NCBI RefSeq assembly: GCF_002949795.1
Contig: NZ_CP026692.1
Coordinates: forward strand, 803,501-867,500
Length of the DNA stretch: 64,000 nucleotides
Reading direction: 5' to 3'
From: Nostoc sp. 'Lobaria pulmonaria (5183) cyanobiont'
Lineage (GTDB): Bacteria > Cyanobacteriota > Cyanobacteriia > Cyanobacteriales > Nostocaceae
A program made the position numbers and the translations under genes. Under the pieces are notes generated by a model, which was not told the origin of the DNA, made no database searches, and saw nothing but the letters and a program-made list of their open reading frames with translations. Shown piece by piece: positions 1-64,000 of the stretch (position 1 is its first letter; the number at the start of each line of letters is the position of its first letter).

Positions 1-663
1 CCATGCTGCCAGGTGTACCACAAAAAGGTAGATAAAGTTGTTGAGTATAATTAAGGCGATCGCTCCCACTTGAATCAAAAATACACTGGGACTCGCCAAC
101 AAACTCAAGTTAAAAAATACCCACTCAATGAACTCAGTTACCTGGGTAATCACATAAATCCACAAGTCTTCACCTGACAAAACAGACAGCAACCACAGGC
201 GAAAAAAGACTCCTAAAGTACCTAATAGCGTACCCAATGTGATAGAAACAATCCAGGGAACACGACGACGACACCACGTAGCGCCCAAAAGCACGCCCAT
301 AAACCCGTAGGGCATGACAAACAGTAAACTGCGGGCTGGCCCCATCAATACCGTCAGCAGTAACCCAGAGGTGAGTGCTGCCATCCATGCCGCACGTTTG
401 CCCCAACGCAGATAAACTAGAGCGATCGGCACTGGAAAAAATATCCGCAAAACTGGGCCCAAAGGAAAGTAAAAATTAATAAACCAAATTAAGCTAGCAG
501 TACTGGCTAAAAATGCCGTTTCCACCATCCTCAAGGGCGCATCAGCTTTGATTTGAGGGGGCATTAACTGCTGTTCTTTATCTAACCAATGATTCTGAGG
601 AGTTGGAGATTCAGAAGATGGATCTTCCTCCGGTTCATCTGGGAGAGAATCTAAAATACTCAT
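1..663 (-). CDS. DUF2232 family membrane protein (partial, cut by window edge)
   Basis: The reading frame is open from an ATG at 663 to base 1, giving the first 221 residues; the C-terminus lies outside the window. The first 45 residues are acidic and hydrophilic (MSILDSLPDEPEED...). Several hydrophobic segments follow, with short basic loops such as YLRWGKR and TWCRRR. This is the pattern of the cyanobacterial DUF2232/YybS-like polytopic membrane proteins, whose molecular role is not established. The gene lies 13 bp downstream of the Crp/Fnr regulator gene and is very probably co-transcribed with it. The family call rests on overall resemblance; the membrane character is clear from the sequence. 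Confidence 0.75.
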   Translation of the reverse strand, partial: MSILDSLPDEPEEDPSSESPTPQNHWLDKEQQLMPPQIKADAPLRMVETAFLASTASLIWFINFYFPLGPVLRIFFPVPIALVYLRWGKRAAWMAALTSGLLLTVLMGPARSLLFVMPYGFMGVLLGATWCRRRVPWIVSITLGTLLGTLGVFFRLWLLSVLSGEDLWIYVITQVTEFIEWVFFNLSLLASPSVFLIQVGAIALIILNNFIYLFVVHLAAW

Positions 664-676
664 ATCTGACAAGTTT

Positions 677-1378
677 TTAAACGATCATTCTTTCTAAAGC
701 TGACAAATCGGGAATACAAATAGTGTCTTGATCCCGTTTAATCAAGCCTTTTTTTTCTAGCCTTGTCAATACTCGTGTCACCGTTTCCCGCGCCAGTCCG
801 CTCAAACTACTCAATTCCCGATGAGGTAAATTGGGGATTTCGGTTCCGGTTTGCCCTTTTTTTCCCTGTCCTTCTGCCAAAAATAACAACGTATCTGCCA
901 CCCTTGACTGGCTATCAGATTCCCGCAACCGCAATCGGCGATTTACTTGCCGCAAACGTCGTGCCATTAGTTGCGCCAATCGAACTCCCGCCAAGGGTTC
1001 TATCTGAAGTAATTTGACAAAATCCTGAGCAGGCATACTACCAATTACCGTTGGGGCTAAGGTAATCACATCCGTGGATCGAGGTGCTTCATCTAGCGCC
1101 GCCATTTCACCAAACAATTCACCTTTGCCAATAATATTCAGCGTTACCTCTTTTCCTTCCAGATTGTAGGTGCGAATTTTTACCCATCCGTCCATAATAA
1201 AATACACAGAACCACCCCAGTCATTTTCCAGTAGAATCACCTGATTGGCTGGGTGAGTGCGGGTAACGAGATGGGTGAGGGCTGATTCCACAGCAGTTTC
1301 TGGCAACCCTTGAAAAAAGGGAGCGGAGGTGATCATCCAGGAATTAGCCTGTGCTTGCAAGCTATATCGATCTTCCAT
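677..1378 (-). CDS. Crp/Fnr-family transcriptional regulator
   Basis: 233 aa. An N-terminal cyclic-nucleotide-binding-like beta-barrel (about residues 15-135, with GELFGEMAALDEAPRSTDV resembling the phosphate-binding cassette region) is followed by a dimerisation helix (LMARRLRQVNRRLR) and a C-terminal winged helix. The recognition helix is in LSGLARETVTRVLTRLEKKGL. The N-terminal cysteine cluster of oxygen-sensing Fnr is absent, so an Fe-S sensor is unlikely. It differs from NtcA in its recognition helix. Effector and targets cannot be read from the sequence. It heads a probable two-gene operon with the DUF2232 membrane protein gene. Confidence 0.9.
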   Translation of the reverse strand: MEDRYSLQAQANSWMITSAPFFQGLPETAVESALTHLVTRTHPANQVILLENDWGGSVYFIMDGWVKIRTYNLEGKEVTLNIIGKGELFGEMAALDEAPRSTDVITLAPTVIGSMPAQDFVKLLQIEPLAGVRLAQLMARRLRQVNRRLRLRESDSQSRVADTLLFLAEGQGKKGQTGTEIPNLPHRELSSLSGLARETVTRVLTRLEKKGLIKRDQDTICIPDLSALERMIV

Positions 1379-2008
1379 TACGACATCTTTAATTCAAGCT
1401 GCTATGTACACACAAAAAACAGGAGCGCCATTTGTAGCCTAAGCTATCATTGCACAGCTCCCTTTCAAAGAAAAAACTAAACTATGCTACACAAGAAAGC
1501 GACAAGAAGTTTTTCTAAATAATCTTTACCTATAAGTTTAAACGGAGTAAAAGTTTTGCAAAAAGTAGTTGATAGCCGGCGGTTATATTGCTTAGGGCTA
1601 GCTGCACTGCAAACTTGATTAGTTATGAATATAGGCAAACAACATTAATGATACTAAAGGGAGTAAATTATTGCTCAGGTATTTTAGCGATTTTCAAAAA
1701 TAGGCAACCAATGACCTGCAAAATTAAGCTTTTCGAGCAAAGGCTGTCTGAAGAGGACAAGGAGAGGGGGAGACAAGGAGATGGGGGACAAAGAGAAACT
1801 TTTTTCCTTGTTTTCTTGGATGATTGAAGATTGCCACGACTCCCAGTAATCCATAACATAATGACAGTCACAAGTCCAAGCAGCGGCTTTTGCCACTCAA
1901 AACTTCTCCTATGGTCGACCCTGCGCACAGCAAGATCCCCATAGGGATGCAGTGATTGTAAAGTAATTGTCACATTAGTTGACATAGATTTATACATAAG
2001 GTAGAAAA
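1379..2008. other. Intergenic region between divergent genes
   Basis: About 630 bp between the minus-strand Crp/Fnr gene and the plus-strand Hsp70-like gene, so it should hold both promoters. A purine-rich low-complexity stretch at about 1755-1805 (GGAGA/GACAAGGAG units) resembles the degenerate heptamer repeats common between Nostoc genes. Short open frames here are mostly built on this repeat. No convincing gene or operator was recognised. Confidence 0.6.
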
Positions 2009-5000
2009 GTGACTTTTAGTACAGATGAAATTCAAAAGCTGATCGCAGACATTGACAACTTACTTGCCAGCGGTGGCAAGCGCCTGTCTAAATTTCTGTC
2101 TGGTCAGGCGCAAGAGCCTAAAGAAGTTTTAGAGCGAATTCGCGACTTCTTGGTGAGGTTACAAGAAAAAGAAGCATTAGAGAGCAGCATCTCAAAAGAG
2201 TCTTCTGAAGAACCGCGTTCGCCCTTGGCGTTGGCGGAGCCATCGCCTTTGTTAACAAAATTTATCGATCGCGATTACAACCAATATCCACTACCGCAGC
2301 TCAAACCTAGTCAGGAACCGAGTACTATTGGCGCCGGAGAATTAAATAATGAATTTTCGAGATTGATTCAGCCGTTGCGATCGGAATTAGAATTGCTTTT
2401 GCAAGAGCGAGCCACCCTCATACAGGAAATTCGGCAGCTAGAGCAAAAGCGATTGCAAAACTACTCCTTAGCGCAGCAGTTGACAAACCAGGAGCAAATG
2501 ATTACCGAGTTTTTACAGGTACTCATGAGTCGCCTTGTGCCAACTTTAACACCACTGATCGGACAGACGGGAGAAAATTCTGCCAGTTCTTCAGGAGGAA
2601 TTAATTACGCAACCTCTGCAAATCAATCTTTGTTAGAATCCCCTGAAGGTGTAGAGCGGTTAACCCAGCTAGCCAGGGAGTTGGATCAACGCCTATTATC
2701 ACTAGATGGGACGGTGAATGTAGTGTTTGAAGCACTACAGCGCAACATTAATACTTATTACGAATCCCTGTCGCAAGCACTGGCAAGAATGCATAGCAAG
2801 GGGATGCAAGGCGAACAGCTGATGGCCAGCTTTGTCAACAATTTGACCGAGCATTTGCAGCAATCCCCTAGTTTGCGGTCATCTTTGCTAGCAGGAGAAT
2901 CTGAAACACTACCATCATTGACTGAACCAGTCGAGATCGCTACTGGAGTTGCACCCCAACTCTTGGAGCTTATACAGCCAGAAACTTCATCTCCACTCAC
3001 AATTAATTCTGAGCTACAGGAGACTAGCCTCACAGAGGATCTAGATGCAGTGCTATTGCAGCTTGGTGTAGACTCATCTGAATATTCTCAAACCCCGACC
3101 GAATTACCGCAAGATATTTCTGCGGCAATTGGTGATGAAGTAGATCAACTTTATGCCAGTTTGTTTGATGCTGGTGATGTTAATAATCCCAGCCTTGATG
3201 TTCCCACAAATGACTTATCTGCTTCCACAGCTTCTCCGTCACCGTTGAACATCGCCCAGGCCCCACCTCTCTCTCCAACGGTGGATTCTGCGGTTGTGAC
3301 AGCAGATACGGGTCTTTCAACCCAAGAGACTTTAGGAGAAACCACAGATTCCTCAGAGCCACAGGAAGAACTATTTTTTGGAGAGGATACTGACCTAAAC
3401 TCACCTCTTAGTTTTTCTACTCCACAAATAGATAGTTTGCCACAAATCGACACTCAGCCAGCTAGTGTTGATACAATTAATACCCTAACTGACCTATTGC
3501 CTGATGCCGATAGTGAAGTGCAACTGCTGGAAGTCTCATCTTCTGTGGATAATGCCACAACTACAGCAACTGATTTATTGCCTAATGCCGATAGTGAAGT
3601 GCAACTGTTGGAAATCTCATCTTCTGTGGACAATGCCACAACTACAGCAGCAGTGACTCCAAAAGTAGCAGAAATTTCGTTGGTAGAGCCTACTGAAGAT
3701 ATCACCACATCGGAAGTATTAATTAACAACGATCGCTCCGAGCTGTCTTCAGATAACTACATTGCTGCTTCACCCCAGGAAAACTTACTTTCTATTGAGT
3801 CAAATCAGTCTCCAGCCGTACCAGATATTTCTTTAGATGAAGAACAGTTGCAGCAATTAGATCGGGATTTGGCTAATTTTGATCGGCAGCTAAATTCTGA
3901 ATCGCAGCCAGCTAATAACTTGGATGTTTTCTCGGAACTATTTGATAACATTCAAGACACAATCCCCACAACTTCCCCTGAAGATCCCCAAATAGCAGAG
4001 AATACATCAACTAATGCTTTCTCAAGTTTGGCAGTTCCCCAGGTAGAAACTGAAAAAAAAAAGGAAGTCACAACTCCTGTTCCAGAAAGTTCTTTACCTC
4101 CAATTGCCAACTCCATAAATAATCCAGAAGTTTCGCCCAATATTCTAGAATCAGTCTGGTATTTAGGAATTGATTTAGGTACAACAGGAATTTCCGCCGC
4201 ATTATTAAATCGCTCGACTTTTGTTGTACATCCTATCTACTGGTCAGCAGAAAATCCGCCGGAAATAAGTTCCTTTCAGCAATCGTTTCGTTTACCAACA
4301 GAGGTTTATCTGCCTATAGCTTCTGTACCCCACGGTGAGAACGAAACTATCGAAGCACATGAGCAGACAGCACCGGCGGCTGTTGCCCAAGATAAAGTGC
4401 CCGATCGCTCGGCTACCACTCCTGCAACACCGAAATCGACAGCAGATCCGACGAAAAACAATCTCTACTCGGCACAGTTGAAGCCTTATCTACAAGTAGC
4501 CATTCCCTACAAGAGCGAACGACAGAAATGGGAACCTGTTTTGCAATTAAATGAATTTTCGGCAGGGCCTTTGATTTGGGTTGTGCGATCGCTCTCTAAA
4601 TTACTATTAACCCTCAAATCCGAAAAAACAAGTACCACCCCTAGTTTAATGGCTGCTGCTGTTGGGATCAGCGAACAAAATTTTCCCCAGATTATCAATA
4701 ATATTGCGGGTGTAATTTGCACCTGTCCATCTAGCTGGTCGGAACAATACCGCTTTAACGTGCGGGAAGCTTTACTCACTAGCAAACTCATTCAACATCC
4801 GCAGCAAGTCTTTTTTGTCGAAGAAGCGATCGCTAGTCTACTCCCAGAACTCGATGCTGTTAATGGTGAGCAAGTAAAACTAAGCGATGCTCAAGGTTCT
4901 CATCCAGCAAAAACCAGCGAACATCCCATTGTTGGCAACACCCTTGTGATTAACATTGGGACAACTGCCACAGAAATGTTGCTGGTGAATCTACCAGAAA

Positions 5001-6109
5001 CCTTGCAGCAGTTGACATACAATGATTTCATGCTCCACAGTTTTGCTTATGCTGGCAAGGGTATTGAACAAGATATAATCTGCCAGCTGCTATTGCCACC
5101 GAAATCTCGGCAATCACGCCTAGAAACACCAAGCGATGCCTACGGCGGGCTACGCCTACGCAAAACTACCACGAGTAATCCTTGGCAATGGCAACCGTCA
5201 ATTCCCGGTTTAGACCAAATGCGTTGGCAGACTTTAGGGTTGGAAGAATTAGAACTACCCAGAGTTGGAGAACCAGATATCACCGCTCGAATTCGCCTTC
5301 AGCAGCGTCTAGAAAGTTCTCTACTGGGACAGGCGGTATTAGATGCAGCATTAGCCCTAAAACTGATTTTGCAACACCAAGACTCTTTTACCCTAGAATT
5401 AGCCGATCAGCGGTGGATTTTGCAGCGACGAGACTTAGAAAGCCAGGTATTTATCCCCTTTGTGCGCCGCCTGAACCGAGAACTCAACAAGTTATTGGTA
5501 GCTCGTGGCATTCCCACAGAAGCCATTAATCAAGCTATCCTGACTGGTGGAGTGGCTTGTGTTGGGACGGTGAACCGCTGGTTACGCCAAAAACTTCCCA
5601 GCACTAAGATTATTCAAGATTTATATCTCGGCGAAAACGGCGCTCCCAATTGCAGCCGGGTTGCTTATGGTTTGGCGATGCTGCCTCTGCATCCCCAGAT
5701 TTTAGATATACCCAGGCAACAATACACTGATTATTTCTTGTTTACAGAATTGTTGCGATTGCTACCAGACCGCCCCTTATCTTTCGGTGAAGTTATCCAG
5801 TTATTTGAGGGTCGTGGGATTAATACTCGCATTTGTCAGCAACGGCTGCTGGCTTTTTTGGAAGGTGAACTGCCTTCCGGTTTGATACCGTCAGTCACAG
5901 AATCAACCTGGCTTACCCAGAGTTCGCAAGAAAATCCTGACTATCAGGCGATCGCCACAGCACCACTTTTTGAAAAACAAGGGAGTCTGACTTATCGTCC
6001 CAATTCTCAACAACTGTTGTCTTTGCGTCGCTATCTAGATGCAATCAAGGCTAGCAATCAGCAATCACTGGAGGAACCATATACGGTGAATTTCGCCTTA
6101 GAGGTTTAG
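2009..6109 (+). CDS. Large Hsp70/actin-like ATPase-fold protein with long disordered N-terminal half
   Basis: 1366 aa from a GTG start. Residues 1-60 form a helical region, about 110-290 is coiled-coil-like and rich in Gln/Glu/Leu, and about 290-710 is Ser/Thr/Asp/Glu-rich and probably disordered. From about residue 717 an Hsp70/actin-type nucleotide-binding fold begins: YLGIDLGTTGISAAL (phosphate 1), NIGTTATEMLLV (phosphate 2) and AILTGGVACVGTVNRWL (adenosine motif). No Hsp70 substrate-binding domain is recognisable, so a classic DnaK function is doubtful. An 81-bp unit is tandemly duplicated at 3491-3652 within the disordered part. Small dispersed repeats are read in frame at about 2213-2247 and 5133-5167. 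The function is unknown; a chaperone-like or scaffold role is inference. Confidence 0.85.
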   Translation: MTFSTDEIQKLIADIDNLLASGGKRLSKFLSGQAQEPKEVLERIRDFLVRLQEKEALESSISKESSEEPRSPLALAEPSPLLTKFIDRDYNQYPLPQLKPSQEPSTIGAGELNNEFSRLIQPLRSELELLLQERATLIQEIRQLEQKRLQNYSLAQQLTNQEQMITEFLQVLMSRLVPTLTPLIGQTGENSASSSGGINYATSANQSLLESPEGVERLTQLARELDQRLLSLDGTVNVVFEALQRNINTYYESLSQALARMHSKGMQGEQLMASFVNNLTEHLQQSPSLRSSLLAGESETLPSLTEPVEIATGVAPQLLELIQPETSSPLTINSELQETSLTEDLDAVLLQLGVDSSEYSQTPTELPQDISAAIGDEVDQLYASLFDAGDVNNPSLDVPTNDLSASTASPSPLNIAQAPPLSPTVDSAVVTADTGLSTQETLGETTDSSEPQEELFFGEDTDLNSPLSFSTPQIDSLPQIDTQPASVDTINTLTDLLPDADSEVQLLEVSSSVDNATTTATDLLPNADSEVQLLEISSSVDNATTTAAVTPKVAEISLVEPTEDITTSEVLINNDRSELSSDNYIAASPQENLLSIESNQSPAVPDISLDEEQLQQLDRDLANFDRQLNSESQPANNLDVFSELFDNIQDTIPTTSPEDPQIAENTSTNAFSSLAVPQVETEKKKEVTTPVPESSLPPIANSINNPEVSPNILESVWYLGIDLGTTGISAALLNRSTFVVHPIYWSAENPPEISSFQQSFRLPTEVYLPIASVPHGENETIEAHEQTAPAAVAQDKVPDRSATTPATPKSTADPTKNNLYSAQLKPYLQVAIPYKSERQKWEPVLQLNEFSAGPLIWVVRSLSKLLLTLKSEKTSTTPSLMAAAVGISEQNFPQIINNIAGVICTCPSSWSEQYRFNVREALLTSKLIQHPQQVFFVEEAIASLLPELDAVNGEQVKLSDAQGSHPAKTSEHPIVGNTLVINIGTTATEMLLVNLPETLQQLTYNDFMLHSFAYAGKGIEQDIICQLLLPPKSRQSRLETPSDAYGGLRLRKTTTSNPWQWQPSIPGLDQMRWQTLGLEELELPRVGEPDITARIRLQQRLESSLLGQAVLDAALALKLILQHQDSFTLELADQRWILQRRDLESQVFIPFVRRLNRELNKLLVARGIPTEAINQAILTGGVACVGTVNRWLRQKLPSTKIIQDLYLGENGAPNCSRVAYGLAMLPLHPQILDIPRQQYTDYFLFTELLRLLPDRPLSFGEVIQLFEGRGINTRICQQRLLAFLEGELPSGLIPSVTESTWLTQSSQENPDYQAIATAPLFEKQGSLTYRPNSQQLLSLRRYLDAIKASNQQSLEEPYTVNFALEV
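3491..3652 (+). repeat. 81-bp tandem duplication inside the Hsp70-like gene
   Basis: Two adjacent 81-bp units encode near-identical 27-residue segments (each containing DADSEVQLLE or NADSEVQLLE, then SSSVDNATTTA). The length is a multiple of three, so the frame is kept. It lies in the acidic disordered region. Confidence 0.9.
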
Positions 6110-6470
6110 AGGTCGATCGTTGAGACTAGTACATCGCGCTAGAAATAAGAATAATACTCAAAATTCCAAATGCTCATAACGTAAGCATTTGGAATTTTTC
6201 AAAGTACTACTAATACTTCAAGACAGTAATTTTTTGGATGTGTACGATAGTAGTATCTTTTTATTAGATGGCGAAAATACCGTAAATTTACAATCTATCA
6301 CTCTAATTGAAAGATTCTGTAAATTTTAGGTTTTTGGTTTTTATATTGGTTAAAATTTGTGTATGTTAACACTCAGTAGGAGCGACAATAGTAGTAAAAA
6401 TCGCCTAAAAATCATCTCTATGTCTACACTACTAATGTAAAAATTCCTATTATAAAATAAGTTAGCCCTT
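6110..6470. other. Intergenic region upstream of sugar transferase
   Basis: 361 bp, AT-rich. Apart from the hairpin at 6160-6198 no structured element or gene was seen. The promoter of the downstream sugar transferase should lie in the last 150 bp, but no clear -35/-10 pair stands out. Confidence 0.5.
6160..6198. terminator. Perfect 15-bp hairpin, probable terminator of the Hsp70-like gene
   Basis: Arms 6160-6174 and 6184-6198 are perfectly complementary (5' arm AAAATTCCAAATGCT) around a 9-nt loop. The hairpin lies 50 bp after the Hsp70-like stop codon. The 3' arm ends in four or five T residues, giving a short U tract. The AT-rich arms mean it could work in either direction. Confidence 0.7.
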
Positions 6471-7124
6471 GTGAATAATCTTTATCTTTATTCAGTTAAT
6501 TGTTTGCAACAGTCTTCACATCCGTCAACGTTAAGCGTGAGAAAACGATTAATTGACATTATTGGAGCCATTGTGGGGCTGATTGTTACATTTATGATAG
6601 CAATTCCCGTAGCAATTGCTACCTTTATTCATGAGCCAAGTCCAATATTTTATTCTCAAATTCGTTGTGGTTTAAACGGAAAAACTTTCCGCATCTGGAA
6701 ATTTCGCTCCATGATAGTCGATGCTGATAAACTCAAGCATTTGGTTGAGAACCAAGCTAAAGGTCACATCTTTAAATCCATTGACGATCCTCGCATTACT
6801 CCTGTTGGTAAATTTTTACGGCGTACTAGCTTGGATGAATTCCCTCAATTTTGGAATGTTTTGTTAGGGGACATGAGTTTAGTTGGTACACGTCCACCTA
6901 CTCCTGATGAAGTCAATAATTACGATCCACACCACTGGGATAGATTGCGAGTAAAACCAGGAATTACTGGAGAATGGCAAGCTAATGGGCGTTCTAGTAT
7001 TACAGACTTTGAAACCATTGTCAAAATGGATATGGATTATCAACACAAGTGGTCTGTAACTTATGACTTGAGTCTGATTGTTAAAACTATCTGGGTGGTA
7101 TTTAAAAAGACTGGTGCTTATTGA
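6471..7124 (+). CDS. Short sugar-phosphate transferase (undecaprenyl-phosphate glycosylphosphotransferase family)
   Basis: 217 aa from a GTG start. Family members transfer a sugar-1-phosphate from a nucleotide sugar to a membrane polyprenyl phosphate, the first committed step of exopolysaccharide or glycan assembly. One hydrophobic membrane segment at about 24-46 is followed by the catalytic domain: KIWKFRSM, DDPRITPVGKFLRRTSLDEFPQ with the catalytic Asp-Glu pair, LLGDMSLVGTRPPTPDEV and KPGITGEWQANGRS. It is the small PglC-like form without the multi-span N-terminal region of WbaP/WcaJ. A second member of the family is encoded at 11402-12160. Confidence 0.9.
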   Translation: MNNLYLYSVNCLQQSSHPSTLSVRKRLIDIIGAIVGLIVTFMIAIPVAIATFIHEPSPIFYSQIRCGLNGKTFRIWKFRSMIVDADKLKHLVENQAKGHIFKSIDDPRITPVGKFLRRTSLDEFPQFWNVLLGDMSLVGTRPPTPDEVNNYDPHHWDRLRVKPGITGEWQANGRSSITDFETIVKMDMDYQHKWSVTYDLSLIVKTIWVVFKKTGAY

Positions 7125-7202
7125 ATTGGGCATTGGGCATTAATTATTTCTCCCTCATCTTCCTCATCTACCACTTTCTTATTCTGACTTCTGAATTCTT
7201 CT

Positions 7203-8039
7203 TCACCCCTTGACGCCGCTACCTGTTTCTGTAGGTACAATATAACGTTGTAAGAACAGAAATAGTAATAATACTGGGGCGATCGCAATCACTGAGCCAG
7301 CAGCTACCAATCGCCAGTCAAGGGAAAATGTCCCTGCTAGCTTGTTAACTCCCAAGGGAAGGGTGTATAAATTTTCGTCTTTTATGACAATTAAAGGCCA
7401 CAAAAAGTCACTCCAAGCACCGATAAATACGAAAATAGCTAAAGTTACCAGTGCTGGGCGAACTGCTGGTAACATAATGTGCCACCATAATCCTAACTCT
7501 GAGCTACCATCCATCCGGGCGGCTTCTTCTATTTCTTTGGGGACACTCATAAAAGCTTGGCGCAACAGAAAAATGCCAAAGGCAGAAGCTAAACTCGGAA
7601 AAATCATCCCTAAATAACTATTTGTCAAACCTAACTGGACTGTCAAAATATAGAGGGGAATCATCACGATTTGGAAGGGAATCATAATCGTGGAGACGAT
7701 CGCTACAAAAATCCAGTCTCGCCCCACAAACGACAATCTTGCCAACGGATAGGCAGCTAAAGCGCAAAACAGTAGGTTTAAGCCCACAGTCAGTACTGAT
7801 ACCAAGGTACTGTTATACAGGTATTGTCCAAAAGGTAGAGAGTTCCACACACTAGAGAAATTATTTAGTGTCGGTTGACTAGGTAGCAACTGTGGCGGCG
7901 ACTGAAAAATATTTTCCGTCGGCGATTTCAGGGCTGTACTAATTAGCCATAGTAAAGGAAAGAGCATCAACAGTGCGATCGCTCCCAACAGCGCATACAT
8001 TAACAGAATTTGCGATCGTGATTTTTTTCGGTTTAGCAT
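7203..8039 (-). CDS. Carbohydrate ABC transporter permease (MalG type)
   Basis: 278 aa, six predicted membrane segments starting at residues 13-33. The EAA loop (EEAARMDGSSELGLWWHIMLPAVRPAL) contacts the ATPase in this family. C-terminal half SVIAIAPVLLLFLFLQRYIV is typical of MalG-type inner-membrane permeases for sugars or glycerol phosphate. The partner permease, binding protein and ATPase genes are not adjacent, so the system is split in this genome or this is an orphan. Substrate cannot be assigned. Confidence 0.88.
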   Translation of the reverse strand: MLNRKKSRSQILLMYALLGAIALLMLFPLLWLISTALKSPTENIFQSPPQLLPSQPTLNNFSSVWNSLPFGQYLYNSTLVSVLTVGLNLLFCALAAYPLARLSFVGRDWIFVAIVSTIMIPFQIVMIPLYILTVQLGLTNSYLGMIFPSLASAFGIFLLRQAFMSVPKEIEEAARMDGSSELGLWWHIMLPAVRPALVTLAIFVFIGAWSDFLWPLIVIKDENLYTLPLGVNKLAGTFSLDWRLVAAGSVIAIAPVLLLFLFLQRYIVPTETGSGVKG

Positions 8040-8224
8040 TTGATTAATATAGGAAATTATCTTTTTTGAAAATTAAATAATGATATGCTCAAATTAAAAA
8101 GTATTAACTGTTAAAGTTTCAGCAGGGTGACATACTGAATTGAGTCAGACATAGCTTTACTTGAGAATTTGATTAATTTGATTCTATAGACATTTAATGA
8201 GATGTCTTCATTATCCTGAATCCT

Positions 8225-8800
8225 TCAACCTTTTCGAGTCAATCCGGTTTCCGTACAAATAGCTTGTAGTGGTTTATCCCAAAGTTCAATAGGTATTTGG
8301 GACAAATAGGCAAAATCAAAAACAATTCCGATAGTCGGCTTTGTCTGCCAGTGCGGTAAACTGAGTAAGCGATCGTAATATCCCCCGCCATAACCCAAAC
8401 GATATCCTTGATAGTCGCAAGCGACACTGGGGACAAGAATCAAATCTACTTCAGCAGCATCTAAGATTGGAGCGTCGGGGTGTGGTTCACTAATCCCATA
8501 AACGCCGCTTTGCATAGAATCGTTAGGTGTCCAAATATGCCAACATAAGGATTTATCAACGCAGCGAGGAAATCCCCAACGGTATTTGGTGTTGGTAAAT
8601 AGTGGACTGAGGTCAGGTTCTTGGCGAAAGCTGAAATAAGCGAGGATTGTTTTTGCTTGGGTGAACAAAGTAAAGTTTTGTAAATGAGAGCATAAGCGAT
8701 CGCTTTTTTCTCTCCATTCTCCAATGAACATTGATTGACGTGTTTTGAGTAGAGTGCGGCGCAGTTCTACTTTATTTAGTTGATGATTAAGTTTGCCCAT
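8225..8800 (-). CDS. 5-formyltetrahydrofolate cyclo-ligase
   Basis: 191 aa from the ATG at 8800. This enzyme converts 5-formyl-THF to 5,10-methenyl-THF using ATP, in cytoplasmic one-carbon metabolism. Signature elements are the N-terminal K-x-x-LR (KVELRRTLLKTRQ), FRQEPDL and the C-terminal nucleotide-binding motif RLGYGGGYYDRLL, plus DLILVPSVACD. Length is usual for the family. A TTG four codons upstream would fall in the T-tract of the terminator of the preceding operon, so the ATG is preferred. No clear Shine-Dalgarno sequence is seen. Confidence 0.92.
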   Translation of the reverse strand: MGKLNHQLNKVELRRTLLKTRQSMFIGEWREKSDRLCSHLQNFTLFTQAKTILAYFSFRQEPDLSPLFTNTKYRWGFPRCVDKSLCWHIWTPNDSMQSGVYGISEPHPDAPILDAAEVDLILVPSVACDYQGYRLGYGGGYYDRLLSLPHWQTKPTIGIVFDFAYLSQIPIELWDKPLQAICTETGLTRKG

Positions 8801-8810
8801 AAAAATAGTC

Positions 8811-8839
8811 AAAAAAATAAGCTGGGCATCGCCCAGCTT
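8811..8839 (-). terminator. Rho-independent terminator of the gmd-fcl operon
   Basis: Perfect 9-bp stem (8819-8827 with 8831-8839, arm AAGCTGGGC) and a 3-nt loop, followed on the minus strand by a seven-T run broken by one A. It lies 29 bp after the fcl stop codon and immediately before the 5-FTHF cyclo-ligase start. Confidence 0.9.
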
Positions 8840-8867
8840 GCATCACTCTACATTCACCAGAACATTG

Positions 8868-9812
8868 TTATGCTGCGTGTTGACGATACCACTCAATGGT
8901 ATTCTTTAGCCCTTCTTCAAAGCTCACCTGAGCCGTGAAGTTAAAGGCTTGCTTTGCTCGTTCAGTATCTAAACAGCGGCGGGGTTGACCATTAGGCTGA
9001 TCAGTTTGCCACACAATTTCACCCTTAAACTCCATCAATTCGCAGATTAGAGTTACTAAATCAAGGATGGAGATTTCATAACCAGTTCCCAAGTTAACTG
9101 GTTCCGATTCGTTATACAATTGAGTTCCCATAACAATCCCCCGCGCTGCATCTTCTGAATACAGAAACTCACGGGTCGGACTACCATCACCCCAAACTGC
9201 AAGTTGCTTTGCTGCTTGAATTTGGGCTTCGTGAACTTTGCGAACTAATGCTGGAATGACGTGGGAACTTCCGGGGTCAAAGTTATCTTCTGGGCCATAT
9301 AAATTTACTGGCAGTAGGTAAATCCCATTAAAACCGTACTGCTGACGGTAAGATTGCAATTGGACTAAAAGCGCTTTTTTTGCAATTCCGTAAGGGGCGT
9401 TGGTTTCCTCTGGGTAGCCATTCCAAAGATCGTCTTCTTTGAATGGCACTGGAGTGAATTTGGGATAGGCGCAGATTGTGCCAACACAAACAAATTTTTC
9501 TACTCCAGCTTGATAGGCAGCATGAATTAGCTGGGTTCCCATGATCAAGTTATCGTAGAATAACTCTGCGGGTTTTTCGCGGTTCAAACCGATGCCACCG
9601 ACATGAGCTGCTAGGTGAATAATTATGTCTTGTTGGTCAACTGCACGTTGGCTATTTTCCCAGACACGCAGATCATTATCGCGCGATCGCACTATTGTAA
9701 TCTTCTCACGATCAGCCCCTGCTTTACACAGTTGATCTATCACCTGACGACCTAGAAACCCCGACCCACCAGTGACGAGAATCCGTTTATTTTTTAATAC
9801 TAAGGCGGTCAT
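8868..9812 (-). CDS. fcl: GDP-L-fucose synthase
   Basis: 314 aa. This extended short-chain dehydrogenase converts GDP-4-keto-6-deoxymannose to GDP-L-fucose (epimerase plus NADPH reductase). Visible motifs are the Rossmann GGSGFLG near the N-terminus, [10 protein letters not shown], the catalytic Tyr-x3-Lys in PYGIAKKAL, and [30 protein letters not shown] lies a few bases before the ATG at 9812. It begins 23 bp after the gmd stop codon, so the two GDP-fucose genes form an operon ended by the hairpin at 8811-8839. Confidence 0.95.
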
Positions 9813-9835
9813 ATTTTTATCCTCTGTGGTGCAAA

Positions 9836-10915
9836 TCAGAAGTGCAAAGCGCCCAATTCTTGACGAACAGTAGCAATATCATGTTGAAATTGCGAACCAT
9901 TTCCATTGGGTGAAGTGTGACCCAATGCTTGTAAATCTGCTTCCACCATTAAGGAAACTAATTCTTCAAAGGTTACTGATGGTGTCCAGCCCAACTTCTG
10001 CCGTGCTTTGGTAGAATCGCCAATCAATAACTCTACCTCAGATGGACGCAGGTAACGCTCATCAAACTCTACATAATCTTGCCAATTGAGATTTACATAA
10101 TTAAATGCAAGTTCTAAAAACTCCCGCACCGAGTGGGTTTCACCAGTAGCAATTACGTAATCGTCTGGCTGGTCTTTCTGCACCATCAACCACATTGCTT
10201 TGACGTAATCCTTTGCATAGCCCCAATCTCGCTTGGCATCTAGATTACCCATGTAAATTTTTTTCTGCTTCCCAGCAACGATACCAGCCACTGCTCTAGT
10301 AATTTTGCGGGTTACAAAGGTTTCACCCCGCCGTGGTGACTCGTGGTTAAAAAGTATGCCGTTACAAGCAAATAAATTATAAGATTCACGATAATTTACA
10401 GTTTGCCAGTGAGCGTAAACTTTCGCACAGGCATACGGACTGCGGGGATAAAAGGGCGTTGTCTCAATTTGAGGTACTGCTTGTACTAAACCGTACATTT
10501 CAGAAGAACCCGCCTGGTAAAATCGCACTTGAATTCCGGTACGCTGTTGGTAGTCCCGAATTGCTTCTAACAGACGCAGTGTCCCCATTCCTACAGCATC
10601 TACTGTGTATTCTGGTGAATCAAAGCTGACTCTGACATGGGATTGAGCGCCGAGGTTGTAAATCTCTACTGGCTTTACTTCTTCTAAAATACGCCGCAAC
10701 GTTGTACCATCTGTCAAGTCACCGTAGTGAAGAAACAAGCGCACTCCCTCTTTGTGGGGGTCTTCGTAAATGTGATCGATGCGGTCTGTGTTGAAGGTAG
10801 AAGTCCGGCGAATGATGCCATGAACCTCATAACCTTGTTCCAACAAAAACTCACTTAGATATGAACCATCTTGTCCAGTAATACCAGTAATCAACGCTCG
10901 CTTCTGTTGCGTCAT
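9836..10915 (-). CDS. gmd: GDP-mannose 4,6-dehydratase
   Basis: 359 aa from the ATG at 10915. It makes GDP-4-keto-6-deoxy-D-mannose from GDP-mannose, the step before fcl. Motifs: [14 protein letters not shown] (NADP-binding), [25 protein letters not shown] with the catalytic Ser/Glu, [10 protein letters not shown] (Tyr-x3-Lys) and [20 protein letters not shown] two codons upstream is possible, but the ATG matches the usual family N-terminus. First gene of the gmd-fcl operon. Confidence 0.95.
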
Positions 10916-11401
10916 GCTCAATTATCCCTTGTTGTCTTTGATTAAAAATTTACAACCAATCTGATACAACCTAGCAGCTAATTGCTGAATTGCCTAATGG
11001 GAAACCTACGAGTTCTTGTAGTTATAAGAATTTTACCGTCAATAAATATACTTAATCAAAAGCAATTTAGCACGTAAGTCCAATATTAGATAGCTCAAGA
11101 TTATTTAATTATGTATATTTTTTCACCAGATAGATCAAGATTATTTTTATGTATGTTGTTTTTTTGTCAAAACTTCATATATCTTTAGTTTTGTGAAGAC
11201 TTAATAAAATAGGGATTTTAAATTAGACTTCTGGCAAAATGCAAATCAGGGCAAAAGCGCCAAAGAACCACACTCACAGAAGTCTGAATTAAGTAGAAAA
11301 GCACAAATTATAGAAACAAAGATGAGCAATACTTTAGCTTTAGGGGAGAATTGGTACTTAGGGGCATTAACTGCCCCACAGAATCCACCTTAAGTAGTTA
11401 C
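10916..11401. other. Intergenic region upstream of gmd, with a 40-bp imperfect tandem repeat
   Basis: About 486 bp, very AT-rich. At 11088-11167 two imperfect 40-bp units are seen, each starting AGATAG(C/A)TCAAGATTATTT and ending in a T-rich stretch. It should contain the gmd promoter. The region also receives the 3' end of the minus-strand sugar transferase gene. No gene is supported. Confidence 0.6.
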
Positions 11402-12160
11402 TCAATATGCCCCGTTATTTTTGGGCAGAATGACCACATCAACAGTTTTCAAGATGATCCATAAATCAAGCCAGAAATTCCTAAATTTGACATAATGCAG
11501 GTCTATTTGGACTCTTCGAGGATAGGGAATGTCATTACGCCCAGATACCTGCCACAACCCAGTAATTCCTGGACGGATTGTTAAAATGTCGTCAATGTGA
11601 TAACCGTATTTTGGCAGTTCTTCTGCTACCAAGGGTCGGGGACCGACTACACTCATGTCCCCTTTTAAAACGTTCCAGAACTGGGGAAATTCGTCTAAGC
11701 TAGTAATTCGCAAAAATCGACCAATTTTGGTAATCCGCGGGTCTTGTTTCAGCTTAAAACTGCTCTCAAATTCTTGTCGTAATTCGGGCGAGGTTTCCAT
11801 CATTTGCATGAGGATTTCATCCGCATTGCTTACCATTGTTCGGAATTTAATACAATTAAACGCTTTGTAATTTTTCCCAACCCGTTCCTGGACATAAAAA
11901 ATTGGGCCTTCTGAGCTAAAGGCAATCAGCAAGGTCAAAATTAAGTAGACGGGGAAGAACAAAATTAATACCGACAGCGAAAACACTATATCGAACAGTC
12001 GTTTGGCAAACTCTCCGTTTAAACCCTGAAAAGATAAACCTTTGGGCTTAAGTTTTGGCGTCTTTGTTTTTTGACCGCGTTTTAAGAAACGCGTAGACGC
12101 TCTAGTGTCTTGTCGTACGCCTCGCTTGCCGGAGAGGAGTGAGCTCTGGGCAGTCATCAT
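11402..12160 (-). CDS. Sugar-phosphate transferase for exopolysaccharide synthesis
   Basis: 252 aa from tandem ATG codons at 12160 preceded by AAGGAG, although spacing is tight. After a basic, probably unstructured N-terminal stretch of about 45 residues there is one membrane segment (RLFDIVFSLSVLILFFPVYLI region). The catalytic domain follows: CIKFRTMVSNADEIL, QDPRITKIGRFLRITSLDEFPQ (Asp-Glu pair), LKGDMSVVGPRPLVAEEL and RPGITGLWQVSGRND. It loads a sugar phosphate on a polyprenyl carrier in the inner membrane. The N-terminal RGVRQDTRASTRF segment is encoded by a small dispersed repeat. The GT4 gene 12269-13411 is upstream on the same strand. Confidence 0.92.
   Translation of the reverse strand: MMTAQSSLLSGKRGVRQDTRASTRFLKRGQKTKTPKLKPKGLSFQGLNGEFAKRLFDIVFSLSVLILFFPVYLILTLLIAFSSEGPIFYVQERVGKNYKAFNCIKFRTMVSNADEILMQMMETSPELRQEFESSFKLKQDPRITKIGRFLRITSLDEFPQFWNVLKGDMSVVGPRPLVAEELPKYGYHIDDILTIRPGITGLWQVSGRNDIPYPRRVQIDLHYVKFRNFWLDLWIILKTVDVVILPKNNGAY
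12088..12136. repeat. Small dispersed repeat in the 5' end of the sugar transferase gene
   Basis: The stretch has the ACGCGTAGACGC and GTACGCCTCGCTTGCCGG style of the GC-rich small dispersed repeats scattered in Nostoc genomes and seen elsewhere in this window. It is translated within the poorly conserved N-terminal extension of the enzyme. Boundaries are approximate. Confidence 0.5.
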
Positions 12161-12268
12161 ACTCCTTAATAATCCACACCACACATAGTCCCAATATTAA
12201 AGCCAAAATGAGGTGCTTCTGGGGGAAATTGCCAAAAGCCTAAAAAAATAAGACGTTAACTAAGACCA

Positions 12269-13411
12269 TCATTGCAAAAATGGTCTTTTTTCGTTGCACT
12301 TGTTTACAAAATCTAAATAACGATCTGCAAAGATTTGCGGTGAAAACTGCGCGGCGTGCGATCGCATATACTCGGAATTGAACGAACCCTCATACATTTC
12401 AAACTTTTCTACTGCCTCCAATAAAGCCGCCTCTGTTTGCGTCCTGAAAAATATACCTGTCCCTGTATCCGCACAAGAGCTAATATCTCGCACTGTTTCT
12501 AGAGCACCCCCTGCACCATAAGCAATTATTGGCGTGCCACAGGCTTGTGCTTCCACTAGGGCAATACCAAAATCTTCACAAGCTGCATACACAAACGCCT
12601 TAGCCATAGACATATATTTTTTTACCACATTATCGGGTTGCCATCCGAGTATTTGGATATTTGAGTTTGCCATCTCGCGAATCTTGTTCATTTCATCTCC
12701 TGTACCAATGACTACTAATGGTCGTTTGAGTTGATTAAAAGCCTTGACAATCAACGATATTTGCTTGTAACTCACTAACCGGGAAACTGTCAGGTAAAAG
12801 TCCTCTTTCTCAGACAGAAACGGAAATTCCGCAATATTCACTGGTGGGTAAATAACTGTTGCTTCTCGCCGATAGCAACGCCAAATCCGCCGAGCTGTAT
12901 GTTGCGAGTTGGCAATGAAATAATCAACGCGATTGGCACTCAATACATCCCACTGACGCAAGCGATGTAATAAATATCGCGTCACCCATCCAGGTAAACC
13001 ACTACCCAGTTTGCTGTGGCGCAGATAATCAAAGGTCAAGTCCCAGGCATAGCGCATAGGGCTGTGACAGTAGCAAATATGCATCTGTTCGGGAGTGGTA
13101 AGGATTCCTTTGGCAACAGCATGGGATGAAGACAGAATGACATCATAATGCCGCAAATCAAGTTGTTCAATTGCCAAGGGCCACAAAGGCAAGTATTTTT
13201 GTATACCGTTGCGGGCATAGGGAAAGTTCTGGAGAAACGTCTTGCCAATTTGACGCTTATATAAATAACTTTCTCTATTGCTGGATTCAAAATCTATGAG
13301 AGCATACAAATCAGCATCAATGTGATTCAAAATTTCTCGGACAACGAGTTCTGAACCACCTGTGGCTTTGGGTGTTAGCCACTCATGAACTAGAGCATAT
13401 TTCAAGGGCAC
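12269..13411 (-). CDS. Family 4 glycosyltransferase
   Basis: 380 aa from a GTG start. GT-B fold retaining glycosyltransferase: N-terminal domain with YALVHEWLTPKATGGSE (acceptor-side glycine loop), CYCHSPMRYAWD, and a C-terminal nucleotide-sugar domain with ATVIYPPVN, FYLTVSRLVSYKQ, VVIGTGDE and EDFGIALVEAQACGTPIIAYGAGG, which contains the E-x7-E donor-binding motif. It is cytoplasmic or membrane-associated. Being beside the sugar-phosphate transferase and close to gmd-fcl, it probably adds mannose or a related sugar to a surface polysaccharide; donor and acceptor are inference. Confidence 0.92.
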   Translation of the reverse strand: MPLKYALVHEWLTPKATGGSELVVREILNHIDADLYALIDFESSNRESYLYKRQIGKTFLQNFPYARNGIQKYLPLWPLAIEQLDLRHYDVILSSSHAVAKGILTTPEQMHICYCHSPMRYAWDLTFDYLRHSKLGSGLPGWVTRYLLHRLRQWDVLSANRVDYFIANSQHTARRIWRCYRREATVIYPPVNIAEFPFLSEKEDFYLTVSRLVSYKQISLIVKAFNQLKRPLVVIGTGDEMNKIREMANSNIQILGWQPDNVVKKYMSMAKAFVYAACEDFGIALVEAQACGTPIIAYGAGGALETVRDISSCADTGTGIFFRTQTEAALLEAVEKFEMYEGSFNSEYMRSHAAQFSPQIFADRYLDFVNKCNEKRPFLQ

Positions 13412-13572
13412 AGCTAACTTGAATAAGTGGAAAATACAAAGGCTAATTTGATGACGTTAACTGAAAAGTTTCCCCTTGTGATTAATTAACGGGAAGCGCC
13501 CCAGATTAGCACATAAGACGGAATCTTTTCCCCAGAGGTTCCAGATGGATGCGGCAACCTGATAATCTCAGA

Positions 13573-13628
13573 TTGGGCATTGGGTATGGGGCATTGGGTA
13601 TGAGGCATTGGGTATGGGGCATGGGTTA
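13573..13628. repeat. Heptamer-type tandem repeat (GGCATTGGGTATG)
   Basis: Repeats of the units GGGCATT, GGGTATG and GGGCATG run for about 55 bp between the GT4 gene and the CSP41-like gene. This is the short tandemly repeated repetitive (STRR) type seen in heterocystous cyanobacteria. The remaining intergenic sequence shows no gene. Confidence 0.85.
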
Positions 13629-13705
13629 TTCTTCTTGTCCTTTTTGCTTCTCTAGTCCCCAGTCCCTACTCCCTTGATGACAACTGATATAGAAAGGGTG
13701 AATTT

Positions 13706-14644
13706 ATGCGAATTCTGATTATGGGTGGTACTCGGTTCATTGGTGTCTATTTAACTCAACTACTAGTGGAACAAGGACACGAGGTGGTGTTGTTCAATCG
13801 TGGGAATCGACCAGCACCTTCTTTACAGGGAGTAGGACAAATTATAGGCGATCGCACTGATACTACTCAATTAAAAGCAAAATTATCACAAGAAAACTTT
13901 GATGTCATTTTTGACAATAACGGGCGGGAACTTACTGATACTCAACCACTAGCAGAAATTTTTCAAGACCGAGTGCAACATTTTGTGTATATGAGTTCTG
14001 CGGGGGTGTATCTCAAATCCGATCAATTGCCCCACATAGAAGGCGATGCAGTAGATCCCAAAAGTCGCCATAAGGGTAAACATGAAACAGAAGCTTATCT
14101 GACTCAATTGGGATTACCATTCACTTCTATTCGTCCTACTTATATTTACGGGCCTCGTAATTATAATGAGTTGGAAGGCTGGTTTTTTGACAGAATTGTG
14201 CGCGATCGCCCCATTCCTATCCCTGGAAATGGCTTGCATATCACGCAGCTAGGTCATGTAAAAGACTTGGCACTAGCAATGACTCAGGTTTTGGGCAATA
14301 AACAAGCCATAGGACAGATTTATAATATCTCTGGCGATCGCTTTGTCACTTTTGATGGTTTAGCCCGTGCTAGTGCTGTAGCGGCTGGCAAATCACCTGA
14401 TGCTGTCCAAATCGTCCACTACGACCCGAAAAAGTTTGATTTTGGCAAACGCAAAGCTTTTCCGATGCGGGTGCAGCATTTCTTTGCTTCGGTGAATAAA
14501 GCGCAAACAGAATTAAACTGGCATCCTGAATATGATTTGATTTCTGGTTTACAAGATTCTTTGGAAAATGACTATTTGGCTAATGCAAAAGACAAAGCTG
14601 ATGTTGATTTTTCTGTCGATGAGGAAATTTTAAAAGCGTTGTGA
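13706..14644 (+). CDS. CSP41-like NAD-dependent epimerase/dehydratase-fold protein
   Basis: 312 aa. Extended SDR fold with an N-terminal Rossmann motif (LIMGGTRFIGVYLTQLL), NRGNRPAP, DNNGRE, YMSSAGVYLKSDQLPH, and RPTYIYGPRNYNELEGWFFDRI. These match the cyanobacterial homologues of chloroplast CSP41, which in plants bind and stabilise RNA rather than act as sugar epimerases. A canonical Tyr-x3-Lys pair is not obvious, which agrees with a non-enzymatic or altered role. Annotators often label such genes UDP-glucose epimerase; I consider the CSP41-like call better. Confidence 0.8.
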   Translation: MRILIMGGTRFIGVYLTQLLVEQGHEVVLFNRGNRPAPSLQGVGQIIGDRTDTTQLKAKLSQENFDVIFDNNGRELTDTQPLAEIFQDRVQHFVYMSSAGVYLKSDQLPHIEGDAVDPKSRHKGKHETEAYLTQLGLPFTSIRPTYIYGPRNYNELEGWFFDRIVRDRPIPIPGNGLHITQLGHVKDLALAMTQVLGNKQAIGQIYNISGDRFVTFDGLARASAVAAGKSPDAVQIVHYDPKKFDFGKRKAFPMRVQHFFASVNKAQTELNWHPEYDLISGLQDSLENDYLANAKDKADVDFSVDEEILKAL

Positions 14645-14656
14645 GTAAAGATGTTT

Positions 14657-14680
14657 AGGGGCATATCGCTATGTGCCCTT
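14657..14680. terminator. Hairpin between convergent genes
   Basis: A 9-bp stem with two G-U pairs (AGGGGCATA with TATGTGCCCTT side, loop TCGCT) lies 12 bp after the CSP41-like stop codon and faces the end of the minus-strand Uma2 remnant. It lacks a good U tract, so termination is only probable. Confidence 0.45.
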
Positions 14681-14698
14681 ACTGATGCGATCGCATCT

Positions 14699-15121
14699 TC
14701 ATAACTCATCAGGGTTAACGCCTAACTCTCGCAGTTGTGCTGCTAATCTGTTAGCACGTTGACTTTCTCGTTCTAGTTTTTCTAGCGGTGTGGGAAGCCA
14801 ATTCCCACTTGCATCATACCAACGTAGCCACAATCGCTCAATTTGTTGGTAAGAACCTTGCCAAAGTCCTAAGCCCAGTTCCAAACCCGGCATCCAGACC
14901 CGTAGAGTACTCAAATCCAATTCATTGTAGCGGTCTGCAACTAATTGGAATGCTTGAAGTTTGTCAGTGTAGCGATCAAACACAATGTAGTAAGGAACTC
15001 GCAAAATCGTAGGACTTCTTTGGGGGAGAGAGGCGGGTCTGTTTGGTACATAAGGAGAATCTTGACCGACTAACTTTAAGTTAACGAATTGCGGTAAAGA
15101 TTTGGTCAAAGTCAAAATCAA
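14699..15121 (-). pseudogene. 5'-truncated Uma2-family (DUF820) endonuclease gene
   Basis: 140 codons matching the C-terminal half of cyanobacterial Uma2 proteins: ILRVPYYIVFDRYTDKLQAF, LVADRYNELDLSTLRVWMPG, LELGLGLWQGSYQQIERLWL and the terminal coiled coil ERESQRANRLAAQLRELGVNPDEL. The N-terminal part of the restriction-endonuclease-like fold that normally comes first is absent, and the sequence before the first codon does not continue the family. Uma2 genes are numerous and turn over rapidly in cyanobacteria, so a decayed copy is the likeliest reading. A short expressed protein cannot be excluded. Confidence 0.7.
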
Positions 15122-15279
15122 AAATATTTTCTTCTACCTGGGAAAGACGCGATAAATTGCGTTTTTAGTTTTTACTGGAACAGGAATGAAAATTTTCTCA
15201 TTAGTTAGACAAGATTTTTTTATAATTACCTCGAAGCTACTCAAACTAGTTTCTGTAAATACTGTTGTTGGTTGATAAA

Positions 15280-16164
15280 ATGAGCCAGGTTTTGCAATAT
15301 CCACTCCAGAATGTTCTAGAAGCCCGTGCCCGTTTAGGTGAAGGCCCTATCTGGGACTCTACCCAAAACCTAATTTACTGGGTTGATATCTACAACTATC
15401 GGGTACATCAGTTCAATCCTGATACGGGGAAAGACTTATTTTTTGATGTGGGAGATGTGGTCGGCGCGATCGCAATAGCAGGTAAAGATAATTTAATTAT
15501 GGCACTGCGTCATCACCTAGCATTCCTCAACACCCAAACAGGTGAAGTTACCCCAATTTTGGAAATTGAAGGAAATCTCCCAGATAACCGCCTCAATGAT
15601 GGCAAATGTGACCCCCAAGGCCGCTTTTGGTTCGGCTCAATGTGTTCTTTAGAAAAACCCCAGGCTAGCCTTTATCGCTATGATCGTGACGGTTCATTGC
15701 ATGTAATGGAAACGGGATTGACTCTCTCTAATGGTCTGGGTTGGAGTCCCGATCAAAAAACATTTTACTTGAGTGATTCTCCCCATAAAAAGATATACGC
15801 TTACGACTTTAATTCAGTAACAGGTAACATTACTAATCGCCGGATTTTTGTTGATTTAACTCATGAATCTTTCTACCCAGATGGGTTAACAATAGATAGT
15901 CAAGGAAATATTTGGTCAGCCATGTGGGATGGGTGGTGTGTGATTCGTTTCAACCCCAAGGGTGAAGAGATATTGCGGATTAATCTACCCGTTCCACTCG
16001 TAACGAGTTGTACCTTTGGTGGCGAAGATTTGCAAACCCTCTACATCACCACGGCTTCAGTTGGACTCAGCCAAGCAGAGATTGAAAAAAGTTTCTATTC
16101 AGGTGATTTGTTTGCTCTACAAACTGATGTTACTGGATTACCTAGCTATAATTTTGAGAAATAA
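15280..16164 (+). CDS. SMP-30/gluconolactonase/LRE family lactonase
   Basis: 294 aa from the ATG at 15280; an upstream in-frame TTG at 15265 is less likely. Six-bladed propeller of the SMP-30 family, which hydrolyses sugar lactones using one divalent metal. Likely metal ligands are visible: Glu in LGEGPIWD, Asn in RLNDGKCDPQGRFWFG, Asn in LSNGLGWS and Asp in FYPDGLTID. Cytoplasmic, with no signal peptide. Substrate is not predictable. It stands alone, followed by the 21-bp minisatellite. Confidence 0.88.
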   Translation: MSQVLQYPLQNVLEARARLGEGPIWDSTQNLIYWVDIYNYRVHQFNPDTGKDLFFDVGDVVGAIAIAGKDNLIMALRHHLAFLNTQTGEVTPILEIEGNLPDNRLNDGKCDPQGRFWFGSMCSLEKPQASLYRYDRDGSLHVMETGLTLSNGLGWSPDQKTFYLSDSPHKKIYAYDFNSVTGNITNRRIFVDLTHESFYPDGLTIDSQGNIWSAMWDGWCVIRFNPKGEEILRINLPVPLVTSCTFGGEDLQTLYITTASVGLSQAEIEKSFYSGDLFALQTDVTGLPSYNFEK

Positions 16165-16282
16165 AGTAGTAGTTGTGTTAAGGTGATCTGCTAAATTGCC
16201 TCTCGCATTCGTTCAACTCGACTCTTTACTTGTTTGCAAATTCTAAAAATTCTGAGTTTTGAACTTTTGATCTTGAAGTTCC

Positions 16283-16504
16283 AAGTTCAAAGGTGCAACT
16301 TCCGTGTTCAAAGGTGCAACTTCCGAGTTCAAAGGTGCAACTTCCGAGTTCAAAGGCTCAACTTCCGAGTTCAGAGGCTCAACGTCCAAGTTCAAAGGTG
16401 CAACTTCCGAGTTCAGAGGCTCAACTTTCGAGTTCAGAGGCTCAACCTCCGAGTTCAGAGGCTCAACCTCCGAGTTCAGAGGTGCAACTTCCAAGTTCTA
16501 AAGG
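16283..16504. repeat. 21-bp minisatellite, 10 full units plus a partial one
   Basis: Ten units of consensus GAGTTCAAAGGTGCAACTTCC (variants AAAGG/AGAGG and GTGC/CTC) run from 16283 to 16492, with a 12-bp partial unit after. Because 21 is a multiple of three and the unit lacks stops in several frames, long artificial open frames appear on both strands, with heptapeptides such as VQRCNFR (plus) or EVEPLNS (minus). None has an ATG start with a ribosome-binding site, so I annotate a repeat and not a gene. Confidence 0.95.
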
Positions 16505-16588
16505 ACTTCCAAATAAAAAAACATTAGTACCATGCAGCTTATTTGATCTCACTTTGAACTTAAAGGTTTATTTTTCCTAGTTACAATA

Positions 16589-17116
16589 CTATATTGCCGT
16601 TTCATTAGTGCTGACTTTTTGTGGCAAAAGATAAATACCCCCAGAGATTAAAGTCAAGGCGACAGAAATCCAAAAGGCAATCAGACAGGGAATTTGCCAG
16701 ACTTCAGGTAGTGGCGCAATTAGAAGTGCGATCGCGATTATTTGACTAACAGTTTTGAGTTTACCCCAAATATTTGCCCCGGTAATTGTCGTTTGATTCA
16801 CTCGCCAACCAGCGATCGCTAATTCCCGCGCTAAAATCAAAAATACTCCCCAAGCCGGCACTTTTCCTAGTTCAATAAAAACCATCAATGGCGCAAGTAC
16901 TAGAAATTTATCCACTAAGGGGTCAAGAAACTTACCCAACTCACTAATTTGGTTCAGTTTCCGCGCTAAATAGCCATCTAACCAATCAGTTAAAGCCGCA
17001 ACGATAAAAATCGCTAAACATATCCATCTAGCTTGTGTTGTGGGATTGTACAAGCCATAAAGCAGAAATGGTACACCCAGAAGGCGAGAGAAGGTAATCC
17101 AGTTGGGTAGAGTCAT
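16589..17116 (-). CDS. pgsA: CDP-diacylglycerol--glycerol-3-phosphate 3-phosphatidyltransferase
   Basis: 175 aa. It forms phosphatidylglycerol phosphate, precursor of phosphatidylglycerol, which is essential for photosystems and thylakoids. The CDP-alcohol phosphotransferase signature D-x2-D-G-x2-A-R...G-x3-D-x3-D is complete in TDWLDGYLARKLNQ and GKFLDPLVDK. The N-terminus LPNWITFSRLLGVPF is typical of PgsA. Four or more membrane segments. It is a single gene; the next gene upstream (aspA) is divergent. Confidence 0.95.
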   Translation of the reverse strand: MTLPNWITFSRLLGVPFLLYGLYNPTTQARWICLAIFIVAALTDWLDGYLARKLNQISELGKFLDPLVDKFLVLAPLMVFIELGKVPAWGVFLILARELAIAGWRVNQTTITGANIWGKLKTVSQIIAIALLIAPLPEVWQIPCLIAFWISVALTLISGGIYLLPQKVSTNETAI

Positions 17117-17246
17117 GGAAGATTAAAAATTAACAAGTGTAAAGCAACAAATAGCCAAGCAAATATGCAAAATATATGCAGATTAGTGTATCTGAGTGTA
17201 ACTGCGTGGGAAAATCTGTCTTCTAAAGCTCTCCTAAAACAATACT

Positions 17247-18668
17247 ATGACTGAACACACAGACTCCCAATTCCGCATCGAACGCGATTCGATGGGCGAT
17301 CGCCAAATTGCTAGTAGCGTTTATTACGGTATTCAAACGCTACGAGCTATCGAAAACTTCCCCATTAGCGGCATCAAGCCTTTAGCTACTTACGTAGATG
17401 CCGGATTGATAATTAAAAAAGCTACAGCGATAGTGAATGGAGAACTGAATTGTATTCCCCAAGATATTAGTCAGGCGATTGTGCAAGCAACTGATGAAAT
17501 CTTAGTTGGGAAGTTCCGCGATCAATTTGTTGTGGATGTTTATCAGGCGGGTGCTGGAACATCCCACCACATGAATCTCAACGAAGTTCTCGCAAATCGC
17601 GCCTTAGAAATACTCGGTGAAGAAAAGGGCAATTACAAACGTGTTAGTCCCAATGACCACGTTAATTATGGACAGTCTACCAATGATGTGATTCCTACGG
17701 CAATCCGCATTGGTGGATTATTGGCATTATCTAAGACATTACAGCCAGCAATAGATGGAGCGATCGCATCCTTAGAAGACAAAGCTGTAGAATTTCATGA
17801 TATTGTCAAATCTGGCAGAACCCACTTACAAGACGCTGTACCTGTACGTTTGGGTGAAAATTTTCAGGCTTGGGCGCAAATTCTTACAGAACATCAAAAC
17901 CGGATTTACACCGCCTCTGGGGATTTGATGGTGCTGGGTTTGGGAGGTAGTGCAGCCGGAACGGGATTAAATACTCATCCTCTGTATCGCGCCCGCGTGG
18001 TAGAAGTTCTTTCAGAATTGATTGATACTCCTTTAGAACCTGCACCCCATCTCATGGCAGCAATGCAGAGTATGGCGCCATTTGTAAATGTTTCCGGTGC
18101 TTTACGCAACTTAGCCCAGGATTTAGTTAAAATATCTCACGATTTACGGTTGATGGATTCAGGGCCAAAAACAGGCTTAAAAGAAATTCAACTGCCTCCA
18201 GTGCAACCCGGTTCCTCAATTATGCCAGGGAAATATAACCCAGTCATGGCAGAGATGACATCAATGGTATGTTTTCAGGTGATGGGTTACGATAGTGCGA
18301 TCGCTTTAGCCGCACAAGCCGGACAATTAGAACTAAATGTGATGATGCCGCTGATTGCCTATAACCTAATTCACAGTATCGAAATTCTCGGCAATACCAT
18401 CGCCGCACTCACTGAACGCTGCATTGGCGGAATTACTGCTAATCAAGAACGTTGTTTAGATTATGCCGAAGGCAGTTTAGCTTTAGTAACCGCACTAAAT
18501 ACCCACATCGGTTATCTAAATGCCGCAGCTGTCGCCAAAGAATCTTTAGAAACTGGTAAATCTCTACGGCAGATTGTTTTAGAACGCGGATTGATGAGTG
18601 AAACAGATTTAGCCACAGTGCTAAATCTAGAACAAATGAGTGGTATCTTACCGCTTAAAACAGAATAA
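17247..18668 (+). CDS. aspA: Aspartate ammonia-lyase (class II fumarase/aspartase superfamily)
   Basis: 473 aa. It interconverts L-aspartate with fumarate and ammonia. The N-terminus RIERDSMGDRQIASSVYYGIQTLRAIENF and VDVYQAGAGTSHHMNLNEVLANRA follow aspartase more closely than fumarase. THLQDAVPVRLG and the active-site loop GSSIMPGKYNPVMAEM carry the catalytic serine. The GK in this loop, where E. coli aspartase has AK, is also seen in fumarases, so a fumarase activity is the main alternative. GITANQERC near residue 400 supports aspartase. Length is normal. Confidence 0.85.
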   Translation: MTEHTDSQFRIERDSMGDRQIASSVYYGIQTLRAIENFPISGIKPLATYVDAGLIIKKATAIVNGELNCIPQDISQAIVQATDEILVGKFRDQFVVDVYQAGAGTSHHMNLNEVLANRALEILGEEKGNYKRVSPNDHVNYGQSTNDVIPTAIRIGGLLALSKTLQPAIDGAIASLEDKAVEFHDIVKSGRTHLQDAVPVRLGENFQAWAQILTEHQNRIYTASGDLMVLGLGGSAAGTGLNTHPLYRARVVEVLSELIDTPLEPAPHLMAAMQSMAPFVNVSGALRNLAQDLVKISHDLRLMDSGPKTGLKEIQLPPVQPGSSIMPGKYNPVMAEMTSMVCFQVMGYDSAIALAAQAGQLELNVMMPLIAYNLIHSIEILGNTIAALTERCIGGITANQERCLDYAEGSLALVTALNTHIGYLNAAAVAKESLETGKSLRQIVLERGLMSETDLATVLNLEQMSGILPLKTE

Positions 18669-18670
18669 TA

Positions 18671-18775
18671 GTTATGGGGCATTAGGCATTGGGCATTGGA
18701 AATTGGGGATTAATTATTCTCCTCTGCTCCCCTCTGCCTCTCCTACTCCCCTGCTCCCCTATTCCCTATCTATCC
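18671..18775. repeat. Heptamer and CTCCCCTG-type low-complexity repeats
   Basis: GGGCATTAGGCATTGGGCATTGG units at about 18676-18702 are followed by a pyrimidine-rich stretch of CTCCCCT/CTGCCTC units. An open frame from 18689 reads through it into the DUF362 gene, but the encoded Leu/Pro/Ser-rich N-terminus is repeat-derived and is not taken as protein. Confidence 0.8.
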
Positions 18776-19747
18776 ATGCAGACTCAAAAACCAGCTGTTA
18801 GTCTCATTCGGGCTACATCCTACGAACGAGAGGCTTTACGGCAATCTTTAGTCACTCTCTTAGAACCTTTTGGAGGAATAGCAGCGTTTGTGAAAAAAGG
18901 CGATCGCGTTTTACTCAAACCGAATCTACTTACAGGCTCGCGTCCTGGTAAAGAGTGTATCACCCGTGCCGAACTAGTTTATGAAGTTGCCCAAATGGTA
19001 ATTGAGGTTGGCGGTAAGCCATTTTTGGGCGATAGTCCTGCTTTTGGTAGTGCCAAGGGCGTAGCAATAGCAAATGGCTATCTGCCTATTTTAGAAGAAC
19101 TCAATCTTCCCATCATCGATTTTCACGGTCAGCGTTACCAAATCGTCAGTGACAATTTTAACCATCTGCGACTGTCTAAAGAAGCAATGGAAGCAGATGT
19201 AGTGATTAACCTACCGAAAGTGAAATCACACGCCCAGTTGACATTAACACTGGGCGTAAAAAACCTGTTTGGTTGTGTCCCTGGCAAAATGAAAGCTTGG
19301 TGGCACCTAGAAGCGGGAAAAGATGCAAATAGATTTGGTGAAATGTTAGTAGAAACTGCCAGAGCGATTAACCCTGACTTAACCATATTAGATGGTATCA
19401 TCGGTCATGAAGGTAATGGCCCCAGCAACGGGGAACCTCGCCAACTGGGCATTTTAGCAGCCGCATCAGATATATTTGCCTTAGATCGGGCAATGGTAGA
19501 AATCCTCAATGTTTCTCCTGAACAAGTGCCCACAGTTGCAGCTTCTCAAAGACTAGGAGTTTGTCCAGAACTTGCTGCCATAGAGTTTCCGCATTTAAAT
19601 CCTGATTTATTAAAAATAGAAGATTGGCGCTTACCAGAAAAGTTAATGCCCATTGATTTTGGTATGCCCCGCGTAATTAAGTCTACGTTTAAGCATCTTT
19701 ACACCCGATTTATCAAGGAACCAATGAGTGTTTATGGAAGGGAGTAG
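18776..19747 (+). CDS. DUF362 domain-containing protein
   Basis: 323 aa from the ATG at 18776. DUF362 core: RVLLKPNLL, GDSPAFGSAKGVA, ADVVINLPKVKSHAQLTLTLGVKNLFGCVPGK, ILDGIIGHEGNGPSNGEPRQLG and ASDIFALDRAMVEILN. The family is often fused with ferredoxin domains, but this protein has no Cys-x2-Cys cluster and ends after the core. Enzymatic function is not established. The start is chosen because the upstream in-frame sequence is tandem repeat. Confidence 0.85.
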   Translation: MQTQKPAVSLIRATSYEREALRQSLVTLLEPFGGIAAFVKKGDRVLLKPNLLTGSRPGKECITRAELVYEVAQMVIEVGGKPFLGDSPAFGSAKGVAIANGYLPILEELNLPIIDFHGQRYQIVSDNFNHLRLSKEAMEADVVINLPKVKSHAQLTLTLGVKNLFGCVPGKMKAWWHLEAGKDANRFGEMLVETARAINPDLTILDGIIGHEGNGPSNGEPRQLGILAAASDIFALDRAMVEILNVSPEQVPTVAASQRLGVCPELAAIEFPHLNPDLLKIEDWRLPEKLMPIDFGMPRVIKSTFKHLYTRFIKEPMSVYGRE

Positions 19748-20819
19748 GAAGTGGGGAGATGAAGAAGCAGGGGGGCAGAGGGCAAGGGGGAGAATAAAAA
19801 ATTAGCTCTTTCTTTCCCCTCAGCAAGAACTGCACCCCGCCCATCTGCGCCTTTGCACCTCTGCCTCTTGTGCCTAATCCCCAATCCTCAATTTAGTGCA
19901 AACGTCGTTACAGCAATTTCATTTATTAGCAGAGTAATCTGTAATTATCCTCGGATTGCTTAACCAGACCGCTCTATTATATTTAGTGGCAGTTTTTTTA
20001 GTTAATTAATTTGTTATACAATTTTTCGTCTTAGATTTTAATTTATCCAAAAAGTTATACGGATTTAGGATCTGGAAATTGGGATTGGGTATTTTGTTCA
20101 GATATGAGGAAAGTTTGGTAAGAACCCACTACACGTCTACGCCACCTTCTAAAACTTTTTTACTCTACCTTTATATAGATTGACAAAATTGCTGTGATAT
20201 TACATAGATTGCAAAATTTAAATTATTAAATATTTGTTTAGTGATATCACTGAATCCATTCTGCCTTATACAGTTGATGTATCTGTATTTATTCGGTAGT
20301 TATCATTGGTTAAAAAAATCATTCCTACCTATTTCTTCTCTGGTGTCAAATATTTTTGTGTATAACTACCATATAACAATCAAAAGCACTGAATATCTAT
20401 CAGTGCAATTGCTAATTTGTGTTCTGTATCACAAATTAGCAATTCCAGTAAAATCACCTTATCAAAGGCGTTTTAGGATGTTATAATCATGAAGTATCGG
20501 ACAAATCTGTTTTGCTAATTAATCTTTAATCAGCGAAAAAATGTAGCTTATGATGCTGTCAAAGTTGGCTTTGCGTATGCAACCCGTTACACCATACAAA
20601 GAAACATCTGAAAATATTAATTACAAAATAAAACATGATTTGTTTGCTTGTAACTTTGTATTAAAAAGTCCATGTATAAAAAGGCTACTATGACAGTTGT
20701 ATAACTGGTTTAAATTGGAGAATGCTACACATTTTACAGTTTAAAAATAGCTAAAATAGTATTAATACTCTCACTCAGAGAGTAAACCTACACAGTGTTA
20801 CGAAGAAGTTCAATTTTGT
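19748..20819. other. Long intergenic region with repeats and one strong hairpin
   Basis: About 1.07 kb. 19745-19890 is low-complexity (GGGGGAGA and CTGCGCCTTTGCACCTCTGCC units). The rest is AT-rich with no gene supported; an 81-codon open frame at 20241 has no recognisable motif. A perfect 15-bp inverted repeat sits at 20407-20444. The promoter of the small membrane protein at 20820 should be near the right end. Confidence 0.5.
20407..20444. other. Perfect 15-bp inverted repeat (hairpin of unknown role)
   Basis: Arms 20407-20421 and 20430-20444 (AATTGCTAATTTGTG and its exact complement) surround an 8-nt loop. There is no U tract on either side, so it is not a standard terminator. It could be an operator, a small RNA element or a miniature repeat. 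Confidence 0.7.
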
Positions 20820-21005
20820 ATGAATTCAAATAGCCAGTCTGCCAATGCCGATACATATTCCCAACGTTTGGCAGACATTGTGGGAACTGCGATCGCTCTG
20901 TTGACTCTTACCCTACCTGTATTTGTCATCGCCCACTATTCTTCAACTAATGTTCAAAATAACCAGCAACCTCTGATCCAAAACATCCAAAGAAATCAAG
21001 ATTGA
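20820..21005 (+). CDS. Small single-span membrane protein
   Basis: 61 aa. A polar N-terminus ([20 protein letters not shown]) is followed by one membrane segment ([20 protein letters not shown]) and a Gln/Asn-rich tail. ATG start with a purine-rich GAAGAAG about 12 bases upstream, and codon use like that of the neighbours. A strong terminator lies downstream at 21218-21263. I do not recognise a named family; the hydrophobic core and terminator support a real gene. Confidence 0.6.
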
Positions 21006-21423
21006 TCGAGCTTCCCAGTCGCATTTTTTCATGGGGAGACTCACAAAAAAGCAGAACATTGATTTTGTAGACAATCTCTGTAGATGTCGGTGTAGTTCGT
21101 TAAGCAGAAGCTAAATCTGGATTGTGTAACTCCAGATTTCAGTTGTCCTAACTTTGTTAAGACAAAAAATTCCTCTAACAGCAATTAAGGGCGGAGGATA
21201 TCCATAATACCCTCGTGGAAAAAGCGTTGCGAAGTTTGCTCGTAACGCTTTTTCTATTTTTTTGCTAATTCAAGGGAATAGGTTACAGCTGAAAGTTTCT
21301 TCCCAGTCCCCTATGTCGTAGAACAAATACCTTGGGAAGAGATCCATATTGCCCTAAAATTCTACACGGGGAGCGAAGCTGACTGAGTGCCCCCATGATT
21401 CACCGTTATCAGAGGAGTTTTTT
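21006..21423. other. Intergenic region upstream of ppa
   Basis: 418 bp holding the terminator at 21218-21263 and then the ppa leader, with a GAGGAG-type ribosome-binding site just before the GTG at 21424. A short GC-richer stretch at 21365-21400 (GGGGAG...CCCCC) could fold weakly. No gene was seen. Confidence 0.5.
21218..21263 (+). terminator. Rho-independent terminator
   Basis: A 14-bp stem with one G-U pair (GAAAAAGCGTTGCG with CGTAACGCTTTTTC, 21218-21231 and 21241-21254) is followed by TATTTTTTT. It lies between the small membrane protein gene and ppa and probably ends the former. Confidence 0.88.
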
Positions 21424-21936
21424 GTGGACTTATCTCGTATTCCTGCCCAACCAAAACCGGGTCTAATCAACGTTCTGATTGAAATTGCTGGCGGAAGTAA
21501 AAATAAATACGAATACGACAAGGAACTAGAAGCTTTTGCTCTAGACCGAGTACTTTATTCCTCGGTGCAATATCCTTATGACTACGGCTTTGTACCCAAT
21601 ACTTTGGCTGATGATGGCGATCCCCTCGATGGTATGGTCATAATTGATGAGCCGACCTTTCCCGGCTGCGTTATTGCTGCGCGACCAATTGGCTTCTTGG
21701 AGATGATTGACGGTGGCGATCGCGATGAAAAAATCCTTTGTGTTCCTGACAAAGATCCGCGCTACACTCAGGTAAAATCCCTGAAAGACCTAGCGCCACA
21801 CCGCTTAGATGAAATTGCTGAATTTTTCCGTAGTTATAAAAATTTGGAAAAAAAGGTGACTGAAATTCTCGGTTGGCAAGATGTGGACAAGGTTGCAGCA
21901 TTAGTAGAAAAATCCGTCAAAGCTTATAGAGGATAA
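21424..21936 (+). CDS. ppa: Inorganic pyrophosphatase (family I)
   Basis: 170 aa from a GTG preceded by AGAGGAG at good spacing. It hydrolyses PPi to phosphate in the cytoplasm, pulling biosynthetic reactions forward. Active-site landmarks: KNKYEYDKE (Lys/Glu), [10 protein letters not shown], the D-x-D-P-x-D signature in [10 protein letters not shown], and DKDPRY. Length is normal for bacterial family I enzymes. Upstream genes are separated by a terminator, so it has its own promoter. Confidence 0.96.
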
Positions 21937-21940
21937 TAGA

Positions 21941-21989
21941 GGAGTTAGGAGTTAGGAGTTAAGAGTTATGAATTTTTATTCCTAACTCC
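21941..21989. repeat. GGAGTTA heptamer repeats forming a hairpin after ppa
   Basis: Four tandem heptamers (GGAGTTA x3, AGAGTTA) at 21941-21968 are followed by TCCTAACTCC at 21980-21989, complementary to the first units. This STRR-type repeat can fold into a hairpin behind the ppa stop codon and may serve as its terminator. Confidence 0.75.
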
Positions 21990-22049
21990 TCACTTTAATC
22001 ACTTTCGCTTGTTACGGATCGTAAAAACTGCCACCAAACCCAAACTAGA

Positions 22050-22433
22050 ATGCAGCGTACTCTCCTTTTGGCAAAAATTCATAACTGCACCCTCACAGGG
22101 GCAAATATCAACTACGTGGGTAGTATCAGCATTGATGAAATCCTTTTGGAAAAAGCTGGTATCTTACCTTATGAGCAGGTGCAAGTAGTTAATAATGCCA
22201 ATGGTCAGCGCTTTATTACCTATGCGATCCCCGCTCCAGCTCATTCAGGAATAATTGAGCTAAATGGGGGTGCGGCACGTCTAGGCATTATTGGCGATCG
22301 CTTGATTATAATGACTTACGGGCAGCTCACTCCAGAAGAGTTAAAAAGTTACTCTCCTACGGTAGTCATTGTGGACGAAAAAAACAGGCTGTTGGAAGTG
22401 CGGCGCTACGATGACCTGCTCAGTAAGGTCTAA
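22050..22433 (+). CDS. panD: Aspartate 1-decarboxylase
   Basis: 127 aa. A pyruvoyl enzyme that makes beta-alanine for pantothenate and coenzyme A. The self-cleavage site Gly24-Ser25 is visible in [11 protein letters not shown], and Ser25 becomes the pyruvoyl group. [15 protein letters not shown] and [16 protein letters not shown] (with the conserved Gly-Asp) complete the fold. Length matches the family. The downstream MBL-fold gene starts 11 bp after the stop codon, so the two are probably co-transcribed. Confidence 0.96.
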
Positions 22434-22444
22434 TTTCAAGGAAA

Positions 22445-23347
22445 ATGTCAAATTTTGAGTTGTCGGATTCCCAGAGTTACATAACAGAAAAGTCATCTAC
22501 CCTGCCCAGTAGCCCAGCAGGTGAATTTATCGTGCAATTCTGGGGTGTCAGAGGTTTGATTCCCACTCCCAGTAAAAACACCAATCGTTATGGTGGTAAT
22601 ACTGCTTGTGTAGAAATGCATGTAGCTGGGAAACGCTTGATTTTTGATGGCGGTACTGGCTTACGTATACTGGGTAAAACTTGGCAAGAACTGCAACAGC
22701 CACTAGAAGCCCATTTATTTTTTACCAACTGCCAATCAAATCGTATTCAAGGGTTTCCCTTTTTTGCTCCCGCATTTATTGGGGAAAATTGCTTCCATAT
22801 TTACGGGACAGCTGCCTCAAATGGAGCCTCAATCAAACAATGTCTGTACGATCAGATGCTCCAGCCACACTTTCCTTACCCTTTACAGGTAATGCAGTCA
22901 GGATTGCAGTTTTACAATCTGACTTCAGAAAGTGACGTGAAGTTAGATGATGTCACCATTACAACTGCATTAATTAATCAAACTCAGCGGTCAGTTGGCT
23001 ACCGAGTTACTTGGCAAGAATATAGTGTTGCTTACATCACAGATTTGCACCAGAATGCCGATCAAGTGGAGCGAGAGCGGATTTTAGAGTTCATTCAAGG
23101 CGTTGACTTGCTGATTGCCAATGCCACTTACACTCCGCCTACGTCTCACAACCATGATTCTGCTGATTTACTCTGGCAAGCTGCGATGAATGCTGCTCTG
23201 AGTGCTGGCGTTCAACGGCTAGCTATTTCTCATCATCACCCAGATGACCATGATGATTTTCTTGACCAGGTTCAAGTCGATATTAAATCTGCTTTTCCTC
23301 ACGCCATACTAGCCCATGAAGGTCTAGTATTAGCTGTTGGTAAGTGA
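22445..23347 (+). CDS. Metallo-beta-lactamase-fold protein with degenerate metal-binding motif
   Basis: 300 aa. The fold is clear from FWGVRGLIPTP, NRYGGNTACVEM, LIFDGGTGLRILG, AYITDLHQN, LLIANATYTP and ISHHHPDDHDD. The hallmark His-x-His-x-Asp-His, expected just before IQGFPFF, is replaced by Asn-Cys-Gln-Ser-Asn-Arg (in FFTNCQSNRIQGFPFF). All four ligand positions of the first metal motif are therefore changed, while the downstream Asp and His-rich segment remain. It is predicted to be a catalytically inactive or altered member. It follows panD by 11 bp; a regulatory or binding role is inference. Confidence 0.85.
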   Translation: MSNFELSDSQSYITEKSSTLPSSPAGEFIVQFWGVRGLIPTPSKNTNRYGGNTACVEMHVAGKRLIFDGGTGLRILGKTWQELQQPLEAHLFFTNCQSNRIQGFPFFAPAFIGENCFHIYGTAASNGASIKQCLYDQMLQPHFPYPLQVMQSGLQFYNLTSESDVKLDDVTITTALINQTQRSVGYRVTWQEYSVAYITDLHQNADQVERERILEFIQGVDLLIANATYTPPTSHNHDSADLLWQAAMNAALSAGVQRLAISHHHPDDHDDFLDQVQVDIKSAFPHAILAHEGLVLAVGK

Positions 23348-23456
23348 TTTAAGACTCCTTAGCACTTTTAAATAATACTAAAGCTATTGTTCTGCTCGAC
23401 ATCGGAACGCATGATCAAGTTTATTAACTATCCGGTGATATCACTACACGCGCTTT

Positions 23457-23477
23457 GGGCACAGCATTGCTGTGCCC
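23457..23477. terminator. Hairpin between convergent genes
   Basis: A perfect 10-bp inverted repeat (GGGCACAGCA, 1-nt centre, complement) lies between the MBL-fold gene and the minus-strand HtrA gene. The GGGCACAGCA...TGCTGTGCCC sequence is also a common dispersed cyanobacterial palindrome. There is no strong U tract. Confidence 0.5.
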
Positions 23478-23512
23478 CTACTATTGCACACAATTAAAAT
23501 TGGCTATCGCCC

Positions 23513-24730
23513 TTAAGAAGCATTTTGCAACTCAGCTGTGCGTACTGAAAGCTGCTCTGTCTTATTACCTCGCTGCAATTTCACCTGTAATATTTGACCA
23601 AGGCGACTGTCTTCCACAACATTCTGCAATTGTTCAGCACTGGTAATAGCTTTACCATCAACTTGAAGAATTACATCCCCGCGCCGGATACCCGCAGATG
23701 CCGCTGGAGAATTGGGAACAACTCGCATGACAAAAACACCATTGATTTCTGGTATCTGAATAGGAGAGTTGGGATCAGTGTTATTTTCCTTGGCAAGATC
23801 GGGTGTCAAAGTTAGCATTTGCACGCCCAAATAGGGGTGAGCAACTTTGCCATCTCGTTGCAGTTGCGTGGCGATCGCTTTGGCTTTATCAATAGGAATT
23901 GCAAACCCAATACCCATTGCATCAGGGCGAATGGCTGTGTTAATACCAATTACTTCACCTTGACCATTTAATAGTGGCCCCCCAGAGTTACCAGGGTTAA
24001 TGGCGGCGTCTGTCTGAATGAAATCCAAGCGTTTGTCACTAATGCCGACTTGGGCGCTGGAACGTTTGAGGGTACTGACAATTCCCAAGGTAACGGTGTT
24101 ATCAAATCCCAAAGGATTACCGACTGCGATCGCCCAGTCTCCTACTTGGACATTAGTGGAAGAACCCAAGGGGGCGACTGGTAAATCGTTACCAGCGTTA
24201 ATCTTGACTACTGCCAAATCTGTGACTTCATCAATACCCTGAACCTTCCCTTCAAAGGTGCGGCCATCTTTGAGTCGGACTGTTACTTTATCAGCCTTAT
24301 CGACCACATGAGCATTAGTCAAAACTAACCCGCTCTTGTCAAGAATGAAACCTGAGCCTAAACCGCGTAACTGCTGCTCAGAAGGCATCTGTTGGGAGAA
24401 ACCGTCACCAAAAAACCGACGGAAAAAGGGGTCTTCCATAAATGGATCGACGCGGCGAGTAATTGTCCGCTCAGTATCAATGCGGACAACTGCTGAACCA
24501 ACACGATTCACTGCTGCTGTGACAAAGCTAGTGCTACCGATCGCAGCACTAGCTGGTGATTGCCGTTGAGCAATCAGTTCTGAAGTATCTCCAGCAGTTA
24601 TTGTGGGTGCTGGTTCGGCTTGGGAAGGTAACACCTGCAATGTGCTAACCGCTAGCACAACTCCTAGCGCGATCGCTAAAACATGAGTAGTGAATTGACG
24701 TAAAGACCGAGATAATTTGGGAAATCGCAT
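23513..24730 (-). CDS. HtrA/Deg-family serine protease (HhoA/HhoB/HtrA type)
   Basis: 405 aa from the ATG at 24730 (a GTG two codons upstream is also possible). A signal peptide or anchor at about residues 5-38 ([23 protein letters not shown]) targets it to the periplasm, envelope or thylakoid lumen. The trypsin-like domain has the triad His in [11 protein letters not shown], Asp in [10 protein letters not shown] and Ser in [12 protein letters not shown]. One C-terminal PDZ domain contains HPYLGVQM and [16 protein letters not shown]. Cyanobacteria have three paralogues and I cannot say which this is. It degrades misfolded or damaged proteins. Confidence 0.93.
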
Positions 24731-24994
24731 AATCACAACCTAATTTATAAGCCTAATTGTTGCTTAGTCGTGACAAATCTATTTACAGTTATTTTTATTT
24801 CAGGTTTCGCCTGTTTCCACTACTGGGGTTAGGGCATTTTGCGAACTACCTGTAATCAACTTAATAGAAAATTTCACCCAAAAGCTATTATGGACATTTA
24901 CCCTTTACAAGTTCGGTTTTTACCCATCAATAAAACTTTTGGATTGCCAATAAGATTAGTCAGATCTCTGTTCTAACTCTAGACTATGGATGAA

Positions 24995-26317
24995 CTAACT
25001 TCTGTATAAAATTTCATTCCGACTAGCTGCACCTAGTTGGGGTAAGGAGTTGATGGCTGAATGTGGAGTCAGGGCAACAGGAACAGTTGCAGGTAGTTGT
25101 AATTGTTTGACAACACTCTGCAAAAGTTGGTCTTGTCCAGTCCGCAAACCCCAGACATTTGTCCCACGGTTGATAATAGCAAACCAAACCAAACCGCGAT
25201 CGCGTGTAGGCATGACTCCCGCTAAAGCGCTCACATCCCGGAGAGTGCCAGTTTTGATCACAGTCGCGAGGGGAATGTGTCTAGTGTGTAGTGTCCCCCG
25301 GTGGTCGAATCCAGACATGGGGAACAAGTCAGCTAAATTCAGTTGATGTAGAGATGCCTCCGCTTGAATAGCCATAAACATGGCACAAACAGCTCTGGGG
25401 GAAATGCGATTTTCCGGGCCCAGTCCAGAACCATTGATTAACTGAATTTCTACTTGTGGCACCCTAGCAAGGTTAGCAGCAGTTGATTGGACTACAGTTG
25501 CTCCCCCCACTGAGTCTGCCAGCATCTCTGCCATATCGTTGTTACTATAAACATTCATTTCCTTGAGAAGTTGCTTCAAGGGCAATGAGCGATGACGCAG
25601 TAACAAAGTTTGTTGAGGGTTTGGTTGCGCCTCAACTTTCACCGCACCCGCAATTATAACTTGAGGTTTAGGCGTTCCCTTGGGCATGATTGAGTGTGTA
25701 TAAATCGCAGGGCGACCCCAAGTTGCACGATTTAGTGTTTGCTTGAGCATCAGACCTGCTAGCATCGGCTGACGTTGAAAATTCATGGCAAAACTGCCAG
25801 TAATAATCAAATTCCCCTTTACTTGCTTGATGCCCATTTGATTGAGAGTATTACCAAGAGCGATCGCTTCTTCCCAAACAAACAAAGGATCGCCACGGCC
25901 TGTAATCACCAAATCGCCCTGCACAACTCCATTTACCACTGGGCCAGTGACACTCACCAAAGTATCAAATTGGTAATCTGGCCCCCAAGTTTTCAAAGCA
26001 ACTAGTGAAGTGGCGATTTTAGTTAAAGAAGCAGCCGGCAGAGGAGTCGTACCTTGGTGATTTGCCATCAGCATCGGCCCCGACTGCATCCAAATACCCT
26101 GACTCTCAGCCAGATTTTGCGCCACCACTTTTGATGTGATCAGCTTTTTCAAATATTCCTGCACCGTAGTCGCCCCAGATGGATTTGGATCGGGGGCAAG
26201 AACCAAGCCAGGGCTACTTTGCCAAGTTAGTGCATCTAAGGCATCTAGAGGCTTAATTTGTACCCCAGCCATTTCCAGCCAAAGCGACACTAAACCTGAA
26301 CCCAATAATTCCAGCAT
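24995..26317 (-). CDS. dacB: D-alanyl-D-alanine carboxypeptidase/endopeptidase (PBP4, S13 family)
   Basis: 440 aa. A penicillin-binding peptidase that trims or cleaves peptidoglycan cross-links. All three active-site motifs are present: Ser-x2-Lys in AASLTKIATS, Ser-x-Asn in YSNNDMAEML, and KTG in VIKTGTLRDV. The N-terminus is mildly hydrophobic (MLELLGSGLVSLWLEMAGV) rather than a textbook signal peptide. AGAGGA lies before the ATG. Spacing between the first two motifs is large, as expected for the inserted domains of class C PBPs. Confidence 0.92.
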   Translation of the reverse strand: MLELLGSGLVSLWLEMAGVQIKPLDALDALTWQSSPGLVLAPDPNPSGATTVQEYLKKLITSKVVAQNLAESQGIWMQSGPMLMANHQGTTPLPAASLTKIATSLVALKTWGPDYQFDTLVSVTGPVVNGVVQGDLVITGRGDPLFVWEEAIALGNTLNQMGIKQVKGNLIITGSFAMNFQRQPMLAGLMLKQTLNRATWGRPAIYTHSIMPKGTPKPQVIIAGAVKVEAQPNPQQTLLLRHRSLPLKQLLKEMNVYSNNDMAEMLADSVGGATVVQSTAANLARVPQVEIQLINGSGLGPENRISPRAVCAMFMAIQAEASLHQLNLADLFPMSGFDHRGTLHTRHIPLATVIKTGTLRDVSALAGVMPTRDRGLVWFAIINRGTNVWGLRTGQDQLLQSVVKQLQLPATVPVALTPHSAINSLPQLGAASRNEILYRS

Positions 26318-26897
26318 TTTTTATTCCTCTGTCAGGATTTGAAACGTTGTTTACTGTGCTAATATACAAGTTTTTTTACGAGAATCAGTATTGAGCCATA
26401 ATAACTGGTGTTTTTCTCATCTGTAAGTAGGGTGAATTATATTGTTTTCGTGGCTTGCTTTGACAATGCCAAAATACCCATTGCTCATGAAGATAGCCGC
26501 ATAAAAATAAAAATATTTTTGCTTTGTACAGATGCTACGCCGTTGGCGATGTCAACGACAGACTTTAACGCTTGTACCCTTACTCTTAAGCAAGCTATGC
26601 GGTAGCGTCTCCAACAAGAGAAGACTCGCTCTAAGCGTTCGTTTACTCCTGCCAAGAAGCCAGCTACGCGCAGCGTATCGCAGACAGCCTGAGAAGAAAA
26701 GGCTTTACGCTGCGCGATCGGTGACGTAATTCTATAACCTTGAAACAAGGATAGGGAAAGTAATTAAAGATTCTCTCCCTTTTTTCCCTTAATAAGCTAA
26801 TCAGCATTCAAGTTGGATAATCTAGGGCAGATAAGATGTCCACCCCACAAAATATTGAGAAAATTTTAATATGCAAATTGGATGTATTTTAGCTTAC
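26318..26897. other. Intergenic region with a dense small-dispersed-repeat cluster
   Basis: 580 bp. From about 26528 to 26722 the sequence is a patchwork of GC-richer modules (GCTACGCCGTTGGCGATG, GCGGTAGCGTCTCC, GCTACGCGCAGCGTATCGC, GCTGCGCGATCGGTGACG) typical of Nostoc small dispersed repeats. Open frames here arise from the repeats. No gene is supported. Confidence 0.6.
26528..26722. repeat. Composite cluster of small dispersed repeats
   Basis: At least four repeat-like modules lie head to tail, sharing TACGC, GCGTA and GCGATCG words with the modules at 43145-43202, 57470-57525 and 5133-5167. It looks like repeated insertion of mini-elements at one site. Boundaries are approximate. Confidence 0.6.
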
Positions 26898-27968
26898 CTA
26901 CTTTCTTTCTGGATGTGCTGCATCCTCTGGTGAGGGAGTACCCATCTGGTTAATTGTGGCAATCATCTGATACAAGCGCCCTAAGTCACGTTGATTGAAG
27001 TACAAAATGAGGCGAGGTAGTCCAACAGTTTCATCTTGTGCTTCTTGAGGTAATGCCTGACTTTTTTCAATTCTTCCTTGAATAATAATGTCGCTAAAAT
27101 CAGCATTGAGTTGTTCTAAAAGAGCGTCTGATATATCCGTCTTCAGGCGGATGACCAACTTATCGCTTACATAGCGGCAGGAATGATAAACCTGGTAAAA
27201 ACGGGTGATAGCGTCACAAGCCACATCCAGGTTATCTGTCACCGTGTAAAGGCTGGGGTCTTCAGGATTGACAAGACCATTTTGCACTAATTGCTTATCA
27301 ATATATTCGCTCCAAGAGCGCCAGTAATCACCACCAGGGCGATCGATTAAAACTAAAGGTACTGGCCCAAATTTACCAGTTTGGCTTAATGTCATACATT
27401 CAAAAGCTTCATCTTGAGTGCCAAAGCCTCCCGGAAACAAGGCTACAGCATCACTTTCTTTGAGGAGAAACAGCTTGCGGGTAAAGAAATATTTGAAGTT
27501 AATTAGCTTGGGATCGCCCTCTATAAAAGGGTTTGCTTGCTGTTCAAAGGGTAACTTAATGTTTAATCCAAAGGAATTTTCTCGCCCAGCACCTTCATGA
27601 CCCGCTTGCATGATTCCACCACCACCACCAGTCATCACCATAAATCCTAATTGAGAAATAGCACGAGCAAACTCAAGGGCCATTAAGTATTCTGGCCTAT
27701 CTGGAGCTAGACGAGCAGAACCAAAGATGGTGACTTTGCGAACGTGTCGGTAATCATAAAAAAGCTGGAAACCGCGCTCCATATCTGCTAATGCAGACGA
27801 TAATATTTTCCAATCGAGACGCTCAATTTCGGTATCAGCTAGACGAATAATAGTAGTAAGTGCTTGCAGAATAAATTGCCGATTTTTTAATGTCGGTAAA
27901 CGAACGAGCAAGTCAGCGATATCCGCCTGTAAAGACTCTAATGTGTCAAACGACGCAGATGAGGTCAT
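26898..27968 (-). CDS. LOG-family protein (putative nucleoside-5'-monophosphate phosphoribohydrolase), extended form
   Basis: 356 aa. The core contains VTIFGSARLAPDRPEY, the glycine-rich VMTGGGGGIMQAGHEGAGR and the signature Pro-Gly-Gly-x-Gly-Thr-x2-Glu in FPGGFGTQDEAFE. Annotators often call these lysine decarboxylases, but the motif is that of LOG proteins that release cytokinin-type bases or hydrolyse nucleotide glycosidic bonds. At 356 residues it is much longer than the roughly 190-residue LOG core, with an N-terminal helical region and a C-terminal domain of about 100 residues of unknown role. It stands alone, with its own upstream region. Confidence 0.88.
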   Translation of the reverse strand: MTSSASFDTLESLQADIADLLVRLPTLKNRQFILQALTTIIRLADTEIERLDWKILSSALADMERGFQLFYDYRHVRKVTIFGSARLAPDRPEYLMALEFARAISQLGFMVMTGGGGGIMQAGHEGAGRENSFGLNIKLPFEQQANPFIEGDPKLINFKYFFTRKLFLLKESDAVALFPGGFGTQDEAFECMTLSQTGKFGPVPLVLIDRPGGDYWRSWSEYIDKQLVQNGLVNPEDPSLYTVTDNLDVACDAITRFYQVYHSCRYVSDKLVIRLKTDISDALLEQLNADFSDIIIQGRIEKSQALPQEAQDETVGLPRLILYFNQRDLGRLYQMIATINQMGTPSPEDAAHPERK

Positions 27969-28645
27969 GAGAACTGCCGCAACAATGGCACTATATTTTA
28001 CGTGAACTACTTACACTCTAGCAAGCGGGATATAGCCCTCGAATGTGCAATTAGCAAATTTAGAACTGATTTTGAAGCCGGAAATTCTAAAAATTTTTTG
28101 ATCGGGCTTGTTGCGATAATTCAACTTTTTCACACCATAGCAAGTTATCTCGGTCGAGCAATTGATAGAACTCCCTCACTGACGTTACTTGTCGCCACAA
28201 TATATATCAGGGTTTGTCTAAAATGGTATGACTTACATCTATAGCGTATATCAAAGGAAAATTTTGTATCTTATTGCCAGATTTTTTGGGAATTAATGCC
28301 CATAATAAAAGCACTCTATCCCTAATCTAGGAAAGTAAAAAAACTCTCTAGACCACAATACCGTTCAGTTAAACTTAAAATCCTTGGTAGAGACGCGAAA
28401 TTGGACTGGGCAACTCTTGGAGACGCTGCGCGAACGCCCCGCTATGCTAATGTCCCGTTGCGCTAACGCGTCTTTACAATTCAAAAATCAGTACCAAAAA
28501 ATCCTTAACTAAAGCGTATTGCTCTAAAGGATCTTTTCTCGAAAACCCTCTCAATTACACTTCGACACATTAATGCATAATGTGAGCTATTTGTTAGTGC
28601 CTAAATCCTAGTAGAATATTTTCGCAAATCTAAGTAGGAAGATAG
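27969..28645. other. Intergenic region with a 91-bp inverted-repeat-bounded element
   Basis: 677 bp between the divergent LOG and acyltransferase genes. An 80-codon frame at 28002 (GTG start) lacks recognisable features. The element at 28387-28477 is described separately. The acyltransferase promoter and an AGGAAG ribosome-binding site lie at the right end. Confidence 0.5.
28387..28477. repeat. Small dispersed element with 11-bp terminal inverted repeats
   Basis: It begins GTAGAGACGCG and ends CGCGTCTTTAC, a 10/11 inverted match. The interior carries a second module (GGAGACGCTGCGCGAACGCC). It has no coding capacity and resembles the GTAGAGACGCG-type mini-repeats common in cyanobacteria. Confidence 0.65.
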
Positions 28646-29473
28646 ATGGAAGTTTCTGGACGCATCAATTACCCACTGAATCCTCCTCCCGCTGTTGAAG
28701 ATTTTCCCGTCCTTCAAACTGAAAAATATACCCTACGGCTAGCTTCAACTGAAGAAGAATTAGAATCAATTTTTCGGTTGCGTTTTGAGGTTTTTAATCT
28801 TGAACTAGGCTTGGGATTTCCTGCTTCAAACTTTACCCAGATGGATATAGATAAGTTTGATGCGGTTTGCCATCATTTAATCCTAATCTCCAAACAAACA
28901 GGTAAAACGATTGGAACTTATCGGATGCAGACCTATATAATGGCTTCTCAAAGACTAGGCTTTGATGCTACCGATATATTTAATCTTAATGGAATTCCCA
29001 ATTCTGTACTTCAGGTATCAGTAGAAGTTGGGCGTGTATGTATAGCTAAAGAATATCGCAATAGTCAGACACTTTTATTACTCTGGGAAGGGCTGGCAAA
29101 TTATCTCATCTGGAGTAAAAACCAATATTTCTTTGGCTGTGCATCATTACTCACACAATGTCCTGGGCAAGCTAGTTGCGCTTATGATTATTTTCGGCAG
29201 AATAACTTGATGCATCCAAGTATTTTGGTTTATCCAAATTCACAATTTTGTCTAGAACTGACTCAAAATTGTCCAGATTCATCTAATGTTGAGATTCCGA
29301 AAATTTTGCAGGCATACTTAAATATTGGAGCTAAAATATGCAGCCTTCCTGCTATTGATCGGCAGTTTAAAACTATTGATTTTTTAACTATATCTAATAT
29401 TGCAGACTTTGCTAGATGGCGTTATCCAAATCCTCTCAAAAAACCTTTACCACTGAGGATTTTTCACGATTAA
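28646..29473 (+). CDS. OlsB-like GNAT acyltransferase (hemolysin-type, Acetyltransf_5)
   Basis: 275 aa. The GNAT-like core begins at about residue 28: YTLRLASTEEELESIFRLRFEVFNLELG, then DKFDAVCHHLILI, GKTIGTYRM and the beta-strand/helix SVEVGRVCIAKEYRNSQTLLLLW. This is the family of ornithine-ACP N-acyltransferases (OlsB) and N-acyl amino acid synthases, which attach a 3-hydroxy fatty acid to an amine. No olsA partner is adjacent. AGGAAG precedes the ATG. Substrate is inference; N-acylation of an amino acid or amine is the most likely chemistry. Confidence 0.8.
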   Translation: MEVSGRINYPLNPPPAVEDFPVLQTEKYTLRLASTEEELESIFRLRFEVFNLELGLGFPASNFTQMDIDKFDAVCHHLILISKQTGKTIGTYRMQTYIMASQRLGFDATDIFNLNGIPNSVLQVSVEVGRVCIAKEYRNSQTLLLLWEGLANYLIWSKNQYFFGCASLLTQCPGQASCAYDYFRQNNLMHPSILVYPNSQFCLELTQNCPDSSNVEIPKILQAYLNIGAKICSLPAIDRQFKTIDFLTISNIADFARWRYPNPLKKPLPLRIFHD

Positions 29474-29964
29474 TGACTAATGAATCATCGTTAAGGCGAG
29501 CGACCAAATGAATTTCTCCTTGTGTACTTGCAAAAGCGATCGGCTTTAAGGGCTTGAATAACTGCATTTGATACTATACCCTGTACTATGCCGGAGGCAA
29601 AAAACAATCCTTTATTCGCCGTTAGAAAATTGAGAACTATAACCTGCAAAGCGATCGCTCAATGCACGGTAGCTATGGAGTCGCCTGACCACAGATACGG
29701 CTATACCTGGTGTATTTTACACTCCATTGATATCGCGGTTTCAAAACTAAATCCAGTTTTGCGGGATTTGATACAACCTTGCCCATTTCTTTTTGTAGTT
29801 AATAAAGGAGAGGTGTTGATTGCCATCTTCCCAATCAAATTAAAGTCCGTTGGCGATGTTTAACAAATAGGCTTTGCTTGAAGTCTTGGTTATATCTACG
29901 ATGGGCGACCTCATCCAGCCCACTTAATTAGATGATTTGAAAAAACTTTTTAGGAAACGCACTT
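29474..29964. other. Intergenic region, no supported gene
   Basis: 491 bp between the acyltransferase and the first GT39 gene. A 91-codon frame at 29588-29863 begins with ATG but has no ribosome-binding site, no recognisable motif, and spans a HIP1 site; I do not call it. No strong hairpin was seen. Confidence 0.5.
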
Positions 29965-31617
29965 ATGCGCCATCTCAAATTTGCTCCGAGTTGGTTGCGA
30001 TTTTTAACTATCTTCTTATTGACGATGGGTATATTGTTTCGCTTTTCTAATCTTGATGGTAAAGTTTTTTGGCACGATGAAACTTATGCTTCATTGCGAA
30101 TTTCTGGTTACACAATTAATGAAGCTAAACAGCAACTTTTTAATAATCGTGTGATTGGCAAAGAAAGTTTTGCTCAGTTTCAAGGTGTAAATCCAGAAAA
30201 AAGCCTAAATGACACAATTATGTCTTTAGCAAAACAAGATTCTCAACATCCACCGTTATATTACATAATAGCCAGATTATGGATGGAAATCTTTGGTAAT
30301 TCGGTGACGGCGATTAGAAGTTTATCAGCCTGCATTAGCTTGTTGGTTTTTCCTTGTGTTTATTGGCTATGCCGAGAATTATTTAATGTGCCATTATCGG
30401 TTTCTGGTGTTGCGATCGCACTCATGGCTATCTCTCCAATTCACCTAGTATATGCCCAAGAAGCACAAGAATATATTCTTTGGTTAGTCACCATCTTACT
30501 ATCCAGTGCGTCTCTACTGCGAGCCATACGCCTAGAAGATGAGCTAGCAAAACAACGACAAAAACCAGATTTGTTCGCTATCTGGAGCATTTATGCAGTC
30601 ACTTTAGCCATTAGTCTTTATACATTTTTTTGGAGTGCATTTGTAGCAGTTGCTCACGGAATTTATGTGATGATAACAGCCAAATTTAAGTTTACTGAAA
30701 CTGTGAGAACTTATCTGCTAGCATCACTAGTAAGTTTTTTAGCTTTCATGCCTTGGATAACAATTGTGATTGGTGACTTTTTTCAATTTTTAATTTCAGC
30801 AGATAAAACAACAAGTCAGTTAGATTTGATAGCTGCCTTTCCTTTTTTGTTAATGCAGTTAAGCCGGATTTTTTTTGATATAAACCTTAGTTTAGAAAAT
30901 CCTCTAAGCTATTTAATTGCACTAGCTTTTTTAACTTTGGTAGGATATTCAATTTATTTTATTTGTCGAACAACTAACTATAAAATTTGGTCTTTTATCA
31001 TCACATTAATTGTAATACCAGCATTACCCCTAATACTGCCAGATTTAATTGCTGGGAGTATACGATCGTCTATCGAAGGATATTTAATCCCATCTTATTT
31101 AGGAATCCAAGTAGCTGTTGCTTATCTACTAACTACGCAACTATACAATGGCAGCGTATCACACCGGAGCTTTTGGCAAATAATCATGGCATTAGTGATT
31201 ATTTGTGGTTTGATTTCTTTTAAGGTGAGTTCCCAGGCAGACACTTGGTGGAATAAGGGTATGAATTCGGGTAATCCACAAGTTGCCCAAATCATTAATC
31301 AGAGTAATCGTCCACTTTTAATTAGTGATGCTTTGGGCAATAATTATGGTGATATCTTTTCTTTAAGCTATCTTTTGGAACCAAAAGTGCGATTTCTGTT
31401 GGTGAACAATCAAAAAATTCCTAAAATTCCTGATGGATTTACTGATATATTTTTACTCAATCCTTCAGATACTTGGAGCAAAATAATAGAAAAAAAATAT
31501 AAATTCAAGACAGATATTGTTTATAATGATAACTATTATTCAATCTGGAAATTGGCTAAAATTCGTAATTTGCGCCGACGTAATATACAAATTAGTCATC
31601 TTTTAAGAAATAATTAA
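29965..31617 (+). CDS. GT39-type membrane glycosyltransferase, copy 1
   Basis: 550 aa, roughly ten to twelve membrane segments. The first lumenal/periplasmic loop has the acidic WHDETYASLRISGY motif that supplies the catalytic Asp/Glu in the ArnT/PMT-like GT-C fold. QHPPLYYIIARLWMEIFGNSVTAIRSLSA and HLVYAQEAQEYILW are further conserved stretches. Such enzymes use polyprenyl-phosphate sugars as donors and glycosylate lipids or proteins on the outer face of the membrane. AGGAAA lies before the ATG. A close paralogue follows 300 bp downstream. Confidence 0.88.
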   Translation: MRHLKFAPSWLRFLTIFLLTMGILFRFSNLDGKVFWHDETYASLRISGYTINEAKQQLFNNRVIGKESFAQFQGVNPEKSLNDTIMSLAKQDSQHPPLYYIIARLWMEIFGNSVTAIRSLSACISLLVFPCVYWLCRELFNVPLSVSGVAIALMAISPIHLVYAQEAQEYILWLVTILLSSASLLRAIRLEDELAKQRQKPDLFAIWSIYAVTLAISLYTFFWSAFVAVAHGIYVMITAKFKFTETVRTYLLASLVSFLAFMPWITIVIGDFFQFLISADKTTSQLDLIAAFPFLLMQLSRIFFDINLSLENPLSYLIALAFLTLVGYSIYFICRTTNYKIWSFIITLIVIPALPLILPDLIAGSIRSSIEGYLIPSYLGIQVAVAYLLTTQLYNGSVSHRSFWQIIMALVIICGLISFKVSSQADTWWNKGMNSGNPQVAQIINQSNRPLLISDALGNNYGDIFSLSYLLEPKVRFLLVNNQKIPKIPDGFTDIFLLNPSDTWSKIIEKKYKFKTDIVYNDNYYSIWKLAKIRNLRRRNIQISHLLRNN

Positions 31618-31917
31618 CGGGTACATCCCAATTTTTATTTGTTAATGAGAAAATATTTTATAGAGGGTATGTACTAGACACTAAGTTACAGCTTATCAAC
31701 AGGATAATCAAGGATTCCTACAAAAACATCATACTAAACCCACTTTTCCCACTTTACTAAATAGTTAATTTTGTAGCTAAATATACAGTCTTGTCTGGCA
31801 AATTGCTACCTCCGCTAATTGACTAACTCACTATCTACAATTGCAATAGTTTTGAGAGTCATAAAGTTGTTTCGTTAAAGTAGATAATTGTTGTACAAGT
31901 TATTGTGAAATTTAGTT
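31618..31917. other. Spacer between the duplicated GT39 genes
   Basis: 300 bp, AT-rich. No hairpin with a U tract and no gene was seen. It may hold a separate promoter for the second copy. Confidence 0.5.
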
Positions 31918-33537
31918 ATGCGACATCTCCAACTTGCTCCAAATAGGTTGCGGTTTCTTATTGTAGTTTTGTTAATGGTGGGTATATTTTTTCGTTTTTT
32001 TAACCTTGACCGCAAAGTTTATTGGCACGATGAGACTTTCACTTCATTGCGGATTTCTGGTTATACAGTAAATCAAGTCAGGCAGCAAATATTCAATGGT
32101 CGCATAATTAATAAGGAAAGTTTTGCCAAATTCCAAAGTCCCAATATGGAGAAAGGCTTAAATGACACAATTATATCTTTGGAAGTAGACGATCCACAGC
32201 ATCCACCACTGTATTATATACTCGCTCGGTTTTGGGTGGAAATATTTGGTAATTCTGTAACAGTAATCAGAAGTTTATCAGCATGCATCAGCTTGTTGAT
32301 TTTTCCCAGTATTTATTGGCTGTGTCGAGAATTATTTAAAGCATCGGCATGGGTATCGGAGGTTGCGATCGCACTCATGGCAATCTCCCCTATTCACTTA
32401 GTATACGCCCAAGAAGCACGAGAATATATTCTCTGGATAGTGACTGTATTACTATGCAGCGCTTCATTACTACGAGCATTACGGTTAGAATCAAAAGAGC
32501 GAGTGCTACGCATATTAAATTGGGGAATGTATGCAGTCACTTTGGTGCTTAGTCTATATACATTTTTGTTCAGTGGATTTGTCGTAGTTGCTCATGGTAT
32601 TTATGTAATTGCCATTGCAAAATTTAGATTTACTAAAACAGTAAAAGCTTATCTATTAGCATCTTTAGCAGGGATTTTAGCTTTTACACCTTGGATAATG
32701 GTTTTAATAGTTAACTTATTGCAAGTAAAGAGTTCAACAGCATGGACAAAGAGGCATTTACCTCTAGACATTTTAATTAAATCTTGGCTTTTACAGTTAA
32801 ATCGGATTTTTCTTGATTTAAACTTTGGCTTTGAAAATCCGTTTAGTTATGTAATTACGCCTATTTTTTTAGTTCTTATTGGATATTCTATTTATTTTAT
32901 TTGTCGAACAACTAACTATAAAATTTGGTTGTTTATCGTCACACTGATTATGATTCCTGCATTACCTTTAATGCTACCAGATTTACTTTTTGGGGGTATA
33001 CGCTCACTTGCCGAACGTTATTTATTGATTTCTTATTTAGGAATTCAACTAGCTGTTACTTACCTACTAGCTACGCAGCTACACAATAAAAGTTTTGCAC
33101 GCCGGAGAATCTGGCAAATAATCATGGGAATTGTGATTATTTGTGGGCTAGTTTCTTATGGAGTGAGTTCTCAGGCTGAAACTTGGTGGAGTAAGGTTAT
33201 TAGCTCTGGTAATCCACAAGTTGCAAAAATTCTCAATCAGGCTACTCATCCACTTTTGATTAGCAATGATTCTGGTATTAATTATGGTAATGTCTTTTCT
33301 CTCAGCTATCTTGTACAGCCAAAAGTGCAGTTTCAATTAGTAAAAGATCGTTCTATCCCCAATATTCCTGATGGGTTCACTGAGATTTTTTTATTAAATC
33401 CTTCAAATAGCTGGCGCAAGCAAATAGAAACAAATTATAATTATAAAACATTTGTTGTGTATGGTGACAATAATTACTTGCTCTGGAAAATAGAAAATCC
33501 ACGTAGCAATGTATTTTTTGAAAAAATTAGGACTTAG
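31918..33537 (+). CDS. GT39-type membrane glycosyltransferase, copy 2
   Basis: 539 aa, clearly homologous over its full length to the preceding gene. Both begin MRHL, both carry NLD-KV-WHDET, SLRISGYT, QHPPLYYI and IYFICRTTNYKIW. Differences are spread along the protein, with a shorter loop near residue 200 and extra divergence at about residues 270-290, so the duplication is not very recent. Catalytic acidic motif WHDETFTSLRISGY is intact. The two copies may have diverged in acceptor specificity; this is inference. Confidence 0.88.
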   Translation: MRHLQLAPNRLRFLIVVLLMVGIFFRFFNLDRKVYWHDETFTSLRISGYTVNQVRQQIFNGRIINKESFAKFQSPNMEKGLNDTIISLEVDDPQHPPLYYILARFWVEIFGNSVTVIRSLSACISLLIFPSIYWLCRELFKASAWVSEVAIALMAISPIHLVYAQEAREYILWIVTVLLCSASLLRALRLESKERVLRILNWGMYAVTLVLSLYTFLFSGFVVVAHGIYVIAIAKFRFTKTVKAYLLASLAGILAFTPWIMVLIVNLLQVKSSTAWTKRHLPLDILIKSWLLQLNRIFLDLNFGFENPFSYVITPIFLVLIGYSIYFICRTTNYKIWLFIVTLIMIPALPLMLPDLLFGGIRSLAERYLLISYLGIQLAVTYLLATQLHNKSFARRRIWQIIMGIVIICGLVSYGVSSQAETWWSKVISSGNPQVAKILNQATHPLLISNDSGINYGNVFSLSYLVQPKVQFQLVKDRSIPNIPDGFTEIFLLNPSNSWRKQIETNYNYKTFVVYGDNNYLLWKIENPRSNVFFEKIRT

Positions 33538-34045
33538 CCAAAACTACACGCTACAAGTATGGACAATTCATGTAGACGAATTCGCGTTTCCTAAAAAAGA
33601 GGCTTTATTGCCCCTACCTGGAAATCATTCTTTTCGACTACCTATTTGCGTAACTTTATATTAAAAAATATTTCCATATAAACTGCGTCCACGTTGAAAA
33701 CCGTAGTTCTGTATGAATAGAAAAACCCTCATCCCCCAGCCCCTTCTCCCAATATTGGGAGAAGGGGAGCCGGAAAGAAGTCCCTCTCCCTACTTGGGAG
33801 AGGGATTTAGGGTGAGGGCAAAAACTACGGTTCTCAACATAGATGAGGTTTATCTTTTAATATATGGAAATATTTCTTAGAGTCATCATTTTTTATAAGA
33901 TATTCAAATACTTTTTGATTAAAATCAACTAAAAACAACAAAAATAAATATTAAACAAATTCTCATCTGAAATTAATTTAAGTAATGGTACGATGCTTTA
34001 AATTATCCTTTGTGATGAATTCAATGATTCATTGAAAGGTGTTGT
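33538..34045. other. Intergenic region containing MITE-like element copy A
   Basis: 508 bp between GT39 copy 2 and the DUF4079 gene. Positions 33666-33875 are the repeat described separately. The flanks are AT-rich with no gene. Confidence 0.6.
33666..33875. repeat. MITE-like palindromic element, copy A
   Basis: The core 33676-33852 is nearly identical, in inverted orientation, to 40928-41105. Inside lie a 16-bp terminal inverted repeat (GTTGAAAACCGTAGTT at the left, one mismatch at the right), a perfect 28-bp palindrome (CCCCTTCTCCCAAT and its complement), and a GGGAGAGGG hairpin. This copy is also flanked by perfect 15-bp outer inverted repeats at 33666-33680 and 33861-33875 (AAATATTTCCATATA). 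It has no coding capacity. Confidence 0.9.
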
Positions 34046-34765
34046 ATGCAAATAACAGATTTTCTTGGTCTTTTACATCCAGCGATCGCAATTATATTCG
34101 TGTTTCCACTCATCGGTACAGTAGTTAATTTTGCTTGGCAAACACGCCAACGTAGATTGCAAATTTTAGCAGGGAGTAAGAGTAAAATTCCTCCAGTGGT
34201 GGGTGCAGAACATAAGCAGTTAGGTGAAAGGCTCACAAGTGCAGTTGTTGGATTAACTTTAATCGGATTAAGCTACCCTATTGGCAAAAATATTATCAAA
34301 AATCAATTGTGGAATCAAACACCTTTTCAAGTGATTTTTATACTGCTAATATTTGCTGCCACCATCGCCTCATTAGTATTTCTTTATCGGGCAAAACAAC
34401 GGGTGTGGCGGGCAGTTTTTGCAACTTTAACTGGTGCAGGTTTAGTAATTCTAGGCTGTCAAGATGGAGTCTATCGCCTCACCAATGAGTGGTATTGGTC
34501 ACATTATTATATTGGAATTACCGCAGCACTGCTAATGATTTTTTCATTAGCAATTGTTCAAGATATTTATCAAGACAAGTCCAATCGCTGGCGTATCGTC
34601 CATACGATTTTAAACTGCATTGCTTTGTTGTTATTTATTGGACAAGGCATGACAGGAGCACGAGACTTGTTAGAAATTCCCCTGAGTTGGCAAGAACCCT
34701 ATATTTATCAGTGTGATTTTGTTAATAAAACTTGTCCAACGCCAAATCCCCAAGCACCAAAATAA
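34046..34765 (+). CDS. DUF4079 domain-containing membrane protein
   Basis: 239 aa. Five or so membrane segments, starting with LGLLHPAIAIIFVFPLIGTVVNFAW. The conserved C-terminal region LLLFIGQGMTGARDLLEIPLSW is typical of cyanobacterial and chloroplast DUF4079 proteins. Histidines in LHPAI and WSHYYIGI lie at membrane boundaries and could bind haem by analogy with cytochrome b561-like proteins, but this is inference. Function is not established. AAAGG precedes the ATG. Confidence 0.82.
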   Translation: MQITDFLGLLHPAIAIIFVFPLIGTVVNFAWQTRQRRLQILAGSKSKIPPVVGAEHKQLGERLTSAVVGLTLIGLSYPIGKNIIKNQLWNQTPFQVIFILLIFAATIASLVFLYRAKQRVWRAVFATLTGAGLVILGCQDGVYRLTNEWYWSHYYIGITAALLMIFSLAIVQDIYQDKSNRWRIVHTILNCIALLLFIGQGMTGARDLLEIPLSWQEPYIYQCDFVNKTCPTPNPQAPK

Positions 34766-34916
34766 GCAAGAGAGAATAACTCATAACAATACCCTTCAGG
34801 AGTGCTGAGTGGGGAATCTCATTTATTTACTCAGAACTCGGAACGGGCTAAATGTCCCTCTACCCCTAACGTAACTGTTCTGCCCAATGCCCAATTATTA
34901 TAATTTATTTGCCTAA

Positions 34917-35240
34917 TCATTGTAGTGGCAGAGTGACAATTACTGTTGTACCAACACCTTGCTCACTTTCTAATTGAATATGACCACCATATAACTCTAC
35001 ACATTTTTTAACGATGGTAAGTCCTAGTCCTGTTCCTTGAATTACACCCACATTACTGGCGCGATAGAAGGTTTGAAATAGATGAGTTTGATCGCTGCTA
35101 TATGTAAATTACTTAGAGCTAGACTCAGTGCTATATTACAGTCAACGACCACAAATTCTTGACTGCGAGTCTCCATACGAGAATAACACTAGCAAGTCTT
35201 GAATCAACTGCTGCATCTACTTTGTTTTATCAATCATATA
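34917..35240 (-). pseudogene. Decayed histidine kinase gene remnant
   Basis: On the minus strand, fragments of a cyanobacterial hybrid-type sensor kinase are read in different frames: MQQLIQDLLV after an in-frame stop, then SRMETRSQEFVVVDCNIALS in another frame, then a jump to HLFQTFYRASNVGVIQGTGLGLTIVKK and the C-terminal GTTVIVTLPLQ followed by TGA at 34917. The N box and most of the ATP-binding domain between AIK and HLFQ are deleted. At least one frameshift, one stop and one deletion make it a pseudogene. Confidence 0.85.
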
Positions 35241-35463
35241 TTCATCCTACTGTTTTGTAACGCTTTATGCTAGATGCATCGGGGTTTTTGACTACGATAT
35301 CTGCGGTAAGCAATTTAAGACACGTAGAGATAATGTAGCTCATCACACAAAAAATAAGTGGATAATTGTAGCTGTTAGACCATATATCCACTCGATACTT
35401 ACTCTATTAGGGTGATTACAAAAACCTGACAAGATGATTAAAACTTGAGAAAGTTCAAACCAA
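35241..35463. other. Intergenic sequence, nothing recognised
   Basis: About 220 bp between the kinase remnant and the small acidic protein gene. No further kinase sequence or hairpin could be identified. Confidence 0.4.
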
Positions 35464-35664
35464 TTAACGTGACTCAGTTCCTTGATTAGGGCTACCTGCT
35501 ACAGAATCATTTTCTGGTGCTTCTGGAGTAGCAGTTGCTTTACCATCAGTCTTTTCGGCATCACCGGTTTTGCGGATACCTTCTTCAATAGGGGTTTGAT
35601 AGCCACCAGAAGCGCTAGGCGTAGCTTCTTGATTATTAGATTTTTCTTTTGGATCTTCAGCCAT
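35464..35664 (-). CDS. Small acidic, probably disordered protein
   Basis: 66 aa (MAEDPKEKSNNQEATPSASGG...). Rich in Glu, Ser, Thr, Pro and Gly with no hydrophobic core, so probably unstructured. The ATG at 35664 has AGGA eight bases upstream, better than an ATG at 35682 that would add six residues. No family recognised. The clean frame and ribosome-binding site support a gene. Confidence 0.55.
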   Translation of the reverse strand: MAEDPKEKSNNQEATPSASGGYQTPIEEGIRKTGDAEKTDGKATATPEAPENDSVAGSPNQGTESR

Positions 35665-35995
35665 GACTACATTCCTAATCATTTATTCTTGGGATTATCT
35701 TAAAAAAATTAGGGGTGTGAGTGTATCTATCTAGAATATAGTTATGGCTGATTCGTCCCTCTATCGTAAGTATTGTTTAGTACTACTCATATATGCTGAT
35801 AAAAATCCATAAATATAGAATTTGTTAACCTTAGAACCCTTACTGTTGTTAAGGGAGAACTTGGAATGGGCTTTATGTCCAAGATGCTTTTAAAATTGCT
35901 TTATAGATAGTTGACACGAAACCGCAAATATCTGACTGGATCTGAATGAATAGTATGGTGTGATGATTATGATACAAGCTATGAAAGTGTAATTA
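35665..35995. other. Divergent promoter region
   Basis: 331 bp between the small acidic protein (minus) and the GNAT gene (plus). No repeat, hairpin or ORF worth calling was seen. Confidence 0.4.
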
Positions 35996-36493
35996 ATGAA
36001 CCAGAGCAATCTATCGTTACCATCTGGATGTGTCCTTCGCAAGGCAACCTCTGCGGATCAGTGGTCGATTCGATTGCTGGTATTTTCAGCCAAACTCGAC
36101 CCAACCCAATTAAATTGGCAGCAATTTTGGGTAATTGAATACAATGAGAATCTTATAGCTTGTGGACAACTGCGTAATTTTTCAGGGGCACAAGAACTTG
36201 GTAGCTTGGTCGTTGCATCAGCTTGGAGAGGTCGCGGTTTGGGTAGTTTGCTAACGCAGCATTTGATTAATACAGCAACGCAAGCACTTTATCTGGAATG
36301 CTTAGGTCAACGACTGGTGCAGTTTTACAGTCGCTTTGACTTTGTGCCAATATCTTTTGAAGACTTGCCACAATTTCCCAAGACAATAGGCTTATCTACG
36401 CTCAAGGAGAAATTTAGATTCTCGCAGTTAGCGAAAAGGCTGCTCAAAGTTCCTGTGGTGTTTATGGAATATCAAGGTCAGACTAATTCGTAA
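35996..36493 (+). CDS. GNAT-family N-acetyltransferase
   Basis: 165 aa. Motif A, which binds acetyl-CoA, is visible in ELGSLVVASAWRGRGLGSLLTQHLI (Arg-x2-Gly-x-Gly). Motif B follows with YLECLGQRLVQFYSRFDFVPI. A C-terminal basic segment (KEKFRFSQLAKRLLK) is unusual but short. Substrate unknown. No operon partners; the methyltransferase gene downstream is convergent. Confidence 0.85.
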   Translation: MNQSNLSLPSGCVLRKATSADQWSIRLLVFSAKLDPTQLNWQQFWVIEYNENLIACGQLRNFSGAQELGSLVVASAWRGRGLGSLLTQHLINTATQALYLECLGQRLVQFYSRFDFVPISFEDLPQFPKTIGLSTLKEKFRFSQLAKRLLKVPVVFMEYQGQTNS

Positions 36494-36554
36494 TTTAAGA
36501 TATGCAGAACAAGGCTTGATACAAAACGTTTCCAACCTTTTATTGCCTCCATTT

Positions 36555-37172
36555 TCAAATCGGAGGTTTAGCAAAAATTGTTAGTAAGACAGGCCCTAGT
36601 AAATAATGGTGATTCAAACACAATACCCCAGCAGAGGAGCCAAGAAGTTGACGTTGATTAGGGCTGTAGAGTCTAATTCCACGGGGAGTAACTGGCAATA
36701 ATTGAGGTTCTGTCTCTATTTTGGAAGTAATGTCAACCAAATAAAAGCGTCCACCAGGAGAAAGTACCCGTGCTATCTCACTAACCACCTGTTTAGGTTC
36801 CAAATAGTGCAAGAAGCTGATAGTACTGAAAACGGCATCAAATTGACCATCAGCAAAGGGAAGAGACTCAGCTTTGCCCTCAATATAAATTAAGCGTGGA
36901 CGGTGGCGGTTGCTCTGTCTTGCTACCCGCAACATATTAGCAGATAAATCCAATCCGGTAGCTCGTAGATCGGGAAACTGAGTAACAAGGCGCTCAAGCA
37001 AGCGTCCAGTACCACAGCCGATATCAAGTACATTTGCTAGCTCTGGTAAATCGACGTACTCCAGTAACCGTTGGTGAACGGCTCGATAAAACACTGAAGG
37101 AAAGAACCAATCGTAACTTGATGCCCATAGGTCAAAAAGTAGCTTTTTGTGATTAAAAAAGTCATCAGTCAT
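36555..37172 (-). CDS. Class I SAM-dependent methyltransferase
   Basis: 205 aa from the ATG at 37172; a TTG at 37193 would add seven residues. SAM-binding motif I is VLDIGCGTGRLLERL, with the acidic residue after beta-2 in ATGLDLSANML, motif post-II in FDAVFSTISFLHYL and LSPGGRFYLVDI. The N-terminus (LLFDLWASSYDWFFPSVFYR) resembles UbiE/COQ5-like enzymes acting on lipids or quinones, but the substrate cannot be fixed. Confidence 0.87.
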   Translation of the reverse strand: MTDDFFNHKKLLFDLWASSYDWFFPSVFYRAVHQRLLEYVDLPELANVLDIGCGTGRLLERLVTQFPDLRATGLDLSANMLRVARQSNRHRPRLIYIEGKAESLPFADGQFDAVFSTISFLHYLEPKQVVSEIARVLSPGGRFYLVDITSKIETEPQLLPVTPRGIRLYSPNQRQLLGSSAGVLCLNHHYLLGPVLLTIFAKPPI

Positions 37173-37328
37173 TAGTTTTCGCAGTTTCCTCAAACCTGGA
37201 TGCTTTTTGAGGGTAAGTTTAGCTGCGCCTCCAAGAATTTGGTTAACAACACAAATAAACTATAGCGGTTCTGAATTGTCTGTAATATCGGGCTTTTGTT
37301 GGGTTAGTTACACGAAGCTAAAGACTGG

Positions 37329-39800
37329 TTAATATCTAGGTTCAATGCCAGATACAATTAATGTTTCTACCGACTTGCTATCAAGGGGTTGGGAGAAAAA
37401 ATATCCCTGTGCATATTTGCATTTCATAAGTCTAAGTTGTGCGAGTTGCTCCAGGGTTTCTACGCCCTCTGCTATTACATCTATGTTTAGATTCTGTGCT
37501 AGAGCGACGATCGCTTGAACAATCTCTAAGTTTTCTCCATTAGCACCAATCTTAGCAATAAAGGAACGATCGATCTTCAAGGCATTACTGGGAAAGCGGT
37601 GCAGGTAACTCAAGGATGAATAGCCGATGCCAAAATCATCTAAGTGTAATTGGATATTCATCTGTTGTAGTTGCAAGAGCATAAAAGTTGCTAATTGAAT
37701 GTTCTCCATAAGTACGCTTTCGGTAATCTCCAGCTTTAAACTGCCACCTTCCAAACCAGTCTCTTGGATAATTTGGTTAATTTGCTCAATCAGACCGGGT
37801 TGTGAAAACTGCTTAGTGGAAAGATTTACACTGATTGTCAAGGGTGGGTCAATAGGAAATTGTACTTGCCAAGCACGCATCTGCCGACAAGCCTCGCATA
37901 GTACCCAATAACCAATAGGGATAATCAGCCCAGTTTCTTCTGCCAGGGGAATAAAGTTGTCTGGAGATACTAATCCGTATTGCGGGTGCTGCCAGCGAAC
38001 GAGAGCCTCGAAGCCAATAATTTTGTAAGTTTCTAATAAAACAATTGGCTGGTAGTAAACCTGAAACTCCTGGCGTTCAACTGCCCGTCGTAGATCCATC
38101 TCTAACTCTAATAGCTGCGTTACTTGGGTGTACATGGTTGAGTCAAATATTTCATGGCGTGCCTTACCCAATGCTTTAGCGCGATACATTGCAATGTCAG
38201 CGTCGCGCAAGAGTTCCTCCGCTCGGTTGTAACTACCCCTGCTCAGGGCGATACCAATGCTGACGGTGGTAAATACCTCGTACCCACTGAGTTGGAACGC
38301 AGATGTCAGAGCTTCGTGTATCCGCTCGGCTACGCTTGTTACGTCATTGATGTTTTTGAGATCGTCAAGCAAAATTGTAAACTCATCTCCCCCGAGACGA
38401 GCAACTGTGTCTCCAGCACGCAGGCAATTCTCCAATCTCCGAGCAAGGGCAGTTAGTAGTTGATCGCCAATTGTATGACCGAGACTGTCGTTGATAACTT
38501 GGAAGCGATCTAGGTCTAGAAAGAGAACAGCGAATATATAGTCTGTACGTCGTTTTGTCAGCATGAGCGCACGCTCTAGCCGTTCCATAAATAAGGCGCG
38601 GTTTGGCAGACCAGTTAGTACATCGTGAAAGGCATCATGAATTAATTGCGCCTCTGCAAGTTTGAGAGCAGTAATGTTGCGAGCAATACTTAAAATAAAA
38701 TATACTTCGCCATCGCTAGCTAATTCAGGCACTAGACGGGTATGGTAATGTCTTGTTTGCTGGGCGATCGCTAAACTGCATTCAAACTCCGTTTCTTCTT
38801 TCGTTTGGAAAACTTGCTGGAGCTTGCGATCGCATATCCGGCAAAATTCTTCCGGCAGGTTTAACTCTGCGTTTGTTTTGCCGATAAATGTTTCGGCTGA
38901 TATTCCTGTAACTTTTTCAATAGCTGGATTAACGTAAACGTAGTGCAATTGAGGGTTAAATCTGGAAATAATATCAGGTGCATTTTCAACTAGTGCTTTG
39001 AATTCTTGCTGGCGACGCGCTAATGCCTCCAGAATTTGGTTGCGCTCGGTGATATCCTGAAAGACCAAAACTGCACCTGTGATGTTACCTTTGTCATCTT
39101 TAATCGGTGCAACACTATCATCAATTGGTATTTCTGTACCGTTTTTAGCAATAAGTATCGTCTGTTCTGGTAAACCAACAGTAATGCCCGACTGAAGGAC
39201 TTGCTTTACAGGACTTTCAATTATTATACGAGTTGTTTCATGAGCAATATTGAATACTTCTGCTGCTTCTTTACCAAACGCATCTGAATAATTCCAACCC
39301 GTCAGTACCTCCGCAATTGGATTCATAAAAGTCACAGTTCCAGATTGGTCGCTAGTAATCACAGCATCTCCAATACTTTTAAGTACAGTAGTCAGCCATT
39401 GTTCATTCTGTTTTAATTTTTTTTCCATCCGATGTTTAGAAAGAGTAATTTCAATCGTGAACTTTAATTCTTTTTCTTTGAAGGGCTTGAGAATGTAGCC
39501 AAACGGCTCTGTTCCCTTTGCTCGATTCAATGTTGATTCATCTGCATTAGCAGTCAGATATATGACTGGAATATTAAAAATATTATGAATTATCTGAGCG
39601 GCCTCCACACCGTCCATATTTCCTTTGAGGTGAATATCCATTAAAACTAAATCTAGAGAATTATCTGCTGCTTTCTTAATTGCTTCTTCTCCAGAATCAG
39701 CAAGCCCCAGAACAGTGTATCCAAATTTCCTTAGCCGATTTTGTATATCCATTGCCACGATGAATTCATCTTCAACAACTAATATATTTACTGGGTTCAT
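37329..39800 (-). CDS. Response regulator with PAS-PAS-GGDEF-EAL (cyclic-di-GMP turnover)
   Basis: 823 aa. Receiver domain 1-125 with phospho-acceptor Asp55 (LVLMDIHL) and Lys in ILKPFKEK. PAS 1 about 135-250, PAS 2 about 265-380. GGDEF domain about 385-555 with intact GGDEF (470-474) and the inhibitory site RxxD (RAGD 461-464) five residues before it. EAL domain about 565-815 with EALVRW (598-600), ESVLM, LDDFGIGYSSL, LKIDRSFI and AEGVETLEQ. Both catalytic signatures are complete, so it could make and degrade cyclic-di-GMP. Last gene of the four-gene signalling cluster, 21 bp after the previous one. Confidence 0.95.
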   Translation of the reverse strand: MNPVNILVVEDEFIVAMDIQNRLRKFGYTVLGLADSGEEAIKKAADNSLDLVLMDIHLKGNMDGVEAAQIIHNIFNIPVIYLTANADESTLNRAKGTEPFGYILKPFKEKELKFTIEITLSKHRMEKKLKQNEQWLTTVLKSIGDAVITSDQSGTVTFMNPIAEVLTGWNYSDAFGKEAAEVFNIAHETTRIIIESPVKQVLQSGITVGLPEQTILIAKNGTEIPIDDSVAPIKDDKGNITGAVLVFQDITERNQILEALARRQQEFKALVENAPDIISRFNPQLHYVYVNPAIEKVTGISAETFIGKTNAELNLPEEFCRICDRKLQQVFQTKEETEFECSLAIAQQTRHYHTRLVPELASDGEVYFILSIARNITALKLAEAQLIHDAFHDVLTGLPNRALFMERLERALMLTKRRTDYIFAVLFLDLDRFQVINDSLGHTIGDQLLTALARRLENCLRAGDTVARLGGDEFTILLDDLKNINDVTSVAERIHEALTSAFQLSGYEVFTTVSIGIALSRGSYNRAEELLRDADIAMYRAKALGKARHEIFDSTMYTQVTQLLELEMDLRRAVERQEFQVYYQPIVLLETYKIIGFEALVRWQHPQYGLVSPDNFIPLAEETGLIIPIGYWVLCEACRQMRAWQVQFPIDPPLTISVNLSTKQFSQPGLIEQINQIIQETGLEGGSLKLEITESVLMENIQLATFMLLQLQQMNIQLHLDDFGIGYSSLSYLHRFPSNALKIDRSFIAKIGANGENLEIVQAIVALAQNLNIDVIAEGVETLEQLAQLRLMKCKYAQGYFFSQPLDSKSVETLIVSGIEPRY

Positions 39801-39821
39801 GTTTTTATTGAAATTATAAAT

Positions 39822-40856
39822 TTATAGTTTAGTCGAAAATATAATTTTATACTTCACTCCGTTATTGCTGCTAAAATCGATATTGCCTTTTAGCTGATGT
39901 GTTAGACCTTTTACTAGTCGCAGACCTAATGATTCTGTATTGTGAAAGTCAAAATCTTGGGCAAAACCGACACCATTATCACTGATAGTAAGTGTATATA
40001 AGTTTACTTTGTTTGGGTAAAAGTCAATACAAATTTCTCCCCCCTCTGTTTGGGTAAAGGCATATTTTAGGGAATTTGAAATAAGTTCATTGATAATTAA
40101 GCCGCAAGGAATAGCTGCATCAATGACTAGAAAAACCTCCTCAACATTCATTTTCAAGGTAATAGCGCTGGAATTAACGTTGTATGAATAAAATAAATTA
40201 GTTACTAAATCTTGAATATAGTCGGCAAAATTAATTCTTGCCAAGTCTTGAGACTGATAAAGTTTCTCGTGGATCAGAGCCATTGATTCAATCCGGTTCT
40301 GGCTATCTTTGAATACCTCAAGGGCTTGATTGTCCTTGAGATACTCTGCTTGCAGGTTGAGCAGACTAGAAATAATCTGCAAATTATTTTTTACCCGGTG
40401 ATGAATTTCTTTCAATAGCACCTCTTTTTCTTGAAGTGATGCTTTAATCTGCTCCTCTGCTTGTTTACGCTCCCGCCTCACTAGTGCCTCGCGCAACTCG
40501 CGGGCAACAGCAGGGGTTAGTCGCGCTAAATTGCCTTTGATAATGTAGTCATGGGCACCAGCTTTCATGGCGGCGACTGCGGTATCTTCACCAATAGTTC
40601 CTGAGACGATAATGAATGGCAGGTCAAGTCCACTTTCCTTAACCTGCTTCAATGCAGCAGGGGCGCTAAAGGTGGGCATAGAATAATCGCAGATAACGAT
40701 ATCCCATATTTGCTCTGCGATCGCAGCTTTCATGGCTGTGGGTGTATCAATCCGTTCAAAGGTTACTTCATAGTCACCGCGTTGTAGTTCACGCAGCAGC
40801 AACAAAGCGTCGTCTTCTGAATCCTCAACAAGTAATACGCGCAGTGGTATACCCAT
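39822..40856 (-). CDS. Receiver domain fused to HisKA_2-type histidine kinase
   Basis: 344 aa. Receiver domain 1-125 (Asp57 in [15 protein letters not shown] acidic pair). After a short helix comes a HisKA_2 dimerisation/phosphotransfer region with [21 protein letters not shown] (phospho-His near 152) and a HATPase domain: [15 protein letters not shown] (N box), ISDNGVGF (G1) and LGLRLVKGL (G2). The REC-kinase order suggests it receives phosphate and passes it on. It lies between the single-domain regulator and the GGDEF-EAL gene, with MITE copy B just upstream. Confidence 0.93.
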
Positions 40857-40927
40857 GTAATTCGTAATTCGTAATTAAGAAAGTCAGCCTTGCGTTTATA
40901 ACCTGATTTTGGAGGATTGGTATAAGC

Positions 40928-41105
40928 TAAACCTCATCTATGTTGAGAACCGTAGTTTTTGCCCTCACCCTAAATCCCTCTCCCTACTTGGGAGAGGGAC
41001 TTCTTTCCGGCTCCCCTTCTCCCAATATTGGGAGAAGGGGCTGGGGGATGAGGGTTTATTCTATTCATACAGAACTACGGTTTTCAACGTGGACGCAGTT
41101 TATAT
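40928..41105. repeat. MITE-like palindromic element, copy B
   Basis: Inverted copy of 33676-33852. Differences found by reading are a 1-bp indel near the CCCTCAT segment and reversal of the five-base loop of the GGGAGAGGG hairpin (TACTT versus AAGTA relative to the element). The right end overlaps the last codon region of the response regulator gene, whose TAA stop at 41100-41102 is inside the element. Outer 15-bp inverted repeats of copy A are absent here. Confidence 0.9.
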
Positions 41106-41528
41106 CCTCGGCGGTGATTCGTTTAAGACAAACCAGTACAATCCTAGTTGTCGCACTGCTTCACTAAATTGGGAAAAGTCTACTGGTTTGCGAACATAGC
41201 TGTTGGCTCCCGAGCTGTAACCATTGATTAAGTCTTGCTCCTCCTTGGAGGAGGTGAGAATGACAACGGGAAGAATTTTTGTCCTGTCGTCGGTTCGCAG
41301 GTGTCGTAAAACTTCCAGACCATCCATTTTAGGCAACTTCAAATCTAGAAGGATGAGATTCGGCATAACGCTCATGTCGCGAGCGGCGTACACACCTTTA
41401 CCAAAGAGATAATCTAGGGCTTCTACCCCATCGCGTGCCACTACTACCTCGTTCAGAATATTGTTTTTCTTGAGTGCGCGCAAGGTTAGCGCTTCATCGT
41501 CAGGATTATCTTCTACAAGTAAAATCAT
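41100..41528 (-). CDS. Single-domain response regulator (Rcp1-like)
   Basis: 142 aa. Stand-alone receiver: acidic LLVEDNPDDEALT, phospho-acceptor Asp62 in LILLDLKLPKMDG, Thr/Ser in VVILTSSKEEQDL and Lys in SYVRKPVDFSQF. No output domain, as in Rcp1-type partners of cyanobacterial kinases. The last residues ESPPRI run into MITE copy B, which supplies the stop codon. It is 15 bp downstream of the CHASE3 kinase gene, its likely phosphodonor. Confidence 0.94.
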   Translation of the reverse strand: MILLVEDNPDDEALTLRALKKNNILNEVVVARDGVEALDYLFGKGVYAARDMSVMPNLILLDLKLPKMDGLEVLRHLRTDDRTKILPVVILTSSKEEQDLINGYSSGANSYVRKPVDFSQFSEAVRQLGLYWFVLNESPPRI

Positions 41529-41543
41529 GTTGTATTCCTCTAT

Positions 41544-43037
41544 TTAAAGGGTGAAGTAAAATGTTGCGCCTTGCTCCACTACGCTTTCTGCCCAGACATG
41601 GCCACCATGACGGTGAACAATGCGCTGCACAGTAGCTAGTCCAATGCCAGTACCTTCAAACTCAGTCATGGCGTGAAGGCGTTGAAAAGCACCGAAGAGT
41701 TTGTCAATATAGGCCATATCAAAGCCTGTGCCATCATCACGAACAAAATACACGTGGCTGTCATCTTGCTGCAAAAGCCCAAATTCTATCCGTGCTTTTG
41801 GATGTTTTCCTGTAAACTTCCAGGCATTACCCAGTAGGTTTTCTAGCACAATCCTTAACAGATGAGCATCACCATTAGCAACCAATCCCGGTGTAATGAC
41901 AAACTCCACTTGGCGTTCTGGTTGTGTTTTGTGCAACTCTGTAGCGATCGCCTCCACCAATGCGCTAAAATCGACCTTTTCGTAACGCATCTCACTACGC
42001 GTCAATCGTGACAGATTTAGTAAATCGTCGATCAGTTGTGCCATTCGCTGGGTGGCTGCACGCACTCGTTGGAGGTAATTTTGACCTAGCCCGTCTAGCT
42101 TGTCAGCATAATCTTCTAGTAGTGCTTGACTAAAGCCGTCGATACTGCGCAAGGGGGCCCGCAGATCGTGAGACACAGAATAACTAAATGCTTCCATCTC
42201 TTTGTTAGTGGCTTCGAGTTGTGCTGTGCGTTCTGCAACTCGCTGCTCAAGCTGGACGTTCAGGCGCAGAATCTCTGACTCCGCCTTTTTGCGCTCATTA
42301 ATTTCAGTTTGCAATTCTTCGTTAGTGTTTCTCAGTTCAGCAGTCCGTTTGTTAACCTCTATCTCTAACTGATCACGAGCCTTTTGCAGAGAATTTTCCA
42401 TCCGTTTGCGTTTGATGAGTTCCTGATTGGTGATTGTGGCTGCGAAACCGACGATAACAGAAGCGATAATGCTGCCAAAAATAGTTAGCAAAGTTGTTTG
42501 ATGAGCGCTGGCGTTCGCCTTCATCAATCGCTGTTTCAACAACTCATTTTCTTCTTTCTCCATAGCTGTAGTCAGCATTCGGATGTCCTCCATGATCTGC
42601 TGACCCCGATCTGTCTGAACTATTTGCAGCGCGGATTCTAAATTTTTGCTCCTAGCGTTAATCGTCTGTTCAATCAAAACCAGTTTTTTAGCAATTAATG
42701 GTTCAAGGCGATCGAGCCGCCGCTGTTGATTGGGATTATCCGCAGTCAATTGGCGCAGAGTATTAAGTTTCTGAGCAATCTCGCCAGTTGCACTGCGATA
42801 CGGTTCCAGATACCGTTCTTTGCCGGTAAGAAGATAGCCCCGTTGTCCAGTCTCTGCATCTTTGATCTGTGACATTACATCTTTCGTCTTTTCAAGCACC
42901 TCGCGTGTATGTGTTACCCATTGAGCGTTTTCTTTATACTGAAGCAAACTAAGATATGAGATTACGCCAACACCAGTCATAATTGCGACTGCTATTACAA
43001 AACTGCCTGTATTCTTTTTATAAATAGCCCATTCCAT
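41544..43037 (-). CDS. CHASE3-domain membrane sensor histidine kinase
   Basis: 497 aa. TM1 about 11-32, a CHASE3 extracytoplasmic sensor about 38-175 ([21 protein letters not shown] is characteristic), TM2 about 183-202, a long coiled coil 205-280, then HisKA with His290 in [18 protein letters not shown]. The HATPase domain has [11 protein letters not shown] (N box), RDDGTGFD (G1) and [13 protein letters not shown] (G2). Phytochrome-type cyanobacterial kinases share this HisKA style. Ligand unknown. First gene of the signalling cluster. Confidence 0.95.
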
Positions 43038-43746
43038 TTTTTACCTTCCTAGTTGAAAAAGTAGCTGCTGACTAAAGTGGTAAAAACGGTGAGCCAGCGC
43101 TGTAGATCGGTAACAGTTGCTCTTTACTGGCTATCTTCTTTTTTCTACGAGAGGCTACGTCAAACAGACGCTCCGCGATCGCTGCGTTAGCGCCGCTAGG
43201 ATCGTCATAGTTTTAGTAACTGATACCAAGTTTCTTAACTTTGAGAGCGAATTAGCTCTAATAAAGGATATCTATATTGGTTAATGATTGTGAGCGTATA
43301 TTTTCTGAGACATAAGAAGGCAAATAATAAATTTTGTTAAATTATTCAGTATATTTCCGTAGCCATTTTCACTAGCTTTTCGCTTGCATTAATTACATTA
43401 ATATGCTATTTTAACCAGTAATTGCACTTAAAAACCTTCAATTATATTAGCTTGATATTAAATTGATCAATCAATACGCAGAGCAGATTAGATATAGGAC
43501 TAATATTTGATTTCTGAAAAATCTCCGTACATTTGAAGAGTGGTAAAATCACTCGTTTGTGTGTCGGATAAACCACTCGAACAGCCATTTGAGATGAGAG
43601 AACGAAGGAATTAAAGCACAGAAACGCCACACTCAGGTTTTAGCTTGTAACTAAATATCCTCAATTGGATTTTGTGATAGTCTTTTTCAGAAATCAAATA
43701 TGATTACGATAGCTGTAATACACAAATGCAAATACTCTTACCTTCT
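43038..43746. other. Intergenic region with dispersed repeat and inverted-repeat element
   Basis: 709 bp. A small dispersed repeat module sits at about 43145-43202 (GAGGCTACGTCAAACAGACGCTCCGCGATCGCTGCG). A 199-bp segment bounded by perfect 19-bp inverted repeats lies at 43503-43701. A 62-codon minus-strand frame inside the latter has no recognisable features. Confidence 0.6.
43503..43701. repeat. 199-bp segment bounded by perfect 19-bp inverted repeats
   Basis: Left end ATATTTGATTTCTGAAAAA (43503-43521) and its exact complement at 43683-43701. The interior has no convincing ORF. The structure is that of a MITE or a solo insertion-sequence remnant. Confidence 0.7.
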
Positions 43747-44187
43747 TCAAATAGCTCTTTGCCGCAGATGTCGCCCATCAAACCCTTGCTTAATCCAATT
43801 CAGACATTCATATTCAGATTTGAATAACTTTGGAGCTGCAATATTATTCAATAACTCTGGTGGGTAATGGTCATAAAAGTATTTGTCTCCTTCTTGGAAG
43901 ATGATAATCAAATTGTTCCGATAAATGTAGCGAGACTTAAAACTATCTCCGCGATGAACAAACTCGGAATTTTGATCGATATGCTCTTTAGCAATATCAA
44001 TGATGTTACTAATGCCACTTCCATAGATTCCTGCTGGATTTTCTGCTTTATGAAATTGGCTTTTGTGTCCAATCTCAGATAACAATTTATACGAATAAAT
44101 CTCGTAATTATCCGCTTTCCCAAAAATAAATGGAATGATGAGATATCCTTTGTATGAGACTGAATTTTCATAAAGAAGACGACTCAT
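43747..44187 (-). CDS. Conserved hypothetical protein
   Basis: 146 aa from the ATG at 44187, which has a near-perfect AAGGAGG Shine-Dalgarno seven bases upstream; the open frame extends 20 codons further but that part has no support. Soluble, mixed alpha/beta in appearance (YENSVSYKGYLIIPFIFG, YSYKLLSEIGHKSQFHKAENPAGIYGS, AKEHIDQ). I do not recognise a characterised family. It is upstream of nothing obvious and 24 bp or more from the DUF72 gene start on the same strand. Confidence 0.7.
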   Translation of the reverse strand: MSRLLYENSVSYKGYLIIPFIFGKADNYEIYSYKLLSEIGHKSQFHKAENPAGIYGSGISNIIDIAKEHIDQNSEFVHRGDSFKSRYIYRNNLIIIFQEGDKYFYDHYPPELLNNIAAPKLFKSEYECLNWIKQGFDGRHLRQRAI

Positions 44188-44270
44188 CTCAACCTCCTTT
44201 GGTGGAACTGCTCTGAAAAAATTTGCTTTAACAGAAAAGTATGACAATACTAATTATCTACTAAATACGC

Positions 44271-45125
44271 TTACCATAAACTGAGTTGATTGGGGGGATG
44301 CTCAAGGTTATTCCAAGGTAGGGGTGGAATTAGTGTACCACTTTGTTCCAATAGCTGTTGGAAGTGACGGGCTGTATTGGGCGATCGCGCTTCTATTGGA
44401 CAATGGACAAAGAAATAAATTCGCACTCCCATCTGTAACCATTCCTGAATCTGTCTTACCCACTCTTCCATAAATGGCTGATTCACTGATAAATTCGGAT
44501 GAGAAATAAACCGAATCAGAGTAAAAGGTACTGTCACACTCAATTGCAACGGTAACTTTGGTTTGCGCCGTTCCGATTGTAATTGGGGGTCATCATCTCC
44601 AGTGTAAATGGGGCGCGAGTCTAACAGTACTCGTCCGACACCTAACTTTTCTAAAAGCGCCGTCAAATTACTAGCATGGGGTTCCTTGAACCAGTCGGGA
44701 TGCCGAACTTCCACTGCTAGGGGTGCTTCTGTATGCGGCCAAGCTTCCAGAAAGTTGGACAAATCGTCAAGTAATGCAGGTGCATAACTGGGTGGTAACT
44801 GGGCAAACATTGGGCCAAGATGCTTACCTAAAGGGCGCATCCCCTCCAGAAATTTTAAAGCAGCTGGTATATAAGGTTTTAGCAACCCTTGATGGGTAAT
44901 ATCTCGCGGTAATTTTAGACAAAATTCAAAACCTGTTGGTGTTTCGGCAGCCCAACGGGTTACAGTTTCTTGGTTAGGCACGGCATAAAAGGTGGTATTA
45001 CCTTCTACAGTGGTGAAGCGACGACTGTAAAGATGGAGAAAATCGGCAGTGCGAGTACCTTGGGGATAGAGTTCGCCTACCCAACCTTTATATGCCCAAA
45101 CAGCACAACCGATGAAAAAGTTCAC
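44271..45125 (-). CDS. DUF72 (YecE-like) protein
   Basis: 284 aa from a GTG start. TIM-barrel-like DUF72 family: FIGCAVWAYKGWVGELYPQ, FTTVEGNTTFYAVP, TPTGFEFCLKLPRDITH, VEVRHPDWF, LLDSRPIY and IYFFVHCPIEARSPNTA. Widespread in bacteria and archaea, with no proven activity. Length is normal. Its gene precedes the hypothetical gene 43747-44187 on the same strand and may be co-transcribed with it (83-bp gap). Confidence 0.9.
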   Translation of the reverse strand: MNFFIGCAVWAYKGWVGELYPQGTRTADFLHLYSRRFTTVEGNTTFYAVPNQETVTRWAAETPTGFEFCLKLPRDITHQGLLKPYIPAALKFLEGMRPLGKHLGPMFAQLPPSYAPALLDDLSNFLEAWPHTEAPLAVEVRHPDWFKEPHASNLTALLEKLGVGRVLLDSRPIYTGDDDPQLQSERRKPKLPLQLSVTVPFTLIRFISHPNLSVNQPFMEEWVRQIQEWLQMGVRIYFFVHCPIEARSPNTARHFQQLLEQSGTLIPPLPWNNLEHPPNQLSLW

Positions 45126-45188
45126 AGTGCTTAAAAGCCTTGATGTATCATATTCAATTTTACAGGCAGATTGTAGGAATGGATGAAG

Positions 45189-45293
45189 CTAGTACCGCAA
45201 GGCGGAAGTCATAAGTCAAAAGTCACGCATAATTATATTCCAAGCTCTTGCGCCATTTGAAATGATATGTTTATTTACGCCATGCTGTACTAG
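45189..45293. repeat. Small element, family 2, copy 1
   Basis: 105 bp beginning CTAGTACCGCAAGGCGGAA and ending TTACGCCATGCTGTACTAG, an imperfect terminal inverted repeat. The left part contains AAGTCAAAAGTCA heptamers. The same ends and layout recur at 47157-47274. Confidence 0.75.
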
Positions 45294-45346
45294 GTCAAAT
45301 TCCCAACTTGTTAAAAAAAATCACAGATTTTTTCTTAAAATGCTTG

Positions 45347-45453
45347 ATTGCTTTCTCATTTCAGTAAATTTAGCAAGCAAAAAGGCATATTGCTTTCTCT
45401 TTTCAGTAGATCGCGTATTCATTTTAGTGTTTTAGGCAAGCAAATAGGCATAT
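45347..45453. repeat. Imperfect direct repeat
   Basis: Two units, 45347-45390 and 45389-45453, share ATTGCTTTCTC(A/T)TTTCAGTA and (TTAG)GCAAGCAAA(A/T)AGGCATAT; the second has an extra 20-bp interior segment. Function unknown. Confidence 0.7.
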
Positions 45454-45596
45454 AGCAGTTTTTAATTGCATTGCATAGGAGTAATTTATGCATCAATACG
45501 TTTCAATTAAGGGTTATTGGTGTAAATAATTGGTTTTTTAAGACGCGATAAATCGCGTCTCTACATGAGGGTTTTGGTGTTATGGCACAACCTCAC

Positions 45597-46304
45597 TTAT
45601 TGATAAATTGAACCATCAGGCATAATTGCCCCTGCTAAGTTAGTCCCAACTAGTTTAACTAGAAGACGCTCACCAGAGCGAATCCGCGCTCCCGTCAAGT
45701 CGGCTCCTCGCAAGTCGGCACCACTGAGATCCGCTCCAATCAAATTAGCAGCGCGTAAATTCGCTTCCCTGAGATCGGCTAAAAGTAGATTTGCTCGAAA
45801 TAGATTTGCTTCAGATAAATTTGCACCTCTGAGGTTGACTTTGTGCATAAAAGTATCGCTAAGATTAGCACCGCTCAAATTGGCATAACTCAGATTTCTG
45901 CCAGATAAGTCTTTATTGCTCAAATTTGCCCGACTGTAGTCTTTGCCGCTTAAATCTGAGTTTGGTTTTGGTGGTCGCTGGGTTGTTTGAGATGGTTTTT
46001 CCTCTTGAGGTTGCGGTGAGTGATGTGTGGTTTGATGTGTGGTTTGATGTGTGGTTTGATGTGTGGTTTGATGTGTGGTTTGATGTGTGGTTTGATGTTT
46101 GGTTTTTAGAGAGCGCAACTTTTCACGAGCTTCATTTATAGCTTTCAGCTTGTCTTGCGCTTTCTGCTGTAAACGGAGATTGTCTTTGGGAATGCGATCG
46201 GGATGCCAAACAAAGACTAAATCTTTGTAAGCCTGGTTCACTTCTTCAAGTGTTGCTCCAGGCTCTAATTCCAAAACTCTATAGTACCGCTCCAGATCGC
46301 TCAT
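45597..46304 (-). CDS. J-domain protein with tandem HQTT linker and pentapeptide repeats
   Basis: 235 aa. J domain about 5-65 with HPD at 34-36 (FVWHPDRIPKDN), which stimulates Hsp70 ATPase in the family. A linker of about seven tandem (H)QTT units follows from about residue 70, then a Pro/Gln-rich spacer, then a pentapeptide-repeat beta-helix from about 113 to 225 (A-(N/D)-L-x-x repeats: ANLSGANLSD, ADLREANLRAANLIGADLSG). The fusion would tether a pentapeptide surface to Hsp70; client unknown. The linker is encoded by a 12-bp tandem repeat and is probably length-variable. Confidence 0.88.
   Translation of the reverse strand: MSDLERYYRVLELEPGATLEEVNQAYKDLVFVWHPDRIPKDNLRLQQKAQDKLKAINEAREKLRSLKTKHQTTHQTTHQTTHQTTHQTTHQTTHHSPQPQEEKPSQTTQRPPKPNSDLSGKDYSRANLSNKDLSGRNLSYANLSGANLSDTFMHKVNLRGANLSEANLFRANLLLADLREANLRAANLIGADLSGADLRGADLTGARIRSGERLLVKLVGTNLAGAIMPDGSIYQ
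46021..46098. repeat. 12-bp coding microsatellite (GATGTGTGGTTT)
   Basis: Six or more perfect tandem copies of GATGTGTGGTTT on the plus strand, with degenerate units at the ends. They encode HQTT repeats on the minus strand. The unit length keeps the frame on gain or loss of copies. Confidence 0.92.
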
Positions 46305-46442
46305 ACGATATTTTGGTGGACAATCAACTTAATTATGAGTGATGGAGCCATCTATACGCTGCATTATTTGTTATGGATTATAGGGCAGGGGGCAGGAGGC
46401 AGGAGGCAGAAGTTTTTTAATTTTTAATTTTTAATTGATTTC

Positions 46443-46937
46443 TCATCTTCCCATCTCTCCATTTCTCCATCGAGCGATCGCTCTAAAATATGCTGCAACT
46501 GGAATCTGATAGACTTCAATATAAATCCAAACAATAATTGATAAATGTGATAAGAAGGTTAATATTGTCCAAATATATGGCATCCAGGTAATGGGTTCTT
46601 TCAGATTAGCAGGAAAATAGTAAGCTACTATGCCAATTAGAGTAGTAGGAAAAATTATAAAAATTGCTGCTGCTAGTCCATAACCCCAACCTAATTCCAC
46701 ACCTTCCAACTGGCCTTCTGTCCAACTAAACCCATTCCAACGCCAAGTTAAAGGTGGTTGCCTAGAAGGCATCTTGATTTGCTGTTGTTCTAAGTTGACT
46801 GTAAAAATCTCTTGGCAAAAGTCACAAGCCATAGCTTCCATCAATGGCATGTGAGAAATCTTACCTATTCGACAGACTGGGCAGGGATAAGCTCCATAAT
46901 AGTCGAAAGATTGGGTTAAGATTTTGGAACTGGGCAT
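46443..46937 (-). CDS. Zinc-ribbon-like protein with two membrane segments
   Basis: 164 aa. The N-terminus has two Cys pairs (PCPVCRIGK and ACDFCQEIF) spaced like a zinc ribbon, then a WRWNGFSWTEGQLEG segment and two hydrophobic spans (LAAAIFIIFPTTLIGIVAYYF and WTILTFLSHLSIIVWIYIEVY). The C-terminus AYFRAIARWRNGEMGR ends at the membrane face. I recognise it only as a cyanobacterial conserved hypothetical of this layout. It lies 139 bp upstream of the J-domain gene on the same strand. Confidence 0.7.
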   Translation of the reverse strand: MPSSKILTQSFDYYGAYPCPVCRIGKISHMPLMEAMACDFCQEIFTVNLEQQQIKMPSRQPPLTWRWNGFSWTEGQLEGVELGWGYGLAAAIFIIFPTTLIGIVAYYFPANLKEPITWMPYIWTILTFLSHLSIIVWIYIEVYQIPVAAYFRAIARWRNGEMGR

Positions 46938-47156
46938 AATGAGACTGATGATCCTAAAAAATTGATCTGGTCAATGAGGACTTGGGTAATAATGTATGGC
47001 GGTTGTCAATTCCCTGCAATCAGCTTTCGTAAGATGAAATCATAAGTCAGGATAATTATATATTTTAACTTCTCAATCCTGGCTTTTTCTTCTGAGGTTA
47101 TATAACTATCGTAATGTCTAATGACAAGCCGCTTTTTTCGCTACGCAAATAAGCAA

Positions 47157-47274
47157 CTAGTGCCGCAAGGCGGAAGTCAAAAGTCAAAAGTCAAAAGTCA
47201 AAAGTCAAAATGAATACAGCATAAGCATTTCATTGATTTGGAATGGGTGGTTTCTTTACGCCGTGTTGCACTAG
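47157..47274. repeat. Small element, family 2, copy 2
   Basis: 118 bp, same ends as 45189-45293 (CTAGTGCCGCAAGGCGGAA and TTTACGCCGTGTTGCACTAG). Here the heptamer AGTCAAA is repeated five times, against about two copies in the first element, so the pair differs in heptamer number. Direct orientation relative to copy 1. Confidence 0.75.
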
Positions 47275-47376
47275 TACAATCAGAACAGGGTGTGATTTTG
47301 AATTGTGCAAAGCGTTATTAGTCTTAATCCCCAGAGTTGTACTGAGTCTATCGCTTTTTTATAGTTTGTGCAGGTC

Positions 47377-47405
47377 TTGACAAAGCCCACTCTTCCTGCT
47401 AATGT
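47377..47405 (+). promoter_or_regulatory. Proposed promoter of the DAHP synthase leader transcript
   Basis: A perfect -35 hexamer TTGACA (47377-47382) is followed after 17 bp by TAATGT (47400-47405), a weak -10 match. It would start the transcript about 40-45 bp before leader ORF 1. This is inference from sequence only. Confidence 0.45.
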
Positions 47406-47453
47406 TAATTTATATAAATATATTTCTTAGATTTTTCAGCAAAAACCCTGCAA

Positions 47454-47510
47454 ATGCTTAACACAAATTCCTACTTTTATTTTTGGTTTAGGGTGGTTCA
47501 CCGGGAGTGA
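47454..47510 (+). CDS. Leader peptide 1 of the DAHP synthase attenuator
   Basis: 18 codons: MLNTNSYFYFWFRVVHRE then TGA. Six consecutive aromatic codons (Tyr-Phe-Tyr-Phe-Trp-Phe, 47472-47489) lie just before a stem whose 5' arm is 47495-47505. This is the hallmark of a ribosome-stalling leader peptide that senses charged tRNAs for aromatic amino acids. No strong Shine-Dalgarno is visible, which weakens the case compared with leader 2. The peptide itself would have no function beyond regulation. Confidence 0.72.
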   Translation: MLNTNSYFYFWFRVVHRE

Positions 47511-47575
47511 ATTAAGTTTCCTAATGGAAACCACCCGGTGAACCGCAGAGCAAACTCTGCGGTTTTTGTTTTTTT
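47495..47575 (+). terminator. Attenuator 1: upstream stem plus intrinsic terminator
   Basis: Segment 1, GGTTCACCGGG (47495-47505), pairs perfectly with segment 2, CCCGGTGAACC (47534-47544); a small GTTTCC/GGAAAC hairpin sits between. A 9-10-bp terminator stem ACCGCAGAG/CTCTGCGGT (47542-47550 with 47555-47563, loop CAAA) is followed by TTTTGTTTTTTT. Segment 2 shares its last three bases with the terminator, so pairing 1:2 should weaken terminator closure at the base. The competition is modest and needs testing. Confidence 0.8.
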
Positions 47576-47593
47576 AAGGAGAATTTCATTGTC

Positions 47594-47656
47594 ATGACTT
47601 ATTTCAGTAGCTGGTTTTATGGCTTTTACTTTTGGCCCAGAATAAATTCCGGGTAA
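47594..47656 (+). CDS. Leader peptide 2 of the DAHP synthase attenuator
   Basis: 20 codons starting MTYFSSWFYGFYFW and ending PRINSG then TAA. Nine of twenty residues are Tyr, Phe or Trp (two Trp, four Phe, three Tyr). AAGGAG lies 12 bases before the ATG. The stop codon touches segment 1 (TTCCGGG, 47647-47653) of the antiterminator. A ribosome finishing translation would cover that segment, while one stalled at the aromatic codons would leave it free. Regulatory peptide; no function of its own is expected. Confidence 0.8.
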   Translation: MTYFSSWFYGFYFWPRINSG

Positions 47657-47716
47657 ATAGCGTCATGCTAATGAATCAGAACGCGCCCGGAACTCTTAAA
47701 GGTTTCGGGCTTTTTT
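47647..47716 (+). promoter_or_regulatory. Attenuator 2: mutually exclusive antiterminator and terminator
   Basis: Segment 1 TTCCGGG (47647-47653) pairs perfectly with CCCGGAA (47686-47692). The same bases form the 5' arm of the terminator GCCCGGAACT (47685-47694) with AGGTTTCGGGC (47700-47710), a 10-bp stem with two G-U pairs, loop CTTAAA region, followed by six T residues (47711-47716). The two structures cannot coexist. This is the textbook logic of ribosome-mediated attenuation, placed about 100 bp before the DAHP synthase start codon. Confidence 0.85.
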
Positions 47717-47813
47717 GTTGTTACCGGAGATTGGGGAGTGGAAAACACTCTTATCTTAATACCCATCCCCAATGCCCAATGCCCAATACTTAATTTCTCT
47801 GGAGAATGTAATC

Positions 47814-48683
47814 ATGATTAATGCCAAACTTGCTGCACAATCCCATCTAAACCACCAGACAATCGTTAAAATCTCGGAAGAAGTCGCTTTCGGCGGTGAA
47901 GAACTGGTAATTATCGGCGGCCCCTGCACTGTTGAAAGCTTAGAACAAATGGAGATAGTCGCCCAAAAGTTATCTACTGCATCAGTACAAGGGTTGCGTG
48001 GCGGTGTCTACAAACCCCGCACATCTCCTTACGCTTTCCAGGGTATGGGAGAGTCAGGGTTAGAGATTTTAGCCAGGGTGCGATCGCATTACAATATGCC
48101 AGTTGTCACGGAGGTGATGTCAATTTCCCAAATTGAAGTAGTCGCCGCTCACGCTGATATGCTTCAAGTTGGTAGCCGCAATATGCAAAACTTTGATTTG
48201 CTCAAAGCTTTGGGACAAGCTGGTAAACCAATACTGCTCAAACGTGGTTTAGCAGCGACTATTGAAGAATTTGTCATGGCTGCTGAATATATCCTTAGCC
48301 ACGGGAATCCTGATGTGGTGTTGTGCGAAAGAGGTATTCGCAGTTTCGATGATTATACCCGTAACGTCCTAGATTTAGGGGCAGTGGCAGCACTCAAGCA
48401 AATAACTCACTTGCCTGTAATTGTAGATCCTTCTCATGCCGTCGGTAAACGGGAGTTGGTAGCACCTGTGGCTAGGGCTGCGATCGCTTGCGGTGCAGAT
48501 GGATTAATTATTGAATGTCACCCAGAACCAGAAAAATCTGTTTCTGATGCCCGTCAAGCACTTTCTTTAGAAGATATGGTGCATTTAGTTAATAGTTTAA
48601 AGCCTGTAGCCACAGCCGTTGGGCGTATTATATCAGATGTCGGGGCGGGTTTAGAACCTGCCCCAATTTTTTGGGCTGCTTAA
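47814..48683 (+). CDS. aroF: 3-deoxy-7-phosphoheptulonate (DAHP) synthase, type I beta
   Basis: 289 aa from the ATG at 47814, with GGAG nine bases upstream; an in-frame ATG at 47772 is within the CCCAATG repeat and is rejected. It condenses phosphoenolpyruvate and erythrose 4-phosphate, the first step of the shikimate pathway to Phe, Tyr and Trp. Motifs: IIGGPCTVES, RGGVYKPRTSPYAFQG, MLQVGSRNMQNFDLL, PILLKRGLAATIEE, VLCERGIRSFD, VIVDPSHAVGKR and IIECHPEPEKSVSDA. No fused chorismate mutase or N-terminal ferredoxin-like extension, so feedback by the usual domains is absent. Expression is probably controlled by the tandem attenuators upstream. Confidence 0.95.
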   Translation: MINAKLAAQSHLNHQTIVKISEEVAFGGEELVIIGGPCTVESLEQMEIVAQKLSTASVQGLRGGVYKPRTSPYAFQGMGESGLEILARVRSHYNMPVVTEVMSISQIEVVAAHADMLQVGSRNMQNFDLLKALGQAGKPILLKRGLAATIEEFVMAAEYILSHGNPDVVLCERGIRSFDDYTRNVLDLGAVAALKQITHLPVIVDPSHAVGKRELVAPVARAAIACGADGLIIECHPEPEKSVSDARQALSLEDMVHLVNSLKPVATAVGRIISDVGAGLEPAPIFWAA

Positions 48684-48994
48684 ATTTCACACAAGGCGAT
48701 CGCTTGAATGTCTGAGTCAAAATATTTCTTTTAGCTTAAGGACAAACAGCGATCGCTTTCGTAAAATAAACTTGTAACTTCAGCTATTCCATTGGTTCTC
48801 AAACGTATTTTTGCAACACAATCTTCTATAGATAAATTTAAATTATCATTTTAAAAAATAAGACTATTTGATTTTATTCTACAAGTCGTTTTATCCTGAA
48901 ATCAGTAGATATTTTAACTTTTACTAAATTGCCTAAAGAAGTTTTAGTATACGGATATTTCAACTTTAAGAACCCAAAGAAGGACAATAGCTAA
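48684..48994. other. Intergenic region, nothing recognised
   Basis: 311 bp, AT-rich with two HIP1-related sites at its left end. No hairpin with a U tract after the DAHP synthase gene was found. Confidence 0.4.
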
Positions 48995-49363
48995 ATGTTA
49001 GAGCAGCAGATTGATTGCCCCATCAAACCTAAGACAAGTGCAATGATTATGAAACTTTTTCAAATCACTCTAGTGGTCTTAGCACTTTTGATAAACTTAG
49101 TAATTGCTTTCCCCTCGTGGGCAGAAAGTACGCTTTCTTTAACTAGCAATCCTAACAACTTTCAAGTTGGGCAAAAAGTGATTTGGCTTTACAAGCCCCG
49201 CACAGATTCTAGCGATGTCCAAAGAATTCCTGCCGAAATAGTCAAGTTAAGTTCCAAGCAAGTGCAAATCAAGGTTTACAAACATAACAACGAATTTGTT
49301 AATCGTTGGGTGAATCCAAACAAGCTTGAGAATTCGACAAAAGTTAAAGAGTCAGTACTCTAG
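48995..49363 (+). CDS. Small secreted or lipid-free exported protein
   Basis: 122 aa. After about 19 polar residues there is a signal-peptide-like stretch, MKLFQITLVVLALLINLVIA, with probable cleavage after PSWA. The real start may therefore be the internal ATG at 49052 or 49046, giving a standard signal peptide; AAGGACAAT lies before the first ATG. The mature part (about 78 residues) is beta-rich and basic: VGQKVIWLYKPRTDS, IPAEIVKLSSKQVQIKVYKHNNE. It looks like a small barrel, but no family is recognised. Confidence 0.65.
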   Translation: MLEQQIDCPIKPKTSAMIMKLFQITLVVLALLINLVIAFPSWAESTLSLTSNPNNFQVGQKVIWLYKPRTDSSDVQRIPAEIVKLSSKQVQIKVYKHNNEFVNRWVNPNKLENSTKVKESVL

Positions 49364-49691
49364 AATTCCACTAGTTTAATCGGTGCTGCTATAGCAATCT
49401 TAAATGAGATTGTGAAAATTTTTATTATGGTCGTCCTTGGTCATTTGTGCTACCCTGCGGTCAGCCGCTGGTGCGTCTATGTTATTTTTGATTACAAAGG
49501 ACAAATGAATAATGACAGCCAACTCCAAAAATATTTTACAAATGATTTAGAACTCCTATAGGATGTTCTCATTTGTTCTATAAAACAGTGTTACTTTTTT
49601 AGCATAGATTAACCTTGTTGAATATTTCAGAAGCTCAGGCGGATTAATCCCACGCTCCTAAAAGTGAGACGTGGGATTTCTGCTAATATTG
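49364..49691. other. Intergenic region between convergent genes
   Basis: 328 bp. It contains the hairpin at 49646-49678. The remainder is AT-rich without an ORF. Confidence 0.5.
49646..49678. terminator. Hairpin downstream of the desaturase-family gene
   Basis: Nine-bp perfect arms AATCCCACG/CGTGGGATT with an inner CTC/GAG pairing and an 11-nt loop region. It lies 14 bp beyond the minus-strand desaturase stop codon. No long U tract. The AATCCCACG...CGTGGGATT form also resembles ends of IS200/IS605-type elements, so it could be an old insertion end. Confidence 0.55.
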
Positions 49692-50450
49692 TTAAAACTC
49701 CCTTGTGTGGGTTTCGTTTTCATAATTAGGATCTTCAGTACCAAGCAGTTTGTCCCAGAACGTAAAATACAAACCGTAGTGTACTTTATACTTACGATGA
49801 TGTATGGAATGATGCATAGAACCAATAAGCCACTTTCCAATCCAGTAACTTTTAGATGAGGAGGGAAATAGCTCAAATCCAAGATGGGTAAACACTGCCC
49901 ATACTGTCATAGTTATAAGTGCGGCAACTAAGGTGACAAAATGCAGCGGAACTATGAAGCTTACACCTACAAAGAAAAGTGCTTGTACGATCGCTTCCGG
50001 CAAGTCGAAGGCAGAGGAACTCCAGGGTGTTGGCTCGCCTGAACGGTGGTGTCCATAATGCATCCATCTAAAAATTAGCGGCTGGTGAAACATCCGATGG
50101 ATAAAATAAAAGTAAGTATCCTGAAGAATTAGCACTGCAATAAAGCTAACTATTAAATACCACAGTCCGTATTTCCAGATGTCAGCGTATAACAGCGTTG
50201 CTCCCAAATTATACTCTGAGATCATAAATGCTCCAGAAATAGCAAAAACTACTGTGGAGATTACTGATAATTCAATATCCTTTTTAATGGAACAATTCAT
50301 CAACGGTTTCAAACGCAAACTCTTGTTGGCGAGAGACTTCCCCAGAACTAAATAAAAGAGCAAGTATGCTCCACCAGCAATCAGAAAGTATCGGGCAAGA
50401 GTGATAGCGAAGAAGAAAAAGCAATAATACCAAAATGAGTGGTTCGTCAA
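49692..50450 (-). CDS. Fatty acid hydroxylase/sterol desaturase superfamily protein
   Basis: 252 aa from a TTG start at 50450. Di-iron membrane enzyme with the expected histidine boxes: HRMFH (H-x3-H), HYGHH (H-x2-HH) and HHSIHH. Four membrane segments. Substrates in cyanobacteria include carotenoids, sterol-like lipids and fatty acids; this one cannot be assigned. The TTG start lacks a clear ribosome-binding site, and a different frame just upstream is open from an ATG at 50526, so an N-terminal frameshift is possible. Confidence 0.82.
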   Translation of the reverse strand: MTNHSFWYYCFFFFAITLARYFLIAGGAYLLFYLVLGKSLANKSLRLKPLMNCSIKKDIELSVISTVVFAISGAFMISEYNLGATLLYADIWKYGLWYLIVSFIAVLILQDTYFYFIHRMFHQPLIFRWMHYGHHRSGEPTPWSSSAFDLPEAIVQALFFVGVSFIVPLHFVTLVAALITMTVWAVFTHLGFELFPSSSKSYWIGKWLIGSMHHSIHHRKYKVHYGLYFTFWDKLLGTEDPNYENETHTREF

Positions 50451-50998
50451 TTAGACCCATCCGTAATATTAATTCGGTGAAATGAAAATGCTGATTATGT
50501 CCAATTGTTTTGGTCTTCATTACCAAAAATAAGCAAATTACGATTTAATTTGTTAATCGACAAAATCCACTGCTTATTTTACAACATCAAGTAGTTCAGT
50601 AAATATATATTAAGTCGTCAATTTCCCGACGCCATAACTTTACCCAACTTACGAGGTTGCTAATCTCAGATTGACTCAGGGTTTGACTATAACTCAGTAA
50701 AAGTTCGATATTGCGTGCCAATTTTGATCTAAGAGGCAAGCCAAAAGTACCTAAATATTCGCCAAGGTATGCGCATCTTTGGCTGCAAGCGATCGCAAAT
50801 CGGGATTTAAACTGGTACAGCTAGCTGTACACCTCTACAGCCGATTTATGTATTGCAAAGATTTTTGGAAATGGTGCTATGTATGTTGAGGTAAGAGCAG
50901 TGTCTTTCTCTTGTCCTGCTGGTTCGGGCAACTTACCGTAGGAAAGGACTGATAAAACTCTCAATACGCTACAACAGAAAAAACCCTCTGCTAAATCT
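50451..50998. other. Intergenic region with a possible decayed coding stretch
   Basis: 548 bp. On the minus strand at about 50606-50815 a 70-codon frame without ATG reads RFAIACSQRCAYLGEYLG and ISNLVSWVKLWRREIDDL; it looks protein-like but I cannot name it and it has no start. The rest is featureless. Confidence 0.4.
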
Positions 50999-51403
50999 GT
51001 GAAAAAACGAGTAACACTCACCTTCCCGAAACGCGCCGTGCAAATGCCAGTCACTTACGTACTGGCCAAAGAGTTCAACGTTGCCGCTAATATTATCCGC
51101 GCCCAAGTTGCCCCAAATCAAATTGGCAAACTGGTAGTGGAATTATCGGGAGACATCGATCAATTAGATGCAGCGATCGAGTGGATGCGATCGCGTAATG
51201 TTAATGTTTCTTCTACATTAGGTGAAATTGCGATCGACGAGGATGTGTGTGTCCACTGTGGTTTGTGTACTGGGGTTTGTCCTACCGAAGCCCTCACCCT
51301 CCACCCAGAGACGTACAAGTTGACATTCACGCGATCGCGCTGTATTGTCTGCGAACAGTGTATTCCCACCTGTCCCGTACAAGCAATCTCTACTAACATT
51401 TAA
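50999..51403 (+). CDS. NIL domain fused to 2[4Fe-4S] ferredoxin
   Basis: 134 aa from a GTG start; the preceding basic residues KKRVTLTFPKRAVQMPVTY belong to the NIL domain, so the internal ATG is not the start. The NIL domain (1-75) is the ACT-like ligand domain also found on MetN methionine transporters. The ferredoxin part has two complete Cys-x2-Cys-x2-Cys-x3-Cys-Pro clusters, CVHCGLCTGVCP and CIVCEQCIPTCP. Known in methanogens and cyanobacteria; proposed roles concern sulfur or homocysteine metabolism, which is only inference here. Confidence 0.92.
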   Translation: MKKRVTLTFPKRAVQMPVTYVLAKEFNVAANIIRAQVAPNQIGKLVVELSGDIDQLDAAIEWMRSRNVNVSSTLGEIAIDEDVCVHCGLCTGVCPTEALTLHPETYKLTFTRSRCIVCEQCIPTCPVQAISTNI

Positions 51404-51471
51404 GATTAGCGCACACACCACGGAGCATTGCCCATCCAACTTTCTCAGCAATCCAAAATCTAAAATTGAAG

Positions 51472-52539
51472 TTAGCCCAACTTAAACACATCCGCGATTA
51501 CACCACTATCACCCACCAGCCTACTTTTTGCTGGAGAGTCATAAACTACCAATAGCGAAGGTATGCCAGCTACATCCTGAAACAGCGCCATTCCCTCAGC
51601 GTGTTCTTCTCGATTTCCATAAGGAATATCTTGCACAAAATCGGGATTGCTGAAGACATTTTCTCCTAAATTCACACCATTTACCCAGCGATAAACTTGC
51701 ACGGGCCCATCTAAATCCATCGTTGGCCCGGCTAAAATCAACAAATCTTTATCATCTACATACAAATCCCGAATTCCCAAACCATTCAACCAGATAAAAT
51801 GCTTTTTATATAACTCCTTCAATTCCCCAATTTGCTTTAGTTTCATCAGTCCAGGAGTAGAATCTTCTAATTCTATTTCCAGCACTACAGCCCAACCTCG
51901 CAATACAGGGCCCCGCAAACCCAGAAAAACACGGTTTTGATAAATGCCTATTCCTTCAATATCAAAGCCATTATCCTTTCCGGGAATTCCTGCTTTAATA
52001 AACAAGCCTAAATGGGCATCATCTGCTAAAGCTGTCATCAGCAAATTACCTTGATTCGTCACCTCTAATTTAGCGGCATTCAATTGCACATCTGGCTTTT
52101 GGGGGTGTGGGGAAGATGAGCATAGCTTACCGTTTATCAGAGGAATTCGTCCTAAAACGTAACGGTTAGGTTCCGATTCAACTTTTGCTAGCCTTTTAAA
52201 ATTTTTGGCATCTGTATTTTCAGGTTTGGATTTTTTGCGTTTGTAGCTGTGAGAACCAACAAACCATAAGTAATTATCAGCGTAAGCCAGTCCTTCTATA
52301 TCAATTTCTTCCTCTTCTGATGCAGGTAAATTGATAAATTCTGCTACTCTAAATTGTTGATGTTCTGTAAATTTATCAGTATCAACCAAAGATAAACGCT
52401 CAATAGTTGAGGTTTCATCTGACCCCAACCATAAATACTTCTGATGCGTTAGCAGCACTGCTGATAAGTTTTCTCTATGTTCTTGAAAAGAATCTACAAA
52501 AGTCAATAAAACTTGATTTAACAAATGTAAATTTGGCAT
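51472..52539 (-). CDS. DUF3616 domain-containing protein
   Basis: 355 aa, soluble. Repeated beta-propeller-like segments: LSAVLLTHQKYLWLGSDETSTIERL, IDIEGLAYADNYLWFVGSHSYKRK, NGFDIEGIGIYQNRVFLGLRGPVLRGWAVVLEI and DLYVDDKDLLILAGPTMDLDGPVQVYRW. These match DUF3616, whose function is unknown. The repeated (F/I)DIEG motifs probably coordinate structure in adjacent blades. It stands alone on the minus strand. Confidence 0.85.
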   Translation of the reverse strand: MPNLHLLNQVLLTFVDSFQEHRENLSAVLLTHQKYLWLGSDETSTIERLSLVDTDKFTEHQQFRVAEFINLPASEEEEIDIEGLAYADNYLWFVGSHSYKRKKSKPENTDAKNFKRLAKVESEPNRYVLGRIPLINGKLCSSSPHPQKPDVQLNAAKLEVTNQGNLLMTALADDAHLGLFIKAGIPGKDNGFDIEGIGIYQNRVFLGLRGPVLRGWAVVLEIELEDSTPGLMKLKQIGELKELYKKHFIWLNGLGIRDLYVDDKDLLILAGPTMDLDGPVQVYRWVNGVNLGENVFSNPDFVQDIPYGNREEHAEGMALFQDVAGIPSLLVVYDSPAKSRLVGDSGVIADVFKLG

Positions 52540-52826
52540 TTTAAATCATATTGATAGTTATAAATATGCTAGCCATAGTATTATAATATATGATTCAATT
52601 ATCCTAAAAATTTATCTCAAAACTATAGTTCATATTAACTTGAGGGGATGAACTACTATTTAAACCTTTGACAGATATTGCATATTTATAGAAGAGGATG
52701 CACCTATCAATAGTCATAAGCATACGTAACAATCCTCATAGTTAAAAAATATCAAAAGTAGATGAAAATTTTTAAATAATATTGTTATTATGCAATAACC
52801 TCATGAGGTAATCATTCAAACCAATT

Positions 52827-53810
52827 ATGAAATTAGCCACACAACCCACAGTAAAAACTCTCGGTGACTACGCCTATCAAGCGATTGAAAAACACTGTAA
52901 GAAAACCTTCAAGTGGGAAAAATCAGTGAAGAAAGATGAAGATCCAGAAGCGCTACACCAAATGCGGGTGGGAATGCGCCGCCTACGGACAGCGGTAACT
53001 CGGTTTGGGCTAGCGGTGGATGTATCGAAACCAGTCAACGATAAAAATATTGGTAAAATAGCTCGTCGTCTTGGTAATCTGCGAGATTTAGACGTACTCA
53101 AAGAAAGTTTGGAAAACAATTACAAACCAAACTTACCCCGTAAAGAACAGGAATCTCTACAAACAGCTTTTACAGCTTTGGCGAAACAACGTGAAGATGT
53201 AGAATCGAGTGTGCAGAAAACATTAAACGATGAATCTTACAAGTCTTTAAAAGATGCATTAAATAAGTGGTTAGAGAAACCCAGTTATCAACCTTTGGCA
53301 GCTGTTTCGATTCAGCAAGTACTACCAGACTTACTTTTACCAGAAGTGAGTAACTTCTTACTGCATCCAGGTTGGCTAGTTGGTACTGAATTTGTAGAAT
53401 CAGAAGTGAAGATCCAGAAAAACTGGAAACCAAAAAAGATAGAAAAACAATTGACAACAGAAGGTGAAATTCTTCATAGTTTGCGAAAAGAAGCTAAACG
53501 TATACGCTATCAAATGGAGTTATTTACTGACTTATATGGCGATTCTTACGAAGCTTATATTACAGAAGTCAAAAATATCCAAGAAATTTTGGGTACGATG
53601 CAAGATAGTGCTGTTTTAACTGATTGGCTTACAGATGTATACAAGTCAGAAATTCAGACTGAGTTGCCCACCTTTGCTAACTTGTTAACTGAAAATCGTT
53701 ACCAGTCGTGGCAGCAGTGGCAACCTTTGCAAGAACGGTATCTGAAAACTGAAACCAGACATAGTTTTCATTTAACAATATTGCACCCGCTTTCAGGAGT
53801 AATAAGTTAA
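52827..53810 (+). CDS. CHAD domain protein
   Basis: 327 aa. CHAD domains are helical, histidine- and lysine-rich, and bind polyphosphate. Landmarks are EALHQMRVGMRRLRTAVTRFG near residue 45, RRLGNLRDLDVLKE and LHSLRKEAKRIRYQMELF in the second half. The usual CYTH triphosphatase domain is absent, so this is a stand-alone binding module. High Lys content agrees with polyphosphate binding; a role on phosphate granules is inference. Confidence 0.9.
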   Translation: MKLATQPTVKTLGDYAYQAIEKHCKKTFKWEKSVKKDEDPEALHQMRVGMRRLRTAVTRFGLAVDVSKPVNDKNIGKIARRLGNLRDLDVLKESLENNYKPNLPRKEQESLQTAFTALAKQREDVESSVQKTLNDESYKSLKDALNKWLEKPSYQPLAAVSIQQVLPDLLLPEVSNFLLHPGWLVGTEFVESEVKIQKNWKPKKIEKQLTTEGEILHSLRKEAKRIRYQMELFTDLYGDSYEAYITEVKNIQEILGTMQDSAVLTDWLTDVYKSEIQTELPTFANLLTENRYQSWQQWQPLQERYLKTETRHSFHLTILHPLSGVIS

Positions 53811-53865
53811 AAGTTTCTCTTTGTTGGGTAAGGATTGGACTAACGAACTGCCCCAAACAAAATAA

Positions 53866-53885
53866 AGACGGGTTGCAGCCCGTCT
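53866..53885. terminator. Hairpin after the CHAD gene
   Basis: A 7-bp perfect stem AGACGGG/CCCGTCT with a 6-nt loop, 56 bp after the stop codon. There is no U tract, so it may be a dispersed palindrome rather than a terminator. Confidence 0.45.
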
Positions 53886-54018
53886 AAATAGCTTGAAAGT
53901 GCAAATACACCTTGTATATGATTGAAAATAACACAGTTGATTTTCTCCGAGTTGCCAATTTGCCAATTCATAAAAAAGACATCAGGGGAAATTAAATATG
54001 CGTTATCCACAACTCTTG

Positions 54019-54056
54019 TAGAGACGTAGCAGTGCTACGTCTCTATATTTTTTCAC
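54019..54056 (+). terminator. Strong palindromic hairpin with U tract
   Basis: Arms TAGAGACGTAGCA (54019-54031) and its exact complement (54033-54045) are followed by TATTTTTTC. This GTAGAGACGTAGCA palindrome type is dispersed in cyanobacterial genomes; here it has the form of a terminator for the CHAD transcript. Confidence 0.7.
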
Positions 54057-54368
54057 TCATATCTCTAAAGAACAGATGTTATAACCGTCCCACAAGTCTT
54101 GGTATTTCTGGCTAAATCATTTACCGGTACATATTTGAGAATTTCTGGAAATTGCGATTGAACTCCTCACACTTATGAGCAATTTTCAGCTATTCTCTGG
54201 TCTGAAAACAGTAATAATTGCCCTAAGAAAATATTGCTCTGTCTAAATCAGTCCTAGTAGAGGTTACAGTTACTGGATACACAACCTCCTTTAATGTGTT
54301 GTCACGACTGGTTTAGTTTGACATACAACTCAACTAGCAACGAAAATCAAGGTTGATAAGCATCAAAT

Positions 54369-55970
54369 ATGAACGTTTTACTTTTATACCCCCGCTTTCC
54401 AAAAAGTTTTTGGTCTTTTGAAAAGACACTGGCTTTATTAGACCGTAAAGCAATGCTACCGCCTTTAGGCTTGGTGACTGTAGCGGCGATTTTACCCCAA
54501 GAATGGAATTTCAAGCTAGTAGATCGAAATGTTCGCGTCTGTAGGGAAGCCGAATGGGCTTGGGCAGATTTGGTTATTATGTCGGCGATGATTGTGCAAA
54601 AAGAGGATTTGCTCTCTCAGATATTGGAAGCAAAGCAGAGAGGTAAGCGGGTTGCGGTGGGTGGGCCTTTCCCGACAGCGCTCCCGAATGAAATGACATC
54701 CGCCGGAGCAGACTATTTGATCTTAGACGAAGGGGAAATTACCCTACCCTTATTTGTAGCAGCGATCGCACGGGGCGATCGCACAGGCATCTTTCGCTCT
54801 GGTGGTGAAAAACCAGATGTCACCAACACTCCAACCCCTCGCTTTGACTTGTTAGAGTTTGAAGCATACGCGGAGATGTCGGTGCAATTTTCCCGTGGAT
54901 GTCCCTTCCAATGTGAATTTTGCGACATTATTGTTCTTTATGGTCGCAAACCGCGCACCAAAAACCCAGAACAACTGTTAGCAGAACTTGATTACCTCTA
55001 CAAACTGGGTTGGCGGCGCAGTATTTTTATGGTGGATGACAACTTCATCGGTAATAAGCGGAATGTCAAATTATTTTTGAAGTCCCTTTTGCCCTGGATG
55101 GTGGAACATAACTATCCCTTTTCCTTTGCCACAGAGGCTTCAGTTGATTTAGCCCAAGATCAAGAACTGATGGATTTGATGGTAACGTGTAATTTTGGAG
55201 CCGTTTTTCTGGGAATTGAAACCCCCGACGAAGAAAGTCTCACTTTCACTCAGAAATACCAGAATACCAGAGACTCACTCAGTGAAGCGGTGGATAGGAT
55301 TACCCGCTCAGGGCTGCGAGTCATGGCAGGCTTTATCATTGGATTTGATGGCGAGAAAGTAGGAGCAGGAGCACGAATTGTCAAATTTGTCGAGCAAACA
55401 GCAATTCCCACCGCCTTATTTAGTATGTTGCAAGCGCTCCCAGATACAGCCCTCTGGCATAGATTAGAAAAGGAAGGACGACTCCGTAATAAATCTGCCA
55501 ACATTAACCAAACTACGTTGATGAACTTTGTCCCAACTCGACCGTTAGAAGACATCGCTCGTGAATATGTGCAGGCGTTCTGTGATTTGTATGATCCAGA
55601 GCGGTTTTTGGAGCGTACATACAGACACTTCCGTCTTTTGGGCGAAGCAACCTACCCGAAAAAGGGCAAAGCTGCCAAGAAACCATTGAACTGGAAAGTA
55701 CTCCGGGCGTTGTTGGTAATTTGCTGGCGGCAGGGTGTACGTCGTCAGACGCGCTGGCAATTCTGGCAATACTTGTGGAGCATGTATCAGCATAATCCGG
55801 GTGGGGTGAGTAGCTACTTAGCTGTTTGTGCCCAAATTGAGCATTTCTTGGAATATCGCCAAATTGTCCGAGATGAAATTGAGGCTCAAGTGGCTGAATT
55901 TTTGGAAGCAGAAGCTAGGGTAAAACCTGAAGCAAAAGTGATGGAAGTATTAGAAAGCTTAAAAAAATAA
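54369..55970 (+). CDS. B12-binding-domain radical SAM protein (DUF4070 type)
   Basis: 533 aa. N-terminal cobalamin-binding-like domain about 1-150 (VLLLYPRFPKSFWSFEKTL, VGGPFPTALP, ADYLILDEGE). Radical SAM core from about 170: SRGCPFQCEFCDII provides the three cluster cysteines (C-x3-C-x2-C). MVDDNFIGNKRNVK, GIETPDEESL and GFIIGFDGE follow. The C-terminal DUF4070-like region is about 390-533. B12 radical SAM enzymes of this type include the hopanoid C-2 methylase HpnP and other methyltransferases or ring-forming enzymes. Whether this is HpnP cannot be settled by reading. Confidence 0.88.
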   Translation: MNVLLLYPRFPKSFWSFEKTLALLDRKAMLPPLGLVTVAAILPQEWNFKLVDRNVRVCREAEWAWADLVIMSAMIVQKEDLLSQILEAKQRGKRVAVGGPFPTALPNEMTSAGADYLILDEGEITLPLFVAAIARGDRTGIFRSGGEKPDVTNTPTPRFDLLEFEAYAEMSVQFSRGCPFQCEFCDIIVLYGRKPRTKNPEQLLAELDYLYKLGWRRSIFMVDDNFIGNKRNVKLFLKSLLPWMVEHNYPFSFATEASVDLAQDQELMDLMVTCNFGAVFLGIETPDEESLTFTQKYQNTRDSLSEAVDRITRSGLRVMAGFIIGFDGEKVGAGARIVKFVEQTAIPTALFSMLQALPDTALWHRLEKEGRLRNKSANINQTTLMNFVPTRPLEDIAREYVQAFCDLYDPERFLERTYRHFRLLGEATYPKKGKAAKKPLNWKVLRALLVICWRQGVRRQTRWQFWQYLWSMYQHNPGGVSSYLAVCAQIEHFLEYRQIVRDEIEAQVAEFLEAEARVKPEAKVMEVLESLKK

Positions 55971-57005
55971 CTCATAGTACTTAGAGCAACGTTTTAAGAT
56001 CGGCTCCTGCCTACTTTAACAACAGATGCGATCGCCTTCTCAATCACACTTAGAGACAAGGATTGTCTCTAAGTAAAATTATACCTATACTTCAAAAAAC
56101 TACGATAAGCTGATGCGCGAAAAGAATTGTACATATTGACATTTTGACTCTCTAAAGTCAATTGGTCATCTTGACTTTGAAATACAAATAACTAATAACT
56201 TTTGACTAATGACAACCCTCTCCTGAAGGAGACGCTGCGCGAACACGAGTAAATATACAACTTAAATGCGTAACAGCTTACCTCTGGTTATCATGTCCAG
56301 AGTAATGTTGCAGATGCGTTGCTACAAAGTACAGAGCCAACTGTTCATGCCATTGGTGCTGCCATAAAACAGAATCTTGAAACCAGTGAACAATTGCCAG
56401 AGTGAAAACCCTCAGTTTTTAGTCATGGGGAGAGATCAAGCGAACATAGAGTATTCTCCAACAAGCTTAGGGCATCATACATAAATAACTATATACTTAG
56501 TAAATAATTAGTTTGTAATACTTAATATTAGAGAAACTAATAATTAGTATTTCATGATATTGTGTTTTCCAGCACATCTTTTTTTGCATTGATCGTGTAG
56601 GCTCATATCTGCTGGGTAAAATTACTAGATAAATTTATGGTAATTCGAGCACCAAGCAGCAGCATCCCTAATTCTGCTGTGCTATTAAACTTGCTTAAAT
56701 TCGGTTATTTGATTTTTGAGCAATTAGTAAGTAACTGAACGGCAAGTTTGCTTACTAGAGAGCATTCCATGATTACATTCAGTGTGTAGCAAAGAGTGAA
56801 TGCCTGAGTGGCTGACACAAATACCTCAAAGTTTTATGGGAAAAAGATTTTGTCGATATGCTATCCAAATATTTTTTGGACTTATATCAGCGGTTGAAAG
56901 CCTAATGCTGTCGTCTTGTCATCTGTCACTTGCCACGTAGCCATCTGGATTTGACCAAGATGTGTCAGGCATTTGAGCAGTTAGGAATTAGCCAACCTAT
57001 CGTAG
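55971..57005. other. Long intergenic region with traces of decayed genes
   Basis: About 1.03 kb. At about 56280-56403 (plus strand, no start codon) a frame reads SGYHVQSNVADALLQST and AIGAAIKQNLETSEQLPE then a stop; it looks like a protein remnant that I cannot name. A small dispersed repeat module is at about 56226-56250 (GGAGACGCTGCGCGAAC). The rest is AT-rich. Confidence 0.45.
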
Positions 57006-57410
57006 CTCTCCTATCGTCTCCCAAGAGAATCTGATGGTCGAGTAGTGTTTTCCTTTGGGGCAAACGATTCAGGATGGGCGGGTAAACAGCAAGGAATCGA
57101 ACTTTCAGAGTCGATCGCAAATGCTCGCAGCATCTTAAGCCAAGCAAAGCAACTCTATCCAATCTTGATGGTTAGTCCGCCACCCTGTGGTGATAATCAA
57201 ATTCTTGCCAATCTCTCACAGGAATTCGCGTTGGTTTGTAATGAACTAGATGTTGCGTATCTTGATGTGTTTTCTAGTTTGCTGAAGTCACCCATCTGGC
57301 TAGCAGAAGCAAAAGCCAATGACGGCGCTCACCCAAAAGCTGATGGTTATGCAGAATTTGCCGCGATCGTCCAAAATTGGGAAGCTTGGTTAAATTGGTT
57401 CACACCTTAA
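57006..57410 (+). pseudogene. 5'-truncated SGNH/GDSL hydrolase gene
   Basis: The frame runs from just after a stop at 57003 to 57410. It contains block III-like FSFGANDS (the Asn of SGNH) and the C-terminal catalytic Asp-x2-His in ANDGAHPKADGYAEFA. The N-terminal Gly-Asp-Ser-Leu nucleophile block is absent, and about 90 residues of the usual 210 are missing. Without the nucleophile it cannot be an active esterase. A GTG at 57045 would give a 121-residue product, but I regard the gene as decayed. Confidence 0.75.
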
Positions 57411-57469
57411 AAATGCCGAAATCGGGCTAATCATGGGTTAGTTAATATGTCCTATAGGTTTTTAGTTCT

Positions 57470-57525
57470 GCGTTAGCGTTCGCGTAGCGTCTCGTAGAGA
57501 AGCGGGGCGGAACGCACGTCGCATT
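57470..57525. repeat. Small dispersed repeat module
   Basis: GC-rich module containing GCGTTAGCGTTCGCGTAGCGTCTCG and GCGGGGCGGAACGCACG, 40 bp before the aldo/keto reductase start. It shares GCGTAGCG/AGACGCTACGC-type words with other modules in this window. Confidence 0.6.
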
Positions 57526-57567
57526 TTCTTTAAAAATTTCCACACTTTCTCAACCAACAACATCTCT

Positions 57568-58566
57568 ATGACCTTAGCAACTACCAATCTCGGTAAAACT
57601 GGATTGACCGTTTCCCGCCTTTGTCTCGGTACCATGACCTTTGGGTTGCAAACCGATGAAGAAACTTCCAGGCACATCCTCGACACTGCTGCTGATGGCG
57701 GAATTAACTTTTTGGATACAGCCGACGTTTATCCCCTCGGCGGCGGGCTTGCTACTGCTGGACGCACCGAAGAAATCGTTGGGCGCTGGCTCAAAGGCAA
57801 ACGCGAACATTTTATCTTAGCTACCAAGTGCGTCGGCCGGGTTGGCCCTGCACCTTGGGATCAAGGGGCTTCGCGGAAACATATTTTGGATGCGATCGAT
57901 GCTTCTCTGCGGCGGCTGGGAACCGATTATATCGACCTGTATCAGTTGCACTCTGACGATGCCTCCACCCCCCTCGATGAAACTCTGGAAGCACTGGATA
58001 CAGTGGTTCGTGCTGGCAAGGCGCGCTACATCGGGGTTTCCAACTTCTTAGCTTACCGACTCGCCCGCGCCTTGGGTCGTGCTGACACGCGCAATTTAAC
58101 CAGGTTCATCTCAATTCAACCCCGCTACAACCTATTATTTCGCGAAATTGAGCGAGAACTGTTGCCTCTGGCGAAAGAAGAGGGACTGGGTGTAATTTCC
58201 TACAATCCCTTGGCGGGTGGTCTACTTACTGGCAAACACATTCTCGCTCAAGGCCCCACATCAGGTACGCGTTTTACGCTAGGTGCTGCCGCAGAACGTT
58301 ATCAAGATCGTTACTGGCACGATCGCGAGTTTAATACTGTCGAAGCTTTACGCACAGTAGCGGATCTCGCCGGATTTCCCCTCACCACCTTGGCGGTAGC
58401 TTGGGTTTTATCTAATCCCATGATCACTGCCCCGATTATTGGCGCTAGCCATCCAGAACAACTTACTGACAGCCTCAAGGCACTAGAACTAAAACTTGAC
58501 GACAGTTTGAAACAAAAGTTAGACGACCTAACCGCCGAATACCGCAGGGGAGATTCTCTTCGTTAG
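57568..58566 (+). CDS. Aldo/keto reductase
   Basis: 332 aa. NADPH-dependent (beta/alpha)8-barrel oxidoreductase. Catalytic tetrad: Asp in NFLDTADVY, Tyr in DVYPLGGG, Lys in ILATKCVG and His in DLYQLHSDD. GVSNFLAYRLARALG and FISIQPRYNLLFREIERELLPLAKEEGLGVISYNPLAGG are typical of the AKR13/YajO-like group. Cofactor-binding IIGASHPEQL is near the C-terminus. Substrate unknown. It is followed 111 bp later by an ABC exporter gene. Confidence 0.93.
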   Translation: MTLATTNLGKTGLTVSRLCLGTMTFGLQTDEETSRHILDTAADGGINFLDTADVYPLGGGLATAGRTEEIVGRWLKGKREHFILATKCVGRVGPAPWDQGASRKHILDAIDASLRRLGTDYIDLYQLHSDDASTPLDETLEALDTVVRAGKARYIGVSNFLAYRLARALGRADTRNLTRFISIQPRYNLLFREIERELLPLAKEEGLGVISYNPLAGGLLTGKHILAQGPTSGTRFTLGAAAERYQDRYWHDREFNTVEALRTVADLAGFPLTTLAVAWVLSNPMITAPIIGASHPEQLTDSLKALELKLDDSLKQKLDDLTAEYRRGDSLR

Positions 58567-58677
58567 TTTCTATTTATAAAAAATGATTTTCATAATTACG
58601 AATTACGTTAGCGCAGCACTAGCGATGTAGGAGCGTCATTACGAATTGGTATTAGACGTTTGCAAACCGGAACTTTC

Positions 58678-60558
58678 ATGACAAAAAAGATCAGACAATC
58701 CAAATTTTTTCAACGTGCTGCTGATGCACCAGATTTGCCATCAACTCCATTCAGGTTCATTTGCTATTTCGTTAACCAGTTTCGCTGGTGGTATGTGCTA
58801 GCAGTTATCTTGGAGATTATAAACGCAACCTGTGGCATCATGTTGCCTTATGCTATTGGTGAGATAATTCGGGGTGTAACGCGATCAACGGGCGACAGCA
58901 AGCCCATTTTTGATGCCATGAAGCAACCCCTAATGTTATTCATCGGCTTGAGTGTGGGTGAAGTGGTATTTGGGCGCTCGGCTGGACTCTTGCAGACGAT
59001 TCTCCATCCGATTCATCGCCAGCACATTGTGCGATCGCTATATGCCTACTTACAGCACCATTCGCATCGCTACTTAAGCAGCAGTTTTTCCGGGGCATTG
59101 GCACATCGAATTAGCGAAACTTCTCTAGGTGTTACGCAGACGATGCAAATGATGATTACTGAATTTATGCCAGTAATTGTTGTGTATACCGTCGCCACAA
59201 CGATACTGTATCGCGCCTATCCTCCGCTAGCTGCACTCGTGGGGATATGGGCAGTTCTCTTCATCAGTATTTCGTTCTGGCTGGCAACTCGCTGCCGATT
59301 TTACTCCCGGAAAGCCGCAGCCGCCAGAAGTGAGACAACTGGGATCATCGTAGATGCGGTAACAAATCTCACTAGTAGCCGATTATTTGCTCGCTTTGGT
59401 TTTGAACGACGCTATTTGAATGAGCAATTAAGGCGCGAAATCAAACACGTGAGAGAGTCCAACTGGTACTCGGAGCGAATTCGCTGGTTTCAGTTCATCT
59501 CAGCAGCCATTCTGAAAATCAGCACCCTGTATTACTCGCTCTCTCTCTGGAGTCAAGGAACCATCGCTACTGCTGACTTTGTTGTAGCAACTAGCCTGTC
59601 GCTGTTGATCATCAGTGAAGCGCGTAATTTGAGCCGCCGCTTTCTGGAATTTTTTGAACATATTGGTAATGTTGCCAATGGTGTTTTTATCATCGTTCAA
59701 CCGCACGAGTTGGTCGATCGCGATCAAGCGATCGCCCACTCAATCACTCAAGGTAAGATTGAGTTTCGACGGGTGAATTTCAACTACACAGAAGAGAAGA
59801 AAGTTTTCACCAACCTTTCTGTCACCATCCAACCCGGACAGCGTATTGGATTGGTGGGCTTGTCCGGCTCTGGAAAATCCACCTTTGTCAATCTGATTCT
59901 GCGTTTGTTCGACCCGCAATCTGGAGAGATTATCATTGATGGGGTCGATATTCGAGACATGACTCAGGATGCCTTACACGCTCAGATCAGTTTGATTCCT
60001 CAAGATCCGTCTCTGTTTCATCGCACTTTGCTGGAAAATATTCGTTACGGACGCTTGGATGCAACCGATGAGGAAGTAATAGAGGCTTCGCGAAAAGCTC
60101 ATGCTCACGATTTCATCGTCCAAAGTAAGGATAGTTACAATTCTCTGGTGGGCGAACGTGGTGTCAAGTTGTCTGGAGGGCAGAGACAGCGCATTGTGAT
60201 TGCGCGGGTAATCCTCAAAGATGCGCCGATTCTGATTTTAGATGAAGCCACCTCTAGCCTCGATTCAATCACCGAAAAAGCAATCCAGGATACCCTCGAC
60301 TTAGCAATGAATGGGAAAACGGTGATCGTGGTAGCTCATCGATTATCTACCATCGTCCATCTAGATCGGATTCTGGTGTTCGACAAAGGTCGGATTATCG
60401 AAGATGGTTCCCACGCCAAACTACTAGCACTCGGCGGCGCTTACTACAGATTATGGAAAATGCAAGCAGGTGGATTTCTGCCGGAAAATCTTGACGAGGA
60501 ACGCATACGCGAGGTTCGTACTGGCACAGATAACGTCGAAGAGGGAATGATCGCTTGA
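58678..60558 (+). CDS. ABC transporter, fused permease and ATPase (exporter type)
   Basis: 626 aa from the ATG at 58678; an in-frame TTG at 58660 would add six residues. About six membrane segments within residues 25-320, then an ABC ATPase: Walker A GLSGSGKST, Q-loop SLIPQDPSLF, signature LSGGQRQR, Walker B ILILDEATSSLD and H-loop VIVVAHRLSTI. Half-transporter that would act as a homodimer exporting a lipid, peptide or drug; the substrate is unknown. A small membrane protein gene follows 24 bp downstream. Confidence 0.93.
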   Translation: MTKKIRQSKFFQRAADAPDLPSTPFRFICYFVNQFRWWYVLAVILEIINATCGIMLPYAIGEIIRGVTRSTGDSKPIFDAMKQPLMLFIGLSVGEVVFGRSAGLLQTILHPIHRQHIVRSLYAYLQHHSHRYLSSSFSGALAHRISETSLGVTQTMQMMITEFMPVIVVYTVATTILYRAYPPLAALVGIWAVLFISISFWLATRCRFYSRKAAAARSETTGIIVDAVTNLTSSRLFARFGFERRYLNEQLRREIKHVRESNWYSERIRWFQFISAAILKISTLYYSLSLWSQGTIATADFVVATSLSLLIISEARNLSRRFLEFFEHIGNVANGVFIIVQPHELVDRDQAIAHSITQGKIEFRRVNFNYTEEKKVFTNLSVTIQPGQRIGLVGLSGSGKSTFVNLILRLFDPQSGEIIIDGVDIRDMTQDALHAQISLIPQDPSLFHRTLLENIRYGRLDATDEEVIEASRKAHAHDFIVQSKDSYNSLVGERGVKLSGGQRQRIVIARVILKDAPILILDEATSSLDSITEKAIQDTLDLAMNGKTVIVVAHRLSTIVHLDRILVFDKGRIIEDGSHAKLLALGGAYYRLWKMQAGGFLPENLDEERIREVRTGTDNVEEGMIA

Positions 60559-60582
60559 CCGAACAATTCGCAATTCGCAATT

Positions 60583-60813
60583 GTGGACGTAATTGATAAA
60601 GGTTTTCGGACGCGTTTGAGCGATTATACCAAAAGTCCAGAAAATGCTGTGTTACTGACGGCAGCGATTACATCCCTCATGGCTTTAACCGCAATTCCTC
60701 TCGATCCATCGATCGCTACTATTGTTATTCTCTACATCCTCAAAATCGGCTTGAATGTCTATTGCAAGTATACCGACAGAGGTGACGGGGGAACTTTACC
60801 ACCGGGTAAATAA
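60583..60813 (+). CDS. Small membrane protein
   Basis: 76 aa from a GTG. Two hydrophobic segments (AVLLTAAITSLMALTAIPL and IATIVILYILKIGLNVY) are followed by a short polar tail TDRGDGGTLPPGK. It is 24 bp after the ABC exporter gene and may be co-transcribed. The start codon is uncertain because the sequence before it is a CAATTCG repeat with no ribosome-binding site. No family recognised. Confidence 0.5.
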   Translation: MDVIDKGFRTRLSDYTKSPENAVLLTAAITSLMALTAIPLDPSIATIVILYILKIGLNVYCKYTDRGDGGTLPPGK

Positions 60814-61082
60814 AATACAGATGCGATCGCTTCCTTAAGAGGAGCAACGCGAAAAAGTGAGATGATCCTGAAATGAGCAGGGGAGGTAGCGGGAGTAAAG
60901 AGAAATTTTAAGTAATTTTTACGACTGGTATAGCCATCAATACACTTATTTATTTCTCTCCCCATCTCAAAACCCCAAAACGCGATCGCATTTATAATTG
61001 AATTACTGTCTTAGCTATAGCCTCAGTTGAGAGTAAGAAAGACAAATTATAAACATATATTTGCAATAAAAGAGGTCTAAAA

Positions 61083-61322
61083 ATGAAAAGTGAACAGGAA
61101 CGCGAACAATTAATTAAAGAGATTAACATCCTGTTAAATCAGGCTTATGATAGTACTTTAGATGAGATTTACACACTAATTCAAACAATCGAAGAAGAAG
61201 AAGAAGAAGAAGATTTAAAAGCCTACGATAAAGCAAAAACAGAAGCTAATATTGATAATTCATTGTTATGGGAAGAAGCTAAAAAAGAACTAAAAACAGG
61301 AATCAAAAAGAAAGTTGCGTGA
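61083..61322 (+). CDS. Antitoxin of a RelE/ParE-type toxin-antitoxin pair
   Basis: 79 aa, acidic and helical with a run of glutamates (IEEEEEEEDLKAYDKAK). ATG start preceded by AGAGG. The stop codon overlaps the toxin GTG in GTGA, a four-base overlap expected for translational coupling. No DNA-binding domain was recognised, so autoregulation would need confirmation. The assignment rests on position, size and acidic helices that would wrap the basic toxin. Confidence 0.75.
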   Translation: MKSEQEREQLIKEINILLNQAYDSTLDEIYTLIQTIEEEEEEEDLKAYDKAKTEANIDNSLLWEEAKKELKTGIKKKVA

Positions 61323-61585
61323 GTTATAAAGTTGAAATATTGAGGGGTGCATTGAAGCAACTTAAAAAAATACCGTCAGAACTTCAAGAACGTATACAAA
61401 TTAAAATTGATGATCTAGCTACAGAACCACGTCCGAATGGGGTCAAAAAGCTAAAAGGGAAAGAAAATGCTTACAGAATTAGAGTAGGTGACTATCGCCT
61501 TATCTATGATATTTTCGACGATCTTCTAGTGGTGAATGTTGTGGAAGTCGGACATCGTAAAAATATTTATAAAGATGAAAGTTGA
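61319..61585 (+). CDS. RelE/ParE superfamily toxin
   Basis: 88 aa from a GTG that overlaps the antitoxin stop. RelE fold landmarks: YKVEILRGALKQLKKIPSEL, IKIDDLATEPRPNGVKKLKG, YRIRVGDYRLIYDI and VVNVVEVGHRKNIYK. The conserved Arg in RVGDYRLIY and the C-terminal His-Arg pair are in place. RelE members cleave mRNA at the ribosome; ParE relatives inhibit gyrase. The GHRKNIY ending favours the RelE-type mRNase. Confidence 0.9.
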   Translation: MSYKVEILRGALKQLKKIPSELQERIQIKIDDLATEPRPNGVKKLKGKENAYRIRVGDYRLIYDIFDDLLVVNVVEVGHRKNIYKDES

Positions 61586-61603
61586 AAAGCAAGAAAAACT
61601 TAG

Positions 61604-61735
61604 AGCGATCGCACCTCCAGAAAACCCAATCGCACCTCCCCACAAACCCAAAACGCGTAGACGCAATGCGGCTTTTCGTTAGACATCGCACCTCCACAAA
61701 CCCCAAACGCGATTCCCGTTGAGCATACAATATAG
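61604..61735. repeat. HIP1-rich repeat (GATCGCACCTCCACAAACCC type)
   Basis: Units GCGATCGCACCTCCAGAAAACCC, ATCGCACCTCCCCACAAACCC and ATCGCACCTCCACAAACCCC are interrupted by a small dispersed repeat (CGCGTAGACGCAATGCGG). The same unit occurs at 62271-62393. Short open frames here are repeat artefacts. Confidence 0.75.
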
Positions 61736-61759
61736 AAAAGCAAGTTATCTGTAATCTCT

Positions 61760-61963
61760 ATGGAAAAGCTAAATATTAAAGAAGAAGCTCGAAAGCTAAT
61801 TGATAAACTACCTGCTAACTCAACATGGGATGACCTCATGTATGAGATTTATGTTAGGCAAGTTGTGGAAGCTGGACTTGCTGAGAGTCAAGCTGGTAAA
61901 GTAATTTCCGCACAGGAAGTTAGGGCAAAATTTGCACTACCAGAGTGTGTTAATAAAAATTAA
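61760..61963 (+). CDS. Small antitoxin-like protein (orphan)
   Basis: 67 aa. The sequence EEARKLIDKLPANSTWDDLMYEIYVRQVVEAGLAESQAGKVISAQEVRAKF is of a type commonly paired with RelE/ParE toxins in cyanobacteria; the helix pattern and VISAQEVRAKF tail are characteristic. No toxin gene follows on this strand, so it may be a solitary antitoxin. Function as an antitoxin is inference. Confidence 0.7.
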   Translation: MEKLNIKEEARKLIDKLPANSTWDDLMYEIYVRQVVEAGLAESQAGKVISAQEVRAKFALPECVNKN

Positions 61964-61969
61964 ATAGAC

Positions 61970-62215
61970 TCAAACCCTCTTCCCTCCTGCCTCCTGCCTT
62001 CTGCCTCCTGCCTCATCCCCAGCTAGATAAGAATCATGATTGCTAGCAAAATCCTCTGGAGCATTTATCTTGATTTGTTTCAATTTTGACATGAAACTCG
62101 GTTTTTTTAGATGTTGTTTAGATTGGGCAAAATCTTTGATTAAAAGATATAGTTCATCTAGATATTCTTCGTTAAGGCTATCAATTTCAGCGTGAATTTT
62201 GTCTTTTGCAGTCAT
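61970..62215 (-). CDS. Small antitoxin-like protein with repeat-derived tail
   Basis: 81 aa from the ATG at 62215 with AGGA upstream (the longer open frame from 62380 is made of HIP1 repeats). The body, KIHAEIDSLNEEYLDELYLLIKDFAQSKQ then FMSKLKQIKINAPEDFASNHDSYL, resembles DUF2281-type antitoxins of cyanobacteria. The last 16 or so residues (DEAGGRRQEAGGKRV) are encoded by a CTCCTGC/CTTCTGC heptamer repeat, so the original stop codon has been lost or replaced. No adjacent toxin on this strand. Confidence 0.65.
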   Translation of the reverse strand: MTAKDKIHAEIDSLNEEYLDELYLLIKDFAQSKQHLKKPSFMSKLKQIKINAPEDFASNHDSYLAGDEAGGRRQEAGGKRV

Positions 62216-62270
62216 TTCTGCCTTTCCTGTAAATACCATACTCATTGTAACTTTTAAGGATAACTGGAGA

Positions 62271-62393
62271 GCGATCGCTCTCCCAAACCAATCAAGCAAA
62301 CGCGATCGCACCTCCACAAACCCAAACGCGATCGCTCTCCCAAACCAAACAAGCAAACGCGATCGCACTTCCACAAACACAAATGCGATCGCC
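62271..62393. repeat. 57-bp tandem duplication built on HIP1 sites
   Basis: Two 57-bp units (62271-62327 and 62328-62384) each contain GCGATCGCTCTCCCAAACCA and GCGATCGCAC(C/T)TCCACAAAC, followed by a fifth HIP1 octamer at 62385. Five HIP1 octamers in about 123 bp. It lies between the TPR gene end and the antitoxin-like gene start. Confidence 0.9.
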
Positions 62394-62402
62394 TATATTC
62401 CC

Positions 62403-64000
62403 CTACTCCGGTAAACTCTCTAAAATCTCCCGTGCTACCTTAGACCAATATTCATCCTGATACTCAACATATATCTCCAACGCTGTCTGCAAATTAGCCC
62501 TAGCCTCTGCATAGTTTTCCTCTGCTTGTGCAAGCGTTCCTAAACAATAAAGCGTGAGAGCTTGCGAATAGCGATCGCCAAATTCGATTTTGATTTCCAG
62601 GGCTTGTTGATAATAATCCCGTGCCTGGTCGTATTCCCGCAACTTTTGGGCAACGATTCCCAAATTGTGGTAAGTGCTAGCACTCGCATAGCGATCGCCA
62701 AATTCGATTTCGATTTCCAGGGCTTGTTGATAATAATCCCGTGCCTGGTCGTATTCCCGCAACTCTTGGGCAACCCTTCCCAACTGGTGGTAAGTGCTAG
62801 CACTCGCATAGCGATCGCCAAATTCGATTTTGATTTCCAGGGCTTGTTGATAATAATCCCGTGCCTGGTCGTATTCCCGCAACTTTTGGGCAACGATTCC
62901 CAAATTGTGGTAAGTGCTAGCACTCGCATAGCGATCGCCAAATTCGATTTTGATTTCCAGGGCTTGTTGATAATAATCCCGTGCCTGGTCGTATTCCCGC
63001 AACTCTTGGGCAACCCTTCCCAAATTGTGGTAAGTGCTAGCACTCGCATAGCGATCGCCAAATTCGATTTTGATTTCCAGGGCTTGTTGATAATAATCCC
63101 GTGCCTGGTCGTATTCCCGCAACTCTTGGGCAACGCTTCCCAAATTGTGGTAAGTGCTAGCACTCGCATAGCGATCGCCAAATTCGATTTTGATTTCCAG
63201 GGCTTGTTGATAATAATCCCGTGCCTGGTCGTATTCCCGCAACTCTTGGGCAACCCTTCCCAAATTGTGGTAAGTGCTAGCACTCGCATAGCGATCGCCA
63301 AATTCGATTTTGATTTCCAGGGCTTGTTGATAATAATCCCGTGCCTGGTGGAACTGTCGCATATCCAGAGAGACATTACCTAAATAAAACAAGGAATTGG
63401 TGACAGCAGGACGATTTTTCTGCTTTTTGGCAATATCTAAAGCTTGTTGATGATAGCTGTTTGCACTTTCAAACTGTCGTTGCTGCTGATAGCTTTCACC
63501 TAACTGATTGATAACTTCGATTTGTAAGGAATAATCAGGGAATTTCTTGGTAATTTTCCCAGCTTTTTCTAAATATTCTCTAGCTTTGATTGGTTTGTGC
63601 TGGCTTAAATATGCTTTGCCCAATTCATTTAAAATATTACCGCAATTGCGGAGATGTTCTGGGCTAGGTATTTCTCCAGTTGGGTGATATTCCATCAACA
63701 GCCCATGTAATAAATCGATACGTTCTTGTTGTTCTGGTGTTGGTAAGCGTTCTATATTTATATCTGTATTCAGAGTATTGGCAATTGCCCTATCTCTAGT
63801 CAATTCTGTGGTTTTAAAGCGAAATAAACCTGATTTCCAAGCCCAAAAATCAGGTGCAAATTTTGCTAACCGCGAAATCGCATAATCTGGCAAGATAAAT
63901 AAAAGCGGATGAGGTACGGTTTTTCGATAAGAATCGCGGACGAAGTTTAAATCTTGTAAAACTGGTGGATAATCTCCAAAAACACCAATCGATTTTTCTA
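62403..64000 (-). CDS. TPR-repeat protein, C-terminal part (cut by window edge)
   Basis: The frame is open from the right edge of the window to a stop at 62403, at least 531 residues; a TTG at 63893 is not needed as a start. The visible N-terminal part (GVFGDYPPVLQDLNFVRDSYRK, FILPDYAISRLAKFAPDFWAWKSGLF) resembles the end of the P-loop/NTPase-like domain seen in cyanobacterial TPR proteins. About ten TPR units follow. Six of them are almost identical 40-residue repeats (EFGDRYASASTYHNLG..VAQ.LREYDQARDYYQQALEI). Such proteins act in protein-protein recognition, often in signalling or defence; the function of this one is unknown. Confidence 0.85.
   Translation of the reverse strand, partial: EKSIGVFGDYPPVLQDLNFVRDSYRKTVPHPLLFILPDYAISRLAKFAPDFWAWKSGLFRFKTTELTRDRAIANTLNTDINIERLPTPEQQERIDLLHGLLMEYHPTGEIPSPEHLRNCGNILNELGKAYLSQHKPIKAREYLEKAGKITKKFPDYSLQIEVINQLGESYQQQRQFESANSYHQQALDIAKKQKNRPAVTNSLFYLGNVSLDMRQFHQARDYYQQALEIKIEFGDRYASASTYHNLGRVAQELREYDQARDYYQQALEIKIEFGDRYASASTYHNLGSVAQELREYDQARDYYQQALEIKIEFGDRYASASTYHNLGRVAQELREYDQARDYYQQALEIKIEFGDRYASASTYHNLGIVAQKLREYDQARDYYQQALEIKIEFGDRYASASTYHQLGRVAQELREYDQARDYYQQALEIEIEFGDRYASASTYHNLGIVAQKLREYDQARDYYQQALEIKIEFGDRYSQALTLYCLGTLAQAEENYAEARANLQTALEIYVEYQDEYWSKVAREILESLPE
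62570..63350. repeat. 120-bp coding tandem repeat, six near-identical units plus diverged flanks
   Basis: Period 120 bp, with each unit carrying one HIP1-type GCGATCGCC. Units differ from each other by only a few bases, including synonymous positions, so homogenisation is recent. The repeat keeps all frames open over about 800 bp, giving long false frames on both strands. Confidence 0.95.

Follow-up and report, generated by a model that had tools for sequence, protein, structure and literature searches.

Loss of the metal site from a metallo-beta-lactamase (MBL) fold has a described precedent in CPSF100, in which the HXHXDH residues are lost and no metal is bound, and which can form a heterodimer with CPSF73 (PMC4819959); INTS9 pairs with INTS11 likewise (PMC4819959). 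RNase J2 was weighed as a precedent from bacteria and set aside as not clean, since metal-dependent activity persists in the S. epidermidis protein (PMC7864078). By profile, the closest solved structures to the cyanobacterial protein described here are those of RNase Z/ElaC (B. subtilis 1y44 and E. coli 2cbn), which are also good fold matches, but the protein lacks five of the seven RNase Z metal ligands and the HST element. No published description of this cyanobacterial pseudo-MBL family was found in the open-licence literature. As a rule, a pseudoenzyme is encountered only in its final state. In this case, intact, partly eroded and fully altered forms of a single protein stand at one shared chromosomal position in different families of cyanobacteria, so that comparing living proteins can test in which order the active site was lost, as well as the acquisition of a new conserved site.

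The gene lies in a 64,000-nucleotide stretch of the Nostoc sp. 'Lobaria pulmonaria (5183) cyanobiont' genome (hereafter the window), where ppa (inorganic pyrophosphatase; 21424..21936), panD (aspartate decarboxylase; 22050..22433) and the degenerate MBL gene (22445..23347) follow one another on the + strand. In agreement with the sequence-only reading, which had claimed an intact frame 11 bp downstream of panD, the frame is open along all 300 aa of the encoded protein (P0001), and the panD stop at 22433 leaves a gap of exactly 11 bp. Within the ppa-(panD)-MBL order, ppa is the more widely conserved neighbour. The ppa-panD spacer contains a tandem repeat of the heptamer AGGAGTT (4.1 copies, 21940-21968).

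The window protein scores 32.4 bits against the Pfam Lactamase_B_2 model (cut-off 27), which places it in the MBL-fold superfamily, and only 36.4 bits against the NCBIfam RNase Z model TIGR02651 (cut-off 292.95). A PDB sequence search with the window protein alone returned no match. An AlphaFold2 model based on 37 Nostocales sequences reached a pTM of 0.80 and a mean pLDDT of 74, with residues 230-241 unreliable, as are residues 1-23, which have very low confidence and fall within an N-terminal tail of ~27 aa (22445..22525, + strand). Such a tail, of 25-35 residues, is found in most ppa-linked copies, intact or not. The best Foldseek matches of this model in the PDB include the PhnP-family diphosphatase 6b9v, YhfI 6kns, the B. 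anthracis ELAC homologue and RNase Z, with E values down to 7e-11; identity to 6b9v and YhfI 6kns is 13-19%. Both 6b9v and YhfI 6kns are taken to have the metal-site chemistry typical of active hydrolases. The window protein is of the RNase Z/PhnP-like MBL fold.

The ligand positions were fixed by aligning the single further relative in the same genome, the intact paralogue L002, to B. subtilis RNase Z. L002 carries the motif HSHWDH, is 47% identical to the window protein over the whole domain and, unlike the window protein, has all ligands and no N-terminal tail; neither ppa nor panD lies in the stretch fetched around it. Where intact relatives read T-H-x-H-W-D-H, the window protein reads T94-N95-C96-Q97-S98-N99-R100-I-Q-G-F-P-F-F, so that the HxHxDH motif typical of catalytic members is replaced by NCQSNR (22727..22744, + strand; H to N, H to Q, D to N and H to R). 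The sequence-only reading had described all four of these changes correctly and had overlooked a fifth: the His within 'LNHPGEAIGYRV', which aligns with RNase Z His140, is Gln179 in the window protein (22979..22981, + strand). It was also right that the downstream Asp and the His-rich segment are retained. D200, the bridging Asp (23042..23044, + strand), is kept here and in 87 of 88 distinct orthologues, and H263, the last ligand His, opens the segment H263-D271 'HHHPDDHDD' (23231..23257, + strand) and is present in 85/94 orthologues. Measured against RNase Z His140, Asp211 and His269, the protein therefore has Q179 for the first and retains the other two as D200 and H263. In total, five of seven metal ligands are gone (H95, H97, D99, H100 and H179, now N, Q, N, R and Q); D68 is also kept. 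The RNase Z catalytic 'GHST' element is missing as well, in a region that varies within Nostocales. With five ligands gone, MBL chemistry makes two-metal hydrolysis by the window protein very unlikely.

The altered motif is present in all 94 Nostocales orthologues examined, as NSQSNR or NCQSNR, with N95 and Q97 in 94/94, N99 in 93/94 and R100 in 91/94. Since the eight tabulated positions are unchanged in 71/71 intact relatives (36 ppa-linked and 35 others), this uniform change is more than chance. The former active-site loop (residues 92-111) has 12 invariant positions out of 20, compared with 52 of 280 elsewhere (Fisher p 1e-4; 88 distinct sequences), and is one of the protein's most conserved regions. 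H265, D267, D268 and D270 are invariant in Nostocales, the first three of them being unlike the intact paralogue; H263 is replaced by Q, Y or D in 9/94 orthologues, and position 179 is Q in 71, K in 15, H in 1 and D in 1 of 88 distinct orthologues. By the Nei-Gojobori method, dN/dS of the degenerate gene is ~0.14 in comparisons with close Nostoc species and 0.15 with more distant ones. The corresponding values are 0.04-0.07 (ppa) and 0.10-0.11 (panD); of five genome pairs, four give the intact paralogue a lower value than the degenerate gene. The catalytic residues have therefore been lost in a gene under purifying selection. These results uphold the proposal of a maintained pseudoenzyme, which had been staked on conservation of the changed residues across Nostocales: the canonical motif is absent from all close orthologues, and the nonsynonymous ratio is low.

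Within Nostoc, 52 of 53 genomes carry the gene, and the only one without it, G551, is 85% complete. One of the 52 copies is broken: at G510:C1:4060967-4061867 the gene is in two pieces that overlap, and an in-frame TGA interrupts one of them, which reflects either a recent break or a sequencing error. The gene is also missing from several genomes of family f1, and is dispensable.

Across cyanobacteria, the conserved position after ppa, or often after ppa-panD, is occupied by an intact copy in families f2, f9, f21, f39, f42, f48 and f57, and degenerate copies stand at this position in f1, f4, f5, f12, f15, f35, f45, f51 and f56. In the degenerate copies from beyond Nostocales, H100 and H179 are lost in 30/30, and H95, H97, D99, D200 and H263 are changed in some only; loss of H100 together with H179 is common to every degenerate group. 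Because degenerate status was called from the motif, the loss of H100 is partly definitional, but this does not apply to the accompanying loss of H179, which occurs in none of the 71 intact relatives. The motif states include HTHWDR, HCHWDS, NCHWDS and, in f12, HSHWER, DSQSDR and QTEIDR. Read lineage by lineage, HTHWDR, xCHWDS, HSHWER and DSQSDR are intermediates towards NSQSNR. Erosion is graded: the H100 and H179 losses are shared by all degenerate groups, and in Nostocales the remainder of the motif has gone too. The HTHWDR copies form a second degenerate group, found in other cyanobacterial orders and linked to ppa without panD, with H100 and H179 replaced (L174, L177, L179, L183, L184, L187, L190, L194, L196 and L199).

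In trees built with the ligand columns left out, the Nostocales pseudo-copies form one clade, both in a quick tree of 129 proteins and in a 76-row set and a careful 51-row tree. In the quick tree, a branch with support 87 has every degenerate copy on the same side, a split that the careful tree does not contain. When the Nostocales and f12 copies were constrained to group together, the log-likelihood improved by 12.4 on the value reached by the free quick search, and AU tests rejected none of the groupings tried. On the rpoB tree, intact and degenerate states must have changed into one another three times or more, which requires that erosion ran in parallel, that transfer took place, or that old duplicates were lost differentially.

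The best explanation of these observations, with a probability of about 0.6, is that the window protein is a maintained pseudoenzyme acting as a non-catalytic binding or regulatory subunit. Its ancestor would have been a normal cyanobacterial MBL hydrolase, zinc-dependent, of the RNase Z/PhnP-like type and encoded behind ppa(-panD), in which the metal site and the GHS element were lost while the frame stayed under purifying selection and the replaced pocket itself became conserved. Since the replacement residues are conserved, the N/Q/N/R pocket, whose geometry is deduced from the alignment, and the surface would serve binding. As to mechanism, the favoured candidate, tentatively and at somewhat below even odds, is that the window protein is a non-catalytic subunit or regulator of L002, as CPSF100 is for CPSF73. 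Like CPSF100 and INTS9, it combines an MBL fold that has lost its HxHxDH residues with maintenance alongside an intact paralogue. This precedent, together with a second family member in almost every genome that has a degenerate copy (intact in those read), makes a mixed dimer with the paralogue the leading proposal. The exception to this co-occurrence is G555, an incomplete assembly (93% complete, 240 contigs) that shows a degenerate copy only. In the single-copy genomes checked, the copy is always an intact one. The parallel is partial: CPSF100 has a beta-CASP domain, of which none was seen in the window protein, and the heterodimers of CPSF100 and INTS9 are reported ones with roles in RNA processing, whereas the partner suggested here is putative. 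Co-occurrence with the intact paralogue also fits simple redundancy, a spare copy being free to lose catalysis. The dispensability of the gene and its dN/dS, mostly above that of L002, likewise speak against the best explanation.

The sequence-only reading had proposed PanD as the binding or regulatory partner. In such a scheme, the window protein would bind PanD or the pyrophosphatase and regulate its maturation or activity, by analogy with PanZ/PanM in enterobacteria, PanZ being a precedent for a PanD-binding activator (PMC4410942). The adjacency on which the idea rests is real: the ppa-panD-MBL order and the 11-bp gap are conserved in nearly all Nostocales, with panD within ~25 bp in 91/94 loci. 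However, panD is an optional member of this arrangement in other families: in f15, f56, f35, f2 and others the MBL gene follows ppa with no intervening panD, for intact and degenerate copies alike. Moreover, ppa-panD persists without the degenerate gene in seven f1 genomes, and also in the four f18 genomes examined, which have no match to the window protein; thus, PanD does not need it in general. In G211 (f1), the degenerate copy is encoded on a contig without ppa or panD, ppa-panD being on another, and PanD of other organisms can activate itself (PMC4410942). An obligate PanD partner is therefore rejected as a general explanation, the proposal is unsupported as it was put forward, and even its broader form, with PanD or Ppa as partner, is distinctly unlikely.

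Other readings concern the altered pocket. The N95/Q97/N99/R100 residues might form a metal-free sensor for an anionic ligand (nucleotide or diphosphate) that reports via a partner; they are conserved and polar with one Arg, and the nearest folds (6b9v, RNase Z) act on phosphodiesters or diphosphates, but the former metal-site position 179 varies between Q and K, and such a sensor seems possible but doubtful. It is unlikely, too, that the Nostocales N-x-Q-x-N-R and HHHPDD elements together make up a newly built site, be it for sensing a ligand without metal or for holding metal at a new place, controlling pyrophosphate/CoA-precursor metabolism or the intact paralogue. That H263-H264-H265-P-D267-D268-x-D270-D271 with D68/D200 could form a relocated and still catalytic metal site would accord with the retention of D68 and D200 and with the Nostocales-specific H265, D267 and D268; the replacement of H263 in some orthologues, the loss of the GHS element and the variability and low model confidence of its region make this quite improbable. 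To our knowledge, no MBL uses a metal site like HHHPDDxDD with D68/D200, which also counts against it. Simple decay, with the gene losing function and open only through recent ancestry, could draw on the f1 absences, a C-terminal scrap in G236 and the broken G510 copy; the conserved replacement residues and the low dN/dS, together with open frames in nearly all carriers, rule it out as a credible account.

Heterocyst-forming cyanobacteria keep a zinc-hydrolase-like protein beside vitamin-B5 and pyrophosphatase genes despite its lost zinc site. Genes of this kind match MBL models, and hydrolase activity should not be assigned from such a match. Several loci depart from the common arrangement. 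Two f56 copies (L191, L195) have no ppa in the fetched stretch. In G236 (f1), a pseudo-MBL scrap corresponding to residues 260-284 (68% identity) lies directly after panD at positions 2164-2235 of L285, the gene being otherwise absent, and looks like a deletion scar. Finally, panD-like matches in genus g65 (G075, G241, G247, G262 and G275) each contain a single in-frame TAA, probably because the alignment runs past a shorter C-terminus.

Follow-up and report, generated by a model that had tools for sequence, protein, structure and literature searches.

Two differently built candidate attenuators in series before a short DAHP synthase gene of Nostoc and other Cyanobacteriia

A short DAHP synthase gene and its leader

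DAHP synthase is the first step of aromatic biosynthesis, and in enzymes of type I-beta feedback inhibition is carried by a ferredoxin-like domain. The window, meaning the whole stretch of 64,000 nucleotides analyzed here, belongs to a genome of 7.3 Mb that encodes three DAHP synthases. The shortest of these (47814-48683; 289 aa) encodes a type I-beta enzyme without the ferredoxin-like regulatory domain (NCBIfam NF006421, TIGR01361; Pfam DAHP_synth_1), and its closest named relatives are found in Nostoc. According to Pfam, the ferredoxin-like domain (PF18152) is absent from this enzyme and present in both paralogs of the same genome (L002, L003); no aromatic leader of a similar kind was seen upstream of these two paralogs. 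Because the enzyme behind the leader described here lacks PF18152 and the paralogs have it, RNA control may replace, or compensate for, the missing feedback domain. Elsewhere in the window, a reverse-strand ORF (45597-46304) combines a J-domain-like N-terminal start with a TTHQ repeat tract and pentapeptide-like repeats.

All elements of the leader lie on the forward strand, in the order promoter-like site, leader ORF 1, terminator 1, leader ORF 2, terminator 2, about 100 nt and the gene. The probable promoter (47377-47405) consists of TTGACA (47377-47382), a 17-nt spacer and a TG-extended -10 element, TAATGT (47400-47405), with a predicted transcription start near 47412; in the relatives inspected, TTGAC/TGnTAnnnT recurs with about the same spacing to leader 1. 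Leader peptide 1 (47454-47510), MLNTNSYFYFWFRVVHRE, is conserved in Nostocaceae and in distant cyanobacteria, and no clear Shine-Dalgarno sequence or ribosome-binding site was found for it. Leader peptide 2 (47594-47656), MTYFSSWFYGFYFWPRINSG, is also conserved and follows a probable ribosome-binding site, AAGGAG (47576-47581). Tyr, Phe and Trp codons abound in both leaders. An exact run of codons for YFYFW is found a single time in the window, where chance would give 0.26 even if one mismatch were tolerated. Short ORFs with aromatic codons are placed before a gene of the pathway, with intrinsic terminators between leader ORF and gene.

Anatomy of attenuator 1

The 11-bp stem, the GTTTCC/GGAAAC loop hairpin and the two terminators named in the original prediction are all present where it had placed them. 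Segment 1 of attenuator 1, GUGGUUCACCGGG (47493-47505), is contained in the final sense codons of the first leader and, as pairing counts and covariation indicate, pairs with a 3' arm at 47534-47546, the last 4-6 nt of which form part of the terminator base. The core of this antiterminator is the perfect 11-bp stem 47495-47505 : 47534-47544. Terminator 1 (47541-47575) pairs 47541-47550 with 47555-47564 and continues in a U-run to 47575; nine of its ten pairs are invariant in 57 sequences, and it reaches a z of about -4.85 against shuffles. A three-base overlap between stem and terminator had been predicted, which is too low, as the 11-bp stem shares AACC (47541-47544), or 4 nt, with the 10-bp terminator arm, and two further pairs here (U47494.G47545 and G47493-C47546) lengthen it to 13 bp, so that six of the ten arm bases are taken. 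Among the 45 distinct sequences of the Nostocaceae set, 44 and 45 retain these additional pairs, the variable one being U.G in 28 and C-G in 16; among the 53 distant sequences of the reduced set, about half do. As a class-wide trait the 13-bp extension was ruled out by an A.G mismatch in 25 of those 53. Since the extra pairs are near-universal in Nostocaceae and shared by about half of the distant sequences, the overlap amounts to at least 4 nt throughout the class and to 6 nt in most Nostocaceae.

The inner mini-hairpin (47516-47531), GTTTCC (47516-47521) with GGAAAC (47526-47531), is a conserved element with sequence turnover: pair counts give 98.5% of cells as paired in attenuator 1, the mean z is -2.4 for Nostocaceae against -1.3 for the distant loci, and the hairpin is retained where the sequences are unrelated. 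A possible local protector (47497-47511) is formed by UUCAC (47497-47501) and GUGAA (47507-47511), which includes the stop codon UGA and keeps a fixed spacing; the stem is weak and shows little covariation, and its P is 0.92-1.0 with the RNA out to 47520. UGA is the stop codon in about 92% of leader 1 sequences vs 20% of those of leader 2. RNAalifold and the partition function also gave an alternative partner for the GGUGGUU of segment 1, AACCACC (47529-47535), compatible with terminator 1; inspection by eye showed it in Nostocaceae and in a good many of the distant loci, with others lacking it, and such decoy pairing is not taken to be a universal third state. The region 47490-47566 as a whole folds at -37.5 kcal/mol vs -19.5 +/- 3.2 in shuffles (z -5.6).

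Anatomy of attenuator 2

Segment 1 of attenuator 2 (47646-47653) is supported by class-wide covariation; in the window TTCCGGG from 47647 does the pairing, and GTTCCGGG takes its place in many relatives. Antiterminator 2 joins TTCCGGG (47647-47653) to CCCGGAA (47686-47692), the latter doubling as the 5' arm of terminator 2 (47685-47716), in which 47685-47693 pairs with 47702-47710 ahead of a U-run and G-C pairs are exchanged for A-U and for G-U. The antiterminator captures 7 of the 9 terminator arm bases, so the predicted overlap of antiterminator and terminator stands. The description of a clean three-segment switch does not, given a probable protector hairpin at 47635-47654 and a weak GCGT/ACGC hairpin inside the antiterminator loop (47660-47684, from pair counts). 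The protector, GCCC-A-GAA / UUC-C-GGGU, was obtained with RNAalifold, folding and shuffles; it spans the last Trp/Pro/Arg codons and segment 1, adds about -7 kcal/mol and is moderately supported against shuffles (mean z -1.65 in Nostocaceae, -1.32 in distant loci). As it holds segment 1, attenuator 2 resembles a four-segment attenuator of the trp type. The fold of 47630-47712 has a z of -3.2 vs shuffles. A GTCATGC-like motif recurs a few bases past the leader 2 stop (47660-47669 in the window, with distant copies); the GTCRTGC-like pattern was matched in 40 of 92 distant loci and is possibly an RNA polymerase pause site.

Conservation across the class

From Nostocaceae and near relatives, 110 loci with the short DAHP synthase were gathered, 94 of them distinct and with enough upstream sequence, and both attenuator modules were found in 94/94; one more locus, L105, has both further upstream. 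Covariance models of attenuators 1 and 2 (R1 and R2) were then used to search other genomes and matched elsewhere in the class, in further families and orders, before the same gene and with one match each per matching genome, which indicates that the pair is specific to the short DAHP synthase gene. In a protein search, this form of the enzyme was present in roughly a third of 291 genomes of the class. Tallies over 87 upstream regions from other families, combining model matches with manual reading of leader lists, gave R1 matches in 85 (E up to 0.0015), attenuator 2 in 83 (leader plus terminator, or R2) and both in 81, so that the predicted series of two differently built attenuators is supported class-wide. 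Throughout Cyanobacteriia, the part of the terminator taken up by the antiterminator is limited to the base in attenuator 1 and makes up most of the arm in attenuator 2; this difference in construction, being kept across the class, is no accident of one genome. Two loci (L241 and L251) have attenuator 2 only, and four loci of one cyanobacterial family (L252-L255) have attenuator 1 with no recognizable attenuator 2.

L252-L255 are natural single-gate versions. In L124 (genome G028), attenuator 1 is joined directly to internal sequence of the DAHP synthase gene, and the 3' arm of terminator 1, attenuator 2 and the gene start appear to be deleted. Extra sequence in L103 and L077 widens the gap separating the two attenuators or the one separating attenuator 2 from the gene, with both modules kept.

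It could be proposed that attenuator 1 is mainly constitutive or decaying and that regulation is left to attenuator 2, as its small overlap with the terminator and its preference for the antiterminator fold without a ribosome (below) might suggest. However, conservation is stronger in attenuator 1 than in attenuator 2 (mean column identity 88% vs 73%), and attenuator 1 is the one that L252-L255 keep, which makes this proposal improbable.

Constraint at the RNA level

Pairing between the arms was compared with pairing between arms swapped among loci. Cognate duplexes were the more stable both in attenuator 1 (-20.78 vs -16.67 kcal/mol) and in attenuator 2 (-17.64 vs -15.13 kcal/mol), and 0 of 2000 permutations were as good in either case, in sets from which sequences more than 85% alike had been removed and in which kinship is not fully corrected for. 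Single positions use three Watson-Crick pair types across the class: one position of antiterminator 1 is U-A in 14 sequences, G-C in 13 and A-U in 8, and one of antiterminator 2 is U-A in 25 and C-G in 22. The arms vary freely across the class and hardly at all within Nostocaceae, so pair counts in this family say little, with the exception of terminator 2, where 11 cells are changed on both sides and 0 of 500 shuffles scored as high. In L136, leader 1 has an earlier stop codon and segment 1 is nevertheless retained, which argues that the constraint acts on RNA.

These data bear on whether the peptides themselves matter. The peptide ends, VHR and WPR..SG, are strongly conserved, as would be expected if they caused a TnaC-like arrest of the nascent chain in place of stalling at codons of uncharged tRNAs. 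Yet the constraint is at the level of nucleotides, with the GTT CAC of segment 1 invariant in Nostocaceae, third bases included, and Val/Ala exchanged as GTG/GCG; F and Y interchange at the aromatic positions; and the RNA covariation and the segment 1 of L136 also speak against arrest, which is quite unlikely. A ligand- or tRNA-binding RNA, such as a riboswitch or T-box, might likewise be considered from the high conservation of the RNA and from AGGGUGG (47490-47496), which resembles the start of the T-box sequence. AGGGUGG, however, is not conserved in relatives, the conserved ORFs account for the constraint, and Rfam gave no family at the gathering threshold and none meaningful at E up to 1 among T-boxes, riboswitches and leaders. 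A T-box or riboswitch identity was rejected on the Rfam result and the non-conserved AGGGUGG, and a binding RNA of either kind is hardly credible here.

Ribosome position and predicted switching

For a switch operated by ribosomes, the RNA was folded at successive lengths with a ribosome at different codons, as equilibrium folding of truncated RNA. With a ribosome stalled early in the aromatic run and the RNA extending to 47562, antiterminator 1 at the terminator base had a P of 0.92-0.96 and the terminator base 0.04; with the ribosome at the stop codon and the same RNA, these values became 0 and 0.96. Means taken over 131 sequences were in agreement. Masking the first four bases of segment 1 was enough to restore the terminator (mean P 0.97-0.98) while the antiterminator core was kept (P 0.94-0.97), in 131/131 sequences, because the small overlap puts the block in the 5' end of segment 1, which a ribosome covers first. 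The suggestion that attenuator 1 works by weakening the terminator base is thereby supported in silico. Attenuator 2 has the opposite polarity, the partner of its terminator base being the 3' end of segment 1. In both attenuators masking of segment 1 altered the termination fold, as had been anticipated; antiterminator excludes terminator (at its base only in attenuator 1), and the ribosome's position switches the fold in silico.

Without a ribosome, attenuator 1 favors the antiterminator (mean P of the terminator base 0.24-0.28) and may be partly constitutive, as had been suggested; attenuator 2 of the window is open in only 0.2-0.4 of the ensemble. The two may therefore be set oppositely in the ribosome-free state, attenuator 1 being open, although this contrast is tentative since the average of attenuator 2 over loci, folded with only 45 nt of upstream sequence, gave a higher open fraction. 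Once the full terminators are exposed, the equilibrium favors terminator 1 in a number of states (P about 0.8) and terminator 2 in almost all, which means that antitermination would have to be kinetic.

Signals read by the leaders

The spacing between the aromatic codons and segment 1 is fixed. Leader 1 has them 11-23 nt before segment 1, with frequencies of 94-100% among Nostocaceae and 89-98% among the distant loci; at 8 nt the codon is aromatic in about 78%, and nearer codons almost never are. The aromatic run of leader 2 lies 13-22 nt before its segment 1 in 98-100% of Nostocaceae, with a second run at 28-34 nt. It had been suggested that attenuator 1 responds to a different signal, which is not supported, as Tyr, Phe and Trp codons are conserved in both leaders at these distances; a difference by codon content was rejected.

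A subtler version is that attenuator 1 reads Tyr and Phe only and attenuator 2 also Trp, because a ribosome at the Trp codon of leader 1 would mask the segment 1 bases that block the terminator. Leader 1 has its Trp codon 11 nt ahead of segment 1 and leader 2 has it 13 nt ahead, and the edge of the ribosome footprint has been placed 12-15 nt from the P site (PMC3641672). The outcome hinges on that edge: at 12 nt past the first base of the A-site codon, a Trp stall restores terminator 1 (P 0.98), but at 9 nt it leaves antiterminator 1 intact (P 0.96). Against different signals, Trp is kept in 93/94 Nostocaceae and 80/98 distant sequences while the codon at 8 nt varies, and this conservation suggests that the Trp codon of leader 1 is read by the ribosome. 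A Trp-blind attenuator 1 was set aside, as it rests on a footprint uncertainty of 2-3 nt and Trp conservation counts against it; a difference in signal is accordingly a doubtful explanation.

Proposed mechanism and relation to known systems

Anatomy, conservation, covariation and thermodynamic switching together make it probable (roughly 0.87) that the region consists of tandem ribosome-mediated attenuators controlling the DAHP synthase. The equilibrium preference for the full terminators, the want of a clear ribosome-binding site for leader 1 and the four loci with attenuator 1 alone weigh against it. Both leaders would be translated in the cell. With charged Tyr-, Phe- and Trp-tRNA plentiful, ribosomes would reach the leader stops and cover segment 1, and the terminators would form and end transcription. 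When one of the charged tRNAs is scarce, a ribosome would stall in the aromatic run, leaving segment 1 free to pair with the downstream arm. In attenuator 2, this pairing would capture nearly all of the terminator arm. The longer helix of attenuator 1, which encloses the conserved mini-hairpin, would take only 4-6 bases of the terminator base; the hairpin at the tip could still form, and closure beside the U-run would be prevented. The block in attenuator 1 would be kinetic, as the full-length terminator is near or above the antiterminator in stability. Two gates in series may give a steeper or multi-input response.

The mode of action would be the one familiar from trp, phe and his attenuation. 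The trpL and pheL leaders of E. coli, where each operon has a single attenuator, are alike in having a leader with the regulated codons and a logic of protector (putative here), antiterminator and terminator; attenuator 2 is the closer match, and antiterminator 1 differs in touching only the terminator base. The nearest functional precedent is aroR-aroF of Corynebacterium glutamicum, where, in the accounts consulted, a Phe-Tyr-Phe leader precedes a DAHP synthase gene under ribosome-mediated attenuation (Neshat et al. 2014, via PMC11802643, PMC4046766). An aromatic leader and a DAHP synthase are common to both; one leader is described in those accounts of C. glutamicum, whereas the cyanobacteria have two in series, with Trp codons too. 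Tandem attenuators with two short leader ORFs, each influencing an RNA switch, are known from mgtCBR of Salmonella (PMC3641672). The likeness lies in two short ORFs within one leader, each tied to a switch; the Salmonella leader responds to ATP and proline cues (PMC3641672), whereas the two cyanobacterial ORFs share codons for one set of three amino acids. No report of leader-peptide attenuation in cyanobacteria, or of the tandem pair, was found in the literature searched, with subscription journals mostly outside reach; the principle and a single DAHP-synthase attenuator in Corynebacterium are known, and the differently built cyanobacterial pair appears to be new.

A more specific joint reading can be offered tentatively, and is somewhat less probable than its denial. 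Attenuator 1 would be a distinct design in which a long antiterminator, with its inner hairpin, clamps the terminator base and leaves the rest of the terminator unreplaced; by default it would stay open when nothing is translated, and it would shut as a ribosome advances by no more than one codon. Joined to a default-closed attenuator of the trp type, it would form a two-gate stand-in for the missing allosteric domain, kept across Cyanobacteriia. If the tandem attenuators act as proposed, they would be a class-wide cyanobacterial regulatory RNA with no Rfam entry, and transcription and translation in cyanobacteria would be coupled tightly enough for attenuation at the entry of the shikimate pathway. 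Two conserved, unlike switches on one transcript would also offer a natural comparison of attenuator designs.
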